Virus record (IMG/VR): IMGVR_UViG_3300009431_000015
Span: 1-64,000 of that record
Direction: 5' to 3' (one strand)
Source of the DNA: a virus
Length of the DNA stretch: 64,000 bases
The position numbers were made by a program, and so were the translations under genes. Every line of letters begins with the position of its first letter. The stretch's first letter is position 1. Positions 1-64,000 of the stretch are shown piece by piece. The notes under the pieces are model-generated. The model was not told the origin of the DNA, did not search any database, and saw only the letters and a program-made list of their open reading frames with translations.

Positions 1-39
1 ATGATACATGAAAAAATAGTGAATTAAGTGTATACTTTA

Positions 40-57
40 TTCAAAATTCTTATACCA
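40..57 (+). promoter_or_regulatory. Conserved 18-base motif, copy A
   Basis: TTCAAAATTCTTATACCA. An identical copy lies at 505-522 and a copy with one mismatch at 51227-51244. All three are intergenic and in the same orientation. The T/A-rich leader that follows resembles the one after copy B, but no start codon follows here, so this may be a decayed duplicate of a promoter-leader unit. A phage-specific promoter element is the likely role, by inference only. Confidence 0.5.
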
Positions 58-140
58 GATTTTTTGTAAAAAAGTGTAGGTTTTCTAATACTCCCACAAT
101 CTGGTACTTAACGCAAACATAACCTATGTTAAAAAACTAG

Positions 141-169
141 TTGACAGCATTGTTTTTTTATCTTATCTT
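141..169 (+). promoter_or_regulatory. Sigma-70-type promoter P1
   Basis: TTGACA (141-146), a 17-base spacer, then TATCTT (164-169). The expected start is near 176. No plus-strand gene follows until 548, and transcription would run antisense across the small minus-strand gene at 242-460. It could drive a regulatory RNA or a long leader. Confidence 0.6.
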
Positions 170-184
170 AAGATGTTACATCTT
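170..184. promoter_or_regulatory. Dyad over the P1 start point
   Basis: AAGATGT-T-ACATCTT is a perfect 7+7 inverted repeat centred on the predicted start of P1. The overlapping ATCTTAAGAT (166-175) is also a perfect palindrome. Position and symmetry fit an operator for a dimeric repressor. No repressor gene was identified in the window. Confidence 0.4.
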
Positions 185-203
185 GTGGAATAATTTTAAT
201 CTA

Positions 204-228
204 TGAAGAAAGGGAAACCCTTTCTTCA
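204..228 (-). terminator. Hairpin downstream of 72-aa gene
   Basis: An 11-bp perfect stem (204-214 with 218-228) closed by an AAA loop lies just past the stop of the minus-strand gene at 242-460. The tract after it on the minus strand is A/T-rich but not a clean U-run, so termination is plausible rather than certain. Confidence 0.55.
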
Positions 229-241
229 CGAACAATCAGCA

Positions 242-460
242 CTATTCAGCGTCAGTGGTGTCGCTTTTGGTGAACAAACCGGTTACGGCCGGGATTAAGA
301 CATGTTCTACAGCCAACGTGACTATAGAACCTGCTACAGCAATAGCCCCTGCCTTTACGCCAGGTTTACTGGCTACTGCATTAGCTTTAGCTTTTATTGT
401 ACCAAGAATTGACGATTTTGCTGTTTTTGCTGTTTTTGCTGTTTTTTCTTTTTCGGACAT
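242..460 (-). CDS. Small membrane protein, unknown function
   Basis: 72 aa. The N-terminus is lysine/alanine/threonine-rich with a short KTA triplet repeat. Residues about 35-62 form one hydrophobic glycine/alanine/valine segment likely to span a membrane. The C-terminus is short and acidic. A strong AAGGAG lies at the right distance before the ATG, which supports translation. The opposite-strand frame covering the same bases lacks such a site. It is transcribed divergently from the 548 gene. No family recognised. Confidence 0.65.
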   Translation of the reverse strand: MSEKEKTAKTAKTAKSSILGTIKAKANAVASKPGVKAGAIAVAGSIVTLAVEHVLIPAVTGLFTKSDTTDAE

Positions 461-492
461 AGGAATACTCCTTTGTTAAAAGTGAAAGTCAA

Positions 493-522
493 TTGACATT
501 ATTGTTCAAAATTCTTATACCA
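493..522 (+). promoter_or_regulatory. Promoter P2 with motif copy B
   Basis: TTGACA (493-498), a 17-base spacer and TATACC (516-521), giving a start near 528, about 20 bases before the first gene of the plus-strand block (548). The 18-base motif shared with 40-57 and 51227-51244 occupies 505-522, that is, the spacer plus the -10 region. This is the likely promoter for 548 onward. Confidence 0.6.
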
Positions 523-547
523 CAAAATTTATAAAAAAGGTAAGGAA

Positions 548-1126
548 ATGATCCAACATGAAATAGCAGGTAAAGTTATATCTAAGGTAACGCCAAGTGT
601 ACCTTTTTTATCCCATCAGGATAGACGACGTAAATCGACGAGAGCTAAACATTTAGCTAGTCTGGGGTTAGTGACTGCAGCTGGGGTAGTTACCAATTTT
701 GTACCTGGTGTTCCATTCCAAGCTGGTGTGGCTGGTGCAATCGCGCCTAAGAAACGCAAAGCTAAAGCAGCAACAAAGACTTTAGTTTATGGTAATTGGG
801 GATCTTTGCCCGGAGCCGCAGTTGGGACTCATCTTATAGCTAGATCGCAGGGCGGCTATCGTCAAAGTTATAAACGTTTAAAACAATTCGTAGGAAGTAA
901 ACACAGGCTTGATCCAAAGAAAGGTTGGTTATCTCGATTAGGTTACTCAATTCAAAAAAGAACAGGCTTGCCATTAGGTCATACACGCAAAGCTATAGCT
1001 ACTTTCGGTAAATTGAAGAAACCATTTGCCGGAGCATTCTTATCATCAGCTGTACTCGGAGCAGTCGGTGGGACCTACGGTTATCATAAAGCTGTTACTT
1101 CGCCAAAGAAGTTAAGAAAAAGTTAA
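548..1126 (+). CDS. Lysine-rich hypothetical protein
   Basis: 192 aa and very basic. Two hydrophobic glycine/alanine-rich stretches (about 40-65 and 160-180) flank a basic middle. The composition, with glycine-zipper segments between lysine/arginine-rich parts, recurs in the next genes and in several proteins of the structural block, suggesting virion-internal or membrane-interacting proteins. It is first in a closely spaced plus-strand run (16-base gap to the next gene). The start is supported by AAGGAA upstream. No family recognised. Confidence 0.7.
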   Translation: MIQHEIAGKVISKVTPSVPFLSHQDRRRKSTRAKHLASLGLVTAAGVVTNFVPGVPFQAGVAGAIAPKKRKAKAATKTLVYGNWGSLPGAAVGTHLIARSQGGYRQSYKRLKQFVGSKHRLDPKKGWLSRLGYSIQKRTGLPLGHTRKAIATFGKLKKPFAGAFLSSAVLGAVGGTYGYHKAVTSPKKLRKS

Positions 1127-1141
1127 TATAGGATATATGTT

Positions 1142-1666
1142 ATGAAGAAATTTGTCGACGTCGATTTAAATAAAGTAGCTGTATTAACAGTTAGCAAAGC
1201 TCAAAAAGCTCTAAGTAGGATATTAAGAAAGAAAGGTATGGGGTACTTCCAAGCCAGGAGCCTCGCTCGGGGCGGCGCAGAACTTTCTTTTAAACGTGGT
1301 GGGGAGAAAGGTCTAAAACGTTTTGTTGCTGGAGTTTCGAAGGGAATTCAAAAGAAGCCCCCTAAACATTATAAAACTCTTCCTAAAAACCAGCGCGCGT
1401 ACCAATTCCAAGCTGATTGGGAACGCGGACATCGTGCTATCTATAAAAAGAAAAGGCTTCCAACTGAAGTTGTTCCGCTGAAGAAGAAATTGTTGGCTGC
1501 CGGATCTCTTGCCGCGACTGCTGGAAGTTTATACATTTTATCTTCTGGAGGTAAAGGTAAGAAACCAAGGAAACCTAGGAGAGAAGAATCTTATTCGTCT
1601 TACCCAATCTACCAAGGTCAGCGTACCAATCAACAATATATCAGAACAAAACTTAGAGAAATGTAA
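1142..1666 (+). CDS. Basic hypothetical protein with one hydrophobic segment
   Basis: 174 aa, lysine/arginine-rich throughout. One hydrophobic alanine/leucine/glycine segment lies at about 117-136. The C-terminus is rich in Ser, Tyr, Gln and Arg. An AGGA sits before the ATG. It is co-directional with its neighbours and probably in the same operon. No family recognised; a membrane-associated or DNA-contacting virion protein is a guess from composition. Confidence 0.65.
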   Translation: MKKFVDVDLNKVAVLTVSKAQKALSRILRKKGMGYFQARSLARGGAELSFKRGGEKGLKRFVAGVSKGIQKKPPKHYKTLPKNQRAYQFQADWERGHRAIYKKKRLPTEVVPLKKKLLAAGSLAATAGSLYILSSGGKGKKPRKPRREESYSSYPIYQGQRTNQQYIRTKLREM

Positions 1667-1702
1667 TCAAGTTTAACCATATAACTAAACTAAGGAATCG
1701 TT

Positions 1703-1987
1703 ATGACAAAAGAAAGTAAAGCAGTAAAAGTATTTAACAAGGCAGCATGCGACGCAGCGTGCGAACCCTGCCGATCAATTGATACATCAACAGTAGATTC
1801 ACTAGTCCCTTCGTATAAAAAAGATAAGGTTATCTTAGCCTTAGCGGAAAAAGTAAGATCTATGCGAGATAATCTTCAATCAGTCAGAGACCATAGAGAC
1901 AGATTAATTAGGGAAAAAGAAGATAATTCTAAGGTTACCAGGGCTTTACCTATTATTTTAGATGCTATCCGAATTAACAATATCTAG
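1703..1987 (+). CDS. Small coiled-coil protein with Cys cluster
   Basis: 94 aa. An N-terminal part carries three cysteines in the pattern C-x3-C-x2-C (about 16-23), and a central heptad-like, charged helix (about 45-75) is a probable coiled coil. AAGGA precedes the ATG. It lies between basic hypothetical proteins in the same operon. Function unknown. Confidence 0.6.
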   Translation: MTKESKAVKVFNKAACDAACEPCRSIDTSTVDSLVPSYKKDKVILALAEKVRSMRDNLQSVRDHRDRLIREKEDNSKVTRALPIILDAIRINNI

Positions 1988-1999
1988 AGGTAAAAGTAA

Positions 2000-2380
2000 A
2001 TGACGAAAGCTGAAGCAACATTCGAGAAATATGCATTGCGTTTTCCGGAAGTTCCTAAACTTAAAAACTTCATTGTTAAATTAAAGGGAGTTAAGGCACC
2101 TAAAGCAGAGAAGTTGAAATATAACCCTTCCGGAGAAAGGGATAAAAAGATTAACTTAATGGAAGGTTTTATCCCCGGAGCCCTTGCTACTGGAGTGTCT
2201 ACAGGTTCAATGTATCCAATTGATACCTTACAAATGCGATCTCAAAGTGGATTAAAAAGGCCGGAAAACGTGGGGGAATACTATAAAGGCATAAAGATGA
2301 AACTTGTTAAAGCTATTCCTGCCGGTGCCATTGCGTTTGGACTAACCCCTATTTTTAAAAAGATGTTAACGAGAAGATAA
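2000..2380 (+). CDS. Mini protein resembling one mitochondrial-carrier repeat
   Basis: 126 aa. After a basic N-terminal half, residues about 55-122 read like a single mitochondrial carrier family (MCF) repeat. A small-residue-rich helix ends in YPIDTLQMRSQ, close to the family signature P-x-[DE]-x-x-[KR]-x-[KR]; the first basic position is Gln here. Then come Y-Y-K-G, a basic residue, I-P and A-I-A-F-G, matching the family's second helix. The matrix helix between them is nearly absent. True carriers have three repeats of about 100 aa and are essentially eukaryotic. So this could be a two-helix derivative or convergence. AGAGG ribosome site 11 bases upstream of the ATG. Confidence 0.6.
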   Translation: MTKAEATFEKYALRFPEVPKLKNFIVKLKGVKAPKAEKLKYNPSGERDKKINLMEGFIPGALATGVSTGSMYPIDTLQMRSQSGLKRPENVGEYYKGIKMKLVKAIPAGAIAFGLTPIFKKMLTRR

Positions 2381-2393
2381 AATTGAGGTAATC

Positions 2394-2654
2394 ATGGCTA
2401 AATATTTCAACGTAGGAAGCATCGAAAAAGCCGCTTATAGAAAAAGTGTCATAGATGTCATGAGACGATCTATGAATATAATAAGAGGTTCACAGAAAGT
2501 TAAAGAACCGGTCACAGCGGTTGTTAAAGGAACAAGTACTGCTGTAACAACTACTAAACGTAAGAGAGATTATACCAAAGCTAAGCAAGTGGCTAAAGCT
2601 TTCGGCTTAGTAGGAGGTGGAGCACTTATAGGAGCAGGATTAGACTCTGATTAA
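2394..2654 (+). CDS. Small basic hypothetical protein
   Basis: 86 aa, basic, with a short C-terminal glycine-rich hydrophobic stretch (GLVGGGALIGAGL) and an acidic end. GAGG lies at the right distance from the ATG. The stop is two bases before the next gene's ATG, so translation is probably coupled to the ligase. No family recognised. Confidence 0.6.
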   Translation: MAKYFNVGSIEKAAYRKSVIDVMRRSMNIIRGSQKVKEPVTAVVKGTSTAVTTTKRKRDYTKAKQVAKAFGLVGGGALIGAGLDSD

Positions 2655-2656
2655 TT

Positions 2657-4042
2657 ATGGCATTAGGAATACCCGACATAACCAAAGCTGAGAAAGTTCC
2701 TAAAGGTAACTATGAGGCTTGGACCTTTAATATTCAGCGACATACCGCAAAGCGTGCGGGAGATCACTTTGATTTCAGACTTTCTCCTCCAGGCAGCGGC
2801 AAAGCTTATTCATGGGCTAGTCGCAACCCTCTTCCCAATCCGGGCGGGAAGATTATGTTGGTTGAACAGCCTACTCATGAATCATCATACCTAGGTTTCT
2901 CTGGTAAAATTCCAAAGGGTGAATATGGAGCAGGTGATGTTACTTCAATTTTGCTTGACAAAGTGGAAGTTCTAGAGTCTTCGCCTGACCGGATTACTTT
3001 TAATATATACTCTGGCAACGATGTCCAGAGATTTATTCTGAAGCGCACTTCCGGAAGCGGTAAAGGAGCTCAGTGGTTACTTTATAATCATAGTGTCACC
3101 ACTGATAGCAAAGTTAATGCACTAATCCCCGATTATAAACCGGGTTACAAGGAAGTACCATATAAAGATGTAAGCATTACCCGTAAGACAGAAATTTTAG
3201 CTCCAAAACTTGACGGGGCCCATAACACAATTCTACTGCGTCCGGATAAGCGTATCGATGTATACTCGTACCGGCTGAGAAAGAATAGGCCAACTCGTAT
3301 TGATCATAGCTTCAAAACTGACTTATATAAACAGCGCGCGCCAAAAGCCTTAGGTACTACTGTGGTAAGGGCAGAATTATACCTGCCTAAAGCGATATCT
3401 CCTTTGGCGGAAACTGGTACATCGGAAACAGTTTCTGGCATTTTAAACAGTAATACCTGGAAAGCGAGGGAAAAGTTAAGAACACTGAATGCTAAACTTA
3501 AGCCGATAATCTTTGATGTAGTGCGTTACAAAGGTAAACTAGTAGAAGATGCTCCATATGCACGAAAACTTGAAATACTAAAAGAAGTAGCTGAAGCTAT
3601 TCCAGAACTTTCACTACCCGAGTTAGCAATAACTCCAAAGGATAAATTAAAACTTTTGGATAAAATCAAGTCTGGAAAACATTCAGAGACAGATGAGGGA
3701 GTCGTAGTTTACGATTTACTAAAAAGCAAACCTATAAAAGCCAAGATTAAATCTGACATTGACCTGTTAATAACCGGGGTATTTCCTGCAGCGCCTGGTA
3801 GTAAATATGAACATAACTCTATAGGCGGATTCACAGCTGTAGCAGAAGGCGGAGGAACTAATGCAGTACCTATTAGAGTAGGGTCAGGACTCTCTGATGA
3901 ACTCCGTAGAGCCGCATATCTTAATCCAAATGCATTCATCGGCAACTGGATTAAAGTAGAAGGTGGACGCATGTATACGTCAGGAAAAATAAGAACGCCA
4001 ATATTTAAAGGATTCCGAACAGATAAATATAGAAATATTTAG
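2657..4042 (+). CDS. ATP-dependent DNA ligase with LigD-type 3'-phosphoesterase domain
   Basis: 461 aa. Residues about 20-160 match the LigD phosphoesterase (PE) domain: F-x-x-Q-R-H29, D-H-F-D-F-R-L, W-A-S-x-x-P, and the diagnostic G-x-I-P-K-G-E-Y-G-A-G. PE domains trim 3' ends to a ligatable hydroxyl. The second half carries the nucleotidyltransferase motif I K184-L-D-G, whose lysine takes AMP, followed by motifs typical of ATP ligases (V-R-A-E-L-Y, E-G-V-V-V-Y, K-A-K-I-K). This order (PE then ligase, no polymerase domain) is a reduced LigD, so repair of ends or nicks in phage DNA is the expected role. It sits directly before a helicase gene. Confidence 0.85.
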   Translation: MALGIPDITKAEKVPKGNYEAWTFNIQRHTAKRAGDHFDFRLSPPGSGKAYSWASRNPLPNPGGKIMLVEQPTHESSYLGFSGKIPKGEYGAGDVTSILLDKVEVLESSPDRITFNIYSGNDVQRFILKRTSGSGKGAQWLLYNHSVTTDSKVNALIPDYKPGYKEVPYKDVSITRKTEILAPKLDGAHNTILLRPDKRIDVYSYRLRKNRPTRIDHSFKTDLYKQRAPKALGTTVVRAELYLPKAISPLAETGTSETVSGILNSNTWKAREKLRTLNAKLKPIIFDVVRYKGKLVEDAPYARKLEILKEVAEAIPELSLPELAITPKDKLKLLDKIKSGKHSETDEGVVVYDLLKSKPIKAKIKSDIDLLITGVFPAAPGSKYEHNSIGGFTAVAEGGGTNAVPIRVGSGLSDELRRAAYLNPNAFIGNWIKVEGGRMYTSGKIRTPIFKGFRTDKYRNI

Positions 4043-4057
4043 CGAAAGTAGTAATTT

Positions 4058-6859
4058 ATGAAAGTAGAAGAACACCAACAACGTGTATTAAAAAAGTTAG
4101 AGCGTACACCAAAACTCCTTGTTTATCATGGAACAGGCTCTGGGAAAACTTTAACAACTCTTCTTGCAGCTAAGAAAGAAAAAGCTCCTCTTACGGTTAT
4201 CGGTCCAGCAGCGCTTAAACATAACTTCCCGAAAGAGAGAGTTAAACATCGTTTATCTTCTCTGAAGATAAACTACCATTCGTATGCTAAACCGCCGGAT
4301 CTTACAGACCCTGAAACGGTTGCCCGAATATCTAAAAGTATCGTAGCTTTCGACGAAGCCCACCGCATGGGCAGAATTGAATCTAAGAGAAGCCGGTATC
4401 CAGAACTTTATAGAGGAAAGAAAGAACTCTATCTAACAGCTACTCCAATCAGGAATACCCCTGATGAACTTATTCCGATTCTTAGAGGGTTAGATATAAA
4501 CGTCCCTAGAGATAGGTCTCTATTTAATAAAATTTTCGTTAGAGAAGCTAAGATTAAACCGGGTATTATAGGTCGTTTGCGTGGCATTAAACCTGGAGTG
4601 AAAAAGATTCCAAAAAATTTAGAACCATTAAGACAAGCCTTAAAAGGCAAAGTAGATTACCATGCTCCTTCTAAGAAGGGTTACCCTACTGTAGAAGAAG
4701 AAGTTATTAAAACTGATATGTCAAAGAGACAAATGGCTACTTATCGTATGGCTCTCAAAGGTAAACCTAATCTTGCTTATAAAGTTAAGCATGGTATCCC
4801 GCCTAGTAAATCTGAAGCAGGTGCTATGAATGCTTTTTTATCTGCCAGTAGACAAATTAGCAATACTCCTGCGGCTTTCAATCTTTCAGCTGATACTAAA
4901 GATTCACCAAAGATTATGAAAGCTGTTAAGGAGATAAAGAAACACCATGCATCGGATCCAAATTACAGAGGTGTAACTTACTCTACATTTTTAGGTAGTG
5001 GAGTCGACGCAGTTGAAGGTGAGCTTAAGCGTTTACGAATTCCATACGCCCGGTTCACTGGCCAAACATCTAAAGAGCAGCGTAAAGCAATTATTAAGGC
5101 TTACAATACCGGTCGAGTCAAACACTTGCTCATATCGGGGTCAGGGGCCGAAGGATTAGATCTAAAAGGGACCAAATTGATGCAAATGTTAGAGCCTTAT
5201 TGGAATGAGCCCAGGCTGCAACAAGTTAAAGGAAGAGCTATTAGGTTCAAAAGTCATACTCATCTCCCAAAAGGAGAACAGAAAGTAAAGGTACAGAAGT
5301 TTATCTCGACTGTTCCTAAATCACTTTTGAATAAATTGAAGATTTCTAAGAAAAAGCTTTCAACAGATGAATATATCTCTATGCTTGCGAAGAACAAACG
5401 TGAGTTGGTTCAACCATTCCTGGGTGTTTTAAAAACAGCTAAATTAGAGGTAAAGTCAATGGAAAAATATTTTAAAAAAGAAGCAGGTGCTGAGAAGTTT
5501 TTTATTCCAGGCGGAGCAGTTGCAGGTGGAGCTATCGGAGGCATTGCTGGTTATAGAGGTTCTACTGTTAAGAAAAAATCCAGGAAAGAAAAGATTAAAA
5601 AAGCAGTTCCTATAGCACTTGGCGGAGCTGTCATAGGCGGACTCGCCGGTTTGAGAGCTAGAGATGTCTACAGAGCTGTAAAATCTAGTAAAGAACGGTT
5701 TTCTAGTGCTGGTAGTGCTGGATGGGGCGGAGGTAGCTTCGGGGGTGATATGATACCTGGAAGAAAAGCCAAAGAAGCTTACAAATTTTTTGGGTTGAAA
5801 AGAAGTCCAAAAACAAAGAAAACTGACGTAAAAGAAGCATGGAGGAACTTTATGCGTGAGCACCATCCTGATAAAGTTGGTGATGACCCGGTAAGAACAC
5901 GCCGTGCAAAAGAAGCAACTCAGCATTGGCATGAGATAAGTCGGAAAGATAAAGATTTCTTTGATAAGCTTGGTAACTTTTTTGTTAAATTATCAGCCAG
6001 ATTCACTTATACAACTGATCAAAAATTAACTACCGGTGATGAACCAGCAGTACATGGAAGCTCGCCAGATGAAGTTATAAAGAAATGCAGAAAATTAGGC
6101 ATCGACCATAAGATATCAAGAATTGTTAAAGTCGCTGAGACTACTCCAGCTTATAAGAAAACAAAGAATACTCCAACAACTCAGGCGATCATAGCTCTCG
6201 GTGAAGAATGGATTAACCGCGTTCCACCCAAAGGAGTAATCAAGGAAGTAAAGAAAACCACGTTTAATAAAATAGCTTTTAGACTTGGGCGTAGTTTGGA
6301 GAGTTCAGCTACGCGTTTCATCAGAAAAATGTATAAAAAACCTACTGAAGAAATAAAAAAGTTTAGATCATTCCAGGAATTGGGTAAAGCAGATGTATAC
6401 CCTATCCATGAAGTACGTGCAAAAGTATTCGAAACCTATTCAAGCGGTCCTAAAGGAATGTTGGCTCAATTACATGCTTTGACGAAACAAGTCCCAACTA
6501 AGAACATACCACGTAAAGCCAAACATTTAGTGTTTACTCATGAGCCAAGCGGACAAACAGCTATATTTAGAAGAGCTTCGGCTGATATAATAAAAAGTAA
6601 AAAAGACAAGAAGTTAAAAAAGGCGGATGCATTCCATCTAGTGACTATTCTTCCACACAAAAAGAAAGTTGGACCGGGGTATTGGGATCTAGAACATCAA
6701 AAATTTGTAGAAAGCATTAAAGGATATTATGGAAATAAATTAGAGTTTTTTCCAGGCGAAACTAAGATTACTGGGGACTTAAGATATATGAAGAAAAAAC
6801 AAGTTATGGAAAGAATACAAACACCAATGGCAAAAGCGGCCATGAAATTTATACATTAA
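4058..6859 (+). CDS. SF2 helicase fused in frame to a membrane J-domain protein
   Basis: 933 aa. Residues 1-450 are an SNF2/DEAH-type superfamily 2 helicase: Walker A GTGSGKT (25-31), DEAH (99-102), LTATP near 126, and a helicase C domain with Q-x-x-G-R near 390. From M468 the character changes: two glycine-zipper hydrophobic segments (about 482-500 and 517-532), a Gly/Ser linker, then a J-domain (about 571-640) with helices around the invariant H603-P604-D605. J-domains stimulate Hsp70 ATPase. The last 290 aa are basic and unrecognised. M468 has its own good ribosome site, so a free 466-residue J-domain protein may also be made. Helicase plus J-domain in one chain is unusual. Confidence 0.8.
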   Translation: MKVEEHQQRVLKKLERTPKLLVYHGTGSGKTLTTLLAAKKEKAPLTVIGPAALKHNFPKERVKHRLSSLKINYHSYAKPPDLTDPETVARISKSIVAFDEAHRMGRIESKRSRYPELYRGKKELYLTATPIRNTPDELIPILRGLDINVPRDRSLFNKIFVREAKIKPGIIGRLRGIKPGVKKIPKNLEPLRQALKGKVDYHAPSKKGYPTVEEEVIKTDMSKRQMATYRMALKGKPNLAYKVKHGIPPSKSEAGAMNAFLSASRQISNTPAAFNLSADTKDSPKIMKAVKEIKKHHASDPNYRGVTYSTFLGSGVDAVEGELKRLRIPYARFTGQTSKEQRKAIIKAYNTGRVKHLLISGSGAEGLDLKGTKLMQMLEPYWNEPRLQQVKGRAIRFKSHTHLPKGEQKVKVQKFISTVPKSLLNKLKISKKKLSTDEYISMLAKNKRELVQPFLGVLKTAKLEVKSMEKYFKKEAGAEKFFIPGGAVAGGAIGGIAGYRGSTVKKKSRKEKIKKAVPIALGGAVIGGLAGLRARDVYRAVKSSKERFSSAGSAGWGGGSFGGDMIPGRKAKEAYKFFGLKRSPKTKKTDVKEAWRNFMREHHPDKVGDDPVRTRRAKEATQHWHEISRKDKDFFDKLGNFFVKLSARFTYTTDQKLTTGDEPAVHGSSPDEVIKKCRKLGIDHKISRIVKVAETTPAYKKTKNTPTTQAIIALGEEWINRVPPKGVIKEVKKTTFNKIAFRLGRSLESSATRFIRKMYKKPTEEIKKFRSFQELGKADVYPIHEVRAKVFETYSSGPKGMLAQLHALTKQVPTKNIPRKAKHLVFTHEPSGQTAIFRRASADIIKSKKDKKLKKADAFHLVTILPHKKKVGPGYWDLEHQKFVESIKGYYGNKLEFFPGETKITGDLRYMKKKQVMERIQTPMAKAAMKFIH
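5446..5461 (+). promoter_or_regulatory. Internal ribosome binding site and in-frame ATG
   Basis: AGAGG (5446-5450), eight bases, then ATG (5459-5461), codon 468 of the helicase/J-domain gene. The context TAGAGGTAAA before the ATG closely copies the ribosome site of the gene at 2000. The protein from this ATG starts with a lysine-rich, E-K-x-A-like N-terminus like other gene starts here. A second product is likely. Confidence 0.55.
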
Positions 6860-6873
6860 TTTGAGGAAATATT

Positions 6874-7110
6874 ATGACAAACATATGGGATTCATTTCAA
6901 CGTTTTATAGATAAATTACTTGTTAATCTATCTTCCAGGGAATTTCAAGTATTTAGTACAGCTACTTTTTTACTTTGGAAAGGAACACTTGATATAAGTA
7001 ATTGGGTAATAATAGCATGTGCTTATATGGGATTTAGGTTCTTTCAGAAAGTTAAAGAAAAAGAAATTGAAGCAAAGAACGAGAATAGCAAAAATCCAGT
7101 AAGCATTTAA
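6874..7110 (+). CDS. Small two-helix membrane protein, holin-like
   Basis: 78 aa. Residues about 24-42 and 43-58 are hydrophobic and could form a transmembrane hairpin, followed by a charged Lys/Glu-rich tail, the usual architecture of small phage holins. There is no lysin gene next to it, so a holin role is only possible. GAGGA ribosome site. Confidence 0.5.
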   Translation: MTNIWDSFQRFIDKLLVNLSSREFQVFSTATFLLWKGTLDISNWVIIACAYMGFRFFQKVKEKEIEAKNENSKNPVSI

Positions 7111-7154
7111 ATAACAAGGAACAAAAAGTAAGGAAAGTGGTATAACCATTAATT

Positions 7155-7382
7155 ATGAATATAATTATAGAACATTCAGGTACTGAAGACCATCTACAGT
7201 TAGTAGAGGGTCTTCGTAACCTCCTAGAAGACGAGCTTGGACATGATTCGGAAGAAGCCATAAAAAATATAGAACCGGCTGTTACATTATATGATCAGAA
7301 AAGGCGTACTATCGGAGTTTTTACAAAATTGCCCACCGTCCAGGAACTGGCCTTTTATATTAATATAAGTGGAGATAATTAA
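7155..7382 (+). CDS. Small acidic hypothetical protein
   Basis: 75 aa, acidic, predicted mixed alpha/beta, no membrane segment. AAGGAAAG precedes the ATG at some distance. The stop codon abuts the next ATG, so the two are probably translationally coupled. Function unknown. Confidence 0.55.
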   Translation: MNIIIEHSGTEDHLQLVEGLRNLLEDELGHDSEEAIKNIEPAVTLYDQKRRTIGVFTKLPTVQELAFYINISGDN

Positions 7383-7628
7383 ATGAATGACAAAAATATA
7401 TTTGATACAGAGAAAGTATTAGATAAATTAGTAACTGATGCTGATCATGAGCAGCTATTTACACAACTGGTAAAAGAAGGCTCCTTTACTAAGTTTGCAC
7501 AATTAGAGAATAAAGTAAATGAAGTATTTGGTGACAAACTGGATACAAATCTTGAGAAATTCGCTAATAAGCTTTCTCTTGATCGCAGAAGATTAAAAGA
7601 ATTATTCACCAATACAACCAGTAAATAA
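7383..7628 (+). CDS. Small helical hypothetical protein
   Basis: 81 aa, charged and mostly helical by composition, ending in a basic Arg/Lys-rich helix. It begins immediately after the stop of the preceding gene. It is followed by the A-rich tandem repeat. No family recognised. Confidence 0.55.
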   Translation: MNDKNIFDTEKVLDKLVTDADHEQLFTQLVKEGSFTKFAQLENKVNEVFGDKLDTNLEKFANKLSLDRRRLKELFTNTTSK

Positions 7629-7636
7629 AATAAGAA

Positions 7637-7680
7637 ACAAAAAATAAACAAAAAATAAACAAAAAATAAACAAAAAATAA
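7637..7680 (+). repeat. Four tandem copies of an 11-bp unit
   Basis: ACAAAAAATAA repeated four times without mismatch (7637-7647, 7648-7658, 7659-7669, 7670-7680), ending three bases before the ATG of the zinc-ribbon gene at 7684. That gene has no Shine-Dalgarno, so the repeat occupies its whole translation-initiation region and could act as an A-rich enhancer or as slippage-variable control. Confidence 0.9.
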
Positions 7681-7683
7681 ACG

Positions 7684-7830
7684 ATGGCTTTAATTAAAAC
7701 AAAAAATATTAAATGCCCTTTTTGTGGCGGACATTCAGCTAGGATTAGACGAGTTAGCAGTTCAACTACTAACTATAAACAAAGGCGCATATTTACTTGT
7801 CAGGCTTGTAAATCAGCCAGGAAGGTATAA
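7684..7830 (+). CDS. 48-aa zinc-ribbon protein
   Basis: 48 aa: C-P-F-C-G-G near residue 11 and C-Q-A-C near 39, a two-knuckle zinc ribbon, with a basic Arg/Lys/Ser/Thr-rich middle. The fold is common in small phage DNA- or RNA-binding proteins and Ogr-type regulators. The stop is two bases before the next ATG, which supports this frame over the overlapping one beginning at 7724. The upstream region is the A-rich repeat rather than a ribosome site. Confidence 0.7.
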   Translation: MALIKTKNIKCPFCGGHSARIRRVSSSTTNYKQRRIFTCQACKSARKV

Positions 7831-7832
7831 AG

Positions 7833-8669
7833 ATGAAATTACCTTATATAAAATTTATAGAAACCTTGATTATTGGAAGACTTACTCCTGCTGCTGTTCA
7901 GAGACAGCTATTAGAAGTAAATATTCAATTTCCTGATGTCGGTATTTCTGAAGTACACAAACAATTGGCTAAGCTTTATCCAGAACATTTCTCTAAAGAG
8001 AAACCACCGGTGACTCCGGAGATATTGGAAGAACTGAATATAGAGAAAATGTACGGTCATGTCTTTAATACATCTCTTGCCTCCGGGACAGTAGGAATAA
8101 AAGGGGCAATGGAAATAATGAATGATCCGTTGATGTATAGGCTAATAACCAGTATGGCAATAGCCAAAATCAACGATCAGGACATTGAATTAATAGTTAG
8201 CGGCAAATATAACTCTGATTATACCTTCGAAGACATCAAAGAATTCCTTCATTATTTCTTTAATTTAAAAGGTTGGAAAGTTAATGAGATAGAACAATAT
8301 CGTAAGGCAGTTAAAGCAGAGAATCTCCGTTTTTATTACAAAATAGCACTTACCGGTGATAAAGATTATCTACTATGGAAACTTGGGGCTTCGCCGGATA
8401 AAGGATTCCCCGAGATGATTCGTGACGTCATGGTTGATTCTTACTATAACTTCAAAGACAAGTCTAAACATAATTCAGAAGATGCACAGCGCTGGGGAAG
8501 CCTTATGGTTAAGCTCAGCGATAGACTCGAGAAGCTAGAGAAAGAGACCGGGAAGAAAACTAGCCTTTTCGATGAAATAATCTTTAAAATTAAAGCTGAA
8601 CGTTCGGACGTAGAGTCGCCTGTTCATATATCAACAGTGGTTAAAGATGAACCCAAAAAAGATAATTAA
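7833..8669 (+). CDS. Hypothetical protein upstream of terminase block
   Basis: 278 aa, soluble and mostly helical, with an N-terminal part suggestive of a small helix-turn-helix-like region and an acidic/lysine-rich C-terminus. Location two genes before the bS21-terminase pair makes a terminase small-subunit role conceivable, but no small-subunit signature is visible. It overlaps the next gene by 23 bases. Confidence 0.55.
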   Translation: MKLPYIKFIETLIIGRLTPAAVQRQLLEVNIQFPDVGISEVHKQLAKLYPEHFSKEKPPVTPEILEELNIEKMYGHVFNTSLASGTVGIKGAMEIMNDPLMYRLITSMAIAKINDQDIELIVSGKYNSDYTFEDIKEFLHYFFNLKGWKVNEIEQYRKAVKAENLRFYYKIALTGDKDYLLWKLGASPDKGFPEMIRDVMVDSYYNFKDKSKHNSEDAQRWGSLMVKLSDRLEKLEKETGKKTSLFDEIIFKIKAERSDVESPVHISTVVKDEPKKDN

Positions 8670-10134
8670 TTTACCTAACGCTCTTCTGGCTTTAGGTGGT
8701 ACTGCTGCTGGAGTATTTATACATTCCGGTATAAAGTCTTCTCGTCTTCCAGTATTTAAATCGCAAAAGGAGATGGAGGATGCTTTTACTAAGAAGGAAC
8801 CTCTTATTGATCCAAAAGTAGAACTTCGCAAAGCTTATTTACGTAAAGCTATCAGAGAAAAAGTCCCTGTTACCTACATCTCGAATGTTAAAGAATTCCC
8901 AAAAGGAGAGTTTAGTAAATCAGAACTTAAAGAATTAGCTGAAGCTACACAAACTGGTCATAATATATACCAGGTGCACCGAAAAGGTCATGACTATATA
9001 GTAGGTCCGCCAAGAATTAACAAGAATGTATTTTTACACGAAGTTGGTCATACTCTCCAAACAAAACCCGATGAATTATCTGGTTGGCCTAGAATAAAAG
9101 GAAGATTAAGTCATGCATTTAAGCCAACAAAACTTGAGCGCGATGCGTGGGAATTTGCAGAAAAACATACTAAGTTAACTGATGAAGACAGGAAAGCATT
9201 AAATTCCTATCTTCAAGCTGAATATGGTATGAAAGCATTCGCATCAGGTCTTGTAGCGTACCCATTACTTTATATAGGAACTAAAATGAAGTTAGAAAAA
9301 AATGCTGGAATACTTGACAAACCACAAGATGTCCTTTCACCTGATATCTGGCTAAGCGCAGAAGATAAAACTCTTCCTTATTTACGTCCGGAGATTCGTG
9401 AACAAGTTCTAACCAATTTATACAAATTTGTTCCTGAAGCATCAGTTAAAGAAGTAGTTATTCTTGGTTCTATCACTGGGTACAAATATACAGAAACATC
9501 AGACATTGATGTGAATGCTCTAGTTGACCCGTACTTAGATGAATACCATTCAAAGAGGAGGGCATTTAATGAAATACCAGCTTATGGTACACGGCATCCT
9601 GTGAATTACATGATACAAGCATTGCCTAAAAGGCGAAAAAGAAATCCATGGCAGGATTCATTTTTTGGAGTTTATAGTGTATTAAAGGATACGTGGATAT
9701 CACCACCGCCTCCTAGAAAGGTTTTTCGCGAACCTGGCCATGAATACAATCTCCAATTACAGATTGCAAAACATATTGCTTCTAATTTTGAACGATTACT
9801 TCTGGCATTTCGCACTGACTTTAAAGAGTTGATTAGGTTGAAAAACTTTGCAAAATTTACATATACATCCGAAAAGAAACTGGCTATTGACAGAAAAGAA
9901 AAAGAATTGAAGGAAGACATAAAAGAATTATTGGAACTTTCGCATCATATAGAGTCTCAGAGAAAATTTGAGTATCGCTATGGTTGGGGAATTCCTAGAA
10001 AGTCATTTCGTAATATCGTTTATAAACTTGTGGAACATGGCCCATACGGTCGTGAGTTTCATATCTTACAAAGAATAAAATTAGGACAGAAGTCTATATT
10101 CGGTAGTAGGGATATGCTACGGGTTACGAAATAA
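8647..10134 (+). CDS. Zincin-like metalloprotease fused to a Pol-beta-type nucleotidyltransferase
   Basis: 495 aa. An N-terminal hydrophobic segment (about 10-27) is followed by a zincin motif H131-E-V-G-H135 with a downstream E-x-D-A-W-E-F-A-E segment that could supply a third ligand. From residue 214 a second unit begins; it holds G274-S275 and S-D286-I-D288, the nucleotide-transfer signature of the Pol-beta superfamily (G-S...D-x-D). Basic helices follow. Met214 has AGGA six bases upstream, so a separate nucleotidyltransferase product is possible. Substrates are unknown. The pairing of peptidase and nucleotidyltransferase is unusual and could be a maturation or toxin-like effector. Confidence 0.65.
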   Translation: MNPKKIINLPNALLALGGTAAGVFIHSGIKSSRLPVFKSQKEMEDAFTKKEPLIDPKVELRKAYLRKAIREKVPVTYISNVKEFPKGEFSKSELKELAEATQTGHNIYQVHRKGHDYIVGPPRINKNVFLHEVGHTLQTKPDELSGWPRIKGRLSHAFKPTKLERDAWEFAEKHTKLTDEDRKALNSYLQAEYGMKAFASGLVAYPLLYIGTKMKLEKNAGILDKPQDVLSPDIWLSAEDKTLPYLRPEIREQVLTNLYKFVPEASVKEVVILGSITGYKYTETSDIDVNALVDPYLDEYHSKRRAFNEIPAYGTRHPVNYMIQALPKRRKRNPWQDSFFGVYSVLKDTWISPPPPRKVFREPGHEYNLQLQIAKHIASNFERLLLAFRTDFKELIRLKNFAKFTYTSEKKLAIDRKEKELKEDIKELLELSHHIESQRKFEYRYGWGIPRKSFRNIVYKLVEHGPYGREFHILQRIKLGQKSIFGSRDMLRVTK

Positions 10135-10152
10135 AATTAACCAAATATTGTT

Positions 10153-10413
10153 ATGACTAACGCAGTAGTAGAAGTACAGAATAACAACATCAATGTAGCT
10201 TTAAAAAAATTCAAGAAAAAGATTGAACGCATTGGTTTAATGGATGAACTCAAAAGGCGCTCTTACCATATGAAGCCATCAGATGCAAGAAAGGAAAAAA
10301 GTAGAAGAGCCGTGAGTAGGAGAAAAGGCGAGAGACTTAGAGACCTCAGGGAAAAGACAAAAAGAGATGAATATGATCTATCTGAAATGAATCTACAAGG
10401 TTTTCTTAAATGA
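10153..10413 (+). CDS. rpsU: Ribosomal protein bS21
   Basis: 86 aa. It has the family hallmarks: short acidic start, V-A-L-K-K-F-K-K-K-I-E-R-x-G, then E-L-K-R-R-S-Y-x-x-K-P-S-x-x-R-K-E-K followed by a basic helix. The KPS form resembles the FCB-group version. bS21 lies by the anti-Shine-Dalgarno of the 30S subunit, and phage copies are known in large phages. The extra C-terminal acidic tail (about 65-86) is longer than in typical bS21. Its stop overlaps the terminase start (ATGA), so the two are co-translated. Confidence 0.9.
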   Translation: MTNAVVEVQNNNINVALKKFKKKIERIGLMDELKRRSYHMKPSDARKEKSRRAVSRRKGERLRDLREKTKRDEYDLSEMNLQGFLK

Positions 10414-13187
10414 GTAAAACGAAACAAACTATAGAATTAAGTAGGAGTAACTTTGCTGAGGAGTTTTTGTATTTGAAGGGGCAGCCATTCTCCCTTGACC
10501 ACTATCCATTTTTAAGAACTGTATATGATCGTCCTTTAGAAAAAGATTTAGTATTAAAGTTCTCGAGGCAATGCGTTCTAGATGAACAAATAATCCATCT
10601 CGCTGATGGAAGTCCAAAGTTAGCTAAAGATTTATTTCCAGGGGATCCTATTATTGGGTTTGACACAGTAATAGCAAAAAATGTGTTAGATCGAGTTAAA
10701 AATGTTTGGGATAATGGAATACAGCCTGTTTATGAAATTACTACCAGAACAGGTAGATGCGTTAAGGTAACTGATAATCATCCATTTCGAAAAATTGATC
10801 GTTGGATCGAAGCACAAGACTTAATCCCTGGCGATCTTATAGCTCTTTCTAGAGATAACTCTTGTTCTCTTTCTAAAGAAAAAACTATAGAAAATTGGGA
10901 ATATACTGTAGCAGCCTATCTTCTTGCTGAGGGATCTATAAGTAGTATGAGTCTTGGTTTTACTAATTGTAATAGTGATTATGTCAGCGAATTAGAAGAT
11001 GCTTTAAAGAATATACATCAAGATATTACTTTAAATAAGCTTCCTGAAAAATATAAAGGACAATATAGAATAAATGGATTAGGTTCGGGTACTAAACATC
11101 CGGTTAAAGAATGGTTAATTGGGTTAGGAATGTATGGTAAAACATCTGCTTATAAATCTCATCCAGATTTTGTTTGGAACCTTACTAAAGATCAGATTTG
11201 TGATTATCTGCGTATATGGTGGAATACAGACGGTTACTGGTCAATTAATAAGATAGGATCTCACTGTGTAGGCATAGGGCTTATTTCTAAAGAACTTGTT
11301 TATGGAATACAAAGGTTATTATTGAAATTAGGAATACATTCTGTTATTAGAACAGATACTCCTGAGATATACAAAAATACCGATAAAGAAGTTTTTACAT
11401 TAACTGTAGAAGGTCAATATAATATCAAATTATTTAACAAGTTAATACAGACTGATAAGGGACCAAAAAAAGTTGTTTATAATAAAGAGAGCCATAATAA
11501 ACTTGTTATGGATAAACAATTTGTAAATAGTCAATTAGATACATTAGATAAAAAATATAGAAATTCAGTTCTTTATAAAACACAGAACGGTACTAGCAAA
11601 ACTTACTCATTTGAAAAAGTTCATAGAATGTGTGAAGTAGCCGATCTCCCCGAATTACAAAAGATAATTGATGGAGACATCTATTTTGATAAAGTGAAAT
11701 CTGTTGAGTACATAGGGGATTTATCAACCACAGCAATAGAAACAGAGCTTACTCATACTTTTCAAATTGAAGGCTTACCAAGTGCTAACACTAGTAAAAG
11801 TACAACGTTAGCAAACTTTATGATTATTGATTCGGCGATGATACCACATCTACATTCTCTTTATGTAGCGCCGACTAGTGATCAAACTAAGATTTTTTCT
11901 CATGATCGCTTTCGCCCAGTAATGGAGGGGTCGCCGCTTATATCAGAGAATTATATTGATTCGTCGGTTGTCCAAAATGTTTTTCAGAAAACTTTCCTAA
12001 ACGGGAGCACGTGTTACCTAAGGTACAGCTTACTCTCGGCTGATCGTCTTAGAGGAATCTCTGCTGACATAAATATTTTTGACGAGGCACAAGATCTTAG
12101 ATCTGACAATCTTCCTGTTATAAAAGAAACAATGAGCAGATCTGAGATAAAAAGAACCATTATGTCAGGCACTCCCAAAAGAACTCAAGGTACTCTAGCT
12201 GATGCCTGGAATAATTCTACTATGAATGAGTTCATTCTCAGATGTGAGGCTTGTAATCACTGGAACATCTTGGGTGAAGCCAACATAGGATTGGAAGGTG
12301 TTATTTGCGAGAGGTGCGGCGGACCAATTGATGTATCAACTGGTCAGTGGGTTAGTAATTACGGTGATAAAAACAAAATGCCTAGTACAGAAGGCTATCG
12401 AGTTTGTTTACTTCACTTTGCAAGGGCTCCGTGGGTAAATTGGCAAAAGGATGTTATTGCTAAATATGAAGGATTAAAAAAAAGCTATTTTTATAATGAA
12501 GTCCTGGCTTTGGAATATGATGAAGGGGCTTCACCGCTTACTCTTCAGGAAATTAAAAACGCTTGTGATCCTGGTAAGGTTAATGATACAACTCTTTCTT
12601 CGCTGGAGAAATCTTACATCAATGTTATGGGGATAGACTACGGCCCAATCAATTCCGAGGAAAGTCACACAGTTGTCTCCGTAGTGCAGATCAGAAATGG
12701 AATAGCACATGTGATTTATGCAAAGAAGTTTGCGGGAAAAGAGGCTGATTTTTCATTTATTCATAAAGAAGTTCCGCGTTTGATGGAACATTTCAATGTT
12801 CATGTCCTTGCCGCTGACTATGGTATGGGGGAAGCGAGTAATAGTGAGATACGATCTAAAGTAGGAGTACAAAAGGTTATTGCATTCCAACACATGCCTA
12901 CGCAAAAAGAGAAGATTCGCTGGAATCCAAAGATGCCAGCTTATACGTTAAATCGTACACAGGTAATAACTGAATTTTTTTCTAGGGTAAAAAAAGGAAA
13001 AATAATCTTCCCTTGTTGGGAGGATATACAAGAACAAAAATTTCATAAAGATTTACTAAACACTCAAATGGAATTTGATGAAGGACGTAATCTTATGAAA
13101 TATGTAAACATAGGTCCTGATGATTTTCTTCACGCGACTCTTTACGCTGTTATAGCACAAGACTTGTTTCAAGGAGTAGCACAATGA
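10410..13187 (+). CDS. terL: Terminase large subunit, interrupted by an intein
   Basis: 925-aa precursor, about 519 aa after splicing. Extein features: adenine-side region L-K-F-S-R-Q, P-loop completed only after splicing (S-R-Q / T-S-K-S-T), Walker B I-N-I-F-D-E-A-Q, a zinc knuckle pair (C-E-A-C, C-E-R-C), and an RNase H-type nuclease with G-I-D-Y-G, A-A-D-Y-G and P-D-D-F-L-H. It packages DNA into the prohead. The completed P-loop lacks the usual Gly before Lys (TSKST). The gene starts inside the bS21 stop, and a 13-codon ORF overlaps its own stop. Confidence 0.95.
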   Translation: MSKTKQTIELSRSNFAEEFLYLKGQPFSLDHYPFLRTVYDRPLEKDLVLKFSRQCVLDEQIIHLADGSPKLAKDLFPGDPIIGFDTVIAKNVLDRVKNVWDNGIQPVYEITTRTGRCVKVTDNHPFRKIDRWIEAQDLIPGDLIALSRDNSCSLSKEKTIENWEYTVAAYLLAEGSISSMSLGFTNCNSDYVSELEDALKNIHQDITLNKLPEKYKGQYRINGLGSGTKHPVKEWLIGLGMYGKTSAYKSHPDFVWNLTKDQICDYLRIWWNTDGYWSINKIGSHCVGIGLISKELVYGIQRLLLKLGIHSVIRTDTPEIYKNTDKEVFTLTVEGQYNIKLFNKLIQTDKGPKKVVYNKESHNKLVMDKQFVNSQLDTLDKKYRNSVLYKTQNGTSKTYSFEKVHRMCEVADLPELQKIIDGDIYFDKVKSVEYIGDLSTTAIETELTHTFQIEGLPSANTSKSTTLANFMIIDSAMIPHLHSLYVAPTSDQTKIFSHDRFRPVMEGSPLISENYIDSSVVQNVFQKTFLNGSTCYLRYSLLSADRLRGISADINIFDEAQDLRSDNLPVIKETMSRSEIKRTIMSGTPKRTQGTLADAWNNSTMNEFILRCEACNHWNILGEANIGLEGVICERCGGPIDVSTGQWVSNYGDKNKMPSTEGYRVCLLHFARAPWVNWQKDVIAKYEGLKKSYFYNEVLALEYDEGASPLTLQEIKNACDPGKVNDTTLSSLEKSYINVMGIDYGPINSEESHTVVSVVQIRNGIAHVIYAKKFAGKEADFSFIHKEVPRLMEHFNVHVLAADYGMGEASNSEIRSKVGVQKVIAFQHMPTQKEKIRWNPKMPAYTLNRTQVITEFFSRVKKGKIIFPCWEDIQEQKFHKDLLNTQMEFDEGRNLMKYVNIGPDDFLHATLYAVIAQDLFQGVAQ
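10572..11789 (+). mobile_element. Intein with LAGLIDADG endonuclease in terminase
   Basis: 406 aa, C55 to N460 of the precursor. The N-terminal block begins C-V-L-D with D-G, G-D and G-F-D turns typical of Hint domains. T-D-N-H-P supplies block B. Two endonuclease helices are seen (Y-L-L-A-E-G-S and W-W-N-T-D-G-Y-W). The C-terminal end is S-A-N followed by Thr as +1 residue; the usual penultimate His is Ala. Splicing rebuilds the ATPase P-loop. Confidence 0.92.
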
Positions 13188-13225
13188 GTGTAAAGATTAG
13201 TGTAAAGATTAGTGCAATAAATTAA
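13184..13225 (+). CDS. 13-codon ORF overlapping the terminase stop
   Basis: ATG overlaps the terminase TGA (ATGA) and has a perfect AAGGAG seven bases upstream (13171-13176), better than many real genes here. The product is a repetitive V-K-I-S peptide of 13 aa, encoded by two tandem 12-bp copies of AGTGTAAAGATT (13187-13210). It could be a leader peptide or the remnant of a lost gene. Confidence 0.35.
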   Translation: MSVKISVKISAIN

Positions 13226-13244
13226 ATAAAACAAATAAAAACAC

Positions 13245-13273
13245 TTGACTTTGTAAATAGCAAGGAGTATCTT
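13245..13273 (+). promoter_or_regulatory. Sigma-70-type promoter P3
   Basis: TTGACT (13245-13250), 17 bases, TATCTT (13268-13273). The predicted start (about 13279-13280) coincides with the ATG of the next gene at 13279, so a transcript from here would be leaderless. An AAGGAG (13262-13267) lies inside the spacer and would serve only read-through transcripts from upstream. Confidence 0.55.
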
Positions 13274-13278
13274 AAATT

Positions 13279-14310
13279 ATGTTAACTGCATCTGAATTAC
13301 AAAAAATTGGAGAAGAAGTATCTAGTAACTTCGTTACTAACGGTATTTCCTTAACCAGCGGTCTGAAAAAAGTAGCCAGTGATCGCGGTTTAAACAAACA
13401 ACAAATATCTCGGGCTGCAGAAGTAGCTAATACAGCAACTTATCTTAAAATGATAAAGACCGCTAAGGACAAATACGTTGAATTTCCATTAGCCGATCCA
13501 GCTGCAGTATATGCAAATATTGAAGAAAGCCTGGCAAAGAAAGCTTCTGGAAATAACTCAGATTACGCTTCCCCACCATGCTCTATTAAAGATCGCAATC
13601 CATTTAAATTATTTAAAGTAGCAACAGAAGATCCGTTAGAGGAAGAAAAGAAGAAAGAAGCTATTAAGACTTCTGTAAAGAAAGAAGCTACAGTTCTTAA
13701 AGCTAAGATAGATTTCGTAACTAATCATATCCAGGAAAAGTTAGCAAATTTTGAGAAAGATTATGAAGAGTTGTTTTTTCTCACTAAACAAGCAGTACTA
13801 CAGAATATACCTTTTTCTCATCCAGAAACAATTATAAAAACAGCTGGGGAAATAATCTCCGAAAGTCTAATTACAGACTTTAAGCAGAGATTGACCAGAG
13901 TAGCTCCGCATATCTCGCTGGATGATGAAAAAGTTGCACAAGTAAAAAGAGACGGAGCTCAATTAGGTATACCAGATGTACTTACTCCTGATAAAAATAG
14001 TGCCATCTATAAACTCGCGCAATCGTTACAAGATCAAATTATACACGTAGCTAAAGTTGATAATGCACTAGGTACACTAGTAAATCATCTTAGTACTTAC
14101 CCGGGAAAACACCTGGACAAATACGCTATTCAAGTTGTTAGGCCGATGATTGGAGGGTTGATTAAAGCAGTAAGAAAACACCCAAAGTTATCTGCAGTAG
14201 TAGTAGTAGCTGCTGCTGCAAAAGGTAAGGGTAAGAAAGAAGGGAAATATGAACAAGGTGTTATACTTCAAAAAAGTCTATTGAAAAAAAGATCTGGAGG
14301 CACAAGATAG
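13279..14310 (+). CDS. Probable virion protein with A-x-E motifs
   Basis: 343 aa, charged and helical, with a C-terminal alanine/valine-rich segment (about 310-325) and a basic end. It contains F-K-V-A-T-E and I-K-T-A-G-E, matching a motif seen in the scaffold and capsid proteins that may be cleaved by the prohead protease. It lies between terminase and protease where a portal is usual, but no portal features are visible. Function unknown. Confidence 0.6.
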   Translation: MLTASELQKIGEEVSSNFVTNGISLTSGLKKVASDRGLNKQQISRAAEVANTATYLKMIKTAKDKYVEFPLADPAAVYANIEESLAKKASGNNSDYASPPCSIKDRNPFKLFKVATEDPLEEEKKKEAIKTSVKKEATVLKAKIDFVTNHIQEKLANFEKDYEELFFLTKQAVLQNIPFSHPETIIKTAGEIISESLITDFKQRLTRVAPHISLDDEKVAQVKRDGAQLGIPDVLTPDKNSAIYKLAQSLQDQIIHVAKVDNALGTLVNHLSTYPGKHLDKYAIQVVRPMIGGLIKAVRKHPKLSAVVVVAAAAKGKGKKEGKYEQGVILQKSLLKKRSGGTR

Positions 14311-14312
14311 AA

Positions 14313-14990
14313 ATGAACAGAAAAGAGATAGTAGAAAAAGCAACTGATAAAATCGTTAAAGAAGCAAAGTGGCCTGCATTTAAGTCACCATTTAAGATAA
14401 TAGCCAAAAACATAGCTAAGGGTGTTGTAAAACCAACAAAAGATGTAGCAGAAGACGCAAAGTTAATAAAAAATATAGCGACTTCCGTAGAAGCTAACCT
14501 TAAAGCAGTATCTGCTTACAGTGCGATTACTCTTGGGGGAGGATTGTTTCTTGAGTCCCTATTAGATCAATTAACAGATTTAAAAGTAAAAAGAAAAAGT
14601 CCGATGTATTATCAACAAATGTTAGCAGCCCACCCAGAACTTAAGAAACAAAAACCGGCAGTTATTGCTAAACTTTGGGCATCACTTTATCATTTTGCAC
14701 CTAGCATGGCAGCTGATCCATTAGCTGCTGGTGCATTTATAAGACAAACTCTTGTTCAGGGATATATGGAATCGGTTGGAGGCCCACCTACTGAGACGCT
14801 ATCGACTCTTACTGGTATAGAAAAAGGAATGCGATCTTTAGATAAAGACCGCGGACTCTTAAAGGGGCTTATTGGTGTAACGCCAAAAAAACTTTGGGAA
14901 CCAATGATGCCAGATGTAAAAGGATTTCAGGAAGCCATGTCCCCTAAAATAAAGGGAAGCAAAAAAAGATTTAAAAGCAAATTGGTATAA
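14313..14990 (+). CDS. Hypothetical head-region protein
   Basis: 225 aa, basic N- and C-termini, with one glycine/leucine segment (about 70-85) that could be membrane-active. The N-terminus follows the E-K-A-x-D-K-I-V-K-E-A pattern common to virion genes here. It sits two bases after the preceding stop and eight before the protease gene, so it is part of the head operon. No family recognised. Confidence 0.6.
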   Translation: MNRKEIVEKATDKIVKEAKWPAFKSPFKIIAKNIAKGVVKPTKDVAEDAKLIKNIATSVEANLKAVSAYSAITLGGGLFLESLLDQLTDLKVKRKSPMYYQQMLAAHPELKKQKPAVIAKLWASLYHFAPSMAADPLAAGAFIRQTLVQGYMESVGGPPTETLSTLTGIEKGMRSLDKDRGLLKGLIGVTPKKLWEPMMPDVKGFQEAMSPKIKGSKKRFKSKLV

Positions 14991-14998
14991 ATACACTT

Positions 14999-17932
14999 AT
15001 GATAGAAAAAGAAATACAATTCTTTTATGGTGATCATGATTCAGAAGTAGTTTCTTTAGTACATCCTGATCATATGTATAAAACTGCTGAATATTCACCA
15101 GAGCTAACAGAGTTTATACAAGGGCTTAAAGAAAGAGCTGACCGTACTTACGCACTAGTTAATGCCCTCTCTGCTGGAGAATATTACGGAAGTAATCGAA
15201 ACGGAGATTATTTTCCCGAGAAGTCGCTCCGTGATTATCATAAGACATTCGAAGCTTTAGCTGGAATTTATAAATACCATATTAATAAGGATCCGAAGTT
15301 ATCAATGGGAAAAGTTGTGTTTTCTCATTATAACCCAGAAATGCATAGGGTTGAATTAATCTTGGAATTGTTAAATGCCAAAGCTGATAAAATCATCTCT
15401 TCTTTAAATGCCGGGGAAGTAAATTTCGTTTCAATGGGATGCTTTCTAAGTGGAACAACAGTAGTAACTTCGAACTTTTCCAAAAAAAGTATTGAAGATA
15501 TAATTGTTGGTGACGATGTTTTAACACATACCGGAAAAATCAGGAAAGTAACTGAACTTCATCATAGAGATTATTCTGGGAAAGTATATACCATAAACCC
15601 TGTTGGAAAATACAGGAAAGAAATTAAAGCAACTAAAGAACATCCGTGGTTAATAATCGAACCTAGTAAATTCTATACTAAAGATAAAGGATGCAGAGTT
15701 CGGCAAAAAGAATTAACTGTCGATGACGCTACTTGGAAAACTTCGGAAGAACTTACTGGTGAAGAATTACTTGTAATACCCAAACCAGTAATTGAAAACG
15801 AAATCCAAGTCTCCATTGATAAAGCAAAACTTCTTGGTTGGTACCTTGCTGAAGGTTGTACACATATAGATGATAACGGTGTAGAGTATTCTGTGAATGT
15901 CAATGACCAAATCATGCATGAAATAAATGATACCGCTGATGGTTATGATAAATTAGCTGTTAGAGTAACAAATCATAATGTAAGCAAAAAATGTAAAAGA
16001 TTAACTATATACGATAACAATTTTAAAAATGAATGCCTAAAGTACTGTGGAAAATATAGTCATAAAAAAACTTTACACAAAGAAATTTTTCAATGGAACC
16101 GAGAGGCAAAGTTAAATTTTTTAGGAGCATATATTTCTGGCGATGGTTTTTATCACGAGGGTCAGGCATATATAAGTTCTTGTAATAAACAATTACTTGA
16201 GCAAATTCAATGGTTAGGATTTTCTTTAGGATTAAATTCTACTATTGGCAGAAATAATCATAAAGCAGGCAGTGGTTTTTCTAAAGAAGATACGACTGAA
16301 TGGATTTTAAGATTTAGGAAAACAGCAAACACTGTTTTAAGCAATTATTGTAATAAAATACCAAATGAAGAAAGTAATGGCAGTGGAGGCAAAGGAGGTC
16401 CTTACGAGTATGATCAATTTTACCTTCTAAAAATAGAAAGTATAGAAAGCAATTATTACACAGGACCTGTATATAATTTTGAAGTAGAGGAAGACAATTC
16501 CTACATAGTAGAGAATTATGCAGTCCACAATTGCCGTGTTCCTTATGATGTGTGTTCTGTCTGCGGAAATCGAGCTAAAACTAGAGCACAGTACTGCGAC
16601 CATCTTCGCAGCAGTATGGGGAAAATTTTATCAAGCGGAAAAAAAGTTTATGCTATAAATACGCAACCAAAGTTTTTTGATCTTTCAATCGTTAAAGTCC
16701 CCGCTGATCCAACGGCTAGTTTCTTAAAAGTTTTTTCTTTTAAGAAAGAGGCAATGGCAAGTGTTGAGCTGGATTTTAATCAATTAGGACAGATCGATAA
16801 TAAACTCGATTTATTTGTAAACACAAAACTGGCAGAGATGCACTCACAAGCTGATATAAAGAAAGTGATACCAGCAAAGGTTGACGCAGTTTCGCAGGAT
16901 CCAAAACAGTTAATATTACAATCACAGAAAAGACTAACTAATGATCAAATAACTAAGCTTTCTGAGTACCCTTTTAATGAAGTTCTTTCGACATTTCTTG
17001 GACTTAGAATTTTACCGGTTAGAGAAGATTTTCAGAAGTTAGCTCTACGTTGTAGTGGTTACCATTCAGAAGCAGACGATCTAGAGAAAGCTGGTTTTCT
17101 TTTTTCAGTATTTCCGGAAACACGCGGTGCAGAACTTGACATTTCACTAAATAATTTTTCTGAAAAAGTGGCAGAGGTTGTAGGTGATGATGCATACTAC
17201 ATGTCACTTGTCAAACCATTGGTAATATCAAGGATTCTAGAAAAAGTAGCTAATACGGATCCATTTTATCCAAACGATCAAAGTCAATATTATCAAAAGC
17301 CAGTGATTTTTCCTGGTGAGGTAGAAGAAAGATCATTTATTAAAAAGTTTTTGTTTTCTAAAAAGAAAGAACCTAGAAAATCGCCTTATAAAGCTCCGAT
17401 AGTTCCACTTGGACTGCTTGGAGCATTATATGTAGGTTATGCGAAAACTTTAGGAAAACCGGCTACAGTAAAAAATGTTTCACAATTTAGAAATTTTATG
17501 TTACGTTATCCGTGGCTTGCTCCTGTCTTTGTAGCTGCAACTGGTAGTTTAGCGTCACTTACTGCCCAAAAAGCTACATTTGGAGATAGCCCTGTATTTG
17601 AACCGACATTCCAAAAAACTTCTGGAGCAATAGATAGATACGTGTTATCAACTATGCTTGCTGCTCCGGTTAGTTACTACACATCGGCAGTTGCCGAAGA
17701 AAAAGCTCAACGAGGAATCCCTTTGTCATCTATAGAGAACGCAATAAGAAAACACCCGATGTTTTTTTCAATTGCTGGAGGATTAGCTGGTGGAGCTACT
17801 GCTGGGACAACTGGGACAACGTTAAGAAAATACTTAGATAAGGGTAAGAAATTCTTTAAGTTATCATCCTTTATCTCAAAACTTCCATCGGACCAGCTGG
17901 ACGATATATGGGAGTTAATAATTAGCAATTAG
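14999..17932 (+). CDS. Prohead protease, interrupted by an intein, with long C-terminal extension
   Basis: 977-aa precursor, about 613 aa after splicing. Extein residues 60-147 match caudoviral prohead proteases: a conserved G-S-N-R-N-G-D-Y-F segment, H94 in Y-H-I-N-K-D-P, then G-K-V, R-V-E-L-I-L-E-L and F-V-S145-M-G. His94 and Ser145 are the presumed catalytic pair. After the intein, C-R-V-P-Y-D-V-C-S-V-C and Y-C-D-H-L form a zinc site joined to it. The last 400 aa are an extension with K-V-A motifs and glycine/alanine-rich hydrophobic helices, perhaps a separate core or inner-shell domain. It precedes the scaffold and capsid genes, as expected for a maturation protease. Confidence 0.8.
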   Translation: MIEKEIQFFYGDHDSEVVSLVHPDHMYKTAEYSPELTEFIQGLKERADRTYALVNALSAGEYYGSNRNGDYFPEKSLRDYHKTFEALAGIYKYHINKDPKLSMGKVVFSHYNPEMHRVELILELLNAKADKIISSLNAGEVNFVSMGCFLSGTTVVTSNFSKKSIEDIIVGDDVLTHTGKIRKVTELHHRDYSGKVYTINPVGKYRKEIKATKEHPWLIIEPSKFYTKDKGCRVRQKELTVDDATWKTSEELTGEELLVIPKPVIENEIQVSIDKAKLLGWYLAEGCTHIDDNGVEYSVNVNDQIMHEINDTADGYDKLAVRVTNHNVSKKCKRLTIYDNNFKNECLKYCGKYSHKKTLHKEIFQWNREAKLNFLGAYISGDGFYHEGQAYISSCNKQLLEQIQWLGFSLGLNSTIGRNNHKAGSGFSKEDTTEWILRFRKTANTVLSNYCNKIPNEESNGSGGKGGPYEYDQFYLLKIESIESNYYTGPVYNFEVEEDNSYIVENYAVHNCRVPYDVCSVCGNRAKTRAQYCDHLRSSMGKILSSGKKVYAINTQPKFFDLSIVKVPADPTASFLKVFSFKKEAMASVELDFNQLGQIDNKLDLFVNTKLAEMHSQADIKKVIPAKVDAVSQDPKQLILQSQKRLTNDQITKLSEYPFNEVLSTFLGLRILPVREDFQKLALRCSGYHSEADDLEKAGFLFSVFPETRGAELDISLNNFSEKVAEVVGDDAYYMSLVKPLVISRILEKVANTDPFYPNDQSQYYQKPVIFPGEVEERSFIKKFLFSKKKEPRKSPYKAPIVPLGLLGALYVGYAKTLGKPATVKNVSQFRNFMLRYPWLAPVFVAATGSLASLTAQKATFGDSPVFEPTFQKTSGAIDRYVLSTMLAAPVSYYTSAVAEEKAQRGIPLSSIENAIRKHPMFFSIAGGLAGGATAGTTGTTLRKYLDKGKKFFKLSSFISKLPSDQLDDIWELIISN
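15440..16531 (+). mobile_element. Intein with LAGLIDADG endonuclease in prohead protease
   Basis: 364 aa, C148 to N511 of the precursor. It starts C-F-L-S-G-T-T-V with block B T-K-E-H-P. Endonuclease motifs are G-W-Y-L-A-E-G and G-A-Y-I-S-G-D-G. It ends N-Y-A-V-H-N followed by Cys as +1, all canonical. The insertion is three residues after the presumed catalytic Ser145, and the +1 Cys belongs to the host protein's own zinc site, so unspliced precursor should be inactive. Confidence 0.95.
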
Positions 17933-17963
17933 TAAGTAGCAAACCGTTAACGGAGGAATTATA

Positions 17964-18479
17964 ATGGCACAAGGATTAAACATAGACGAGATCCTTCTAG
18001 GTCTAGACGAAGAAAAAACAGCTGAAGAAGTTTTTTCAGACAACCTAGCTAAAGACAAGAAAGACGGGAAAGCTGAAGAAACTGAAGAAAAAACAGCTGA
18101 AGAAGACGAGAAGAAAGACGAAGAAACTGAAGAAAAAACGGCTGAGGAAGATGAGAAGAAAGACGAAGAAACTGAAGAAAAAACGGCTGAGGAAGATGAG
18201 AAGAAAGACGAGAAGAAAGACGAAGAAACTGAAGAAAAAACAGCTGAAGAAAAAAAAGACTTGACAACTGATGAAGAAGATAGTAGATTAAAGAAACTTG
18301 CTGCAGAAATGGTAGAAGGTGGACAAATTATGGCAAGATCTTTTGCTGCTGAATTGAACAAAATAGCAGCTGAAGATTATAATGAAGATGAAAAATCTGA
18401 GAAAGTTGCTGAAGAAAACACTGACAGTTCTGCGGCCAAAATAATAACTACATTACATAACCGTTATTTTGGAGAATAA
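17964..18479 (+). CDS. Acidic repeat protein, probable scaffold/prohead core
   Basis: 171 aa, extremely acidic and low complexity. A 15-residue unit rich in Glu, Asp and Lys is repeated three to four times, each containing E-K-T-A-E-E. The C-terminus has V-E-G-G-Q-I-M-A-R-S-F and N-K-I-A-A-E. The same C-terminal block occurs in the next gene. Acidic, helical, protease-site-rich proteins just before the capsid gene are typical scaffolds. GGAGG ribosome site. Opposite-strand open frames here are artefacts of the repeat. Confidence 0.7.
   Translation: MAQGLNIDEILLGLDEEKTAEEVFSDNLAKDKKDGKAEETEEKTAEEDEKKDEETEEKTAEEDEKKDEETEEKTAEEDEKKDEKKDEETEEKTAEEKKDLTTDEEDSRLKKLAAEMVEGGQIMARSFAAELNKIAAEDYNEDEKSEKVAEENTDSSAAKIITTLHNRYFGE
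18075..18260 (+). repeat. 45-bp in-frame tandem repeat
   Basis: Units at 18075-18119, 18120-18164 and 18165-18209, then a 12-base insertion and a partial fourth unit from 18222. Units 2 and 3 are identical; unit 1 differs at a few bases. The repeat is in frame and adds copies of the E-K-T-A-E-E motif, so its copy number would alter scaffold length and number of putative cleavage sites. Confidence 0.9.
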
Positions 18480-18484
18480 CAAAT

Positions 18485-18808
18485 ATGAGTCTAATTGACA
18501 CTTATAACCAAATGGTTAAAGAAGGAGAACAAGCTGAGCAAGAAAAAACAGCTGAAGAAGTAACAGAACAAGAAGTAGAAGTTTTAGCTAAATACGCTGC
18601 TGTGGCGGACGAAATGCTTGCAGAAGATCATGGCAAAGACTACAATGAAGATGATGTCGCAGAGTTAGCAGGGTACCTTATCGATCATGACATGGAAGTT
18701 CAGGCGCAACAAGAAAAAGTTGCAGAATACGTTGAAGCTGGACAAATTATGGCAAGATCATTTTCTACAGAAATGGCTAAAATAGCTGCTGAATCAGACA
18801 AAGAATAA
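18485..18808 (+). CDS. Second scaffold-like acidic protein
   Basis: 107 aa, acidic and helical. It contains E-K-T-A-E-E near the start, and its C-terminus (V-E-A-G-Q-I-M-A-R-S-F, then A-K-I-A-A-E) is nearly identical to that of the preceding protein, so the two share a C-terminal module, probably the capsid-binding part. It starts six bases after the preceding stop. Confidence 0.65.
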   Translation: MSLIDTYNQMVKEGEQAEQEKTAEEVTEQEVEVLAKYAAVADEMLAEDHGKDYNEDDVAELAGYLIDHDMEVQAQQEKVAEYVEAGQIMARSFSTEMAKIAAESDKE

Positions 18809-18824
18809 TCAGACGGAAGACACA

Positions 18825-19148
18825 ATGACTCCTGTATTAAAAAAACAAGCGGCAGATGCTATAAGATCTTTGCAAAAAGAGAATGGTAAGCTTCAGGGCG
18901 AAATTGATAACCTCAATGCTCGCACTGACCTTGTTTTTAAATTGTATAAACAGGGCGCAGTCTCCGCAGAAAACATAGAAACACTGCACCAGCAGCTAAA
19001 AGATAAGTCTGCAGAGGAATTATCTGTTATGGAAAAAGCTGCTGAGTTTCATGCCGTTCCGGATTCTATGGGATTTTCTTTAAGTGACAAACCACAAGAT
19101 GATGGGACACTTGACCCTCTTACCAGGATGTTACTGGAAGACACGTAG
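18825..19148 (+). CDS. Small coiled-coil head protein
   Basis: 107 aa, with a heptad-like helix over about 10-45 and a Gln/Leu-rich second helix. It contains M-E-K-A-A-E-F. It lies between scaffold-like and decoration genes, so a head-assembly role is likely. No family recognised. Confidence 0.6.
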   Translation: MTPVLKKQAADAIRSLQKENGKLQGEIDNLNARTDLVFKLYKQGAVSAENIETLHQQLKDKSAEELSVMEKAAEFHAVPDSMGFSLSDKPQDDGTLDPLTRMLLEDT

Positions 19149-19179
19149 AAAACGCGGAACAGGAAATAAAATATAAAAC

Positions 19180-19197
19180 GTTAGGCTAGAGCCTAAC
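19180..19197. other. Tight hairpin before the capsid genes
   Basis: GTTAGGCT-AG-AGCCTAAC is a perfect 8-bp inverted repeat in the 94-base gap before the decoration gene. There is no U-run, so a terminator is unlikely. RNA processing or 5'-end stabilisation of the capsid transcript would fit. Confidence 0.5.
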
Positions 19198-19242
19198 ATT
19201 AATTAATCGAGTTACTCTTATAAACGATGGAGAACAAAAAGC

Positions 19243-19677
19243 ATGTTACGAGTTTTGACGAATTTAAATCTATTGAACCGTCAAGATTTTACTGGTAGTG
19301 CTGCTGTTATTGCATCTGGAGTTACAGGAACCTGGGTTAAACAAGAAACTGGAACAGTTGACTATGTCGACGCTTCTGGTGATTATGCCGTGGGTCCTGT
19401 GTGGACTGAGAGTTATCGTGATGGAACCGCTGGAAGTTGGAGTCCTGATGTAGGTGTTACAGGGAATCTAACTATTATTTGGGGTGATTTTAGAGCGTTA
19501 ACGGATCAATTCACAGGAGCTCCTGCAGTAGGTAATGCACTTAAAGTCGAAACTGATGGAACTCTGGCTGTGGGAACAGCTAACTCAGATTACATCGTCG
19601 CGTATTGTACCAAGGCAAGTCACTCTGTTACACATTTAGGAAGTACTCACACAGTTATTGAATTCACAACTGTCTAA
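19243..19677 (+). CDS. Probable capsid decoration protein
   Basis: 144 aa, beta-rich, threonine/glycine/valine-rich, with a C-terminal half (G-N-A-L-K-V to the end) that reads like the small beta-barrel of head stabilisation proteins. It sits immediately before the major capsid gene. GGAG site upstream. Assigned by position and composition, not by a diagnostic motif. Confidence 0.5.
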   Translation: MLRVLTNLNLLNRQDFTGSAAVIASGVTGTWVKQETGTVDYVDASGDYAVGPVWTESYRDGTAGSWSPDVGVTGNLTIIWGDFRALTDQFTGAPAVGNALKVETDGTLAVGTANSDYIVAYCTKASHSVTHLGSTHTVIEFTTV

Positions 19678-19695
19678 TCTTAGGAGAATACTAGA

Positions 19696-20610
19696 ATGGA
19701 AAATGTTTCTGCTAGTACAATTAATGAACTTTTCGTTCAGAAACTGAACTCCCCAGAAGGACTTAACAAGATAGCGCAAGAGGGATCTGCGTTTGTTCGT
19801 GTGAAACTGCGTGAAGTATCTTTCGCGAGGAAAATCGTACAACCTCAGTATGTAACGAAAGCCGACTTACAACGTTCAGTGCAACATGATGGTCTTGTAA
19901 AAATCGTGGATATCGAACCTGATAGTAAAGCCATGACAGTTAATTTCCGTGGACAACCAACTGGAAATTATATTGAAGGCGAACGCTATGAGATTCCTTT
20001 CTATATGGTGAGCTCAGAAGACTTCCAAAAAACTGAAGAAGAACTTCTTGCTTACGATATGCCTTTAACAGAGGTTATCGAAAAGAACAGCGTTCTTGAT
20101 ATCCAAAAAATCGAAGATGAGTCCTTCATAGCTCAGGTAGATGCAGCTATTGTTACGTCAAGCAATACATCTGCTCAGACCTATGAAACAGACACAAGTA
20201 TCAAAAAATTAAGTTTTAAAGTCCTGTTTGATTTCTTGGACGGAAATGAACTTTGTTCAGATGTCATTCTAATGGATTCAACCATGTTTAACAGACTGTT
20301 CTTATGGGACGCCACAACTGTTGGTGATTCCATCGGATCTGAAACTGTTGTTAATGGATACACTTACTCTACGTTATTTGGTAGACGTCTAGTTGTATCT
20401 AATAAAGTTAACAACACAGCCGGAACAGCTCTGCTTGATGGTAAAATTTATGTATTTACACATCAAGATTTCATGGGACAATTCCTGATTTTAAATGATA
20501 CTAAATTCTGGATCGAAAAGAAGAAAAATATTATCAGTTTTGCAGCTTATGAAAGTATTGGTATTGGGTTTGGTAATACAAATTCAATGGCTAATATTAC
20601 ATTAAGTTAA
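19696..20610 (+). CDS. Major capsid protein (HK97 fold, inferred)
   Basis: 304 aa. Length, position after protease and scaffold, and the pattern of an N-terminal arm, spine helix and C-terminal beta-rich domain fit an HK97-type capsid. Residues 24-30 read N-K-I-A-Q-E-G, matching the A-x-E motif of the scaffolds, so the N-terminal 29 residues may be removed during maturation. TAGGAG ribosome site; a strong terminator follows. Confidence 0.8.
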   Translation: MENVSASTINELFVQKLNSPEGLNKIAQEGSAFVRVKLREVSFARKIVQPQYVTKADLQRSVQHDGLVKIVDIEPDSKAMTVNFRGQPTGNYIEGERYEIPFYMVSSEDFQKTEEELLAYDMPLTEVIEKNSVLDIQKIEDESFIAQVDAAIVTSSNTSAQTYETDTSIKKLSFKVLFDFLDGNELCSDVILMDSTMFNRLFLWDATTVGDSIGSETVVNGYTYSTLFGRRLVVSNKVNNTAGTALLDGKIYVFTHQDFMGQFLILNDTKFWIEKKKNIISFAAYESIGIGFGNTNSMANITLS

Positions 20611-20636
20611 GCATTACAGATTAAGAAATTGGAAAC

Positions 20637-20670
20637 AAACCCGGGCACAATTCGTCGTCCGGGTTTTTTT
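20637..20670 (+). terminator. Rho-independent terminator after capsid gene
   Basis: AAACCCGG (20637-20644) pairs with CCGGGTTT (20659-20666) around a 14-base loop and runs into a T-tract. It ends the head transcript; the next promoter begins 26 bases later. Confidence 0.9.
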
Positions 20671-20695
20671 ATATAGTAAATTTTAAAGTAAGTAC

Positions 20696-20724
20696 TTGAC
20701 CTGTAGCAATATCTATCTTATATT
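20696..20724 (+). promoter_or_regulatory. Sigma-70-type promoter P4
   Basis: TTGACC (20696-20701), 17 bases, TATATT (20719-20724); start near 20731, 28 bases before the ATG at 20759. Lying directly after the capsid terminator, it restarts transcription for the connector and tail genes. Confidence 0.75.
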
Positions 20725-20737
20725 GAATAAGATAGAT
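20711..20737. promoter_or_regulatory. Perfect 11-bp dyad over the P4 -10 region
   Basis: ATCTATCTTAT (20711-20721), five bases, ATAAGATAGAT (20727-20737). It covers the -10 box and start point, the classic place for an operator. A hairpin at the mRNA 5' end is less likely because the start lies within the right arm. Confidence 0.55.
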
Positions 20738-20758
20738 ATTTAAATTAGGAGATAATCC

Positions 20759-21268
20759 ATGGCAGCACCATCGGCAGCAGATATAGGAGTTGCAGCAGTA
20801 CCTACCGCTCATCAAATCTACGTAGATCGTTTAAGAGCGTTTCTTGGGGATACAGCCGCATTAAATGTCTTGGAAGGTACTGAAGAAAATACAGATTTAT
20901 ATCTTTATCAAGCTCTCCAAGATGCAATTTGGGAAATCAATGAAGACTTTGAACCAGAAACTACTTGGAGTATTACGACTATTCCATCATGGACTGCCCT
21001 TAAGCTTGGAGCGGCTTTACAAGTCTTAACTGGTAAAGGGATCCTTTCTGCTAGAAATACGCTCACATACAATGATGCGGGCGGGGTAACTGTTAGTAAC
21101 TATGATAAATATGGACGCTATGTTAATTATTATAATATTTTAGTAAATAAATATATGCGAAGTGTAACTAGCACCAAGCGCAGATATAACATTGATCAAT
21201 GCTACGGTGGTGTTGAGTCTGAATACTCTTGGGAAACAGCTGGAGCTGGGACAACTAGAGCGGAGTAA
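20759..21268 (+). CDS. Putative head-tail connector protein
   Basis: 169 aa, helical first half and Tyr/Asn-rich second half; length and place just after the capsid gene are those of a neck or connector adaptor. No diagnostic motif. TAGGAG seven bases before ATG. Confidence 0.5.
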   Translation: MAAPSAADIGVAAVPTAHQIYVDRLRAFLGDTAALNVLEGTEENTDLYLYQALQDAIWEINEDFEPETTWSITTIPSWTALKLGAALQVLTGKGILSARNTLTYNDAGGVTVSNYDKYGRYVNYYNILVNKYMRSVTSTKRRYNIDQCYGGVESEYSWETAGAGTTRAE

Positions 21269-21275
21269 CTAAATA

Positions 21276-22085
21276 ATGTTAGTACTAGATACATTAGATG
21301 TTTCAGCATTCAATATCCAGGATCCGGCGCTTACATGGACATTTGAAGCAACAGATGAAGCTTTGAGTGGATATTCACTTTCGGTTTATCGTTCTGAGTC
21401 TCCTGATGATACGCCTGATGATCTCTCAGCTTATGATCTCATAGCATCTGGGGTTTCTCCGGATGATTACGCTTATACGGATACAACTCAATCTGGTCTT
21501 TATCACCACAACCGTACATGGTTCTATCGTCTACTAATTTCCGGTATTGGTACAGCCAACACCAGTATTGCGCCGGTTACTCCGGCTTACAATAACGATA
21601 CATCAACTTTTTCTGTCTGGAGAGAAATTCTTCGTAGAAAGCAATTGGTGTTGGAGCGTACAGATGATCTGTATGCATACATTGATTTACATTTAATTAA
21701 GAGAAGAACCTGGGGAACTCATTGTACCCTTTGCTGGGATACAACTCTAAATCGTGCTACCGATGGAGACTGTTCCGAATGTTATGGAACCGGGTGGACT
21801 AGTGGGTATTTTAACGCAATTTCTTTCAAAGGGATGGTCACATCTTCTCCTAAGATGAATCAAATAAATATGTTTGGCGAATGGATGCCTAGCGATGTGT
21901 TACTTTATATGTTGAATTTTCCACCATTACATTCTAAGGACATCGTAGTAGCTGGCACTGGTGATCGTTACGTAGTGGTTGGTTCTCCACGTCAAATTCG
22001 TGTAAAAAATATTATCATCGAGCAACAAGCTCAGCTAGCGCTTATCCATGCCGATGATCCAACTTATGCAGTTACAACAACTTAA
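21276..22085 (+). CDS. Neck/connector protein with beta-sandwich start and Cys4 site
   Basis: 269 aa. Residues 1-100 are beta-rich and resemble a fibronectin-III-like sandwich (Y-S-L-S-V-Y-R-S-E, T-W-F-Y-R-L). Near 150-175 two cysteine pairs (C-T-L-C and C-S-E-C-Y-G-T-G) form a probable zinc site with the CxxCxGxG flavour of DnaJ-type knuckles. The rest looks like a neck protein. It starts seven bases after the preceding stop. Confidence 0.5.
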   Translation: MLVLDTLDVSAFNIQDPALTWTFEATDEALSGYSLSVYRSESPDDTPDDLSAYDLIASGVSPDDYAYTDTTQSGLYHHNRTWFYRLLISGIGTANTSIAPVTPAYNNDTSTFSVWREILRRKQLVLERTDDLYAYIDLHLIKRRTWGTHCTLCWDTTLNRATDGDCSECYGTGWTSGYFNAISFKGMVTSSPKMNQINMFGEWMPSDVLLYMLNFPPLHSKDIVVAGTGDRYVVVGSPRQIRVKNIIIEQQAQLALIHADDPTYAVTTT

Positions 22086-22112
22086 ACAATAAGGCAATAG
22101 AGGTAAAAAATT

Positions 22113-22430
22113 ATGAGTATGTTACAAAATCTTGCACAAGTAGATAACGTTGAACATTTGTCTTTAGCAACTAGTGGAGCAGCTGCTGCTCAGGGAAGCT
22201 TTAGTACATTAACAGCTGCGAAAATTAGAGACGTTCTTATCCAGAACACTTCTTCATCAGCTTGCTATGTCACCTGGGGAACAAGCGCAGTAACGGCTAG
22301 CAGTTCCTCAGCTTATCTTGCGGCTAACGCTAATATTTCAATAGCTAATTGTGCTTATACGTATTTCTCAGTTATTAGAATCTCATCAGATGTTAATCTA
22401 AGAATAACTGGTAATGGGAGGACTCGTTAA
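22113..22430 (+). CDS. Small beta-rich structural protein
   Basis: 105 aa, alanine/serine/threonine-rich, likely a compact beta fold. AGAGG upstream. Its stop overlaps the start of the next gene by one base. Probably a minor virion component; no family recognised. Confidence 0.55.
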   Translation: MSMLQNLAQVDNVEHLSLATSGAAAAQGSFSTLTAAKIRDVLIQNTSSSACYVTWGTSAVTASSSSAYLAANANISIANCAYTYFSVIRISSDVNLRITGNGRTR

Positions 22431-22792
22431 TGGGCTTCAATAATGGACTAATTGTAGAGCTTCCTGGAACTACTTCAGGGGGAGGGGAATGGAATGGGGA
22501 TACAACACTTAATACATTTACTGACGGAGATACAACACCGGATGTAACTTCTGGTATGGTATTTGTTACGGCCAATACATCAACCACAGTTATTACTAAT
22601 CTTGACCATGATGACAGTACTAAACAGATTACGATTTTAATAGGAGACGATTATACGTCTTTTGCACATGATACAGCAAAACTTTGGTTAGAAGATACGC
22701 CCAACCTCTCCACACAGTCTGGAGATACACTTAAATTTTTATTTGATGGAACACGTTGGAGACTTACTGATATATCACTAGTTTACCATTAA
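22430..22792 (+). CDS. Beta-rich fibre-like protein
   Basis: 120 aa, Gly/Thr/Asp-rich, with the alternating pattern of tail-fibre or spike domains. The C-terminal half (D-T-L-K-F-L-F-D-G-T-R-W-R) resembles the end domain of fibre proteins, and a similar pattern recurs at the end of the next protein. Translationally coupled to the preceding gene. Confidence 0.55.
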   Translation: MGFNNGLIVELPGTTSGGGEWNGDTTLNTFTDGDTTPDVTSGMVFVTANTSTTVITNLDHDDSTKQITILIGDDYTSFAHDTAKLWLEDTPNLSTQSGDTLKFLFDGTRWRLTDISLVYH

Positions 22793-22793
22793 A

Positions 22794-22855
22794 ATAGAGG
22801 AATAAATAGAGGAATAAATAAATGAAAAAAATAGAGGAATAAATAAATGAAAAAA
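22794..22855 (+). repeat. Tandemly duplicated ribosome site and start codon
   Basis: A 25-bp unit containing AGAGG and an ATG is present twice in tandem (22806-22830 and 22831-22855), preceded by a 12-base partial copy (22794-22805). The first complete copy opens a six-codon ORF (22822-22842) ending five bases before the real ATG at 22847. This gives three stacked ribosome sites. Confidence 0.9.
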
Positions 22856-23731
22856 ATATTATATAGTATATTATTTATATTACTATTAACTGTTAATGCA
22901 TTTCCTCAAAGATCCTTTGAAGATGTAGTAGTAAGAGATGACTTAACAGTTAGTGGGACAGCAACAATCGGTGATGGAACCGATACCAATCAAAATGTGT
23001 TTGAGTTTGATTTTGGTGCAAACCATCAAATACAATTAGGTTATAAAACCGATTTATTTAGTCCTGCGCTTGAAGGGTTATTAGTGGATGGGATGATATG
23101 GGGTGGTAATGGCATAGGGCATTTAGAGTATATAATGGAAGAAGGTTATTCACATTATTTTCATACATTTAGCACGAGAGATAAGAACGCTAATGTTTAT
23201 TCTATTTTATTACACAACTATGATGACACTTTGGTTAATGCGAGTTTTTGGCGGTTTTTAAGTGAGGCTAATGGTGGTAGTGGTGATGATCATGATTTAG
23301 TAATTTCCAATTTTGCAGGTCCTGGTGTAGGTGGTTGGAACAGGGAAATAATAAGAGTAACACAAGCGGGCAACGTAGGCATAGGTAGCACAGCAAGTCC
23401 AGTTTCAACATTGGATGTTAATGGCGGCGTAGCCTTAAACATAACAACTCCTGACCTTGCGGGAAATTCTTATACCGTAACATCAACCGACTATACTATC
23501 TTAATAGACGATGACGATGCTGATGTAACAGGGACGGTAGTTGTAGTACTGCCGGCAATAGCCACAAATTTAGGGCGAATATTAAATATTAAGAAAATCG
23601 GGTCAAGTGAAACCGTTCAGCTTGATGGAAATGCAAGTGAAGAAATAGACGAGTCAGGGACTGTCAATATTACAACTCAATATGACAACCTAAAAATTCA
23701 GTGTGGTTCTGCTGGATGGTGGATTTTATAA
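22847..23731 (+). CDS. Exported fibre-like protein with signal peptide
   Basis: 294 aa. The N-terminus is a clear signal peptide: M-K-K, an 11-residue Ile/Leu/Phe core and A-F-P at the cleavage region. The body is beta-rich with a V-R-D-D-L-T-V-S-G-T-A-T-I repeat of the kind found in fibre and peptidase-chaperoned proteins and a C-terminal domain shared by fibre tips. Secretion signals are rare on phage virion proteins. It may be displayed on the host surface or be a host-derived gene. Confidence 0.65.
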   Translation: MKKILYSILFILLLTVNAFPQRSFEDVVVRDDLTVSGTATIGDGTDTNQNVFEFDFGANHQIQLGYKTDLFSPALEGLLVDGMIWGGNGIGHLEYIMEEGYSHYFHTFSTRDKNANVYSILLHNYDDTLVNASFWRFLSEANGGSGDDHDLVISNFAGPGVGGWNREIIRVTQAGNVGIGSTASPVSTLDVNGGVALNITTPDLAGNSYTVTSTDYTILIDDDDADVTGTVVVVLPAIATNLGRILNIKKIGSSETVQLDGNASEEIDESGTVNITTQYDNLKIQCGSAGWWIL

Positions 23732-23744
23732 AAGGAGATAAATT

Positions 23745-24395
23745 ATGACAAATTTCAGACGTATATTTAGACAAAAAATGTTGGAAGTTATTAAATTTAG
23801 ATTAAAGTTGTTGGTCGTTATTGTTACGATTATTTTATTTGTAAATTTGAATATTAATGTAGACGAGTCAATATCATCTTATCAAGGCGTTTCTATTGGT
23901 GACACTGTTTGTGTAGTCCTGGAAGCCGAGGCTTGGATAGCGGGAACTAACACACCAACGTGGGCTGCACTTGGAACTTTTACGGCAACGAAATTTTGGC
24001 AATTCGGCGCCGATGCAGATGATGATATCATCACCAGTTTTTCGATGCCAGAGTATGCTACGAGTATTGCATACTGGGAAATCGAAGCAATCGCTAATAC
24101 TAACTCCGGCGATTACGATATGGAGTTTACGTGGGAAGGTTATGCTCATGATGAACCCGTTGCTGATGATCTAACCTTAGCTAACAGTGACATCATGGAT
24201 GTGGACGCACCGTCAGCCAGCGGGGATAAACTCTTGCAGCGCCAGAACTTATCAGGTGGTGACCTGACATCATTATCGGCGAGTGATCTTGTCCAATGTC
24301 GCCTTAATCGTGATGCCGACGATGCTGTCAACGACGATGCAACTGGTACATTCGATTTTGTAGCATTAAAGCTTTATTTTATTAGAGGAAAATAA
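23745..24395 (+). CDS. Membrane-anchored beta-rich protein
   Basis: 216 aa. A basic start (R-R-I-F-R-Q-K) is followed by a strong hydrophobic segment (about 18-37), either an anchor or an uncleaved signal. The rest is Asp/Ala/Thr-rich, probably a beta-sandwich. AAAGGAG ribosome site. It is the second of three consecutive proteins with export-type N-termini. Higher GC than the genes around it suggests recent arrival. Confidence 0.55.
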   Translation: MTNFRRIFRQKMLEVIKFRLKLLVVIVTIILFVNLNINVDESISSYQGVSIGDTVCVVLEAEAWIAGTNTPTWAALGTFTATKFWQFGADADDDIITSFSMPEYATSIAYWEIEAIANTNSGDYDMEFTWEGYAHDEPVADDLTLANSDIMDVDAPSASGDKLLQRQNLSGGDLTSLSASDLVQCRLNRDADDAVNDDATGTFDFVALKLYFIRGK

Positions 24396-24444
24396 TCACA
24401 TTTTTCGAGATACGCTCTTTCTAAATAATTAATCAGGGGACATT

Positions 24445-25158
24445 ATGAAAATTAAGAAAATCATAAAAATTACTATAATAGTACTTTTGTTTATTACAAG
24501 TTTAACCATTGCTCAAACCTATGAAGACTTTGTAACAGATTATACCGAAGTTGATCAATTGGGGGAGATCAATGTCGGTGACACTGATAATTACGACATT
24601 GTTATGACTGATTTAGGTCGTGGTTCCGTCTCTTATGTTAGAAAAAGTTTTGGAGCGGATTATTTTGGGGATTTTACCCATGAGTTTGAGGTGTTCTTTA
24701 GTGCAGATGATGCTTGTACAGTTATTGGATTCTGGGCTATAAATAATTCGTCTGATGATTTGGCTGAAATGAGTGCAGATGATGATGGTATGTGTTTAAA
24801 CTATTATGACCAATGCTCTGGAACGCCAAGATTAACTTTGGTGGATTATACTAATGACAATTTAGATCAAACAGCAGAATCATATGCGTATTATCCTCCG
24901 AATATATATTATTTTACTATTACAAGAGACGGAACTTCATTAACTTGTGATATTTATTCAGATGCCAGTCGAGAAACGTTAATTGAACAACTGTCAATAA
25001 CTTGTGGGACTGATACTTATGAATACTATTATCCAGTCATGACGCATCAAAGCGGATCAAATAATGATCGCGGCCTGACTTATGAAATAAGAAATGCAGA
25101 ACTAACAGTAGCCGGTGGGTCGACAAAGCTAATTCCATTGGCTAAAAAATATTGGTAA
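24445..25158 (+). CDS. Secreted beta-sandwich-like protein
   Basis: 237 aa with a signal peptide (M-K-I-K-K, Ile/Leu-rich core, cleavage near I-A-Q). The mature part resembles a concanavalin-like jelly roll: F-T-H-E-F-E-V-F-F near 80, and Y-Y-F-T-I-T-R-D-G-T-S-L-T-C-D-I-Y near 155. Cysteines are more frequent than in other genes here, fitting an exported protein. Carbohydrate binding is possible but unproven. Confidence 0.6.
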   Translation: MKIKKIIKITIIVLLFITSLTIAQTYEDFVTDYTEVDQLGEINVGDTDNYDIVMTDLGRGSVSYVRKSFGADYFGDFTHEFEVFFSADDACTVIGFWAINNSSDDLAEMSADDDGMCLNYYDQCSGTPRLTLVDYTNDNLDQTAESYAYYPPNIYYFTITRDGTSLTCDIYSDASRETLIEQLSITCGTDTYEYYYPVMTHQSGSNNDRGLTYEIRNAELTVAGGSTKLIPLAKKYW

Positions 25159-25162
25159 AAAT

Positions 25163-25735
25163 ATGGAAATTAATCACGCAGTAACCCAAACAACAGTCCA
25201 AGAAATTTTTCAATATTGCAATGGTTGTATGTTTACAAAAGAAGGAAAGCCTTGTAATGGTAAATGTCCCTTACTACAAAGACTGTTTTACGCTAAAAAT
25301 AGCTCCTTGATATTAGTTATCTTAGATCTTGAGGGTAGGGTGGAGTTGATTAATGATGTCTTAAAAGATAAACTTGATATAAAGTACCCCCAAGATATTT
25401 TGGGCACATATTGGTTGGATAATTTTATCCCCAAGGATGAACGACAAGTTGTAATGGAAATTTTTAACGAAACAGCTTCTTCCAAAAAGTCTAATTTTAT
25501 CAATCATGTACGGAATCCAAATGGACTTGTGGAGATATTAGTTGCATGGGATAATTTTTCATTCAATAATAGCATATGTTGTATTGGGATGGATATAACT
25601 AATATTGAAAAACTATCAGTTAGAACATCAGATCAAACAGATATAGAATTTATGTTTACAGGATTATCGAGAAACATAAATAGATTAAAAGATGTAAGAG
25701 AGAAGTATTCGAATAATTGTATTGAGAGTCACTAG
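25163..25735 (+). CDS. PAS-domain protein with N-terminal Cys4 cluster
   Basis: 190 aa. C19-x2-C22-x8-C31-x3-C35 forms a probable iron-sulfur or zinc site. Residues about 48-150 are a PAS fold: L-V-I-L-D-L-E-G-R-V-E-L-I-N-D, D-I-L-G-T-Y-W-L-D-N-F-I-P-K-D-E-R and a closing G-M-D-I-T-N-I-E-K. No kinase or other output domain follows, only a short helical tail. PAS domains sense redox, light or ligands. It starts four bases after the preceding stop. A stand-alone sensor could tap host signalling. Confidence 0.8.
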   Translation: MEINHAVTQTTVQEIFQYCNGCMFTKEGKPCNGKCPLLQRLFYAKNSSLILVILDLEGRVELINDVLKDKLDIKYPQDILGTYWLDNFIPKDERQVVMEIFNETASSKKSNFINHVRNPNGLVEILVAWDNFSFNNSICCIGMDITNIEKLSVRTSDQTDIEFMFTGLSRNINRLKDVREKYSNNCIESH

Positions 25736-25748
25736 CTGGAGTAACTAA

Positions 25749-26087
25749 ATGGAACTAAGTGCGGAGCAGTTAAAGGGAATGATGGAAGCATATGCTGAAA
25801 TGACAAATCAACTAGTTGAAGTTAACAGAAATCTGGTGGATATATCTGAAAAGAACACTAGTACTACAAGAGAAATAAAAGAAGTGAATAGACACTTCTC
25901 TAACGGATTTAAGAAAGAGATTTGTGATAATATCTATAAGTCTGTTGGAGCTAAAATTAGGATGTCTACTAGGATTACAATACTTTCTATTCTAGGAATT
26001 ATTTCTGGTCTTACCGCAATACTTGGTTACATAACTAATTTGGTATTTAAATATAAATTTGATGGCTTAGTTGAAGCATTAAAATAA
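25749..26087 (+). CDS. Coiled-coil protein with C-terminal membrane helix (XhlA-like)
   Basis: 112 aa. A long charged helix (about 10-60, coiled coil) is followed by one hydrophobic segment (about 75-100) and a short tail. This layout matches XhlA-type lysis accessory proteins, but no endolysin is seen nearby. GGAG ribosome site. Confidence 0.5.
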   Translation: MELSAEQLKGMMEAYAEMTNQLVEVNRNLVDISEKNTSTTREIKEVNRHFSNGFKKEICDNIYKSVGAKIRMSTRITILSILGIISGLTAILGYITNLVFKYKFDGLVEALK

Positions 26088-26092
26088 ACATC

Positions 26093-26121
26093 TTGACAAG
26101 TACTTATTAAACGTCTATAAT
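26093..26121 (+). promoter_or_regulatory. Consensus sigma-70 promoter P5
   Basis: TTGACA (26093-26098), 17 bases, TATAAT (26116-26121), an exact consensus with optimal spacing. The ATG of the next ORF (26126) starts five bases after the -10, where transcription itself should begin, so the mRNA would be leaderless or nearly so. Confidence 0.85.
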
Positions 26122-26125
26122 ATAA

Positions 26126-26293
26126 ATGGAACTTATACCAACAGAAGAACCTTTGGCAGATTTTGATCTAAAGGAAAGAATAGTTCAAAGGAGCAAAGAA
26201 AAGATAGAAGAGAGACATAATGAGTCATCAGATATCGACCAACCAAGTATAATTCCCGTTGAAGACTACCTCTTTCCTCGCTTGGAGTTATAA
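26126..26293 (+). CDS. 55-aa acidic protein at promoter P5
   Basis: 55 aa, rich in Glu, Asp and Pro, no membrane segment, no ribosome binding site, because the start codon sits at the expected transcription start. The stop is three bases before the next gene, and GGAG near the end of this ORF serves that gene. Coding is plausible from the tight fit between promoter and neighbour, but unproven. Confidence 0.5.
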   Translation: MELIPTEEPLADFDLKERIVQRSKEKIEERHNESSDIDQPSIIPVEDYLFPRLEL

Positions 26294-26296
26294 CTT

Positions 26297-27550
26297 ATGG
26301 GTTACTATTTAAATACTGATAACATCTCCCTGGATATTAAATATATCTTTTTGCACTTTGCTCAAAACTATTTTGGAAATCCTAGGAGTAGGTATAGCTG
26401 GTCATCTGATGTTCGTACAACCGATATAATAATAGCTGATAAATTTGCTATCGATTTGGGTGTAGCGACACAGCGGCCCAGTGTTATTCTTTCTCGTGGA
26501 GGAATGGGCTGGACTTATACGGTAAGGGGTCAGAAAGGCATTCTTAATCCGCCTGCTGAAGCCAGTTCTGTCTGGAATTTTGGTCAACTAAACGCTGTTC
26601 CAAATGATATCGACGCGTTAAAAGGCCAACAATATACTGATTTGCTTCGCGCAAGTATCGTATACAATATAATTTCCAAACAAGGGGTCGAAGCTGATGA
26701 TATAGCAAATAAACTATTTGTTGCTCTTACCGGCCATAAAGCTGATTTACGCTCTGCTGGTGTTTTTAAGATGTTATCAATGTCTATTTCAGAAGAGAGT
26801 CTTTTGCGATACAAAGGGGATGTAGAGCTTTATGGAGTAAGTCTTGGTTTATCATTTTTAACACAACCGCAACTTTTTGAGAGCAGTCGTGATCATAATC
26901 TTAGAGTTTGGGTAGACGGAGACGAGGTATATGAAAATACTCATTTCCGAGTATTGCCTTCGGGTACCCAAATAAAGTTCTTTGATGAACAAGAATCAAC
27001 AGCTGTAGTAACTGCAACATTCGTAGATGCTGTGACATTGCAACTTAGAAGTTTGGTTACCCTTACTAGTTCAGATTACATCACATATACGGTTCCAAAT
27101 GGTTGGGGAATCTACGGTTATTACAAAATAGTAACTACTATTATAACGGACATGTATCCGTATTATGACGATAGGGATGATACTACTACAGATTATTACA
27201 CTGATCCAGTGTGGTCCGGAGTAACATATGCAATTGACGAAGGTCTCGCAAACGGGAGCGCTGTTGGCAATCCAGTGGTAGAATCTGGTACCTATTGGGC
27301 TAGAGTTCTTGCCGGAACATTTTCGGATGACACTGGCCAAGATAGAGATTACGTGTACACTATCACATCCGGTAATACTCTTGATGCTTTTGCTATAAAT
27401 AGCACTACCGGGGCACTCACTGTTAATGACAGCACAGCGCTTGATTATGACACTACACCAAGCTTTACACTTACACTTCATTGTGAACCAGATACTGGAG
27501 ATGAAGCTGTAGAGGACTTAACAGTAATTGTAAACTTAAACGACGTGTAA
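26297..27550 (+). CDS. Tail/neck protein with C-terminal cadherin-like domain
   Basis: 417 aa. The first 230 residues look like a neck or tail-terminator protein. Residues about 325-417 form a cadherin-type repeat: F-A-I-N-S-T-T-G-A-L-T-V, L-D-Y-D-T-T-P-S-F-T-L-T-L and a closing V-N-L-N-D-V. Cadherin-like Ig folds on virions usually give weak surface adhesion. It lies before the sheath gene, downstream of P5. Confidence 0.6.
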   Translation: MGYYLNTDNISLDIKYIFLHFAQNYFGNPRSRYSWSSDVRTTDIIIADKFAIDLGVATQRPSVILSRGGMGWTYTVRGQKGILNPPAEASSVWNFGQLNAVPNDIDALKGQQYTDLLRASIVYNIISKQGVEADDIANKLFVALTGHKADLRSAGVFKMLSMSISEESLLRYKGDVELYGVSLGLSFLTQPQLFESSRDHNLRVWVDGDEVYENTHFRVLPSGTQIKFFDEQESTAVVTATFVDAVTLQLRSLVTLTSSDYITYTVPNGWGIYGYYKIVTTIITDMYPYYDDRDDTTTDYYTDPVWSGVTYAIDEGLANGSAVGNPVVESGTYWARVLAGTFSDDTGQDRDYVYTITSGNTLDAFAINSTTGALTVNDSTALDYDTTPSFTLTLHCEPDTGDEAVEDLTVIVNLNDV

Positions 27551-27554
27551 AATA

Positions 27555-28382
27555 TTGATTAAATTAACGAATTATAATAACGAAGATGAGCTACTTGAAA
27601 AGTTAGCAATAGGCCCCGCAATACCTCTATTAAGTAATCTTGCTAAATTACTTAGAGCGACCAAAACTGGAAAGATGTTTGGAGGTATTAGACAAGCTTA
27701 TCGAGGCGGTGGTCTTTCTAAAGCTTTAGCCCAAACCGCTAGATACAGAGATCCACTTTCCTATTTAGCCAAACCTCTTGCTAAGACTAGAGGAGTAGTT
27801 CCTACTGGATTATACCGTGGCAGTTCTCGACTTTTTAATCCGGGTAGAACTTTTAGAACATTTTTAGGCAATATTGCTTATAGCGGCCAAGTCTTAGGCA
27901 AAGGGGTAGCTCAAAAAGGTGTACTCGCTCCATTTCAGTTAGCTAAAAATATAGGAACATTGGCTAAACAACAACTTCGGGCAGCTCCTCTTAAAAAGGT
28001 AGATTTGACTCAAACCGCTACGAGAGGCAAATGGTTCAAACAAGGTGTTATAGATGTAGGCGGGAAGAAGTATTGGAAAAGCTGGAGTCCGTGGAGTAAG
28101 CGTAAGATCGTCGGGACAACAGGGGGAGAAGGTATTATTAAAAAAAGAGCTTTAACTAGACCTTTAGCTTATGCTACCACAGGACCAGGATTCGGAGCAT
28201 TAGTGTATGCTTCAGGAGATAAAGAAAAAAGTAAAGCTCAAAGAGCTGCAGCTGGTTTAGGAGAGAGTGCTCTTTGGACAGCAGCGCCGGGATTGGCTGG
28301 TGCTTACTATTTAGCTAAAATGCCTAAGGATATAATTGGCGCGTTTAAACCAAAAAAGATAGAAGATATTAAACCATATTAA
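27555..28382 (+). CDS. Basic hypothetical protein with TTG start
   Basis: 275 aa, lysine/arginine/glycine/alanine-rich, similar in style to the proteins at 548-1666, with a hydrophobic glycine-rich stretch near 225-255. No ATG is available; the frame opens at TTG with a weak ribosome site, so coupling to the preceding gene (four-base gap) is likely. The N-terminus D-E-L-L-E-K-L-A-I-G-P follows the E-K-x-A pattern of virion genes. Function unknown. Confidence 0.6.
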   Translation: MIKLTNYNNEDELLEKLAIGPAIPLLSNLAKLLRATKTGKMFGGIRQAYRGGGLSKALAQTARYRDPLSYLAKPLAKTRGVVPTGLYRGSSRLFNPGRTFRTFLGNIAYSGQVLGKGVAQKGVLAPFQLAKNIGTLAKQQLRAAPLKKVDLTQTATRGKWFKQGVIDVGGKKYWKSWSPWSKRKIVGTTGGEGIIKKRALTRPLAYATTGPGFGALVYASGDKEKSKAQRAAAGLGESALWTAAPGLAGAYYLAKMPKDIIGAFKPKKIEDIKPY

Positions 28383-28434
28383 CGTATAATAATATAAATT
28401 AACACCCATGAAATAAAGTGGAGGAATAAATATA

Positions 28435-30006
28435 ATGCCTTACACAAAACCAGGAATAGAAATAACTCAAACACAAGCCAGTACAACTCCTGTACTAATT
28501 TCACCTGAATTAGAAGGAGTAGTAATTGGTCGCGGTTATCATATTCAAGATATATTCTTGGACGATTCACAATTAACTACACCTGTATATAGCGGGGTTT
28601 CTACGACATTCAATTTAAGTGATATAAATTCTAGTTACTATGATGTAACTGGTGATGAATCATTAGTTATAGTTGACCTAGTAGAGTCACCAGATGTTAT
28701 AAATCATTTAGTCTACGGTACAGATTTTTCAGTAAGTAGTAATGTAGTTACGCTTTCTGGTAGTATTACTACCAATAATGCTTACATCCGTTGTGGGTTT
28801 CGTGCAAGTAAAACTACTATATCAGGATTGCAATTAATGGAATCAGCCTCTGATATAGAAAACATTATTGGATTACCGGTTACATACAATCCATTAGCTT
28901 TTGCAGCCCGTGTAGCTCAAAATCAATTTGGAGCAAAAATCTACACTTACGGTATACAAGACGATACAACTGCCGAATACGATGAAGCACTCTATGCTCT
29001 TGAATCAGAGGATGTTTATGCTCTTGCACCTCTTTCGCACCGTGTTTCTCCGACTACAATGGTTGCTCATGCGAATAGCATGTCTCTTGCAGCTAATAAG
29101 AAAGAGAGAATTATAGTTGTGAATAGACCAGTTCCATCATGGACAGGTACTGCTCATGCAGAAACAAGTTCACAGAAAGCTATTACAGCGACAGCAGTTC
29201 GTGATGCTTACCTATCTACACAAGAAAAAAGATTATTTGTTACGTTTCCGGATATGGCATACGTTGAAGAGACAAGACACATATCAACACTGTCTCCAAC
29301 ATTTATCGAAAATAGTTTATCAGAATTTACCACTATAACTGATAATAGCTATTACATAGCTAAGTTTGCTACAGATACAACAGTTGGAACTTATAAATAT
29401 AAAGCAGGACAGAATATAACAGCTAGTATTTGGGCTGATCTGGTAACAGAAGGTTACCATGAACTTACAGTCTTAGTGCCGGTCCCTGGATTTTATTATA
29501 ACGCAGCCGTAGTTGGCCAAGCAATTGGTAAAACTCCGGAACAACCTTTGACAAATTATCCGATAACTGATATAAATCGCACTTTCGGAAGCCAGGATTA
29601 CTTCTCTGAAGCTCATTTAAATACTATAGCTAATGGCGGAGTTTATATCATGACTCAGCGTGCCAAAACAGCTCCGATAGTTAGTAGACACCAAATGTCA
29701 ACTAATACACTTTCTATAGCTAAACGCGAGCTTTCTGTTACTACAGCTCTAGATTACACTGCTAAATATATCAGAAATACCTTAGCGCCATACATTGGAA
29801 GATACACTATTACCACGCAGTTTATAAGTATGGTTTCTACAATGATAACAGGTATTGGTGATAGTTTAAAAGAATCAGGATATATCAGAGATTTAAAAGT
29901 AAAAAAAGTAGAACAATCGGCGTTATCTCCGGATACTATACTGTGTGAAGTTGATGTAGCGGTACTGTACCCAGTTAATTACATTACGATCACGTTAGTA
30001 TTCTAA
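28435..30006 (+). CDS. Contractile tail sheath protein
   Basis: 523 aa. The C-terminal 130 residues match tail sheath proteins: a G-G-V-Y-I-M-T strand, the V-S-R-H-Q-M-S-T segment, and a closing beta-helix-beta unit ending in I-T-I-T-L-V-F. It polymerises around the tail tube and contracts on infection. A GGAGG ribosome site and position before the tube gene agree. This fixes the phage as a myovirus. Confidence 0.88.
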   Translation: MPYTKPGIEITQTQASTTPVLISPELEGVVIGRGYHIQDIFLDDSQLTTPVYSGVSTTFNLSDINSSYYDVTGDESLVIVDLVESPDVINHLVYGTDFSVSSNVVTLSGSITTNNAYIRCGFRASKTTISGLQLMESASDIENIIGLPVTYNPLAFAARVAQNQFGAKIYTYGIQDDTTAEYDEALYALESEDVYALAPLSHRVSPTTMVAHANSMSLAANKKERIIVVNRPVPSWTGTAHAETSSQKAITATAVRDAYLSTQEKRLFVTFPDMAYVEETRHISTLSPTFIENSLSEFTTITDNSYYIAKFATDTTVGTYKYKAGQNITASIWADLVTEGYHELTVLVPVPGFYYNAAVVGQAIGKTPEQPLTNYPITDINRTFGSQDYFSEAHLNTIANGGVYIMTQRAKTAPIVSRHQMSTNTLSIAKRELSVTTALDYTAKYIRNTLAPYIGRYTITTQFISMVSTMITGIGDSLKESGYIRDLKVKKVEQSALSPDTILCEVDVAVLYPVNYITITLVF

Positions 30007-30024
30007 ATTGGAGGAATTAATTAA

Positions 30025-30756
30025 ATGTCAATAACAAACATATTCACACAAAAATATAGTCAGTGGAAAGAGCAGTGGGAAGATTCCAGAGTACAAAAGC
30101 TAACTAGTGATACAGGTGATTTTGTATCGGCCGAGAGTACATTGATAGTTAGCGGACCACCTACTTATGCAGGGGATGAGCAAGAATTAATCCCTGTTGG
30201 ATTAGTACAAAATGCGACAATTACACAGAATAAACAAATCCAACAGCTTCACGAAGTAGGCAGTAGACAGATGTTTACTGTTCCTGGAAGAACTTTTGCT
30301 TCAGTAGGTATTGCAAGAGTTCTTTTCGATGGACCATCCTTGCTGTTCGCTTTAACATCATACTATTCGGGCGCTGATGTTGTTATTCCAAATATAGCTG
30401 CAGGTGCTTCTAATACTGAAAAACCTGCTGTACCTTATCCTGAACCTTCTGCTGGAAAAACAAAAGTTACTGAATCTACTACACCAGATCAACTGGGCGC
30501 ATATTGGGGTAACCTTAATGCATCAGTGTTCAATAGACCTTTGGGTCTTGGATTTATTTTTATGGATATTGATTCGACTTTCTATGGTGGAATCTATCTG
30601 GAAAAATGTTTTGTACAAAGCTACAATATGGGCATATCAGCACAGCAAACGATCTTATTGGAAAATGTACAAATACGTACAACCAATATTAGACCAATAG
30701 TTACATCTGATAATGCTTCTTCACCAAGAAGTTCATATAAAGCATCGCAAAGCTAA
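30025..30756 (+). CDS. Tail tube protein
   Basis: 243 aa, beta-rich. It follows the sheath gene by 18 bases with a GGAGG site and ends in a Ser/Ala-rich tail. Order (sheath then tube), length and pattern fit a myovirus tube; no single diagnostic motif. A bidirectional terminator follows. Confidence 0.7.
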   Translation: MSITNIFTQKYSQWKEQWEDSRVQKLTSDTGDFVSAESTLIVSGPPTYAGDEQELIPVGLVQNATITQNKQIQQLHEVGSRQMFTVPGRTFASVGIARVLFDGPSLLFALTSYYSGADVVIPNIAAGASNTEKPAVPYPEPSAGKTKVTESTTPDQLGAYWGNLNASVFNRPLGLGFIFMDIDSTFYGGIYLEKCFVQSYNMGISAQQTILLENVQIRTTNIRPIVTSDNASSPRSSYKASQS

Positions 30757-30800
30757 CATAGATTTACAGCTTTAAAGCTTTAACTGATTTTTAATCTAAA

Positions 30801-30838
30801 AAAAAGGGTGACCGATAATTAAGTCAGTCGCCCTTTTT
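30801..30838. terminator. Bidirectional terminator between convergent blocks
   Basis: AAAAAGGGTGAC (30801-30812) pairs with GTCGCCCTTTTT (30827-30838), one T-G wobble, 14-base loop. A-rich and T-rich arms serve both strands. It ends the plus-strand structural block and protects it from the minus-strand replication block. Confidence 0.88.
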
Positions 30839-30850
30839 AAATAATATTCT

Positions 30851-30964
30851 CTACTGTGGTATTATATTTTCCACTAATTCTTTCAATATGTCCCCATGGC
30901 AAGCTTTCGGTGCACACCAACAACCAAGTGTACAAGCGCTATTGTTATTAATGAAAATAGCATT
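30851..30964 (-). pseudogene. Remnant of a DUF4326-type protein
   Basis: A minus-strand open frame without ATG encodes A-C-T-L-G-C-W-C-A-P-K-A-C-H-G-D-I-L-K-E-L. This is the C-terminal signature of DUF4326 proteins (L-x-C-W-C-x-P-x-x-C-H-G-D). The N-terminal G-R-P-S-K-W-G-N-P part is missing upstream, so the fragment is probably a decayed gene. It lies in the 330-base gap past the terminator, where nothing else is recognised. Confidence 0.6.
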
Positions 30965-31085
30965 TTATTTTCCCTATGTTTAGGCAGGGCCAGGAGCACA
31001 TTGTAATGATTACGTTTGTTCATAAAGTCTCTTATATGAACTTATCCATTATTATGCTCCTGCAGATCCCCGCTACAATTAAACT

Positions 31086-31454
31086 CTATTTTCCCCAGGT
31101 CCCTTCTTTGACTAATCTAGCTATAATGCCGTAAATAGTCAAATCAAGAAATGCATCTTCTACTGGTTCATTTGCGGCCTCACGGTTATGCTTGATTACC
31201 ATATTTATTAGCCTTTGAACCTTATCGTTGATCCGAATTATTAAAGCTGTTAAAGAAAGCTTTTTCTCAGCCTCAGTATTTAAATTACTTCCCATCGTAA
31301 TATTTCCGGGACCGTAATCCATTTGTTTCTTACAAAATAATTCGAAATCTGCAGCTTGTATCTCTTTGAATCTCTTAGTCATTGCTGGGAAGTTACTTTT
31401 GCAGTATTCGACTGGGTTAATTGTTTCTCTATCTACAGGTGTATCTTTTGCCAT
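31086..31454 (-). CDS. Nmad1/DUF1599-type protein (nucleotide-modification associated)
   Basis: 122 aa. The pattern F-E-L-F-C-K-K-Q-M-D-Y-G-P-G-N, I-R-I-N-D-K-V-Q-R-L, E-P-V-E-D-A-F-L-D-L-T-I-Y-G-I-I and a terminal E-G-T-W-G-K matches DUF1599, a MazG-like all-alpha family linked to modified nucleotides. It lies 27 bases after the Pol I stop and is the last gene of the minus-strand operon. A role in nucleotide-pool control or modified-base synthesis is inferred. Confidence 0.8.
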   Translation of the reverse strand: MAKDTPVDRETINPVEYCKSNFPAMTKRFKEIQAADFELFCKKQMDYGPGNITMGSNLNTEAEKKLSLTALIIRINDKVQRLINMVIKHNREAANEPVEDAFLDLTIYGIIARLVKEGTWGK

Positions 31455-31481
31455 ATTTCTTAATGGTTTATTTTAATTTCT

Positions 31482-31625
31482 CTAATGCACCCAATGAGTA
31501 CTCACCTCAGGATTTATTTCCATAGGTATACCCGGTGCGTATGTACTAAAAGCTGTCATCATGTCTTTTCTAATCATCGTAGCTACGAGATTAGCTATTG
31601 GTGCGTGACATTCAACTAGAATTTC
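31482..31625 (-). CDS. polA: DNA polymerase I, 3' exon
   Basis: 47 codons after splicing, starting with the Glu that completes the motif C triad V-H-D-E, then I-L-V-E-C-H-A-P-I-A-N and a terminal E-V-S-T-H-W-V-H. This is the normal C-terminus of family A polymerases and is absent from the upstream reading frame. It has no start codon of its own. See the 5' exon at 32424-34073. Confidence 0.9.
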   Translation of the reverse strand, partial: EILVECHAPIANLVATMIRKDMMTAFSTYAPGIPMEINPEVSTHWVH

Positions 31626-32423
31626 CATTTGTGTTACGAACTAACCGATTCCGTCAGTTCTCTTTAGATTTCTCTAAAGATCGGACTATATCATAAGCCC
31701 TACGGCCTCTAAGATCCTTCGGTATATCTTTATACCTACTCGCGTATTTTGCGATAGTCTCTGAGGATGGTATTTTATATTTGTAATCATGGTTATTAAA
31801 CTTATTTAGAATATTAGCTATTGTAGGAGTGTCATACACTTTAAATTGTAAAAAGTAGCCTTTAGCTCCTTTTTGTTTATGATATGTACTATGCAACCCA
31901 AACTTAGTATTTAACAAGTTTTCGAATTGGGTAGCAAATCGTTTAGAGTATTCTTTTCCAATATATAAATTATAGTAGTTTAATGTTTTATGGAAAGAAC
32001 CGTTATCAAATATTAATAAGGCGAACCCTAGCTGGTCTATCGGTCCTAATGCGCGCTCTACTTCCCAAAAACTTGATTCTTTTAATTTATTAAGAGTATC
32101 TGATTTACCTAGGGTAAACTCATAAAGTATATTTTTTCTATTAACTGATCCCCAAAGGTTAGATTTTTGTATAGTAGTTATCAGTGAATGCTTATATTCT
32201 AAATAGTTCTTTACATAACCTCCAAATTTTATTCTTAAAACTCTTTTTTGGCGCATCCAGTATGAGTCACCAGTATAAGAGCTTATTATTAATTGTTTTT
32301 CTTTTTTTGTCATTTATACCTGTCCTGCTGATTGCCCAATCCTATAAATTTTTACACTACGGTATTATAGGCTCTAAGGGTATTCCAGCATATCATCTTA
32401 GTTTAATCATGACGGTTTTCGCT
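31626..32423 (-). ncRNA. Group I intron in DNA polymerase gene
   Basis: 798 nt. The 5' exon ends in U and the intron ends in G, as in group I. The last seven exon bases TCATGAT pair fully with GTCATGA 10 bases into the intron (P1 with the U-G wobble at the splice site). R-like CAGAGACTATCG (about 31753-31764) and S-like GATATAGTCC (about 31683-31692) can form P7. Joining the exons restores V-H-D-E-I-L-V-E. It carries a homing endonuclease ORF whose 3' end overlaps the P7 core. Confidence 0.92.
31654..32313 (-). CDS. LAGLIDADG homing endonuclease in intron
   Basis: 219 aa. G-P-I-D-Q-L-G-F-A-L-L-I-F-D-N-G-S-F corresponds to the acidic helix of LAGLIDADG type 2 intron endonucleases (A-x-W-x-M-D-D-G-S). 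L-N-Y-Y-N-L-Y-I-G and L-N-T-K-F-G-L follow as in that family. One acidic position is Asn here (F-D-N-G instead of M-D-D-G), which may reduce activity. It lies entirely inside the polA intron and is expected to spread the intron to intronless polA alleles. Confidence 0.8.
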   Translation of the reverse strand: MTKKEKQLIISSYTGDSYWMRQKRVLRIKFGGYVKNYLEYKHSLITTIQKSNLWGSVNRKNILYEFTLGKSDTLNKLKESSFWEVERALGPIDQLGFALLIFDNGSFHKTLNYYNLYIGKEYSKRFATQFENLLNTKFGLHSTYHKQKGAKGYFLQFKVYDTPTIANILNKFNNHDYKYKIPSSETIAKYASRYKDIPKDLRGRRAYDIVRSLEKSKEN

Positions 32424-34073
32424 ATCATGAACTATATTTACAATTTTTGCGTCCCAATTGTGCTTAATTATACTTCTTCTAACCAAGCACCCAGCGTGTT
32501 TAGTTACACTGGCACCTGCTCCTTGGAATGGAATATTTTTACAGATATTCATGTAATGATTTACTACGCCAGGGTTGTCCCAATCTCCAGAGGACAAATC
32601 TCGTCTACGACCGTCTAGTGGAGAAAGAGCATACTTATTTTCTTTTCCCTTACTCATAAGTGTGTTCATACAGCTAGCTATTCCGGGGAATACCTGAAAA
32701 TATTTCTTCAATAATGCTGATGCCTCTTTTATATCTATTTTGAGATTATCGGCTAAGCGTTTTGCGCCTATTCCATAAACAATTCCAAAATTTAGAGATT
32801 TAGCCGGTTGACGGTATTTAATGCCCATTTCCTTTATTAGTTTACCGTTTTTATCGAAGAAGTCTTCATATGGAATATCGTATATAATACAAGCAGAATA
32901 ACAATGTAAATCTTTTCCTTCTCTTAATGCCGTCAGAAATGCTGGCTCTTGTGAAAGAAATGCTAACAGTTTCAATTCCTGTTGAGCATAGTCAGCGCAG
33001 ATTATTTTTCTTGTTTTATCCGGAGCTTCGAATGGTGTTCTATACTCTTGTGCTCTTGGGATATTCGTCAGGTTAGGGTTCCTGCTCGAAAATCTGCCTG
33101 TCTCAGCACCAAGTTGTAAAAAGGTAGAGTAGATTCTACCATCTTCACGGACATGCTGATCTACAAAGGATTGCCCATATGTATCTATTTTTTTAACAGC
33201 ACGTCTATAATTAAATAGTGCTTTTATTACAGGATAACTACTCTCCAGTGCTTTTAAATATTTCTCCTCAGTTGTTTTGAGAGTGAAACCACATAACTTA
33301 CTCAGTATAGGCTTTATTTGTGTAACGCTTTTATAATTAATGACCGGGTCGCCGAATAGATCAATTTGACAATATTTTAAAAAGTGACTATCCAACTCTT
33401 TTTTGGCAATTTTGGCTTCTTTTTCAGCTGTTGTTTTCAATGCAAGCCATGCTTTTGTATTGATGTAGATCCCGTTAAGTTCTAAGTCACCGGTTAGTTT
33501 GGTTGACTCGTATTCAACAATTGATAACTTCCTCATGCCTCTTTCATTCAGAAGTTTCTGAATTGATTGATACGCCGGGATCAGGTATTGTACATCTTCT
33601 CCTGAATACTTGATTTGATTACTAGTAAATTCGCTACCAAATGGCAATCCTATAAATGTGGATCTTTCGTCTTTATCAAGATGAGTTCGCAAATATTTAT
33701 TTGCAACATCTGCTAATCCCGCATCGATACGTTTGCCTTGAGTCAGAAGCTTTTCTCCTATATATGTACATGCAACTCTTCCAGGATTAAACCCTAAGTG
33801 ATGTTTTAACATTTTATAATCAAATTTCATGTTGTGGGCTATTAATAAGCCCTTGCAGGTATTGAGGAAGGAAATTAATAGTGAGATACTTTTACCCAAT
33901 TTATACACATCAAATACATACTGATGTATTTCATTACCCAATTGAATTAATAATAAGTCATTAACAGTTGGGTTTAACCCGTTTGCTTCGGTATCCAAAC
34001 CTATCATATTTAGTTTATCTAAGTACTTGATAGCTTCTTTGATACCTTGTTCAGTTTTTACATATTTTATCAT
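32424..34073 (-). CDS. polA: DNA polymerase I (family A), 5' exon
   Basis: 550 aa of a 597-aa enzyme. Proofreading domain: L-D27-T-E29 (Exo I), H-N-M-K-F-D (Exo II), Y-S-G-E-D (Exo III), all acidic residues present. Polymerase domain: motif A C-A-D361-Y-A-Q-Q-E-L, O-helix R421-x3-K425-x3-F429-G, motif C I-V-N-I-V-H-D550 split by the intron. No 5'-nuclease domain. Phe429 predicts the E. coli-type dideoxy discrimination. Main replicative polymerase of the phage. If unspliced, the frame stops after six extra residues (at 32403), lacking the last catalytic Glu. Confidence 0.95.
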
Positions 34074-34107
34074 TCCTGTTTTTGGTTTGTAACTTGTAAC
34101 TTATAAC

Positions 34108-34902
34108 TTACAAATAGATTCTCAGTTTCTCCTGTCTGTGCTTCAATCTAAGTTTTGCGATTACCTTTTCTTTAATTTGCCTAATCCTTTCTCTTGTTAA
34201 GCTATATTTTTCACCGATTTCTTTAAGTGTATAATTTCTTACATACCCAATTCCATAATACATTTCTATTATTGTCTTTTCTCTCTCGGGAAAATCTTTT
34301 ATTATGTCATTAAGCTCTTTTCGAAATTCAAGCTCGTATTCTCCAGGGCTGGAGTTAGGATTTTTGATGACGTTATTTAAATTTTTTCCATCATCAGTTT
34401 GTGGGGCGTCCAGATAAACGTAGGAGTAATTAAATTTCATATCTTTTACTATATCTGGATTCTCCAAATACTCGGAAATTTCAGCTACTGAAGGCGCTCT
34501 TCCGAGTTTTTCTGATAAGATTTCCATAGCTTTGTTTGTTTTTGCTACGTTGGTCAATTTGTTAATCGGGAGTCTAATTAATTTAGCATTTTCATGGATA
34601 GCATTCAAAATAGTTTGCCGAATCCACCAGACACCATACGTAATAAACTTGACATTTCTTTCTATATCAAATTTGTTGAAAGCTTTGACAAGACCGAAGT
34701 TCCCTTCGGCTATGAGATCTTCCAAATCTAACCCTTGACCTTGGTATCTCTTAGCTACGGTTATAACAAATTTTAGGTTACTTCTCATCAGTAGCTCGTA
34801 ATTTAAAGCATTGCCACGCTTAGCTGATTTTAGTACCTCTCTTTCTCTCTTTTTAGGTAAAGGCTCAGCATCCCCAATGCTGGCTAGGTAGTCGTCTATC
34901 AT
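34108..34902 (-). CDS. RNA polymerase sigma-70 factor, primary-type
   Basis: 264 aa with regions 1.2 (D-D-Y-L-A-S-I-G), 2 (A-N/S-L-K-F-V-I-T-V-A-K-R-Y and the W-W-I-R-Q helix for -10 recognition), 3 and 4 (Y-T-L-K-E-I-G-E-K-Y-S-L-T-R-E-R-I-R-Q-I-K-E-K for -35 recognition). Region 1.1 is absent. The region 3-4 linker with V-Y-L-D-A-P resembles FCB-group RpoD. Such a complete sigma could read the TTGACA/TATAAT-like promoters on the plus strand. It overlaps no neighbour and is co-transcribed with replication genes. Confidence 0.93.
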   Translation of the reverse strand: MIDDYLASIGDAEPLPKKREREVLKSAKRGNALNYELLMRSNLKFVITVAKRYQGQGLDLEDLIAEGNFGLVKAFNKFDIERNVKFITYGVWWIRQTILNAIHENAKLIRLPINKLTNVAKTNKAMEILSEKLGRAPSVAEISEYLENPDIVKDMKFNYSYVYLDAPQTDDGKNLNNVIKNPNSSPGEYELEFRKELNDIIKDFPEREKTIIEMYYGIGYVRNYTLKEIGEKYSLTRERIRQIKEKVIAKLRLKHRQEKLRIYL

Positions 34903-34906
34903 TTCT

Positions 34907-35095
34907 CTACACTCGTTGGTTCGGTTTACCCCAAGTACTATTGGGCATTAATTCTAAGATACTTAATCGTTTCGTGTGGAATTTTAGTTTGTTACTTTTA
35001 CGTTTCCACTGTGCCTCACCAAGTTTACCTTTAATTCGATTTTTTAACTCTAGTAGTTTGTGTTGTCTTCTGAAAGCTTTTTGTTGTTTATTCAT
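34907..35095 (-). CDS. Small basic hypothetical protein
   Basis: 62 aa, very basic (Lys, Arg, Gln), no cysteines, probably helical and nucleic-acid-binding by composition. It ends four bases before the sigma factor start. The opposite-strand frame in this stretch is an artefact. Confidence 0.55.
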   Translation of the reverse strand: MNKQQKAFRRQHKLLELKNRIKGKLGEAQWKRKSNKLKFHTKRLSILELMPNSTWGKPNQRV

Positions 35096-35105
35096 TTCTG
35101 CCTCT

Positions 35106-35801
35106 TTAAAATTCTATTATCCTATATGCATCAGAGTTAACTCCAAAGTTACCAATACCAATTATACTCATTTCTCCCCAAGATGTTTCATAAGCGTAAT
35201 GATGATGACCATGGAGATAATATTTAGGTTCTATACAATTTACAAGATATCTTAGTTTTTCTTTACCTTCTTCACGATTTGGCATAAATCCTACTGCAGC
35301 CTCATGTGTGATTAATACATCGATTGGCTCATCCTGAAATTTATTAATAAAATCTACTAATTCATCTTCTGTATAAAATCTTTTATTCCTACCTTTTAGC
35401 TTTTCCACTCCCCATTTAAATTTAACAGGTGAGTAGATTCCACCGAAGCCGGCCACAGTGATCCCATTCCCCGCTACGTGTAACGAGCGATTGTTTATAC
35501 TAAATAAATTCAGTACTTCTAACGCCTTACCATTGTCGTAGTCGTCATGATTACCTTTGATATAATAAACTGGGCATGGTAATGCTTCTATGTTACCGTT
35601 TTGGTAGTCATTAATAAACTTTGCCATTTCAGCTTCGTTATGGCTCCAGGCTTTTTTATCTGCATGCGCCGCTTTAAAGTCTGTATACAGCCCCAGGTCA
35701 CCTAATTGAAAAGCTAAAAGAAATTTATCTTTTTTTAGAAGACTTGCAAGGCCTGTATAGTTGCCATGCAAGTCTCCAACTATTAATATTTTACTACTCA
35801 T
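35106..35801 (-). CDS. Calcineurin-like metallophosphoesterase
   Basis: 231 aa with all family blocks: G-D10-L-H12-G-N, G-D-L-G, G-N-H-D-D, a T-H-E-A block and G-H-H-H. Two-metal phosphoesterases of this size cut phosphomonoesters, diesters or dinucleotide polyphosphates; the substrate is not predictable. It overlaps the upstream membrane-protein gene by eight bases. Confidence 0.9.
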   Translation of the reverse strand: MSSKILIVGDLHGNYTGLASLLKKDKFLLAFQLGDLGLYTDFKAAHADKKAWSHNEAEMAKFINDYQNGNIEALPCPVYYIKGNHDDYDNGKALEVLNLFSINNRSLHVAGNGITVAGFGGIYSPVKFKWGVEKLKGRNKRFYTEDELVDFINKFQDEPIDVLITHEAAVGFMPNREEGKEKLRYLVNCIEPKYYLHGHHHYAYETSWGEMSIIGIGNFGVNSDAYRIIEF

Positions 35802-36309
35802 TTGTAAATTTGTCCATTATTGCTGATGCTTTACTAACTCTATGATGAACATCTGCGTCTGGGTTAGATAGGTTATTTTTGCCTGTGAGTGCCTCATGCA
35901 CTTTGGCGTCTTGATCAGCAGGAACAGGCTCCACAGAGTGTTCTTTAAATTTCTTGGATTCGTCAGCTTTTGTTTTTTTCGCTGGTTCAGCTTTTGTTTT
36001 TTTCGCTGGTTCAGCTTTTGCTTTTGTTGGCTTATCTATTTTCTTTACCCGGGGCTTTGGTTTCTTCGACATTGAAACATTTGTTACCTTCGTTATTTTT
36101 GTAGTGTGTAAATAAGATTCAATTATGTTAGCCAAGAAGTACCCAACTATATACATGCACAATAAAATAGTTACGTTGTGTGCCGCTTGTGTAAAAGGAA
36201 TAAACTCTTGGTATGCCCACATACTAAATATAAGCATTGCAAGTAATAAAAGTATTAATACCAATATTCCTTTATCACTTAGTAGTTTGTTTATGTTTAA
36301 TTTTTCCAT
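35794..36309 (-). CDS. Two-helix membrane protein with lysine/alanine/proline repeat
   Basis: 171 aa. Two transmembrane segments (about 15-33 and 45-64) are followed by a basic linker with the unit A-K-K-T-K-A-E-P repeated twice, then a charged soluble tail. No family recognised. Overlaps its neighbours on both sides, so it is in the same operon as the ubiquitin-like genes. Confidence 0.65.
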   Translation of the reverse strand: MEKLNINKLLSDKGILVLILLLLAMLIFSMWAYQEFIPFTQAAHNVTILLCMYIVGYFLANIIESYLHTTKITKVTNVSMSKKPKPRVKKIDKPTKAKAEPAKKTKAEPAKKTKADESKKFKEHSVEPVPADQDAKVHEALTGKNNLSNPDADVHHRVSKASAIMDKFTNE

Positions 36310-36571
36310 TCTTATCGTATATTTCTCCGGTTGTTTTGTTAACGTACTGTCCAGTTCTTGCTACTTCCTCGCAGACAATACATTTATGTCCTGGTCTATT
36401 ATTACTACATTTTTTCGGGTTTTCCCAGTTATGGTAAATAGAATCCCAACGCTCATCAGATACATCCATATTGCTTTGTATATTCCAAATTTCTTTAAAA
36501 TCTCTTGATTGTCTCCTCATTTGCCTTGGCGGTTTTCCGGCTTGTTGACCAAGCGTGTTTACATTAGCCAT
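36275..36571 (-). CDS. Small zinc-binding protein next to E1-like gene
   Basis: 98 aa, basic. A C-x7-H-x-C-x2-C cluster (about 55-68) looks like a single zinc knuckle. It overlaps the E1-like gene by eight bases and the membrane-protein gene by 35, so translation is coupled. It could be a cofactor or target of the ubiquitin-like pathway. No E2-type catalytic pattern is visible. Confidence 0.6.
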   Translation of the reverse strand: MANVNTLGQQAGKPPRQMRRQSRDFKEIWNIQSNMDVSDERWDSIYHNWENPKKCSNNRPGHKCIVCEEVARTGQYVNKTTGEIYDKNGKIKHKQTTK

Positions 36572-37157
36572 ATAATCTCACATCCTCTATTGGTACGTTC
36601 TCATTTCTGGCCCAATTTAATAACATCTGTGAGCCAATAGCTGCTACTATTTTGTTACCTTGTTGAATGATCCCTTGCTCTAATTCATATTCGAGTTGGC
36701 AACTTTTGTCTTCGCCATCTTCTTTAGGAAGAGTGGCTAACATCTTTTTAAGAGTATTTTTCTTATTCTTTGAATAGAAAGCGATTCCTTTTCCTTCAGA
36801 TCTTAAATCAATCCAATAGAAATCCATTTTTTCAGCTGTGGTAAACAGTAATCTTCTAAAAGCAGGGTTATCAACACAACTTATGATTAAGTCATAGTCT
36901 TTCAATTGTTTTGCTTCTGTTATTCTTTTAGCTATCTTCTCAAAACCGTACCTAGCTGCTAAACTTTCAACTTTGTAATCTGTTACGTCTTCTATACCAA
37001 AGTTCTGGTATTTAATATTTTTTGTCTCTACTTCATCATCGTCTGCAAAAGTGATGAGTAGATGATCTGTTTGTTCATGATGATTTAGATCATCAAGAAA
37101 AAAAGCAAGCCAGCTACCGATTCCACCGGCCCCAACTATCAATACATTCTTTGCCAT
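36564..37157 (-). CDS. E1/ThiF-type ubiquitin-like activating enzyme
   Basis: 197 aa. Adenylation domain: V-G9-A-G-G-I-G14-S nucleotide loop, acidic D-D-D-E-V-E-T-K-N-I, Y-Q-N-F, K62, and a S-C-V-D-N-P-A-F-R-R block. Cys153 (K-S-C-Q-L) before G-x-x-V-A-A-I-G-S-Q-M-L sits where E1 enzymes place the thioester or crossover cysteine. The usual N-x-x-R-Q arginine is replaced (N-I-K-Y-Q). At under 200 aa it is a minimal, single-domain E1. Starts directly after the JAB gene and lies three genes from the Gly-Gly protein. Confidence 0.85.
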   Translation of the reverse strand: MAKNVLIVGAGGIGSWLAFFLDDLNHHEQTDHLLITFADDDEVETKNIKYQNFGIEDVTDYKVESLAARYGFEKIAKRITEAKQLKDYDLIISCVDNPAFRRLLFTTAEKMDFYWIDLRSEGKGIAFYSKNKKNTLKKMLATLPKEDGEDKSCQLEYELEQGIIQQGNKIVAAIGSQMLLNWARNENVPIEDVRLYG

Positions 37158-37697
37158 TTATATCATATCTCCATGTTTCATGTTATCAGTTATAGCTGAT
37201 TCATTAAATGCTGTTCTGTGTGACTCTATTTCTTTTACAATAACTTCAACTTCTTTGAATCCAAATTCTTCTCCGTCGTAATACTGGGCCGAAAATCGAG
37301 CACATCCCGGAGAATAGATTAAATAAATTCCAGCATATCCTGAATTGTTTGCTTCTCCTTGACCGTTACCAAATATGTCTGTATGAGATGGTATTGGAAT
37401 ACTTAACCCCGGATGCGTGTGGAATACTCCAACGAAGTCACGATTTGCATTGGGATTTATATGAGTGGTTTTTTTCAAAGTGTTTAGAAGATCGTTTGGA
37501 TTTGGGACATAATCTACTCGTGTATTATTTCGTCCAATATTTTTCCAAGGATCAAAGTCCATTATTCGAATCCAGCCATTATTTGCTTGGTTGATTCCAA
37601 GAAGACCGCCACAGACCTCATCATCTGTGGATGTATTGCCGTACGTGATTACCGCTATTAATGGTTTAATATCTAAGTAGCATTTAATTTTTTCCAT
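37158..37697 (-). CDS. JAB/MPN (JAMM) metallopeptidase
   Basis: 179 aa from the chosen start. JAMM motif complete: E27, H93-T-H95-P, seven residues, S104-x2-D107. Such enzymes remove ubiquitin-like proteins or trim their C-termini. A longer start at 37748 is possible, but its first codons lie in the hairpin at 37719-37752 and read a low-complexity peptide, so the ATG at 37697 is preferred. The gene ends one base before the E1-like ATG. Confidence 0.87.
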   Translation of the reverse strand: MEKIKCYLDIKPLIAVITYGNTSTDDEVCGGLLGINQANNGWIRIMDFDPWKNIGRNNTRVDYVPNPNDLLNTLKKTTHINPNANRDFVGVFHTHPGLSIPIPSHTDIFGNGQGEANNSGYAGIYLIYSPGCARFSAQYYDGEEFGFKEVEVIVKEIESHRTAFNESAITDNMKHGDMI

Positions 37698-37718
37698 CTT
37701 TAGTTTCCCATTTAATGT

Positions 37719-37752
37719 AATAATGGCTAAGACTGTAGCCCTAGCCATTATT
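37719..37752 (-). terminator. Hairpin between Ubl and JAB genes
   Basis: AATAATGGCTA (37719-37729) and TAGCCATTATT (37742-37752) form a perfect 11-bp stem with a 12-base loop, starting 15 bases after the Ubl stop. The tract after it on the minus strand is only partly U-rich, so partial termination is likely. That would make Ubl mRNA more abundant than JAB and E1 mRNA. Confidence 0.6.
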
Positions 37753-37766
37753 ATCAGATTATTAGA

Positions 37767-38015
37767 TTAGCCGCCGACAAGTGAATTAATCAGTGTGACG
37801 TCTTCTGCATCAACTAACATATCGATGGTCATGTCGTTGGGATTTACAAAGTTCCCATCAATCATCGCCCATTTTGCTTCATTTTCACAAAGGTCACGAA
37901 TGTTATCTATCGCAATTTCTGCATCTTCTTCGAAATCACTGTGGCCTCTGGTACTGACCACTTTATATTTGATTTTTGTCAGCGCTTTGTCTAGACTTTT
38001 TCTCTTTAGTGCCAT
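37767..38015 (-). CDS. Ubiquitin-like protein ending in Gly-Gly
   Basis: 82 aa ending L-V-G81-G82, so no processing is needed to expose the diglycine. The last 35 residues follow ubiquitin's pattern: I-D-G-N-F turn, M-T-I-D-M-L, D-A-E-D-V-T-L-I-N-S-L-V-G-G. Upstream a beta hairpin and a helix fit a beta-grasp fold. Clustered with an E1-like and a JAB gene on the same strand. The start has GAGG upstream. Covalent attachment to host or phage targets is the expected role, by inference. Confidence 0.8.
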   Translation of the reverse strand: MALKRKSLDKALTKIKYKVVSTRGHSDFEEDAEIAIDNIRDLCENEAKWAMIDGNFVNPNDMTIDMLVDAEDVTLINSLVGG

Positions 38016-38064
38016 GTTTCTACTTTACCTCGGTAGTGTATTGTTAACAAGTTAATTTAAATAT

Positions 38065-40386
38065 TTAAAGAGTGCTGATTTGTGTAGCTAATCGACTGTC
38101 ATTATGTAATGCGTAGATCCGATTGACTACCTTGTCAGCTCCCACTTGGCTTTTGCTTTTGTCAACTATGCATATGTAATTACCACTTGGGTAATCATAT
38201 ACACCGTTGCGGCCGTCTGAGCCTTCTTTTATTTCTAGGACGTAACTTCGTGTTTGCCCATTAATGAGATAACCCTCGATGGTGTTTCCATTAGTCATTG
38301 TATGTTTTGCAACTTGTATATTAAACATAGTTTCAGCGTGTTTTAGAAGTTCTTTACTTTTTTCGATAGCAGTAGTGTAAGCTTTTTTTGCTCCATCAAT
38401 AACTACTTTTATATCGTCTATTAGAACTCCTTCTACAATTGCTGAATTCATTAATACATTTACAACATCCATCAGGTCTCTGCTATTTTGCAATTTAATA
38501 ATTTTTTGTGTATCTTTAATTTTATAAAGCTTATCAGCAACAGACAGATAATTAAGATTTTTACGTCTTTCTATTACTAGTTTAATACTTAACTGGGCTT
38601 GTTCAAAGTTGTCATATGGAGCAATGTCCACACCTGTTTGTAAGTATCTATGGAATTTTAAGGAACACTTGCTCACTTCTTTAAGGAAATAGTCAAAATC
38701 AGATTGTTTCTCGAAACATAACCCTCTTTCTACACAGGCCCTAACTTCTTCACGGTTAATACGATACCCATTTATGTAAGTCCGCTCACTGGATATTCCA
38801 TCAGAATTAGTCAGTGTTCGTATTTCTATTTTAAATGCGACATCCCCAATTGTGCCTCGTAGTGTTTTCCAGCTGGTAGTCTCATCTTTAATAAACATTT
38901 TACTGTATCTAGAATAATCTTGTTTTGATGCAAGATAATCCAGGAACCTGCCTAAGACATTATCAAAAGTGACCCTGTCTAGATCATGGTAATCTGTAGC
39001 TTTTACTAAGATGGTATGAGCCCAGTTTTTTACTTCTGGATCTTTGACATCATCTGGGATATCAAAGGTTAACTTCTGATCTTCATAGGAGATAAAATCT
39101 TTTGTGTATGTTACCTCATTGATAGTGAGTTTTCCGCCTTCATCTAATACTTTAATTTTTTCTTTAATTTTGGCTTTTAACTTTTCTTTTTGTTTACCTT
39201 CTTCCTCAGCTCTAGACGCCCTCTGTTCGTGCCTTTTAGTAAGTAAGAGCAGATCGTTAGTATCCAAAACCTCTTGCGCGCCCGCTGGCAATCTATTAAG
39301 ATAGTCTTCTAAGACAAAATCTCTGGGGAGAACTGGTTCTCGCTCAGTTAACACAGCAGAACCAAGGAATGGTTCTGATTCATAACCATGGTGGTTTACA
39401 CCCTTGTTTTTTGATAAGAACAATCTTCCCGCATCTATATAGTCATACATTGGATTTGTATGAGGGATTACTTGTAATCTAAAATTAGTGGTAGTGGAAT
39501 CATTATTATAAATGTAGGATCTGTTTCCGCTTGGGGCCATCGTTAAGAAAAATCTGGAGTTATCTGTTTCGAAAACATCTGTTATTAACCTCAGGTATTT
39601 ACTAGAGGAGTATATATCAAAGGTTGCTTGATGTTTTTTTGCTTCATAATTAAAGCGAGTATGCTTAATTTTTGGAAAAACTTTTTTTAAAAAAGCTGTT
39701 AAAATGTCACAATAGTTATTTGAGTGACCATTATAACTACCATCTATTTTAACGTAAGTATTTAAAAATCTGTTAGCATCCTCGTGATTCTCCAGAAATG
39801 ATGTACGCAGGTAAGAGTATAACTCAGTAACTGTTGTAAATGCTCTTTTCTGAAAAAAGTTTATAGGAAACAGTGAGCTATTATCATGTTTTACAAAAGT
39901 TAATATTTTACGAAATAATTCTAGTTTTGCTAAGGAATTTTTTGTTAGGCGCTTAAAAATAATGCCATCCTTTTCTCTGCTTATGCTGTTTGCATAATTG
40001 TTAGCCCCTAACACAAAACCATGTGTTTTAGCTTTTCGCAAAAGCAGCTCACTGCCTTCTTCACGTTCTTCATCTTCATCTGTTGTCTTACTATCTATTT
40101 TAAAAAACTCTATTTCTTTAGAATCGTAAGTACTTTTTCCAGATGCTGAAGCCATGCTTGTTTTTGCTCTAACTAGAATTGATAAATTCCTTATTAATTC
40201 CTCGTACGTTGTTTCGGTACTCCCACGTTGATTTTCACGAGTTTGGTCAAGTGTTTCTGTTTTATCATCTTTCTCTTTATTAACTAAACTCTCTGGAAAA
40301 GAGCATAATTTTTCAACTTCTTCTTTGGTGAATCCTAAAGAATATAAATTATTGATTGCTGGGAATAATTGTTTACTTGTTTGCAT
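38065..40386 (-). CDS. Large hypothetical protein upstream of the Ubl
   Basis: 773 aa, soluble. The N-terminal 20-30 residues (L-Y-S-L-G-F-T-K-E-E-V-E-K-L) have the look of a UBA-type helix but the match is weak. A charged coiled coil lies at about 390-425, and a region near 560-620 carries a few conserved-looking cysteines. Nothing else is recognised. It is 49 bases upstream of the Ubl gene on the same strand. A role in substrate choice for that pathway is speculative. Confidence 0.65.
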   Translation of the reverse strand: MQTSKQLFPAINNLYSLGFTKEEVEKLCSFPESLVNKEKDDKTETLDQTRENQRGSTETTYEELIRNLSILVRAKTSMASASGKSTYDSKEIEFFKIDSKTTDEDEEREEGSELLLRKAKTHGFVLGANNYANSISREKDGIIFKRLTKNSLAKLELFRKILTFVKHDNSSLFPINFFQKRAFTTVTELYSYLRTSFLENHEDANRFLNTYVKIDGSYNGHSNNYCDILTAFLKKVFPKIKHTRFNYEAKKHQATFDIYSSSKYLRLITDVFETDNSRFFLTMAPSGNRSYIYNNDSTTTNFRLQVIPHTNPMYDYIDAGRLFLSKNKGVNHHGYESEPFLGSAVLTEREPVLPRDFVLEDYLNRLPAGAQEVLDTNDLLLLTKRHEQRASRAEEEGKQKEKLKAKIKEKIKVLDEGGKLTINEVTYTKDFISYEDQKLTFDIPDDVKDPEVKNWAHTILVKATDYHDLDRVTFDNVLGRFLDYLASKQDYSRYSKMFIKDETTSWKTLRGTIGDVAFKIEIRTLTNSDGISSERTYINGYRINREEVRACVERGLCFEKQSDFDYFLKEVSKCSLKFHRYLQTGVDIAPYDNFEQAQLSIKLVIERRKNLNYLSVADKLYKIKDTQKIIKLQNSRDLMDVVNVLMNSAIVEGVLIDDIKVVIDGAKKAYTTAIEKSKELLKHAETMFNIQVAKHTMTNGNTIEGYLINGQTRSYVLEIKEGSDGRNGVYDYPSGNYICIVDKSKSQVGADKVVNRIYALHNDSRLATQISTL

Positions 40387-40403
40387 GTTTTCCTTTTCCT
40401 GGG

Positions 40404-40823
40404 TTATAATGATTCTGTATCACAAGCTACCAGGACCAAAAAATCTTTTGCGTCTGGGTATACTTGAACTTCTTTATTGATAAAATCTTTTAGGTTTCCT
40501 ACCTCGTAGAATGACATAAGTTTTGCTAATGAGCTTCCTGGTGAAATTTGTTTATCAGCGGAAAGTGTAAACCATAAACCTTGGATTTTAGGATCGCCTT
40601 TATGGTCCAGAACCCATACATCTGAGATGTCGAAAGTTCTCCCGTTATTGTCTTCTACCGAAAATGAAATTTTTTCAGACTTGCGTTCATCCCTCATTGT
40701 AATTTCATTTTTATCTACACTTTGTATCGTGACAGTTCTAACAGGATTCCCGATTCCTAAGTTTAGTATGTCGTCTCCTTTATCAGTATTTATTTTTTCA
40801 GTCATTTCAGTCATTTTATTCAT
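40404..40823 (-). CDS. Hypothetical protein, possibly OB-like
   Basis: 139 aa, beta-rich and acidic, with an N-terminal tail and a core (T-V-T-I-Q-S-V-D, I-S-F-S-V-E-D, V-W-V-L-D) whose strand pattern resembles small OB-fold proteins. Not assigned to a family. Between the 773-aa protein and the dUTPase-like gene. Confidence 0.55.
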   Translation of the reverse strand: MNKMTEMTEKINTDKGDDILNLGIGNPVRTVTIQSVDKNEITMRDERKSEKISFSVEDNNGRTFDISDVWVLDHKGDPKIQGLWFTLSADKQISPGSSLAKLMSFYEVGNLKDFINKEVQVYPDAKDFLVLVACDTESL

Positions 40824-40847
40824 TGGTTATTTTATATTCATCTGTAA

Positions 40848-41276
40848 TTATTCGTTAGTTTCGTTATCATCAGTTTCCTCAGTTTCAACCTCAAAAGCTT
40901 TGACTGTTTCGATACCAATACTTGGTGGTTTCGTCAATACCTGCAAACTTGCAATCTCTTGTCCAAGGATTATTGTAATTGGATATGAACCATGATTTCT
41001 GACTGTCACTTCCAAAGTAGTCTCTTTTCCAGCCGGAACATAGTCTTCTTCTACGAATAATGTACCACTTAGAACATTTCCGTAAGCAGAATTTAAATTT
41101 GTTACTCTACCATATTTAGTTTTTGGCAGCTGCACTTCCCACCCTACTGGAACTTTCTTGAGGGATTGTCCTGCAACTATTATTTTCCTTGCTGCTGAGA
41201 GAACAATGATAAACCCATCGTCACTTACTTTTAGCGCTGCTGCGCTTGCGATCACTTTTTTTGTTTTTATTGTCAT
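40848..41276 (-). CDS. dUTPase-like protein
   Basis: 142 aa. The run I-I-V-A-G-Q-S, G-W-E-V-Q-L-P-K-T-K-Y-G-R, L-F-V-E-E-D-Y-V-P-A-G-K-E, V-R-N-H-G-S-Y-P-I-T-I and G-Q-E-I-A-S-L-Q follows trimeric dUTPases. The usual catalytic motif (G-x-I-D-x-x-Y-R-G) is altered, so it may bind rather than cleave, or use another nucleotide. Overlaps the next upstream gene. Confidence 0.65.
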   Translation of the reverse strand: MTIKTKKVIASAAALKVSDDGFIIVLSAARKIIVAGQSLKKVPVGWEVQLPKTKYGRVTNLNSAYGNVLSGTLFVEEDYVPAGKETTLEVTVRNHGSYPITIILGQEIASLQVLTKPPSIGIETVKAFEVETEETDDNETNE

Positions 41277-41574
41277 TTTTTTCTTCCGATTTGTTGGGTA
41301 ATTTAAAAATTAAATCTATTTTTTCTAGCGGCACTAATGTATCTACGGCTAAGAGTTCAGTTTCTTCTTTAACTTTTTCTATAGGTATAATAGGAGAGAG
41401 TATTAGGGCAGTTTCAGAAAGATACTTCAAATAGCCGATCATACCACTCCCTGTTTTAGGAGCTATTACTTGCAACGGATTATAATCTCCTGGAGCCCAT
41501 GCACTACCGGCGAGGTTTGTGATTTCCCCAGTGTGTATATTAAGTAAACGTGCTACATCTTTAGCTGTTATCAT
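41221..41574 (-). CDS. Hypothetical protein with basic Lys/Asn tail
   Basis: 117 aa. A leucine-rich core is followed by a disordered, Lys/Asp/Asn/Ser-rich tail (about 93-117). Overlaps the dUTPase-like gene by 56 bases and starts one base before the RecU stop. Function unknown. Confidence 0.55.
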   Translation of the reverse strand: MITAKDVARLLNIHTGEITNLAGSAWAPGDYNPLQVIAPKTGSGMIGYLKYLSETALILSPIIPIEKVKEETELLAVDTLVPLEKIDLIFKLPNKSEEKNDNKNKKSDRKRSSAKSK

Positions 41575-42045
41575 TTATAATTTCCCTTTTTTAAATAGTA
41601 ATAAAGCGTGGTGTAAGTAGTCATTTATGTCAACTAATAACTCGCTTTTAAATTCTTTTATAGGCATAGATTTGCGACCATTTCCTAGCCAGTAAGTATC
41701 TACAAAACTTATAGGTGTTAAGAAAACTTTATTGGAGTACACAGCTTTAAAGTGTATCATAAAAAACGCGATACCACCCATATCCCGTACCATTCTGAGA
41801 TATGTTAATTGGTGATCCTTGATATTAGCTAATGGGAAACTTGTTTTAGACATACACTCTTTTGCATCGTACGCAATAAATGTTCCACCTTTAACTAACC
41901 CAGCGAAATCTACTGTAGATTTTTTTGCTACGAAACCTCGGCGTGTGATAGTAACTGGAACCGGAATATTCAAAATTAAAGCTTCTAGCTTTTTGCGGTA
42001 TTGTATATTACGATAATTTGCTATTTTTTCTAAGTCATTTGCCAT
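41575..42045 (-). CDS. recU: RecU-like Holliday junction resolvase
   Basis: 156 aa. Hallmarks: S-T-V-D-F-A-G-L, A-Y-D-A-K-E-C (D...E-x-K nuclease core), F-P-L-A-N-I-K-D-H-Q and G-I-A-F-F-M-I-H-F. These match RecU, which resolves four-way junctions. Expected to process replication or recombination intermediates before packaging. Located in the replication operon with a Sak4-like recombinase. Confidence 0.88.
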   Translation of the reverse strand: MANDLEKIANYRNIQYRKKLEALILNIPVPVTITRRGFVAKKSTVDFAGLVKGGTFIAYDAKECMSKTSFPLANIKDHQLTYLRMVRDMGGIAFFMIHFKAVYSNKVFLTPISFVDTYWLGNGRKSMPIKEFKSELLVDINDYLHHALLLFKKGKL

Positions 42046-42093
42046 AAGAGTTTAACTTACAACTTATTGATTTGTTCCGAAAATATATTATGA

Positions 42094-43725
42094 TTAGTGT
42101 TCAAACAAAATAGATTCCCATCCCTTTTTTATAACATCTGGGGCTGTTTGCTTTCTGATTATTTCGCCTCCCTTTTTAGCTTCAGATTTCCAATAGTCGT
42201 AATTCTTCTTTACATTTAACATTTGCTCAATAACTTCACTTTGTTTAGCTATGAATTGATCACCAGCATCTAAATTAGCTTCTGGTTGTCCGCTAAATAA
42301 AGCTCCGCTCTGTTTTTCACAAGTTACCCATAAGATTCCGGGAACATTCTTTAAATCTAAATGTGCGGTATTTTTTGATAATATTACTGGTATACCTTGT
42401 AGTAACGCCTGCCGCGGAGTCATAGAAAAGCCTTCACCAGATGATATAAATACATAGCAATTTAAAGTATTCCACCAAGAGGCGTATTCAGCATTATTTA
42501 AAGTTCTATTTTTTAGGTCTATTCCTTTATGATCCCTTTTGATGATATTCTTCATTTTCTCTACCATCTGTGGAATATTAACAAACTCTCTTGAGTGGAG
42601 TCGTAGTCTGTCATTATCTTCTTTTATCTTATTAAAGGAATGAATGATTGTGTCAACACCTTTTCTTTCCCACAGCCCACCAGAATATCCAAAATTAAAA
42701 GTATCTCCGGAGCCTTCACTTGGTTGCTCATAATATTTTGCTATGTGTGGTACTTTAAAAACTTTTTCATGACCAAGTTCAGATTCGATGAGGTCTTTTA
42801 ACCATGTATTTGTTACTACCACTTTATCAAAAGCGTTTATTAATTCCTTAATTTTATGCACGCCGGTACTTTCCCACATTAGGTACATACAGGTTTCCGC
42901 GTTAATAAACTTCTTCATGGCTTTCAATGTTTGTAAATCTGAGTATATACTCGTGGCATCTAAATCAAACCCACCTACATGAATAAATTTTGCATTCTGA
43001 AATTGAGAGGGATTAACTCTAAAGATACCTTCACGGGAATAATAGAATCGCATCCATTTAAAATCCCGTTCATATAGATCTAGCTCGTCCTTTGAGAAAT
43101 CTTTTAAATTACTAATGAATGAAAAGTGCAATTGGTGTCTATTTGGCTGTCTATTGAAACTAATTGTTTTATGGTTATAAAATACGTTTTCTATTAAATT
43201 TGGAAGGTGTGCTCCAAGACCATCCTCTCTTAAATAATATCCTTGTAATATTATAGGTGTAGTGTTATCAATGTCGCCTTTCATATTTAACATTTCATAC
43301 TTTTTTTGGGCTAAGTGAACTCTCAAATCAAACACTTTGTTTATTTTAATTGTGTCTGTAAATATTTCTAATGAAGAACCTATTTCATGGGTGGGTAGTA
43401 TAGCGTCCGTTAATCCGCGACCTAATGTAAATCCGGACAATTCTTTAGAGTTAATATGTAGTAAGATAACACTGGTGTTGCTTGGAGTAAGGTATCCATC
43501 GATTATGATATTGAAGTTTATTTCATGTTTACCCTTCTTGAATATTAATTCGCAAGCAAATTGCGATATTAATTTATTGTCCATATATGATAAGAATGCA
43601 GCAGCAGTATAGTTGCTGTTACTTTCGTATTTTAAAGTGATCCTATATACTGCAAACGGATCAACTGGTTTATCGAGTTGTAATTCAAAAATTTTTTGTC
43701 TTTCGTTGCTAAATAGACTTTTCAT
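42094..43725 (-). CDS. GT-B glycosyltransferase (family 4-like)
   Basis: 543 aa. The C-terminal 300 residues are a GT-B donor domain: F-G-Y-S-G-G-L-W-E-R-K-G-V-D-T-I-I-H-S-F and F-I-S-S-G-E-G-F-S-M-T-P-R-Q-A-L-L-Q-G-I-P-V-I. The N-terminal 160 residues are a beta-rich extra domain unlike known family members. Placement among DNA-replication genes, with Nmad1 and a dUTPase-like gene, suggests glucosylation of modified bases rather than sugar-coat synthesis, but this is an inference. Confidence 0.85.
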   Translation of the reverse strand: MKSLFSNERQKIFELQLDKPVDPFAVYRITLKYESNSNYTAAAFLSYMDNKLISQFACELIFKKGKHEINFNIIIDGYLTPSNTSVILLHINSKELSGFTLGRGLTDAILPTHEIGSSLEIFTDTIKINKVFDLRVHLAQKKYEMLNMKGDIDNTTPIILQGYYLREDGLGAHLPNLIENVFYNHKTISFNRQPNRHQLHFSFISNLKDFSKDELDLYERDFKWMRFYYSREGIFRVNPSQFQNAKFIHVGGFDLDATSIYSDLQTLKAMKKFINAETCMYLMWESTGVHKIKELINAFDKVVVTNTWLKDLIESELGHEKVFKVPHIAKYYEQPSEGSGDTFNFGYSGGLWERKGVDTIIHSFNKIKEDNDRLRLHSREFVNIPQMVEKMKNIIKRDHKGIDLKNRTLNNAEYASWWNTLNCYVFISSGEGFSMTPRQALLQGIPVILSKNTAHLDLKNVPGILWVTCEKQSGALFSGQPEANLDAGDQFIAKQSEVIEQMLNVKKNYDYWKSEAKKGGEIIRKQTAPDVIKKGWESILFEH

Positions 43726-43734
43726 ATTTTTTTC

Positions 43735-43783
43735 CTGATTAGTAAAGATTCGGGAAGCTGTGATTAACAGCTCCCCTAATCAG
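43735..43783 (-). promoter_or_regulatory. Nested inverted repeats upstream of glycosyltransferase
   Basis: CTGATTAG (43735-43742) pairs with CTAATCAG (43776-43783), enclosing GGGAAGCTGT (43752-43761) and ACAGCTCCC (43767-43775) with a one-base bulge. On the minus strand the structure ends next to the AGGA of the glycosyltransferase. It may end the DUF669 transcript or mask that ribosome site. Confidence 0.5.
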
Positions 43784-43790
43784 TTATAGC

Positions 43791-44225
43791 TTAATCAAAA
43801 TTGAACGCATCTACTTCTGAATCAGGTGATTCGCTGCCTTCCAATTTAGCCCAATTTTTAAGTTCATTTTTTGGATTCCCGGCAGGTGTTTTGCTGGGTT
43901 CTGTATAGGCTGTACAGGCTAATCCTACAAGAGCCGATGCTAAAGCTGGTCCCTCGATATCCTCACTTTCAATAAGGTCACTTCCGCATGCTTTTAGGAA
44001 AGATCCAAGAAACACAATAGCTTTTTCTGTTAGAGTGAATGTGTTCCATAGTTTCCTATTTTTATAATCGCCTGATATTACCACGAAGGTTACATCGATT
44101 TTTGGGTTACCATTTCCGCTTGTTCCGAATTCTGCGTCTGTTACCCTAATCGGGTATCTGCCCATAGGTAGTGCTTCCATGGGTCCTTGAGCATTCTCAG
44201 ACCCTTTTTTTACATTAAATCCCAT
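43791..44225 (-). CDS. DUF669-like single-strand DNA-binding protein
   Basis: 144 aa. Pattern G-R-Y-P-I-R-V, D-V-T-F-V-V-I-S-G-D-Y-K-N-R-K-L-W-N-T-F, F-L-K-A-C-G, N-E-L-K-N-W and an acidic tail ending D-A-F-N-F-D. DUF669 proteins are phage SSBs in which the acidic tail recruits partners. Adjacent to the Sak4-like ATPase, its usual partner. Confidence 0.8.
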   Translation of the reverse strand: MGFNVKKGSENAQGPMEALPMGRYPIRVTDAEFGTSGNGNPKIDVTFVVISGDYKNRKLWNTFTLTEKAIVFLGSFLKACGSDLIESEDIEGPALASALVGLACTAYTEPSKTPAGNPKNELKNWAKLEGSESPDSEVDAFNFD

Positions 44226-44243
44226 ATTGTTTTGTCGGTTTTG

Positions 44244-45164
44244 TTATTCATTTAGATCGTCTACTAACATCTGTGCTTCATCTTCTCGAAGATCGAGCGG
44301 TGATGTTACCATATAATCTCTCTTTAGTTTATTTGTCATTTCTTCTTGCAAACCTTTTTTACCTCTCACCAATTTTTCTAGTTTGCCCAATGTTTCTGAT
44401 TGAATACCGGCAGTCAAGAGTGTTTTCTTATTGTACGTGATTTCAACCGTCCTTTCATTTCTGCTGGCCAAATCTTTTTGTTGATTGAATACTACAGCCT
44501 CTCGTTCTAGACCTTTGATTCCAAGATATTTAGAAAAAGATCCATAATTAAATTCGAAGCTTTTTGGTAATTTGTTGGTCCTGTCTTTTTTAATGTATGC
44601 CATATGTTTTCCGTCTTCTTCTTGTAGTTCTAGAACTACATCAAACATAAACGGCAGTTGTTTTGGACCTTCGGCTTGCGTGCCAATTACTTTCATGAAT
44701 TCGTCCTTATCAGCTGAATATAACACCTTACTTGGTGCTGTGACTATCACGTTCATATCCAGTGAAAGTAATTTTTTAATTAATAGTTTTACTTCCGCCT
44801 TTATAAACTGATAGTCACGTGGCTGAAGTTCGTAGTCATTGTTGCCTGTTTTCAATTTCTGTTTCTTAATATACCCATCTATGATATTATCGTAGATGTG
44901 CGTAAAAGGGTCTATAACGAATGTCTTAAAATCACCTGGGTTTTCCAGTAATTCGTCAATAGCTGCGTGTACTTTATTTGGATCCTGAGTCGGGATACGA
45001 TGAAAATTGAAGTGTTCACCGTAGTGCTCAGACCCTTTTTCAGTATCAATCATGGCTACATTCGGGAAATGTAAACTTGTTACGGTTTTCCCGGTCCCTG
45101 TAGCGCCATATACATATAGCTTTAAACGTTGGGCACGCTCTTCCGCTTTCTGAAACATACTCAT
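44244..45164 (-). CDS. Sak4-like (AAA_24) RecA-family recombinase
   Basis: 306 aa, RecA-fold ATPase: G20-A-T-G-T-G-K-T27 Walker A, F-V-I-D-P-F Walker B, D-T-E-K-G-S-E early block. The short length without RecA N- and C-domains marks the Sak4/AAA_24 group, which anneals single strands with DUF669 SSBs in phage recombination. Directly upstream of the SSB-like gene. Confidence 0.85.
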   Translation of the reverse strand: MSMFQKAEERAQRLKLYVYGATGTGKTVTSLHFPNVAMIDTEKGSEHYGEHFNFHRIPTQDPNKVHAAIDELLENPGDFKTFVIDPFTHIYDNIIDGYIKKQKLKTGNNDYELQPRDYQFIKAEVKLLIKKLLSLDMNVIVTAPSKVLYSADKDEFMKVIGTQAEGPKQLPFMFDVVLELQEEDGKHMAYIKKDRTNKLPKSFEFNYGSFSKYLGIKGLEREAVVFNQQKDLASRNERTVEITYNKKTLLTAGIQSETLGKLEKLVRGKKGLQEEMTNKLKRDYMVTSPLDLREDEAQMLVDDLNE

Positions 45165-45172
45165 TTTTTTTA

Positions 45173-45847
45173 TTATCGGTTAAATGATGGTTTGAATGTA
45201 TAATTTTTGACAACGTTGTAAAGAGCATCAGTGGAATCTAGATCTCTTTCACAATACTCTGCGATCTCTAATATACGTCCAGCAAGAAAAGCATCATAAA
45301 CGTTCTCTGCTGAGATATCTCCTTCTTTTGGAGAAGGGAGTCCGCAATGTTCACAAGCAAGACGTAGTGTTACTTTGTGAAAGTTATTAAAATCTGATAG
45401 CACCGCACATACATCAAAATGTGGATATTTTTGAAATCGGCGTGTATCAAGAAAGGCTGAAGAGGTAGGTAATAATTTATGTACCATAGATCTTTTTAAA
45501 ATAAAAGGTACATCAAATGGTAAGCCGTTATAACTAACAAACAATCCATTGAATGATTTTAAAATATTCCAAAAAGCCGTTAAGATATCATGTTCTTCTC
45601 CGACTAAAGACTTTGTACTAGATTTTCCACCAGATGTAGCCTTTAACCCTATTACCACAATCTTTCCAAAGTATGGGTTTGTACCCATTATCAGTCTTTT
45701 CGCTTTTTCTTCTTCGGTATCAGGATTATTATTTAAATATCGTCCTACCTTTTTTTCCAATTCTTCCTTTTGTATTATGGATAGTTCTTCTTTTTCCAGT
45801 GGGACAGTTTCAATGTCAAAAACAAGTTTACTATTGTTCATTGCCAT
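45173..45847 (-). CDS. PolB-type 3'-5' exonuclease
   Basis: About 224 aa from the chosen ATG at 45847; an upstream ATG at 45934 would add 29 residues that show no homology and overlap the previous gene. DnaQ fold: V-F-D-I-E-T-V-P, V-S-Y-N-G-L-P-F-D and Y-C-E-R-D-L-D-S-T-D. This is the stand-alone proofreading exonuclease group related to PolB. Likely trims ends in recombination with Sak4. Confidence 0.78.
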   Translation of the reverse strand: MAMNNSKLVFDIETVPLEKEELSIIQKEELEKKVGRYLNNNPDTEEEKAKRLIMGTNPYFGKIVVIGLKATSGGKSSTKSLVGEEHDILTAFWNILKSFNGLFVSYNGLPFDVPFILKRSMVHKLLPTSSAFLDTRRFQKYPHFDVCAVLSDFNNFHKVTLRLACEHCGLPSPKEGDISAENVYDAFLAGRILEIAEYCERDLDSTDALYNVVKNYTFKPSFNR

Positions 45848-45900
45848 ATGTGTTTTTGGTTTGTTTAATATATGAATATTTAAACTAAATTGCAACCTAT

Positions 45901-46650
45901 TTATAATTCCATCGGAGAGCTTGTTGGAGCACATGTAAACTTTTTTTCATAATCCGGAAATGCATTGTGCATCTTCTCCAAGACCAGTTCTGGACTATTT
46001 GTGTTGGATGATATGTGACCTAAGAGGATCCAATCAATATTCTCCAAATCCAAATTTTCATATATAAATTCGATAGCTTGATGTGTAGAAAGATGACCCC
46101 ATGGACTATCAATTCTTTCTTTCAGGTAGTCATCATAGTCTGGGAATTCTTTTAATAACTTAGGGTCATAATCTGCTTCTATCAGATATCCATTACAGTC
46201 TGAAAATTTACTACGCATTACTTTACTAATACTTCCAGTATCAGTTAGCAATCCAAATTTTTTCCCTGACGATATCTCAGTTACAATAAAGGCTAAACTA
46301 TTTTTTGTATCATGTCTGGTACTTACTGATAGGATACTAAGATCACCAACTATAGTCACATCTCCACCTGTGATATATTCAACGCTGCATTTAGTAAATA
46401 GTTCTGCTTTTTTTTCAAAAGTCTCCTTCGGGAGATATATCGTTTTACCGGTTTTCCTCCCAGCGATGCCTGCTCCGGAGATATGATCACCATGAGCATG
46501 GCTGCAGAAAATAGCGTCGAGATCGGTGATATGTGCCGCGGCAGTTGCTTTTTTCCACGATACTCCGACATCTAATAAAATCTTAGTAGTGTCAGTATAT
46601 ACTACACAACAGTTGCCGAAGGAGGAACTAAATATTGGATGTATCTTCAT
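45901..46650 (-). CDS. Metallo-beta-lactamase-fold hydrolase (YycJ-like)
   Basis: 249 aa: H51-A-H-G-D-H56 metal loop, L-L-T-D-T-G, H-L-S and L-G-H-I-S blocks, as in the YycJ/WalJ branch of the fold, which has nuclease activity. A DNA-repair nuclease role is plausible. Starts four bases inside the gene to its left (overlap with the HJR-like gene). Confidence 0.85.
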   Translation of the reverse strand: MKIHPIFSSSFGNCCVVYTDTTKILLDVGVSWKKATAAAHITDLDAIFCSHAHGDHISGAGIAGRKTGKTIYLPKETFEKKAELFTKCSVEYITGGDVTIVGDLSILSVSTRHDTKNSLAFIVTEISSGKKFGLLTDTGSISKVMRSKFSDCNGYLIEADYDPKLLKEFPDYDDYLKERIDSPWGHLSTHQAIEFIYENLDLENIDWILLGHISSNTNSPELVLEKMHNAFPDYEKKFTCAPTSSPMEL

Positions 46651-47048
46651 TTATTAATTTTGGTTTCTGGTACTCTAAATATGTGAAAGTAAACCCTATT
46701 TGCACTTATAGCGTTTCTTATTAATCTCTGTATTTTTGATAGTTTACTATTACCTGATTTTACTTCAATAAAGGTTACAGTTCCGGTTTCTCTATCGAAA
46801 TGTACATAATCTATCGGGTTTCCCATGAACTGTAAATCTTCCGGGTTGTAATTAAACCCATTTAAAAAAGGAGCCAGTTGTTCAGTGATAAGGCCGATCA
46901 TAACTTCGCTACTTTTCTTTTGCGAAAGTAACTTTTGGTATTTGTGTTTAAGTTTTGTTTGTTGTTTAGCTGACTGAATAATATACAGAGTAGCTCCGAT
47001 CCATACTATAGCAAACATACAATAACCAACCACAGGGAGTATACTCAT
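46647..47048 (-). CDS. Membrane-anchored Holliday-junction-resolvase-like nuclease (PF10107 type)
   Basis: 133 aa. One transmembrane helix (about 5-25) and a basic linker precede the catalytic fold: G-L-I-T-E-Q-L-A-P-F, N-P-x-D, G-N-P-I-D-Y-V-H-F-D and F-I-E-V-K-S-G, with the D...E-V-K nuclease triad. The combination of anchor and nuclease is typical of this family, related to archaeal resolvases. Role in the phage unknown. Confidence 0.82.
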   Translation of the reverse strand: MSILPVVGYCMFAIVWIGATLYIIQSAKQQTKLKHKYQKLLSQKKSSEVMIGLITEQLAPFLNGFNYNPEDLQFMGNPIDYVHFDRETGTVTFIEVKSGNSKLSKIQRLIRNAISANRVYFHIFRVPETKINK

Positions 47049-47050
47049 AA

Positions 47051-48532
47051 TTATTTCCTCGATTTAATTATTTCATTACAGAGAAACGAACAGAACATGC
47101 CGCATTTTAAATTTCCATCTGGGAATACGTCAGCATTATCTCTCAATAGATCACTCCACGTTTTAAATAGATGTGGCTTATCCAATGGACACGTTATCAA
47201 ATTCACCTTATTTAGTGCTTTACGAAGAGAACTACTTTTGTTCATTGTTCTTCCGTAAATTACTTTATTTGTTAAGAAATGTTTTGCTTCAGCTAGAGTA
47301 CTTTTGATATTATCTGTTTTCTTTTTTAATATTTTAATTATGACTTCATCAGAAAGCTGTAACTTAAAGTCCTTTGGAGAAACTCGTGATAATTGTTTAT
47401 TCACCCTGTCTCTCAGTGTGAAAATTTTTTTCATGCTGATGTCCCTTCGGCCAGTTCCTACTCTATCAGCCATACGCAAATCCAACAACGTATGTATATT
47501 ATCTGGGCCTACTTTTGCAATTAATTTCCTTATTGATTGGTCACTTACTTTATAAGACGCATCAAATAAATGACTTTTTATATATAGAACTTCCTTTTCA
47601 ATCTGCTGTCTATTGAACCCCCAGCGTTGCAGTATTCTTTCTGCAATATACGCTCCGGCATTTTCATGATTGTAAAAATGTAATCCACTTTCCGTATAAA
47701 CCTCTGTGTAAGGTTTGCCTATATCATGCAATAATGCAGCCATTCTTAGCAAGAGTAAATTTTTTGCTTGTAAACTAACTCCATCCAGTGCATACATAAT
47801 GTGTTGAAATAGGTCTAGACCTTCTTTTTTATTAGATTGTTTGACATTTATACAATCTCGTAATTCAGGGAAGAATGGATCAATAAGTTTAGTGTTTCTC
47901 AGGATTTTAAACACTATACTAGGTTTTTCGACCCTAGTCATTAGCTTAACTACTTCCGGATATACTTGTTTTGGGTGTACAGGTAAAATTTTTAATCGAT
48001 GTTCATTTATTGAACGATGTGCTTCATGATCTAGTCTCCACCCATTGCCAAATAATCCACAGAATATAGCTCCACGAAGAAGTCTAATCTTTGATTCAAG
48101 TATTCTGGTGGTAGGGTCTCCTACGAATCTTATAATCTTATTTTTTATATCTTTACGTCCATTATGAAAATCAAACCATGTACCACTCAATGGATCATAA
48201 TACAGTGCGTTTACCGTAAAGTCTCTTGTATTAGAGTCTCTGAATAATTCATTAACATACTCGTAGTTAAAATAAGTATTAACTAGTTTTATCTCTTTCA
48301 GTGGATACAAAACGAAATCCTGATTAAGATAGTTTATAGTAATACTCACATCGTACTCGTTTACACGAATTACTTTGGGTTTTAATACTTTACTTAGCCT
48401 CGTCAGTGTAGCATTAACAGCTACATCATAATTGATTATGTCTCTGCCCATAAATAAATCACGGGCAGTTCCTCCACAAATCCAAGATTGTAAATTATGA
48501 TTTCTTAAAAGTTTTGTTATTTGTTTTATCAT
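47051..48532 (-). CDS. CCA-adding/poly(A) polymerase-like protein with HD domain
   Basis: 493 aa. The class II nucleotidyltransferase head shows G20-G-T-A-R-D and T-R-D-F-T-V-N-A-L, but the DxD metal site is N34-Y-D36: the first Asp is Asn. The E-D-P-x-R motif is also changed (E-S-K-I-R). The HD phosphohydrolase domain (L-L-H-D-I-G-K-P near residue 270) is intact. So transfer activity is doubtful while HD activity looks preserved. It overlaps the upstream Cys-rich gene by one base. Confidence 0.82.
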   Translation of the reverse strand: MIKQITKLLRNHNLQSWICGGTARDLFMGRDIINYDVAVNATLTRLSKVLKPKVIRVNEYDVSITINYLNQDFVLYPLKEIKLVNTYFNYEYVNELFRDSNTRDFTVNALYYDPLSGTWFDFHNGRKDIKNKIIRFVGDPTTRILESKIRLLRGAIFCGLFGNGWRLDHEAHRSINEHRLKILPVHPKQVYPEVVKLMTRVEKPSIVFKILRNTKLIDPFFPELRDCINVKQSNKKEGLDLFQHIMYALDGVSLQAKNLLLLRMAALLHDIGKPYTEVYTESGLHFYNHENAGAYIAERILQRWGFNRQQIEKEVLYIKSHLFDASYKVSDQSIRKLIAKVGPDNIHTLLDLRMADRVGTGRRDISMKKIFTLRDRVNKQLSRVSPKDFKLQLSDEVIIKILKKKTDNIKSTLAEAKHFLTNKVIYGRTMNKSSSLRKALNKVNLITCPLDKPHLFKTWSDLLRDNADVFPDGNLKCGMFCSFLCNEIIKSRK

Positions 48533-48870
48533 TATTCTATTACCTTTGATCCGTCATCAGCAAACATTACCCCAGTGCATTCCGTAACCATGCCTAATCT
48601 GAGATTATCAGGTCTTGGAACCCATTTATCGCATACACAGGTTCCGTGAGTTCGTGGCCACGTTTCGATTTCTTCCATATTTACTGTAAATTTTTTACCA
48701 GGAATACGTATTCCCAGCCCACACCAACCACACCTAAATAGATTATGTTTAAAATAAGAGTATGCACAGTTTATACAACAGTTTACGATGCGATAACTAT
48801 ACCTTTGGTCTTCTTGATTTTCTTCTCCTTGTTCATTTAAAAAATCAAAATTATAATCTGGAGTTGTCAT
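48532..48870 (-). CDS. Cys-rich zinc-binding protein
   Basis: 112 aa: C-C-I-N-C, C-G-W-C and C-V-C around residues 31-79 form a probable multi-zinc fold. The N-terminus is acidic. It overlaps the CCA-like gene by one base. No family recognised. Confidence 0.6.
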   Translation of the reverse strand: MTTPDYNFDFLNEQGEENQEDQRYSYRIVNCCINCAYSYFKHNLFRCGWCGLGIRIPGKKFTVNMEEIETWPRTHGTCVCDKWVPRPDNLRLGMVTECTGVMFADDGSKVIE

Positions 48871-48872
48871 CT

Positions 48873-49034
48873 TTACCTACAACTATTTAGAAATTCAGTG
48901 CGTTCGTCACGGCTCAAATTCTGTGGCATTACGTTTACAAAACCACTACCAGTGACAATTAATTGGGTGTTGCGTTCTTCTGTTTTCGAATCTAGATTTT
49001 TTATTGTCTTTAATTTTCCTTGTTTATTTTTCAT
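48873..49034 (-). CDS. 53-aa hypothetical protein
   Basis: 53 aa, a basic N-terminus and an acidic C-terminus (L-S-R-D-E-R-T-E-F-L). Its ATG lies one base past the helicase stop, so it is read in the helicase operon, and its TAA is two bases before the next gene's ATG. It fills an otherwise unexplained gap. Confidence 0.6.
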   Translation of the reverse strand: MKNKQGKLKTIKNLDSKTEERNTQLIVTGSGFVNVMPQNLSRDERTEFLNSCR

Positions 49035-49035
49035 T

Positions 49036-49747
49036 TCATGCCTCATCTTTTAAGTTTTTAAATATTCTGTTTCTGAAGTAGAATTGATGTTTAAGCAGAT
49101 CTACTCTATAATCGACAAAATCAACTATTTCTGCTGAAGTTTTACCTTTGGATATTCTCATTAACCTTCCAGCTGTTTGTCTAAGCACTACTTTTGATTT
49201 CATAGGTCCACAAAGAAATAATACCTCCAACCGTGGAACATCCACTCCAGTAGAAAACAGTCCATATGTACTACATACTATTTTTTTTGTTCCGGCAACC
49301 AGAGCTTCCATAGCTGCTACTCTGTCTTTTTTCTTTGTTCGTGCTGTTAAGGCTACTGCGTCTTCTCCCAAAGCTTTTGCTAAAAAATTTACTTGTTCTA
49401 CGCGAGAGCACAGGAAACAACAATGTTTATCTTTGTAATCTTTTTTGTGCGTATTTAGTATTAACCTGTTTCTTTCTTCGTCCATGGATAAATCTGTTAT
49501 CATTGCTTGATACTCTTGAGTATCAAAAAGCGGGAAATAGTAGTTAGTATCGATACGACGATAGGTTGGCATTATTAGAACATCTTTAAGTTTTTCCATT
49601 GGTACTTTGTGAATTGTAGGTCCAGTAGCAAAATGTATAACATCTGTTAGTCCATCAGATCGGTACGGAGTTGATGAGAATCCGTATTTGTATTTGGATT
49701 GCAGTTTATTCATGGTAGCATAGTATTTATTTGCTGCCACGATGTGT
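49036..49747 (-). CDS. SF2 helicase, 3' exon
   Basis: Encodes the rest of the helicase after the intron: H-I-V-A-A-N-K-Y-Y, motif III G-F-S-S-T-P-Y-R-S-D, helicase C domain with S-R-V-E-Q and Q-T-A-G-R-L-M-R. Phase 2 junction; reading the frame alone gives a GTG start with no motif I or II. Splicing gives a 462-aa UvsW-like protein. Confidence 0.85.
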
Positions 49748-50190
49748 CATAGTGTTATCTTAAAGGCTTTTTATCCTTTAATTCTTATAATTAGCTTATA
49801 AGTTCGGCGTACATTTTCATCTTATATTTACAATACTTAGATGCAGGACACTCTTGGGAATATTATATTTATTCAATTCCTACGCTCTACACTACTAATT
49901 AACCTTGCGTAATTTAATTAGTTAGCACGATGTTGGCTCCTAGAATAGCTTTCTTTATTAAAGAGAGATTGACAACGTTGACAATAGATATTTAACATAT
50001 CATATGTTTTGGATTTTCTATTTTTGCTTAGTTTAGAAAAATTATTTATTGTTAATTTTTGTTTACAACGTTTACAAACTTTCCCATTAGTTTTTTCATA
50101 AGCTATTCTTTCAGCTTTCTTCGTTTTTGCCCTGTCATGATCTATAAGCTTTTGCTCATAGACGGCACATGCTTCTTTAAATATTTTCGT
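49748..50190 (-). ncRNA. Intervening sequence in helicase gene, probably group I intron
   Basis: 443 nt between the two exons. The upstream exon ends in U (GATGAGGT) and the insert ends in G, as in group I introns; joining gives D-E-V-H-I-V-A-A-N-K, a correct DExH box in frame. A CATCGTGCTAACTAA segment before ACGCAAGG resembles core elements of phage group I introns. P1 and P7 could not be fixed by eye, so class is less certain than for the polA intron. Confidence 0.65.
49918..50190 (-). pseudogene. Zinc-finger ORF without start codon inside helicase intron
   Basis: An open frame of 90 codons lies in the intron with C-K-R-C near 45 and C-Q-R-C near 75, a pattern common at the N-terminus of HNH-type endonucleases. 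It lacks a start codon and a nuclease domain, so it is probably a degraded homing endonuclease gene. Confidence 0.5.
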
Positions 50191-50867
50191 ACCTCATCTG
50201 CAATAACCATTCCAAAATTTTTATTAATTTGAGCAAATCGTTCTGAAGAAAGCCTGTACATAGTTTGATGCAGGGCAACAGATATAGGTTTAATTTCAAA
50301 CTTACCGTCTCCTATTATTCCAATATCTTTTCTTTTAATATTTGTAAAATTTAAAAATTTGTCTATTGTTTGATTTACTAATTCTTTAGTATGTACTAGG
50401 ATTAAAGTAGGCTGTTTTCTTTTTAGTGTAAGTGCCACAAAACAAATAGTTTTTCCTGAAGCCGTCATAGCTTCTATAATTCCAATACTTCTGCTCATAC
50501 AAGCATTAACTACTTCTTGTTGGTAATCTCTTAACTTTCCTGTAAAATTTAATTTAGAGAAAAATCGTTTATATACATCACCATCAATAGTTATTCTATT
50601 ATCTATAATGTCTTTTTTCCTAATCGCTATTCCAGCTTCTTTTAGTATTTCGAGTATTTCACTAAAAATTCCAACAGGGATTATAAGTCCATTAGTAGTT
50701 TCATCGTAATATAGAAGGTCATACTGTTCTCCCCACGTAGAAAGGCCTAAATCTATTTTTCGTTTAATCAATGGATTACTTATTGTCAACCTTTCTTTAA
50801 TTTTTTTTGTCAACCTGGGGCCTAAGTTAGAGCCTAAGTTAACGCGATTGTTTACAATTATTTCCAT
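50191..50867 (-). CDS. SF2 DExH helicase, 5' exon (UvsW-like)
   Basis: 225 codons plus two bases: N-terminal region, R-D-Y-Q-Q-E-V Q-motif area, A-M-T-A-S-G-K-T (Walker A), L-V-H-T-K-E-L (Ia), G-M-V-I-A-D-E (start of motif II). Motif II is completed by the 3' exon. Unspliced it would end 16 codons later. Probable role: branch migration or recombination-dependent replication, as for UvsW. Confidence 0.88.
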
Positions 50868-50890
50868 CTATGTAATTGGTTTTTTAATAT

Positions 50891-50937
50891 AAAAGAAACG
50901 CCCACAAATCAATAAGTAACGCGCGAGTGTTTCTTTT
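50891..50937 (-). terminator. Hairpin after the 50972 gene
   Basis: AAAAGAAAC (50891-50899) pairs with GTTTCTTTT (50929-50937) around a 29-base loop. It lies between the stop of the small Cys gene and the helicase start and runs into an A/T tract. Weak because of the long loop. Confidence 0.45.
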
Positions 50938-50971
50938 TCATCACACGTCTAAATTCTAGGTACAAGTCTTG

Positions 50972-51193
50972 TTAACACCCTTTTGTAAACTTATTACAAC
51001 TAATTATTTTATGTCCATAAAGTACAGACTTGTTTGCAAGTAAACATGTGGCTGCAATGAATTCTTTTCCATCGTTTTCACTCTGCAACGTTTGTCTTAA
51101 AAGGTATTTACAATCTGCGCAGCTATTGACTTCACCTTCACCTTCACTTTCACAAGAACCAAATATAATGTTAAATAAATCAAAATCTGACAT
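50972..51193 (-). CDS. Small Cys-containing protein
   Basis: 73 aa with C-A-D-C near 25, further cysteines at about 14, 50 and near the end, an acidic N-terminus. AGGAG before ATG. First gene of the minus-strand block, facing away from the tail block. Function unknown. Confidence 0.6.
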   Translation of the reverse strand: MSDFDLFNIIFGSCESEGEGEVNSCADCKYLLRQTLQSENDGKEFIAATCLLANKSVLYGHKIISCNKFTKGC

Positions 51194-51226
51194 TTTCTTC
51201 TCCTATATAATTTATAACATAATATA

Positions 51227-51244
51227 TTCATAATTCTTATACCA
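51227..51244 (+). promoter_or_regulatory. Conserved 18-base motif, copy C
   Basis: TTCATAATTCTTATACCA, one mismatch from the copies at 40-57 and 505-522. It sits in the 128-base divergent gap 78 bases before the tail block start at 51322. No TTGACA lies 17 bases upstream, so the motif itself may carry the promoter specificity. Likely late-type promoter for the tail genes, by inference. Confidence 0.55.
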
Positions 51245-51321
51245 TATTTTTCTTGTTTTTTGTTTATTTATTTCATATATTATAATCAAATCTATTAATT
51301 GCAACCAATCAAGGAAAAATC

Positions 51322-51825
51322 ATGGCTGAAAAACAAAAGAAAACAAGTAAGGACAAACAAGTAGTTGAATTTAACCCAACACCTATTTTAGAAGAGATAT
51401 TCGAAAAAGGGTACGCAACTAAAAAAATTGAAGTTCTCCCAGGGAAATTACAAGCTGTCGTTAGAAATGTGTCAGCGCAGGATCAACTCGATATAGAGAA
51501 GGAAATAGATTCTGTAAAAGGTAGCTATACTTTTATACTTCACACTTACAGTATAGATCTTCTCAGTGTAACGCTTTTATCATATGGTGACAAAGAGTTC
51601 AATACTAGAGAAGAAGCAAAAGCATTTCTAACCGATAAAACTACTACCAGTTTAGTTATCAATAAACTGGTAAGGGAACAAAATATCTTCGATAAAGAAG
51701 TGGCAATGGCGTTAGGACTTGATAATATCGAAACAGCTTTTTTCGACCAGGGCCAGCCGCCAACCGGGCCCGAGCCATTGCAAGAGGAGTTAACCTTGGA
51801 GAAAAAGGAAGCCTCAGGGAAATAG
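51322..51825 (+). CDS. Tail assembly chaperone (gpG-type)
   Basis: 167 aa. It lies before the tape measure gene, with a second overlapping frame downstream and a frameshift site near codon 139, the organisation of lambda gpG/gpGT and similar pairs. The protein is mostly helical and charged. The chaperone binds the tape measure during tail assembly. GAAAAAGG at 51801 is a poorer slippery sequence. Confidence 0.75.
   Translation: MAEKQKKTSKDKQVVEFNPTPILEEIFEKGYATKKIEVLPGKLQAVVRNVSAQDQLDIEKEIDSVKGSYTFILHTYSIDLLSVTLLSYGDKEFNTREEAKAFLTDKTTTSLVINKLVREQNIFDKEVAMALGLDNIETAFFDQGQPPTGPEPLQEELTLEKKEASGK
51738..51771 (+). other. Programmed -1 frameshift site
   Basis: TTTTTTC (51738-51744) is in the exact X-XXY-YYZ phase of the first frame (GC-T TTT TTC). 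Six bases later a GC-rich stem, GGGCC (51750-51754) with GGCCC (51767-51771), closes a 12-base loop. Slippage by -1 joins the first frame to the second, open from 51726 to 52193. The local GC-richness stands out in this AT-rich genome. Confidence 0.92.
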
Positions 51826-52193
51826 TAACTCTGAGATATCTTGAAGAGGAAAAGTATTTAAGATATTTAGAGACTCTTATCTCAGCTAAAGCGGCGATGC
51901 TTGATAGGACGGCAACGAAAGAAGTTGAATTGTATAATAATTTAGTAAAGGAATACACTAATTTATTATTTCAAGATGACGGTAACACAAAAACTAAAAC
52001 AGATTTGACTGAAGAGCAATATAATAAGCGCATGGATGTATTAAAAGGAGCATTTAAAGGAAACGCTGGTAAAACTAATAAAACTCCACCGCAACCTGTC
52101 GGAATAAAAACTAAAGTAGGAACACCTATTGATAAAAACCTTCAATTAGATAACATAGATATTAAAAGCGCTTTTAATAAAATAACGGAATAG
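51744..52193 (+). CDS. Tail chaperone extension (gpT part of the GT fusion)
   Basis: 149 codons after the shift, giving a fusion of about 290 aa. The frame has an ATG at 51897, but reading it as part of the fusion is favoured because the region before it encodes a coherent helical segment (I-V-T-L-R-Y-L-E-E-E-K-Y-L-R-Y-L). Ends five bases before the tape measure ATG. Confidence 0.8.
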   Translation, partial: RPGPAANRARAIARGVNLGEKGSLREIVTLRYLEEEKYLRYLETLISAKAAMLDRTATKEVELYNNLVKEYTNLLFQDDGNTKTKTDLTEEQYNKRMDVLKGAFKGNAGKTNKTPPQPVGIKTKVGTPIDKNLQLDNIDIKSAFNKITE

Positions 52194-52197
52194 CATT

Positions 52198-55100
52198 ATG
52201 CCAGAATTAGAAGAAACCCTAAAGTACAGAATACAACTAGATGATACTGATTTAGGCTCCCAACTAGATCAAATTCGTGATAGAGTAAACATAGGTATGG
52301 CTGCAACAGCGATGGATAGGGGAACCCTGCCTAGAGCAGTTGACTTATTAGCTCCTACTCCTACTGGGTTCGTAACGGATCCGGCTGCTGAGTTTGGTGG
52401 ACAAGTAGATGCTAATTTTTGGCAAAAATTAACTAGTGGTGGTCCTGGAGGATTTTTACAAAGTGTAGCTGGCCAATTAGATGAGGCTGCTCAACGTACT
52501 CAGTTAGGATATCACCGTTTTACTAGTGATATGCGTAGGTTAGGGCTAATGACACCTACGCCAGCGGCGCCAGAATTACTACCAATGCCTGGACCAGGTG
52601 GGGGTAGTTTGCCAGAGGGGTTAGCACAAAGTCTTAGAGCTATACTTTCGCCTCAATATGGTGGATTTGACGTAAGAGGGCCAATTACTCCCCATGAATA
52701 TAGACAACCGGCTGTCGCCAACATTGGGGAGTCTGTCGGTGATTTCGTAACTGGGAACATGGGCGCTATTGCGGGCACCACCATTGGTGCTATTGGGGGC
52801 CCTGGTGGAGCCTTTGTAGGTTGGGGAATTGGTGGGCTTGTTGACATTGGGTTGTCACCGATCATAGCTCCTGCTAGAGAAAGGGAACAATTGGCTACAG
52901 GGATAAGACAGTTAGCAAGAGCGAATAGAGTCCAAATCTCTCGTGGAGAATCAAGAGACATAGTCAGAGAAATGCAGGAAAGAACTAACACATTTTCCGG
53001 GATAGCCGGGGGAGAGAGTATAGAAGAATACCAGGAAAACATTCTAGGGTTTGCCCAAGCTGGTGGGTTAACTGGGGCCAGAGGATTCGATGATCTCAGA
53101 GATAGAATTAGAGGAGTGCTAGATAATACCAGACAAGTTCAACAAGATCTAAATGTCTTTGCTGATGAAGCTGTTCAGATAATGGGGCAGATTCAACAAA
53201 AAATGTTAGGTACTTCTGAAGGCATAACTGGTTTAACAGCACAAGCACGATTTATTGGTGGAGCTACAGGTATGCAGCCCATGGAAGTACTAAATTTAGG
53301 GTTACAAGGCGCCCAAATGGTAGCCGGTACTGGCATTACAGGCAGAGCTGGAATGATGATGGCATGGGATGCAAGGATGCAGGCTGAGCGGCTAGCGCAG
53401 GCTACTGACCCGTATACACAGCAAATGGTAGCTGGCGCCGGAGGCGCTAACTCAGTTGCCCAGATGTTGACTGAAAGTACCATAAGATGGGGCCTTTCCG
53501 GCCAAGGGTCAATGGGATTAGCCGCTATAATGGGTGGGTATACTCCAGGATCAGGCATGAGAAACTTACTTAATACCGCAGCAGGTGTGTTTAGAGACCC
53601 AACTACGTTGTATACATTTCCAGCTGTGCAGCCAAGGTTATTTGAAGGCATGGATCCCGGAGAAAGGCAGGTTACTCTAATGGGAACCGTTATAGACGAA
53701 CTAGATCTGTTAGGAGTAGATATAACTCCCGAGTCTATACAAGCCAATCTAATGCGCAAGGGGTTTACCTGGCAAGAGGCATACCACCAAAAAGAAGCAT
53801 TCTTACGCTCTGGAGAACGGGATGTTGCTGGTGAACGAATGGGGAAACTGTTTACTGAAGTTCAAGGTAGAGTTGAAGCAAGAACATTGGGTCCTTTAGA
53901 TAGACTAAGAGGTGTAATAGGTAGTTTTATCACGGAATCGCCCTTTGGTGGAGTTGCTGGATTGGTAGAGTCTGCAGGTGAAGAAATAGTTGGTTTTGGT
54001 AGATCGGTAGGCAGAGGTATAGAAAAGGCACTTTCACCCGGAACTGTTTTTTTCGATCCTGAAGGTATTTCTCAGGATGTTTCTACCGAAATGAGATTGA
54101 TGAATAAAGAAATAGTTGCAGATTTGAGAACTAAGTATCAGCAAAATCCCGAAGAACTTACTGCGGCTATTGCAGCAGAAGATTGGAAAAGATTTATAAA
54201 AAGGAATACTAGAAATGAATTTAGATTAAGACGCGGTCCATATGATACATCTGGAGCCGGGGGAGCAACAGAAGGGGATATTGTAACAACTGGACCTTTA
54301 GAAGGGCTTTCTGATGAATATATAAAGGCATTTAAGGAATTATCTTTTAATTTTGATACAGATTCTCAAGACAGGCTTGTAAAAAAATTTCAGGAATGGC
54401 ATACTGGCGGTATAGACATAAAAGATGCTAGAACATGGGTTAACAACCTTGATAAGTTTAACCCTGCTGGGGTTAACACTACTTCTTCAGAATATATAAA
54501 CGAGTCAAAGGAATTAGTAAATGAAGTTCTAACTACAAACTTTACTGGGGTTAACAGTATAGCCTCTGGACAGAAGGTAGCAAGAATTGTGTCAAAAGGT
54601 AGAACAAATGATATAAATAAGTTAAGCCCAACTGAGAGAAGTTATGCTGGTGACGCTATACAGCAAAGTCCAACCTTGACTAAAAAAATATATGGTGGGT
54701 TAAGACCAAATGAGTATCAATCTACTGATAAAGAAGCCCGAGCTATAGAGTATGGCCTTGAGGTCTCTGCAAGGGATTTGGAAAAACAAATTGAAACTGG
54801 TGTTACTAGATCGTTAGGTATGGACAGTGAGGGCATGGCTAATAAAATTTTTGAAGAGCTACCACCGACTATACGAGAAGACCTTTTGGGAGATATGACT
54901 GGGGCAAGCGAAGTATCTAGGGAATTGGCTGCAAAAAGACTTATACGGTCAAAAATTGTTTTAGGTAGAGAAGATGTAGCAAAAGACATAATGGAAGATA
55001 TACAAAAAGGGGTTCCTTACAAAGAGCAACGGGAAGATATACTTGAAACTGAAAAAAAATTAGAATATAGAACAACATTTTTTGGTACAGGTTTAGATGA

Positions 55101-55689
55101 AAAAATAGAGCTTGAAACTAAAAAGTACTTATTAGAGCCCCAACAAAGCAATATAGAAAAAGGGGAAGCCATTGGACAGCTAATAAAGGCGGAACCTATA
55201 ATTAGTAAAGTAATGCAAACTTATAAAGAGGCTGGCGCAGGAGAAGGCGTTGTATTAGACGCCGCTTCTGAAAGAGCTTTACGTGGCGTAGTGACTGCCC
55301 GTGTTTTCCAAGGAATGGAATTGGGAGAGTCATATAATATCGAGAAACCTGAAGATGTAAAAGGATTACTTGGTTTAGCAGCAGAGGATGTTCAAAAGGG
55401 TTTAGTGACTCAAAAGCATATGAAATATTTACAAACAAAAGTTGGGCCGAGTACATTAGAAAGCAAATTTGGGTTTAAACCAGAAGAGATAGAAGAGGTC
55501 AAGTCTCCAACAGTTGTGGATGAAAAAGAAGCTGTTAAAGAAACATATGGTTTGTTAAGCTCTGTGATAGATGGAGAGAAAACTATGAATGTATCGGTTA
55601 AAGGCTCTTCTTTGGATTACAAAAATAAGGTTCAATCAGAATCTGGTATAGGTCATAACAAAGTACCACAAAGTTCATTTGGAAGATAG
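52198..55689 (+). CDS. Tape measure protein
   Basis: 1163 aa, the longest gene in the window, directly after the chaperone pair. Helical, with a glycine-rich hydrophobic region near 185-225 typical of a membrane-insertion segment, and long charged helices later. Length sets tail length: 1163 residues correspond to roughly 170 nm at 1.5 angstroms per residue. Confidence 0.88.
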   Translation: MPELEETLKYRIQLDDTDLGSQLDQIRDRVNIGMAATAMDRGTLPRAVDLLAPTPTGFVTDPAAEFGGQVDANFWQKLTSGGPGGFLQSVAGQLDEAAQRTQLGYHRFTSDMRRLGLMTPTPAAPELLPMPGPGGGSLPEGLAQSLRAILSPQYGGFDVRGPITPHEYRQPAVANIGESVGDFVTGNMGAIAGTTIGAIGGPGGAFVGWGIGGLVDIGLSPIIAPAREREQLATGIRQLARANRVQISRGESRDIVREMQERTNTFSGIAGGESIEEYQENILGFAQAGGLTGARGFDDLRDRIRGVLDNTRQVQQDLNVFADEAVQIMGQIQQKMLGTSEGITGLTAQARFIGGATGMQPMEVLNLGLQGAQMVAGTGITGRAGMMMAWDARMQAERLAQATDPYTQQMVAGAGGANSVAQMLTESTIRWGLSGQGSMGLAAIMGGYTPGSGMRNLLNTAAGVFRDPTTLYTFPAVQPRLFEGMDPGERQVTLMGTVIDELDLLGVDITPESIQANLMRKGFTWQEAYHQKEAFLRSGERDVAGERMGKLFTEVQGRVEARTLGPLDRLRGVIGSFITESPFGGVAGLVESAGEEIVGFGRSVGRGIEKALSPGTVFFDPEGISQDVSTEMRLMNKEIVADLRTKYQQNPEELTAAIAAEDWKRFIKRNTRNEFRLRRGPYDTSGAGGATEGDIVTTGPLEGLSDEYIKAFKELSFNFDTDSQDRLVKKFQEWHTGGIDIKDARTWVNNLDKFNPAGVNTTSSEYINESKELVNEVLTTNFTGVNSIASGQKVARIVSKGRTNDINKLSPTERSYAGDAIQQSPTLTKKIYGGLRPNEYQSTDKEARAIEYGLEVSARDLEKQIETGVTRSLGMDSEGMANKIFEELPPTIREDLLGDMTGASEVSRELAAKRLIRSKIVLGREDVAKDIMEDIQKGVPYKEQREDILETEKKLEYRTTFFGTGLDEKIELETKKYLLEPQQSNIEKGEAIGQLIKAEPIISKVMQTYKEAGAGEGVVLDAASERALRGVVTARVFQGMELGESYNIEKPEDVKGLLGLAAEDVQKGLVTQKHMKYLQTKVGPSTLESKFGFKPEEIEEVKSPTVVDEKEAVKETYGLLSSVIDGEKTMNVSVKGSSLDYKNKVQSESGIGHNKVPQSSFGR

Positions 55690-55698
55690 GTAAATTAT

Positions 55699-58515
55699 AT
55701 GACAACTCAACCAAGCGTAGATAAAAAAACAGGATTTAAACTTTTTCTTGAAGGAGTTCAGGTACCGTTTAATACTATAACTATATCCGAGGCGGAGGGC
55801 AATTTTCCCACCGCTGCTATTTCATTTCCAGCGGCATCTGGGGCATTGAGAATATTGCCATCTACTATAGTTCAAATATTTGGACCGAAGAAAGATGTAG
55901 ATAGTGTTGAACAAGAGGTACTTTTATTCGAAGGTGAGACTTCTGGCATAGAATACACAAAAAGTGCTGATACCAAGACAGCTTCATTGATATGTAACAG
56001 TTTATTATCAACGGTATTTAAAGCTACCATTCGTCCAAGTGACAGTCTCGTAACGAGTAAACTTGCAAGGCAAATGGGTGGAGATGTAGATAGCACAAAA
56101 ATTTTAGCAAAGATTTCTAATAATAGCCAAATAGCCGGACCTCTTACTAATGAATTTGTGAATATATGGCAAGCAGAGTCGAAAGGCATAATAGATGATA
56201 AATTAAGTAACGTAATTCTATTTACTAAAAAATTTTTAGACTTTAACTTTACAGACTTAATGAGTATACCTTACGTAATAGCTGGTGACTTTTTACCTTT
56301 GCCACAATTCTTTTTTAGGTATTTCGAAAAATTCGATCCATACTTCGGAGTTCAAAGTTTGTCGTATCATCTTACAAAATCTATTTTTGCATTTCCGAAT
56401 ACTGCAAAAGTAACTCCATTTTTAAATAAGGTGTTATTAGCTAATATAAAAACCATGTTTAGTTTATCAACTAATCATGACCTATCCCTTACAGATTGTT
56501 TATCCCGTTTTATGGAAATAGTGGCGTATTCAATGATTTCCCCAGCTGCTTATACTTCTACAAATATGTTTTGGGGAAAAAGTAGTAATGACTTAGGTTA
56601 TCAAGTTCCAATTAGGTCATACTTTCTTCCAGATTTAGCGAATTCTCCGCCGGCTAAATTTAATGTAATCTTCCCTAATCAAATTTATTCATTTAACTAT
56701 GCACGTGATATGGTAAGTGAAAAGACCAGAATGGTTGGGGAAGTCGGGTTACCTTTTGATACACCTGGAGTACAGTTACCAATAGGAGCGATGAGAACAC
56801 ACGTTGTTCCGGAAGTTAAATGGACAAAGAATGACACCTCAAAACTTCATGGTGGCCTCACAATAGAAGAAAGTTATAGAGGTATAAACCCCGGGTATCA
56901 AGTAATGGATGGAACTCTCTCAGCTGCGTTGTATTCAGGGAAGGATAGCTTGTTTAAACAGTGGCAGCGCCTGTCATTAGAGGAAAGAACCATAAATCCT
57001 TTAGGTACGCGAGACTGGGAAAGTAAAGAGACTTCAGCTAATGCAATTTCTAAAGTTAATTTTACAACCGGGTTTGAAGATAGCTTTGAACAGATGGTAG
57101 CAAAGACTTATTTCGAGGGGAAGTATGGTCAACGAAACTTCAGCGTTCAATGTAAATGGAACCCCAATAGGGTGGTCGGAGTTCCAGGGTTAGTTCTAGA
57201 TATAGATGGTCCATCTGTGTTTGGAGTAATTTCTTCCATCACTACGAATATTTCAGCGGAGGGGGCTGCAATTTCTAGCGTAACTTTTCGAAGTCCAAGG
57301 TTTATTAACACCCATGAAATGGGTGGAGCATTTCAAGAAGCTAGTGAATCCTTAGATCAATATGTCATTAATGATTTCACTAATGACGGAGCACTTTCAA
57401 TAAACAATTTTCTTTTTGATGCCTATTTCTATGATTTTCTTAATATAGGATTTAATGTTTATTCTTATCTTGCTGTAGGAAAAGAAAATAAAACGACTAA
57501 GCCATTTAGTAGTTATGGTGTTTCAACTGGAGTATACTCCAGATTTAGTAAAGTATTTAACTCCGATAACTGGGAGCGTACTGAAGGTGATTATTCTATC
57601 CTGGATGTTATCCGAGATCCGGTTACTCATGCAATTACAGACACTGCAGCAACATTTGCTAGCTCAACTATTACAGAAATTCAATATGCAAAATACTTGT
57701 ATTATGCCGTTAACCAATTGATTAACAAGTATAATGCCAAAAAGAACGCAGGCACGTCTATTCTTAATACATATATTAATAAATTTACGTCTCGAAATCT
57801 ACTAAATCGTAGCGACTACTTTAATTTTATAGGAGTGGAATCCAATCTTCCTACAAAAAGTCTTCACTATAAAGACGGAGTTACCATATTTAGCAGTCCA
57901 ATCTCTGTTGTTAACTTCAAAGAAGAATATGAGAAAATGAGGTCTATGGAACGTTTTCTTAAAGAAGGCAAAGAAGATCCGGATATAGTAGTTACTAATC
58001 AAGCTCCTGGTAAAGATACAGAAGTGCTAGAGCAGCAGATAATTCGGATGGAAGACTATAACTCCAGTTTTGCTTCATGGTTACGTATCTTCGAAAGTAA
58101 AAAAAATAAAACCAGGGCGGTAAGAATTGAATCGGGCGGTAAACAAATAGAAGTTGACGTGGATGTACCACTATTGGATATAGCTTCTATAGGCATTGCA
58201 GATATCTATCAAAAAAGCGAGTCACAAGATGCTTTCTTTGAGGAGAGTTTCCCATCGTGGGATACCTTCTCTGTCTATGATAGACGATATGCTTTAGATA
58301 TTGATAGAGCTTGGAAAGACTATGATTTTAGATCCAAAATCATAGAAAAGGCAAATGAAGACTTATCTAAACGGAAAAACGGAGATTTTTCTACAGTAAA
58401 TAATAATCTTGATAGTAAGGTGTTTATGCCGTATAATATAACTAGGTACGCTCACGTAAAATTAGCTTTTAAGAATTATATAAGAAGAAGTGGGTTAACA
58501 TTAATAAAAGGATAA
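55699..58515 (+). CDS. Putative baseplate hub protein
   Basis: 938 aa, beta-rich start (gpD-like: F-N-T-I-T-I-S-E-A, L-F-E-G-E-T-S-G-I-E-Y) and a middle segment F-S-V-Q-C-K-W-N-P-N-R-V-V-G-V-P-G-L typical of hub proteins of contractile tails. It is larger than usual, so other domains are present. Position after the tape measure agrees. Confidence 0.6.
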   Translation: MTTQPSVDKKTGFKLFLEGVQVPFNTITISEAEGNFPTAAISFPAASGALRILPSTIVQIFGPKKDVDSVEQEVLLFEGETSGIEYTKSADTKTASLICNSLLSTVFKATIRPSDSLVTSKLARQMGGDVDSTKILAKISNNSQIAGPLTNEFVNIWQAESKGIIDDKLSNVILFTKKFLDFNFTDLMSIPYVIAGDFLPLPQFFFRYFEKFDPYFGVQSLSYHLTKSIFAFPNTAKVTPFLNKVLLANIKTMFSLSTNHDLSLTDCLSRFMEIVAYSMISPAAYTSTNMFWGKSSNDLGYQVPIRSYFLPDLANSPPAKFNVIFPNQIYSFNYARDMVSEKTRMVGEVGLPFDTPGVQLPIGAMRTHVVPEVKWTKNDTSKLHGGLTIEESYRGINPGYQVMDGTLSAALYSGKDSLFKQWQRLSLEERTINPLGTRDWESKETSANAISKVNFTTGFEDSFEQMVAKTYFEGKYGQRNFSVQCKWNPNRVVGVPGLVLDIDGPSVFGVISSITTNISAEGAAISSVTFRSPRFINTHEMGGAFQEASESLDQYVINDFTNDGALSINNFLFDAYFYDFLNIGFNVYSYLAVGKENKTTKPFSSYGVSTGVYSRFSKVFNSDNWERTEGDYSILDVIRDPVTHAITDTAATFASSTITEIQYAKYLYYAVNQLINKYNAKKNAGTSILNTYINKFTSRNLLNRSDYFNFIGVESNLPTKSLHYKDGVTIFSSPISVVNFKEEYEKMRSMERFLKEGKEDPDIVVTNQAPGKDTEVLEQQIIRMEDYNSSFASWLRIFESKKNKTRAVRIESGGKQIEVDVDVPLLDIASIGIADIYQKSESQDAFFEESFPSWDTFSVYDRRYALDIDRAWKDYDFRSKIIEKANEDLSKRKNGDFSTVNNNLDSKVFMPYNITRYAHVKLAFKNYIRRSGLTLIKG

Positions 58516-58519
58516 CGTT

Positions 58520-59410
58520 ATGTCAAACGGTTCTACAAATTCCACAATAAGTGGACCAGGAAAATCTACCGCGCCAACTCTGGGGTATAACCCAACCAGA
58601 GATAATGCAGGACCGTCTATTAAAGGTGAGTCAACAGCGACTCAATATAGACTTAGTCCTTTTTATCAATCTTCAGAAGAAGGTATATTTTCTGGGCAAA
58701 CTATAGACGCCAGTATTCCATTCAATCTGATTTTAGATAAAGATTATTATCCACTTAGTGAGCAAGTACAACTTCCAACTAAAGAGGCACCAGCTGATTT
58801 AGATAGTTTAATTACAAGGAAAGAAAAAATCGGAGCATGTATTTATATAATAAAAAAAGATACAAACGGTAATTGGAGAATAGAATTTTTTAATAATAAA
58901 TTCTATCTATCTTCTTTATCAATAAGTCTTAAGGAAAAAGCGCAAATTGCAGAAACTTTCGATAATGCAACTGTAAGTTTCTTTGATCAAAAAGTACGTA
59001 TTTATTCCTTTTCAGGAACGGCAATAGACTGGACAACTTCGGATCCGGAAGCTGGATACAAAAATTTTTACCAGAGTGGGCTTATACATATGTATAATAA
59101 CGTGTTAAGAGGAACTAAGTTGGTCGATAACGATAGAATAGCTGTGCTTTCAGTAGCTAATCATTATATCTATGGTTATCCATTAAACCTAAATATTACT
59201 TATGGAGCAAATACTTTAAATCTTACACAATTTCAGATGTCATGGCTGATTTCCGAGCATCAGCTTTCATACCCGCATATTCATGTAGAGTCTGACTTAG
59301 AAAATTTATATAAAGTACCGACTAAAAAACAAATAAATACTGATGAATTATTAAGTATGATGGAAGATTTAGGAGGCGCTATAACCGCCGCAATACCAAC
59401 ATTACCATAA
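58520..59410 (+). CDS. Putative baseplate protein
   Basis: 296 aa, disordered N-terminus rich in Ser, Gly, Thr and Asn (about 1-45), then a beta-rich body. It overlaps no neighbour; the next gene begins after one base. Structural by location; no motif. Confidence 0.5.
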   Translation: MSNGSTNSTISGPGKSTAPTLGYNPTRDNAGPSIKGESTATQYRLSPFYQSSEEGIFSGQTIDASIPFNLILDKDYYPLSEQVQLPTKEAPADLDSLITRKEKIGACIYIIKKDTNGNWRIEFFNNKFYLSSLSISLKEKAQIAETFDNATVSFFDQKVRIYSFSGTAIDWTTSDPEAGYKNFYQSGLIHMYNNVLRGTKLVDNDRIAVLSVANHYIYGYPLNLNITYGANTLNLTQFQMSWLISEHQLSYPHIHVESDLENLYKVPTKKQINTDELLSMMEDLGGAITAAIPTLP

Positions 59411-59411
59411 T

Positions 59412-60137
59412 ATGGAAGAAAAACAAATAAAGCAAATACAAGAATTAGAGCTATGGACTCGTTATAAGGCAGGCGATGAAGAAGCAAAGAAGGAACTCAT
59501 TTACTCACTGAAGCCGCTGATTAATAGTCAAGTAAACAGATATAAAGGTTCTGGACTGCCACTAATATCCATAGAATTGGAAGGCATTGATATTGCTAGT
59601 AATGCGCTAGACACTTATGAACCAAGTAAGTCTCAATTAAACACACATGTTGTAAATAATTTGAAAAAACTTAGTCGATTTGTTACTGGGTATCAAAATA
59701 TTGGTCATATTCCTGAATCTAGAGTATTCCTTATAGGAAAATATAATGCTATTTTTGAGAATCTCTCAAATGATCTTGGCCGGGAGCCGACTATATTTGA
59801 ATTAGCAGACGCCATGAGTATATCACCAGTAGAGATTGAACGTCTACAAACAGAACTTAGAAAAGATTTGTCGATGGAACTAGCAGGTGATGACGAACAA
59901 AAAGGATTTTATATGTTTGCTAGACCTGAAGAAGAAGATCCACGAGCAAAGCAGGCCCGTGAATTTGTGTATTTTGATGCTGATGCTATAGATAAAAAAA
60001 TATTGGAATACACTTATGGAATAGGTGGAGTTCCTAGATTGAAATTTAATGAAATCATAAGAAGATTGAAAATTTCTGACAGCAATTTAAAAAAAAGAAA
60101 AAAGGATTTAGCTAATAGAATAAACGAATTAATTTAA
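59412..60137 (+). CDS. Sigma-70-family-like protein in tail block
   Basis: 241 aa. Sigma-like order: W-x-R-Y-K-A-G-D-E-E-A-K-K-E-L-I, L-K-P-L-I, D-I-A-S-N-A-L-D-T-Y-E-P-S-K (region 2 style), G-H-I-P-E-S-R, L-G-R-E-P-T-I-F-E-L-A-D-A-M (region 3) and a helix-turn-helix-like end (F-N-E-I-I-R-R-L-K-I-S). Such proteins recur in structural blocks of large phages. A late sigma factor or a virion-associated form are both possible. Confidence 0.72.
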   Translation: MEEKQIKQIQELELWTRYKAGDEEAKKELIYSLKPLINSQVNRYKGSGLPLISIELEGIDIASNALDTYEPSKSQLNTHVVNNLKKLSRFVTGYQNIGHIPESRVFLIGKYNAIFENLSNDLGREPTIFELADAMSISPVEIERLQTELRKDLSMELAGDDEQKGFYMFARPEEEDPRAKQAREFVYFDADAIDKKILEYTYGIGGVPRLKFNEIIRRLKISDSNLKKRKKDLANRINELI

Positions 60138-60139
60138 TT

Positions 60140-62248
60140 ATGGGATTAACTAATAAACAATTAGCTGGGATAAAAAAGGGATCAGAAGTTGCATCTAACG
60201 TAACAGAAGCGGTTCAGGCTTTATCTGCCATAGGTATTCATTTAGACGAAGATAGCTGTAGTTTAGAAGATATACAAGATAAGATAACAAAGCTTGTTGG
60301 TAGATTACAAGATGATATTAAAAAAACAATAGATGATCTTTCATATCGTTCTGCAGGTAATTTTTTTCAGTTAGTTTATGTACTATTGAAAGAATTTGTT
60401 GGGGGCGCTGCAACAGCACTGGTAGACAATTTTGTTGGGAAGGTTTTATTTGAAAGTGTACTTGGAGCTATTAATAGTGCTCTTGCTACCGTTCTTGCCA
60501 CTATTCCCGGGTCTCTTTTTGTTATCCAATATTATGCTGCTGAGAGTTTGTTAACTCAATTAAAACGTAGACAAGAACTTGCTCTGATAATACTTAACGA
60601 AATCCGTACTTTAATTTCGTGGCTAAATGCATTTAATGATGTCGGCAGTTCATTTGATATTTCATACTTCAATAATATAAACCTGGCTCATCAACAAGTT
60701 AGAAAAGCCACAAGATTAATAGGAGCTGAAATCTCAGGGTTACAAACAGAAAGAAAACAATATGTATCTGGTAAAAGTGTTGGTAACGCAGTAGAATACA
60801 TAGACAATAGTTTAGCTTATCTTACTCCAGGCTATGCTGCTGTCCAAGACCAATTAAAAGCTATACACGAAGATTTTGGATTAGAAACGGAGTTACCATT
60901 TTTAACTATTGAACTTTCCGCGGATAAAAAATTCTTGGATATTGCTAAATGGGATGTATACATAAAAGATTTGTGGAAGGAACTTGGAAATAAATTTGAT
61001 TTGGGTACAAGCGAGGGGAGAGCGCAATTAAAAAAGGTTTTGTTTAGATTCCTTCCAACTCTCCCAGAGTTTTTGAGAAAGTTTGCTGTAAATACTGTGG
61101 TAGAGAATACTAGTACCGTTCTAATTGAAAGATTGCCTATATGGTCTTTGAAAATAGCCAAGAAACAAAAATGGATGACGTGGACGTTGACTCCACCAAA
61201 AGAGTTTAGGGATTTTATTGAAATTCTAGCTGATAAAAGAAGTTACCCATTGTTCTCTAGAGCCGAGACTAAGAATATTACTTGGCAGAGGACTATGAAT
61301 AAAACTAAAATAGCCGAGTCAGCCCTGTTATTAGCTCCGACATATATGGATATTATTAAACAACATAGCGGGATGTTAAAAACTCTTCTTGACCCAGGTT
61401 ATAACTATTTAAAAGCTGTCTATGATGATATGGACGGGGTCATCACTGATTTTGATAAGAACCCAATAGGAGTACGGCAATTAAATGTAGATAAAAAGTT
61501 TTCAACGTGGACAAGGAAATTAATAATGTCTAAAAACTTGTTAAGCGCAACTATCGGTGGTTCCGGTATTCAAATAAAAGGTTATGGAGAATCAGTAAAT
61601 CTACAAGCGGGAGAGGTCACTGATTATTTAGTAGCTATCGAAGATGCTCTTACCAAATTAGAGACATTTATAGAGAATAAGAATGACAGCGATGGTAAAG
61701 AGATAGGAAATCAAGTCCTAACTATTGCTAATAATAACCTGTTAGCTTTGGCTGGACAAGCTGCTGCTTTTGTAATAAATCCTGGATTATCAGCAAATCT
61801 TATTGCTAATCTGAGAGCTGTGGAAACCTTGGTAAACGAACAGTATAAACTTGACTCAGAAGAAATAATATTTACCCAAAATTTTATGAACCAAGTCGAG
61901 CGTTTTCCTGGATTCAGTATAATAAAAAAATACGTTGATAGTCTTATAAATAAAATGGGAGATGGCAAGGCCCTGTTTACATCTGTGCTAGCTGGCCAAT
62001 TGTTAACTGGGGACCTATCATCTATTGCTGGTTATCTCGATGTAGCGGATTTCGGTTGGTCCGCGACGCAGTGTGCAGCTACTGTAGGCAAAGAAGGAAT
62101 GAGTAAAGTAAGCGACTCATTGAAAAGACTTCGATTGGGTGAAAAAGAACAGAGAGATATACAACAAACAGTGACTAACTTAAAATCAAACAAAGCAAAA
62201 ATAGATGTTATGACTGCTACGTTGCAAGCATTGCCAAATTATGCTTAA
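60140..62248 (+). CDS. Large helical tail/baseplate protein
   Basis: 702 aa, mostly helical, with a hydrophobic helix cluster near 75-135 and no cysteine-rich parts. It lies between the sigma-like gene and gp25-like gene. Probably a baseplate or tail-tip component, possibly membrane-penetrating; unassigned. Confidence 0.55.
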   Translation: MGLTNKQLAGIKKGSEVASNVTEAVQALSAIGIHLDEDSCSLEDIQDKITKLVGRLQDDIKKTIDDLSYRSAGNFFQLVYVLLKEFVGGAATALVDNFVGKVLFESVLGAINSALATVLATIPGSLFVIQYYAAESLLTQLKRRQELALIILNEIRTLISWLNAFNDVGSSFDISYFNNINLAHQQVRKATRLIGAEISGLQTERKQYVSGKSVGNAVEYIDNSLAYLTPGYAAVQDQLKAIHEDFGLETELPFLTIELSADKKFLDIAKWDVYIKDLWKELGNKFDLGTSEGRAQLKKVLFRFLPTLPEFLRKFAVNTVVENTSTVLIERLPIWSLKIAKKQKWMTWTLTPPKEFRDFIEILADKRSYPLFSRAETKNITWQRTMNKTKIAESALLLAPTYMDIIKQHSGMLKTLLDPGYNYLKAVYDDMDGVITDFDKNPIGVRQLNVDKKFSTWTRKLIMSKNLLSATIGGSGIQIKGYGESVNLQAGEVTDYLVAIEDALTKLETFIENKNDSDGKEIGNQVLTIANNNLLALAGQAAAFVINPGLSANLIANLRAVETLVNEQYKLDSEEIIFTQNFMNQVERFPGFSIIKKYVDSLINKMGDGKALFTSVLAGQLLTGDLSSIAGYLDVADFGWSATQCAATVGKEGMSKVSDSLKRLRLGEKEQRDIQQTVTNLKSNKAKIDVMTATLQALPNYA

Positions 62249-62262
62249 TAGGGATTTTTATT

Positions 62263-62718
62263 ATGTATGATATACAATTAGTAAATTTTACAGACGATTC
62301 TAATAACACAGAGCAGGTTGCTTATTTAAACTTTTCAGCAACTAATGGAGTAGTTGTCGGGGAAAACCTTTTAGCTCAGAAGATAACAAAAAGAATCCTT
62401 ACTGATAAAGGAACAAATGCCCTGTTTCCTAATTATGGTTCTAATATGTTTAAAACTTTTTCTTCATTTGATATAAACGATAGTTCAGCTATGAGAGATC
62501 GACTAGCCATTGCCATGAAAGAAGTAGTGAATGATCTTTTAACTGAACAAGAAGACCTTATAGATGATGGAATGTATTTAGCTCCTAATGAAAAATTAGT
62601 TGATATAACTGTAAAAACAGTCACGTATAAAACGACGGCAGAGACTTGGTTAATAGAACTGGATGTTGTTTCTGAAGATAACCAATTATCAAAACTAACT
62701 GTACCTTTAACGGTCTAA
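62263..62718 (+). CDS. Baseplate wedge protein (gp25-like)
   Basis: 151 aa, small lysozyme-like wedge pattern: a long helix following Q-K-I-T-K-R-I-L-T-D-K-G-T, G-S-N-M-F, then a beta-rich end. Directly before baseplate J, as in other contractile tails. Confidence 0.65.
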   Translation: MYDIQLVNFTDDSNNTEQVAYLNFSATNGVVVGENLLAQKITKRILTDKGTNALFPNYGSNMFKTFSSFDINDSSAMRDRLAIAMKEVVNDLLTEQEDLIDDGMYLAPNEKLVDITVKTVTYKTTAETWLIELDVVSEDNQLSKLTVPLTV

Positions 62719-62734
62719 ATGGGAAAATAAGAGT

Positions 62735-64000
62735 ATGGCTATAGATATAAAAAATTATATAAAAGAGAAGATTAAAACAACTAATGCAGACATTGATACA
62801 TCTCCAGGTAGCGTTTTTTATGATCTCCTTATAAATCCTTTGTCAGTAGTATTAGAGGATTACAGAACTCAGCACGAAACTATTCTCGCAAATGAATCTG
62901 CTACCAGCGCCAGTGATTTATCTGAAGATGCTTTGGATGCGTTAGGGGTAAATTTTCTTGTAGAGAGAACAGCAGGAACAAAAGCAACGGGGTATGTCAC
63001 ATTCTATTATTCCCAACCTGTTACATTAGATATACCAAAAGGTTTTATTATTCAAACAGAAGACGGATTAGAATATGAATTCCCTACTGCGACGTATGTT
63101 ACAAAAACTCAAATGGAAGATAACATTTCTAGTTATCCGTATTATGATTCTGGGTTAATCCCTGTTATATCTAAACTCACAGGGGAGGACTATAATAAAC
63201 CTGCTGATACAAAATTTAACGTTGTTTCTACTGGTATAAAAACCCCTGCGAAAATAACGAATGCATCGCCATTTACTTCTGGAACAGATAGAGAAACAAA
63301 CACTGAGTATTATACCAGGCTGAAGTCAACAGTTTTTAACAATAGCCTCGCTTCTGCGGAAGCTATTATTAACAAAGTATCGGAAAATTTCACATCTGTT
63401 GTAAAGACAGAGGTAGTAGGGGCTAATAATCCATTGATGGTAAGAGATCTGACTTCTCTGTCTGAAACAGTAGCTAACTATCAAGAAGAGGATTTCTTAC
63501 ATACATACTCAGGTCTCCATGGTGGAACCTATGATTCGAAACATCTGGCTCTGTTTGGGGTGTTTGCTGATACAGACGAAACTGCTGAAGTAAGCATGCC
63601 TAGCATAACTGGTTGGTCAAAGGAATTTTCTGATTCAATGTATGAAGGAGTATACCTACTTAATGACATGAATTATGCTGAGACGGAGACTGATATCATA
63701 GTAAGAGAATACTTTGGTGACCTCTATGATGACGATGTTCAAGTCGACTTGGCCTTAATTTTGGCTTCTGGTAATTGGCAAGTACATGACGGCATTAATC
63801 CATCTCAAAGTTTATTTTATGTTGATGAAGTCAGAATAGATTCAGATCAGTTAGTCTTAGGTAAATATTTAGATCCTGATGATGATAAAGAGCAATCCAT
63901 AAGTATTAGCTTAACTACTATTAGTGGAATAATGGATTTACTTTCATCAGATGTCCTTGATTCAAGTACATACGCACATCAGCAATTGACAGATTTAATT
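62735..64000 (+). CDS. Baseplate J-like protein (partial)
   Basis: 422 codons before the window ends with no stop, so incomplete. Start at ATG 62735, with GAG just upstream. Recognised by D-T-S-P-G-S-V-F-Y-D-L-L near the start, E-x-x-L-D-A-L-G-V-N-F, R-x-x-G-T-K-A-T-G-Y-V and a central D-R-E-T-N-T-E-Y-Y-T-R-L. Baseplate J proteins join wedges around the hub in contractile tails. Confidence 0.85.
   Translation, partial: MAIDIKNYIKEKIKTTNADIDTSPGSVFYDLLINPLSVVLEDYRTQHETILANESATSASDLSEDALDALGVNFLVERTAGTKATGYVTFYYSQPVTLDIPKGFIIQTEDGLEYEFPTATYVTKTQMEDNISSYPYYDSGLIPVISKLTGEDYNKPADTKFNVVSTGIKTPAKITNASPFTSGTDRETNTEYYTRLKSTVFNNSLASAEAIINKVSENFTSVVKTEVVGANNPLMVRDLTSLSETVANYQEEDFLHTYSGLHGGTYDSKHLALFGVFADTDETAEVSMPSITGWSKEFSDSMYEGVYLLNDMNYAETETDIIVREYFGDLYDDDVQVDLALILASGNWQVHDGINPSQSLFYVDEVRIDSDQLVLGKYLDPDDDKEQSISISLTTISGIMDLLSSDVLDSSTYAHQQLTDLI

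What the first reader, a model, noticed from the sequence alone, without database searches (positions are those of the whole stretch)
36564..38015. Phage-encoded ubiquitin-like conjugation module (Ubl, JAMM protease, minimal E1)
Seen: an 82-aa protein ending in exposed Gly-Gly, a JAB gene with complete JAMM residues (E27, H93, H95, S104, D107) and a 197-aa E1/ThiF-type enzyme with a plausible catalytic Cys153, adjacent and co-directional. Known: Ubl-E1-JAB clusters occur in bacteria, including the Bil and CD-NTase-linked defence systems and a few phages. Inference: the phage may tag host or defence proteins, or tag its own virions. No E2 is present, so transfer could be direct from the E1 or borrowed from the host.
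Basis: partly seen in the sequence, partly recalled or inferred. Interest (0 to 1): 0.95.

Follow-up and report, generated by a model that had tools for sequence, protein, structure and literature searches.

The report
Viral ubiquitin-like protein tagging module
A bacterial virus carries a miniature version of the ubiquitin protein-tagging machinery, and related versions with a fourth, previously unremarked partner gene recur across a group of tailed phages and in viruses that look archaeal, so tagging proteins may be a core part of how these viruses live.

Summary
On the minus strand lie an 82-aa ubiquitin-like protein (Ubl) ending Gly-Gly, a JAMM protease with all catalytic residues, and a 197-aa E1-type enzyme with Cys153. 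The Ubl model is a ubiquitin-type beta-grasp; Foldseek's best hits are NEDD8, SUMO and Ubls.

BIG-Ubl-JAB-E1, between RecU/p139 and sigma/PolA genes, recurs in 17 distinct phage loci; the four genes also occur, rearranged, in two other phages and in viruses with a TFIIB-type gene. E1s from BIG-bearing loci form one clade (98/91). The Ubl Gly-Gly is conserved; in 10 of 24 Ubls further residues follow it (C, SY, SL, Q, NAN, AAQE or about 160 aa), which implies cutting by the JAMM protease. E1 Cys153 and BIG Cys739 are invariant.

Best reading: a virus-encoded Ubl conjugation/deconjugation pathway with BIG as candidate E2/E3-like partner. E2 homology of BIG was tested and not established. It is not PRTRC, Bil or CBASS. 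The target is unknown; sulfur-carrier chemistry is the main rival.

The parts
38065..40386 (-). BIG: 773-aa protein, fourth member of the module; candidate E2/E3-like partner, role unproven
   Evidence: Upstream of Ubl in 17 distinct phages of the family; 20 nonredundant homologues; AF2 core model residues 510-773, pLDDT 87, pTM 0.60
38170..38172 (-). Cys739 codon of BIG (motif YICIVDK)
   Evidence: Invariant in 20/20 full-length BIGs and 22/22 cores including archaeal-type ones
37767..38015 (-). Ubl: 82-aa ubiquitin-like protein ending LVGG
   Evidence: AF2 pLDDT 83, strand-strand-helix-strand-strand-helix-strand order; Foldseek top hits NEDD8, SUMO, Ub-like proteins; GG conserved in the family
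37770..37775 (-). C-terminal Gly81-Gly82 codons
   Evidence: Read directly; invariant columns G81, G82 in 20 aligned Ubls
37158..37748 (-). JAB/JAMM metalloprotease (first-ATG ORF 196 aa; likely start ATG at 37697)
   Evidence: Pfam Prok-JAB 1.5e-5; profile matches PDB 2kcq 1.2e-10 and JAMM1 8e-7
37377..37421 (-). JAMM core H110-T-H112 to S121-x-x-D124
   Evidence: Invariant in six aligned relatives together with the catalytic Glu
36564..37157 (-). E1/ThiF-type Ubl-activating enzyme, 197 aa
   Evidence: Pfam ThiF 1.3e-14; profile matches E1s incl. SUMO E1, NEDD8 E1 and Cap2 in PDB
36699..36701 (-). Cys153 codon of E1, presumed thioester site
   Evidence: Invariant in 21/21 BIG-class E1s and in a six-phage alignment including PRTRC-like E1s
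36275..36571 (-). 98-aa protein with H47, C55, C64, C67, possible zinc knuckle; accessory, role unknown
   Evidence: Four residues conserved in all 8 homologues aligned, each next to E1

Best explanation
A virus-encoded ubiquitin-like conjugation and deconjugation pathway that is a conserved part of this phage group. Proposed steps: where the Ubl has extra C-terminal residues the JAMM protease cuts after Gly-Gly (in this window Gly-Gly is already exposed); the minimal E1 adenylates the Ubl C-terminus and takes it on Cys153; the Ubl passes to BIG, perhaps to Cys739, or BIG recruits or is the substrate; it is joined to an amine of a target; the JAMM protease removes it again. The likeliest targets, from gene position, are replication or transcription proteins of phage or host. 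Shown: the genes, the families of E1 and JAB, the predicted fold of the Ubl, invariant catalytic residues, four-gene linkage, purifying selection. Inferred: the chemistry, BIG's role, the targets.
For: Ubl fold; E1 and JAB families; invariant C153, JAMM residues and GG; GG followed by removable tails in 10 of 24 Ubls beside a JAMM gene; fixed four-gene block in 17 phages and the same four parts in archaeal-type viruses; one E1 clade for BIG-bearing loci; dN/dS 0.06-0.17; no rhodanese, the usual sulfur-transfer partner, in seven records where the control rang.
Against: No conjugate has been seen. No recognised E2 in any member; BIG shows no significant E2 similarity by profile or fold. JAMM maturation of a Gly-Gly carrier also occurs in sulfur-carrier pathways (general knowledge), so tails do not discriminate. 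Foldseek E-values for the Ubl are individually modest (0.01-0.13).
Confidence: 0.68

Rival explanations
1. Sulfur-carrier pathway: E1 activates the Ubl, which is thiocarboxylated and gives sulfur to a metabolite, nucleotide or tRNA; the JAMM protease matures the carrier or releases a product, as in CysO/Mec or QbsE/QbsD (general knowledge).
For: E1 of the ThiF/MoeB size class; two Ubls match ThiS at up to 8e-4; Gly-Gly-Cys tails in L053 and L060 recall QbsE.
Against: No rhodanese in seven records; no sulfur-metabolism gene noticed beside the module; E1 lacks the CxxC zinc motifs of MoeB/ThiF (sequence: only C95 and C153).
Confidence: 0.17
2. Counter-defence decoy: the phage Ubl and JAMM protease interfere with host Bil- or CBASS-type conjugation that attacks virions or signals infection.
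For: Host systems of this kind exist (PMC10097602; Bil described in PMC11354881); PADLOC E1-E2 and JAB models match weakly.
Against: A decoy needs no own E1 or BIG; the block is constant in place in 17 phages rather than variable; the same parts occur in archaeal-type viruses.
Confidence: 0.08
3. A divergent PRTRC cassette carried by a phage.
For: PRTRC_ThiF is the best NCBIfam hit of E1; other phages have PRTRC-like JAB + ThiF.
Against: E1 scores 51 bits against a cut-off of 145; no PRTRC A, B or C hit in the window; BIG-class E1s are a separate clade.
Confidence: 0.05

Closest known systems
PRTRC cassettes of plasmids, with PRTRC-like sets in phages such as KLEB27-3, BgVeeders33 and ME3
   Same: JAB, ThiF-type E1 and small proteins in one cluster on mobile elements; E1 invariant residues including C153
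   Different: Window E1 far below the PRTRC_ThiF cut-off, no PRTRC A/B/C match; BIG present; different JAB motif and E1 clade
Bil (BilABCD) defence operon
   Same: Ubl, E1, JAMM protease; Ubl precursor processing by the JAMM protease (PMC11354881)
   Different: Single Ubl domain instead of two; 197-aa E1 without the inactive adenylation and Cys domains; no CEHH E2 found; phage-encoded
CBASS Cap2 (E1-E2 fusion) and Cap3 (JAB)
   Same: E1 resembles the Cap2 E1 domain
   Different: No E1-E2 fusion, no cGAS-like enzyme in the cluster; Ubl is a true beta-grasp protein
Lambda/T1 tail assembly proteins I (Ubl) and K (JAB) (PMC1779556)
   Same: Phage-encoded Ubl and JAB neighbours
   Different: No E1 there; tail gene cluster, not replication/transcription genes
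Archaeal SAMP system (UbaA E1, desampylase/JAMM1)
   Same: Minimal E1 and JAMM without a canonical E2; JAB best matches desampylase and JAMM1
   Different: Virus-encoded operon, different Ubl family, BIG partner

Membership tests
Ubiquitin-like (beta-grasp) modifier | Beta-grasp fold | tested here: met
   AF2 with 20 sequences, pLDDT 83, then Foldseek: top 50 are almost all Ub/SUMO/NEDD8/Ubl
Ubiquitin-like (beta-grasp) modifier | C-terminal Gly-Gly, exposed or exposable | tested here: met
   Invariant in 20 aligned Ubls
Ubiquitin-like (beta-grasp) modifier | Covalent attachment to a target | not testable with these tools
   Needs biochemistry
JAMM protease | E...HxH...SxxD catalytic set | tested here: met
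E1/ThiF superfamily | GxGGxG nucleotide site, D-x-D, conserved D/N/R and catalytic-position Cys | tested here: met
   note the Arg of the usual RQ motif is Tyr50 here
UBC/E2 enzyme (for BIG) | Significant fold or profile similarity to UBC | tested here: inconclusive
   Conserved Cys and helix-strands-Cys-helix order, but Foldseek only weak TSG101-UEV hits (E 3.4) and hhalign within shuffles
PRTRC system | PRTRC_ThiF, A, B, C above curated cut-offs | tested here: not met
   ThiF 51 bits against 145; no A, B or C hits among ten module and neighbour proteins
Bil (BilABCD) | Two-domain Ubl, CEHH E2, two-part E1 | tested here: not met
   82-aa Ubl, 197-aa E1; no E2 family hit in BIG or neighbours
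CBASS type II | CD-NTase with Cap2 E1-E2 fusion and Cap3 | tested here: not met
   No fusion; only weak PADLOC matches and no BIG or Ubl match; CD-NTase not seen among neighbours tested
Sulfur-carrier (ThiS/MoaD) pathway | Sulfurtransferase (rhodanese) partner | tested here: not met
   None in seven virus records, control rang in 13 of 14 genomes; records may be incomplete and a host enzyme could serve

The most novel reading that the evidence does not exclude
BIG founds an unrecognised E2- or E3-like enzyme family that uses Cys739, and the four genes form a self-sufficient ubiquitin-like pathway that is a core function of both bacterial tailed phages and archaeal viruses, tagging replication or transcription proteins.
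Probability: 0.35. Interest if true: 0.93.

Novelty: new variant of a known kind. Interest (0 to 1): 0.8.

Why it matters
Ubiquitin-like tagging in prokaryotes is known mainly as host defence or sulfur transfer. A virus-owned, conserved Ubl-E1-JAMM block with a constant fourth partner, spanning tailed phages and archaeal-looking viruses, would make viruses regular users of such a pathway and gives small defined gene sets for asking how conjugation works without a recognised E2. A comparative jumbo-phage survey (PMC7824862) has no mention of JAB and names ubiquitin only for eukaryotic viruses, and text searches of open papers found no description of such a module; subscription papers and preprints could not be searched.

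Tried and rejected
DNA-level search of cultured phages: nothing. tblastn of JAB, BIG and Ubl against 50,697 phage records: nothing. The E1 hit labelled Acinetobacter phage MD-2021a is an ordinary bacterial MoeB locus. A six-sequence E1 alignment was too diverse to scan with. BIG as E2: by sequence, profile and whole-core fold no significant support; the weak TSG101-UEV hits are not counted as evidence. BFVD gave three strong matches to BIG (E 4e-8 to 7e-7, prob 1.00), unnamed viral proteins of 416-452 aa, so no function. Searches for recognised E2 families (UQ_con, Prok-E2_B, Prok-E2_D) in seven records were negative, but their controls did not ring either, so absence is not shown. No proteasome subunit in those records, control rang. 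The two long Ubl extensions (L057, L066) are not detectably related to each other. All loci were found through E1 or BIG, so how many related phages lack the module is not known.

Full report
What is there. The window is bases 1-64000 of a 67,778-base virus record; an IMG/VR contig (3300013120_000579) is 99.99% identical over the 20 kb compared. It is a tailed phage: large terminase, DNA ligase, helicases, Sak4, exonuclease, RecU. The three ORFs of the finding exist as stated, co-directional on the minus strand. E1 matches ThiF (1.3e-14); JAB matches Prok-JAB (1.5e-5, just over the curated cut-off). The Ubl matches no family on its own.

Relatives. Single-protein scans found only the near-identical contig. 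An alignment with distant phage E1s found a 210-kb phage with an E1 61% identical and BIG, Ubl, JAB, E1 in the same order, the Ubl 44% identical and still ending LVGG. Further alignments led to more loci and finally 53. Profile scans find BIG, Ubl, JAB and E1 together in 28 of these 53 loci, 19 after removing copies (and the list). In 17 of the 19 the surroundings are RecU, p139, BIG, Ubl, JAB, E1, sigma factor, PolA, with RecU or p139 undetected in a few. The other two (L059, L066) have Ubl, BIG, JAB, E1 in another setting.

Archaeal-looking viruses. Contigs L060, L063, L064, L065 and L067 carry a 66-76-aa Ubl, a 385-475-aa BIG homologue, the E1, and a JAB with HTHPFG...D downstream. The BIG relationship was tested for L060, L063, L064 and L067 as a group (hhalign E 8e-7, probability 92%); in L067 the short motif search missed it. 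The archaeal host is inferred from a TFIIB-type gene, tested in L060 only (zinc ribbon 4e-7). They resemble magroviruses in size, which I did not test. L032, a contig binned as a nanoarchaeon, has BIG, E1 and a doubtful Ubl, and no JAB on the stretch held.

Ubl tails. All these Ubls keep Gly-Gly at the end of the domain. Fourteen of 24 (L032 left out) end there. Ten continue: C (L053, L060), SY (L063), SL (L064, L065), Q (L067), NAN (L036), AAQE (L059), and 160 and 157 aa (L057, L066). Such precursors need a cut after Gly-Gly, the act expected of the JAMM protease encoded nearby. This argues that Gly-Gly is functional but does not separate conjugation from sulfur transfer.

Residues and selection. 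In 21 E1s Cys153 and the nucleotide-site residues are invariant. In 22 BIG cores seven positions are invariant, Cys739 among them. Close pairs give dN/dS 0.06-0.17 (comparisons with saturated dS left out).

Structures. The Ubl model (pLDDT 83) has ubiquitin topology; nearest solved structures are NEDD8, SUMO, Ub-like domains and the bacterial Ubls 8tyz and 8tyx. Single E-values are modest (0.01-0.13) but the agreement of the list is strong. The BIG core (pLDDT 87, pTM 0.60) ends with a long helix, short strands, the invariant Cys and a helix, the order seen in UBC domains; yet Foldseek finds nothing significant in PDB, and profile comparison with four E2s places Cys on Cys with a score within shuffles. 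BIG is therefore a candidate E2/E3-like partner, or a dedicated substrate or adaptor.

Classification. E1s of BIG-bearing loci form one clade (98/91), apart from PRTRC-like phage E1s, whose JAB partners are mostly longer and carry HSH...D motifs. The module is thus not PRTRC, Bil, CBASS or the lambda tail pair. It looks as if it works like a ubiquitin-type system; whether it conjugates awaits biochemistry.

Function. The fixed position beside recombination, sigma and polymerase genes and the strong constraint suggest a role in the viral life cycle; this is inference. No rhodanese and no proteasome subunit was found in the window's record and six relatives, with working controls; searches for recognised E2s had no working control.

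Noticed in passing
window 36275-36571 and homologues beside E1 in L035, L036, L037, L039, L048, L051, L056: A small protein with conserved H47, C55, C64, C67, a possible zinc knuckle; could be an adaptor of the module.
   Followed up: partly
L057 6753-7460; L066 4593-5324: Ubl fused to C-terminal extensions of 160 and 157 aa after Gly-Gly, like ubiquitin precursor fusions; the two extensions are unrelated to each other.
   Followed up: partly
L060, L063, L064, L065, L067: Marine-looking virus contigs with a TFIIB-type gene carry the same four parts in dispersed order; likely archaeal viruses.
   Followed up: partly
L068-L086, L005, L008, L009, L013: A second, larger class of phage E1s, with mostly 200-600-aa JAB neighbours and sometimes small proteins with Gly-Gly near the end, including crAss-like phages and a PRTRC_C-like ORF in L013.
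   Followed up: partly
L005 (Salmonella phage Arash gp246c, gp247c): The E1 is annotated as structural protein; the paper lists Gp246 and Gp247 peptides from particles (PMC10585845), but numbering may be shifted and the list includes many enzymes.
   Followed up: partly
L012 4722-5528; L026 10474-11154; L028 8732-9553: A 226-273-aa ORF with weak helix-turn-helix hits sits between Ubl and JAB in some relatives; absent in the window.
   Followed up: no
window 32403-34073; also L035, L042, L048: PolA ORF ends early at the conserved ...VHD motif in the window and is split in two ORFs in several relatives, suggesting an intron, intein or similar insertion.
   Followed up: no
window 10410-13187: Terminase ORF of 925 aa in which only residues 463-920 match terminase; the first half is an unexplained extra region.
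   Followed up: no
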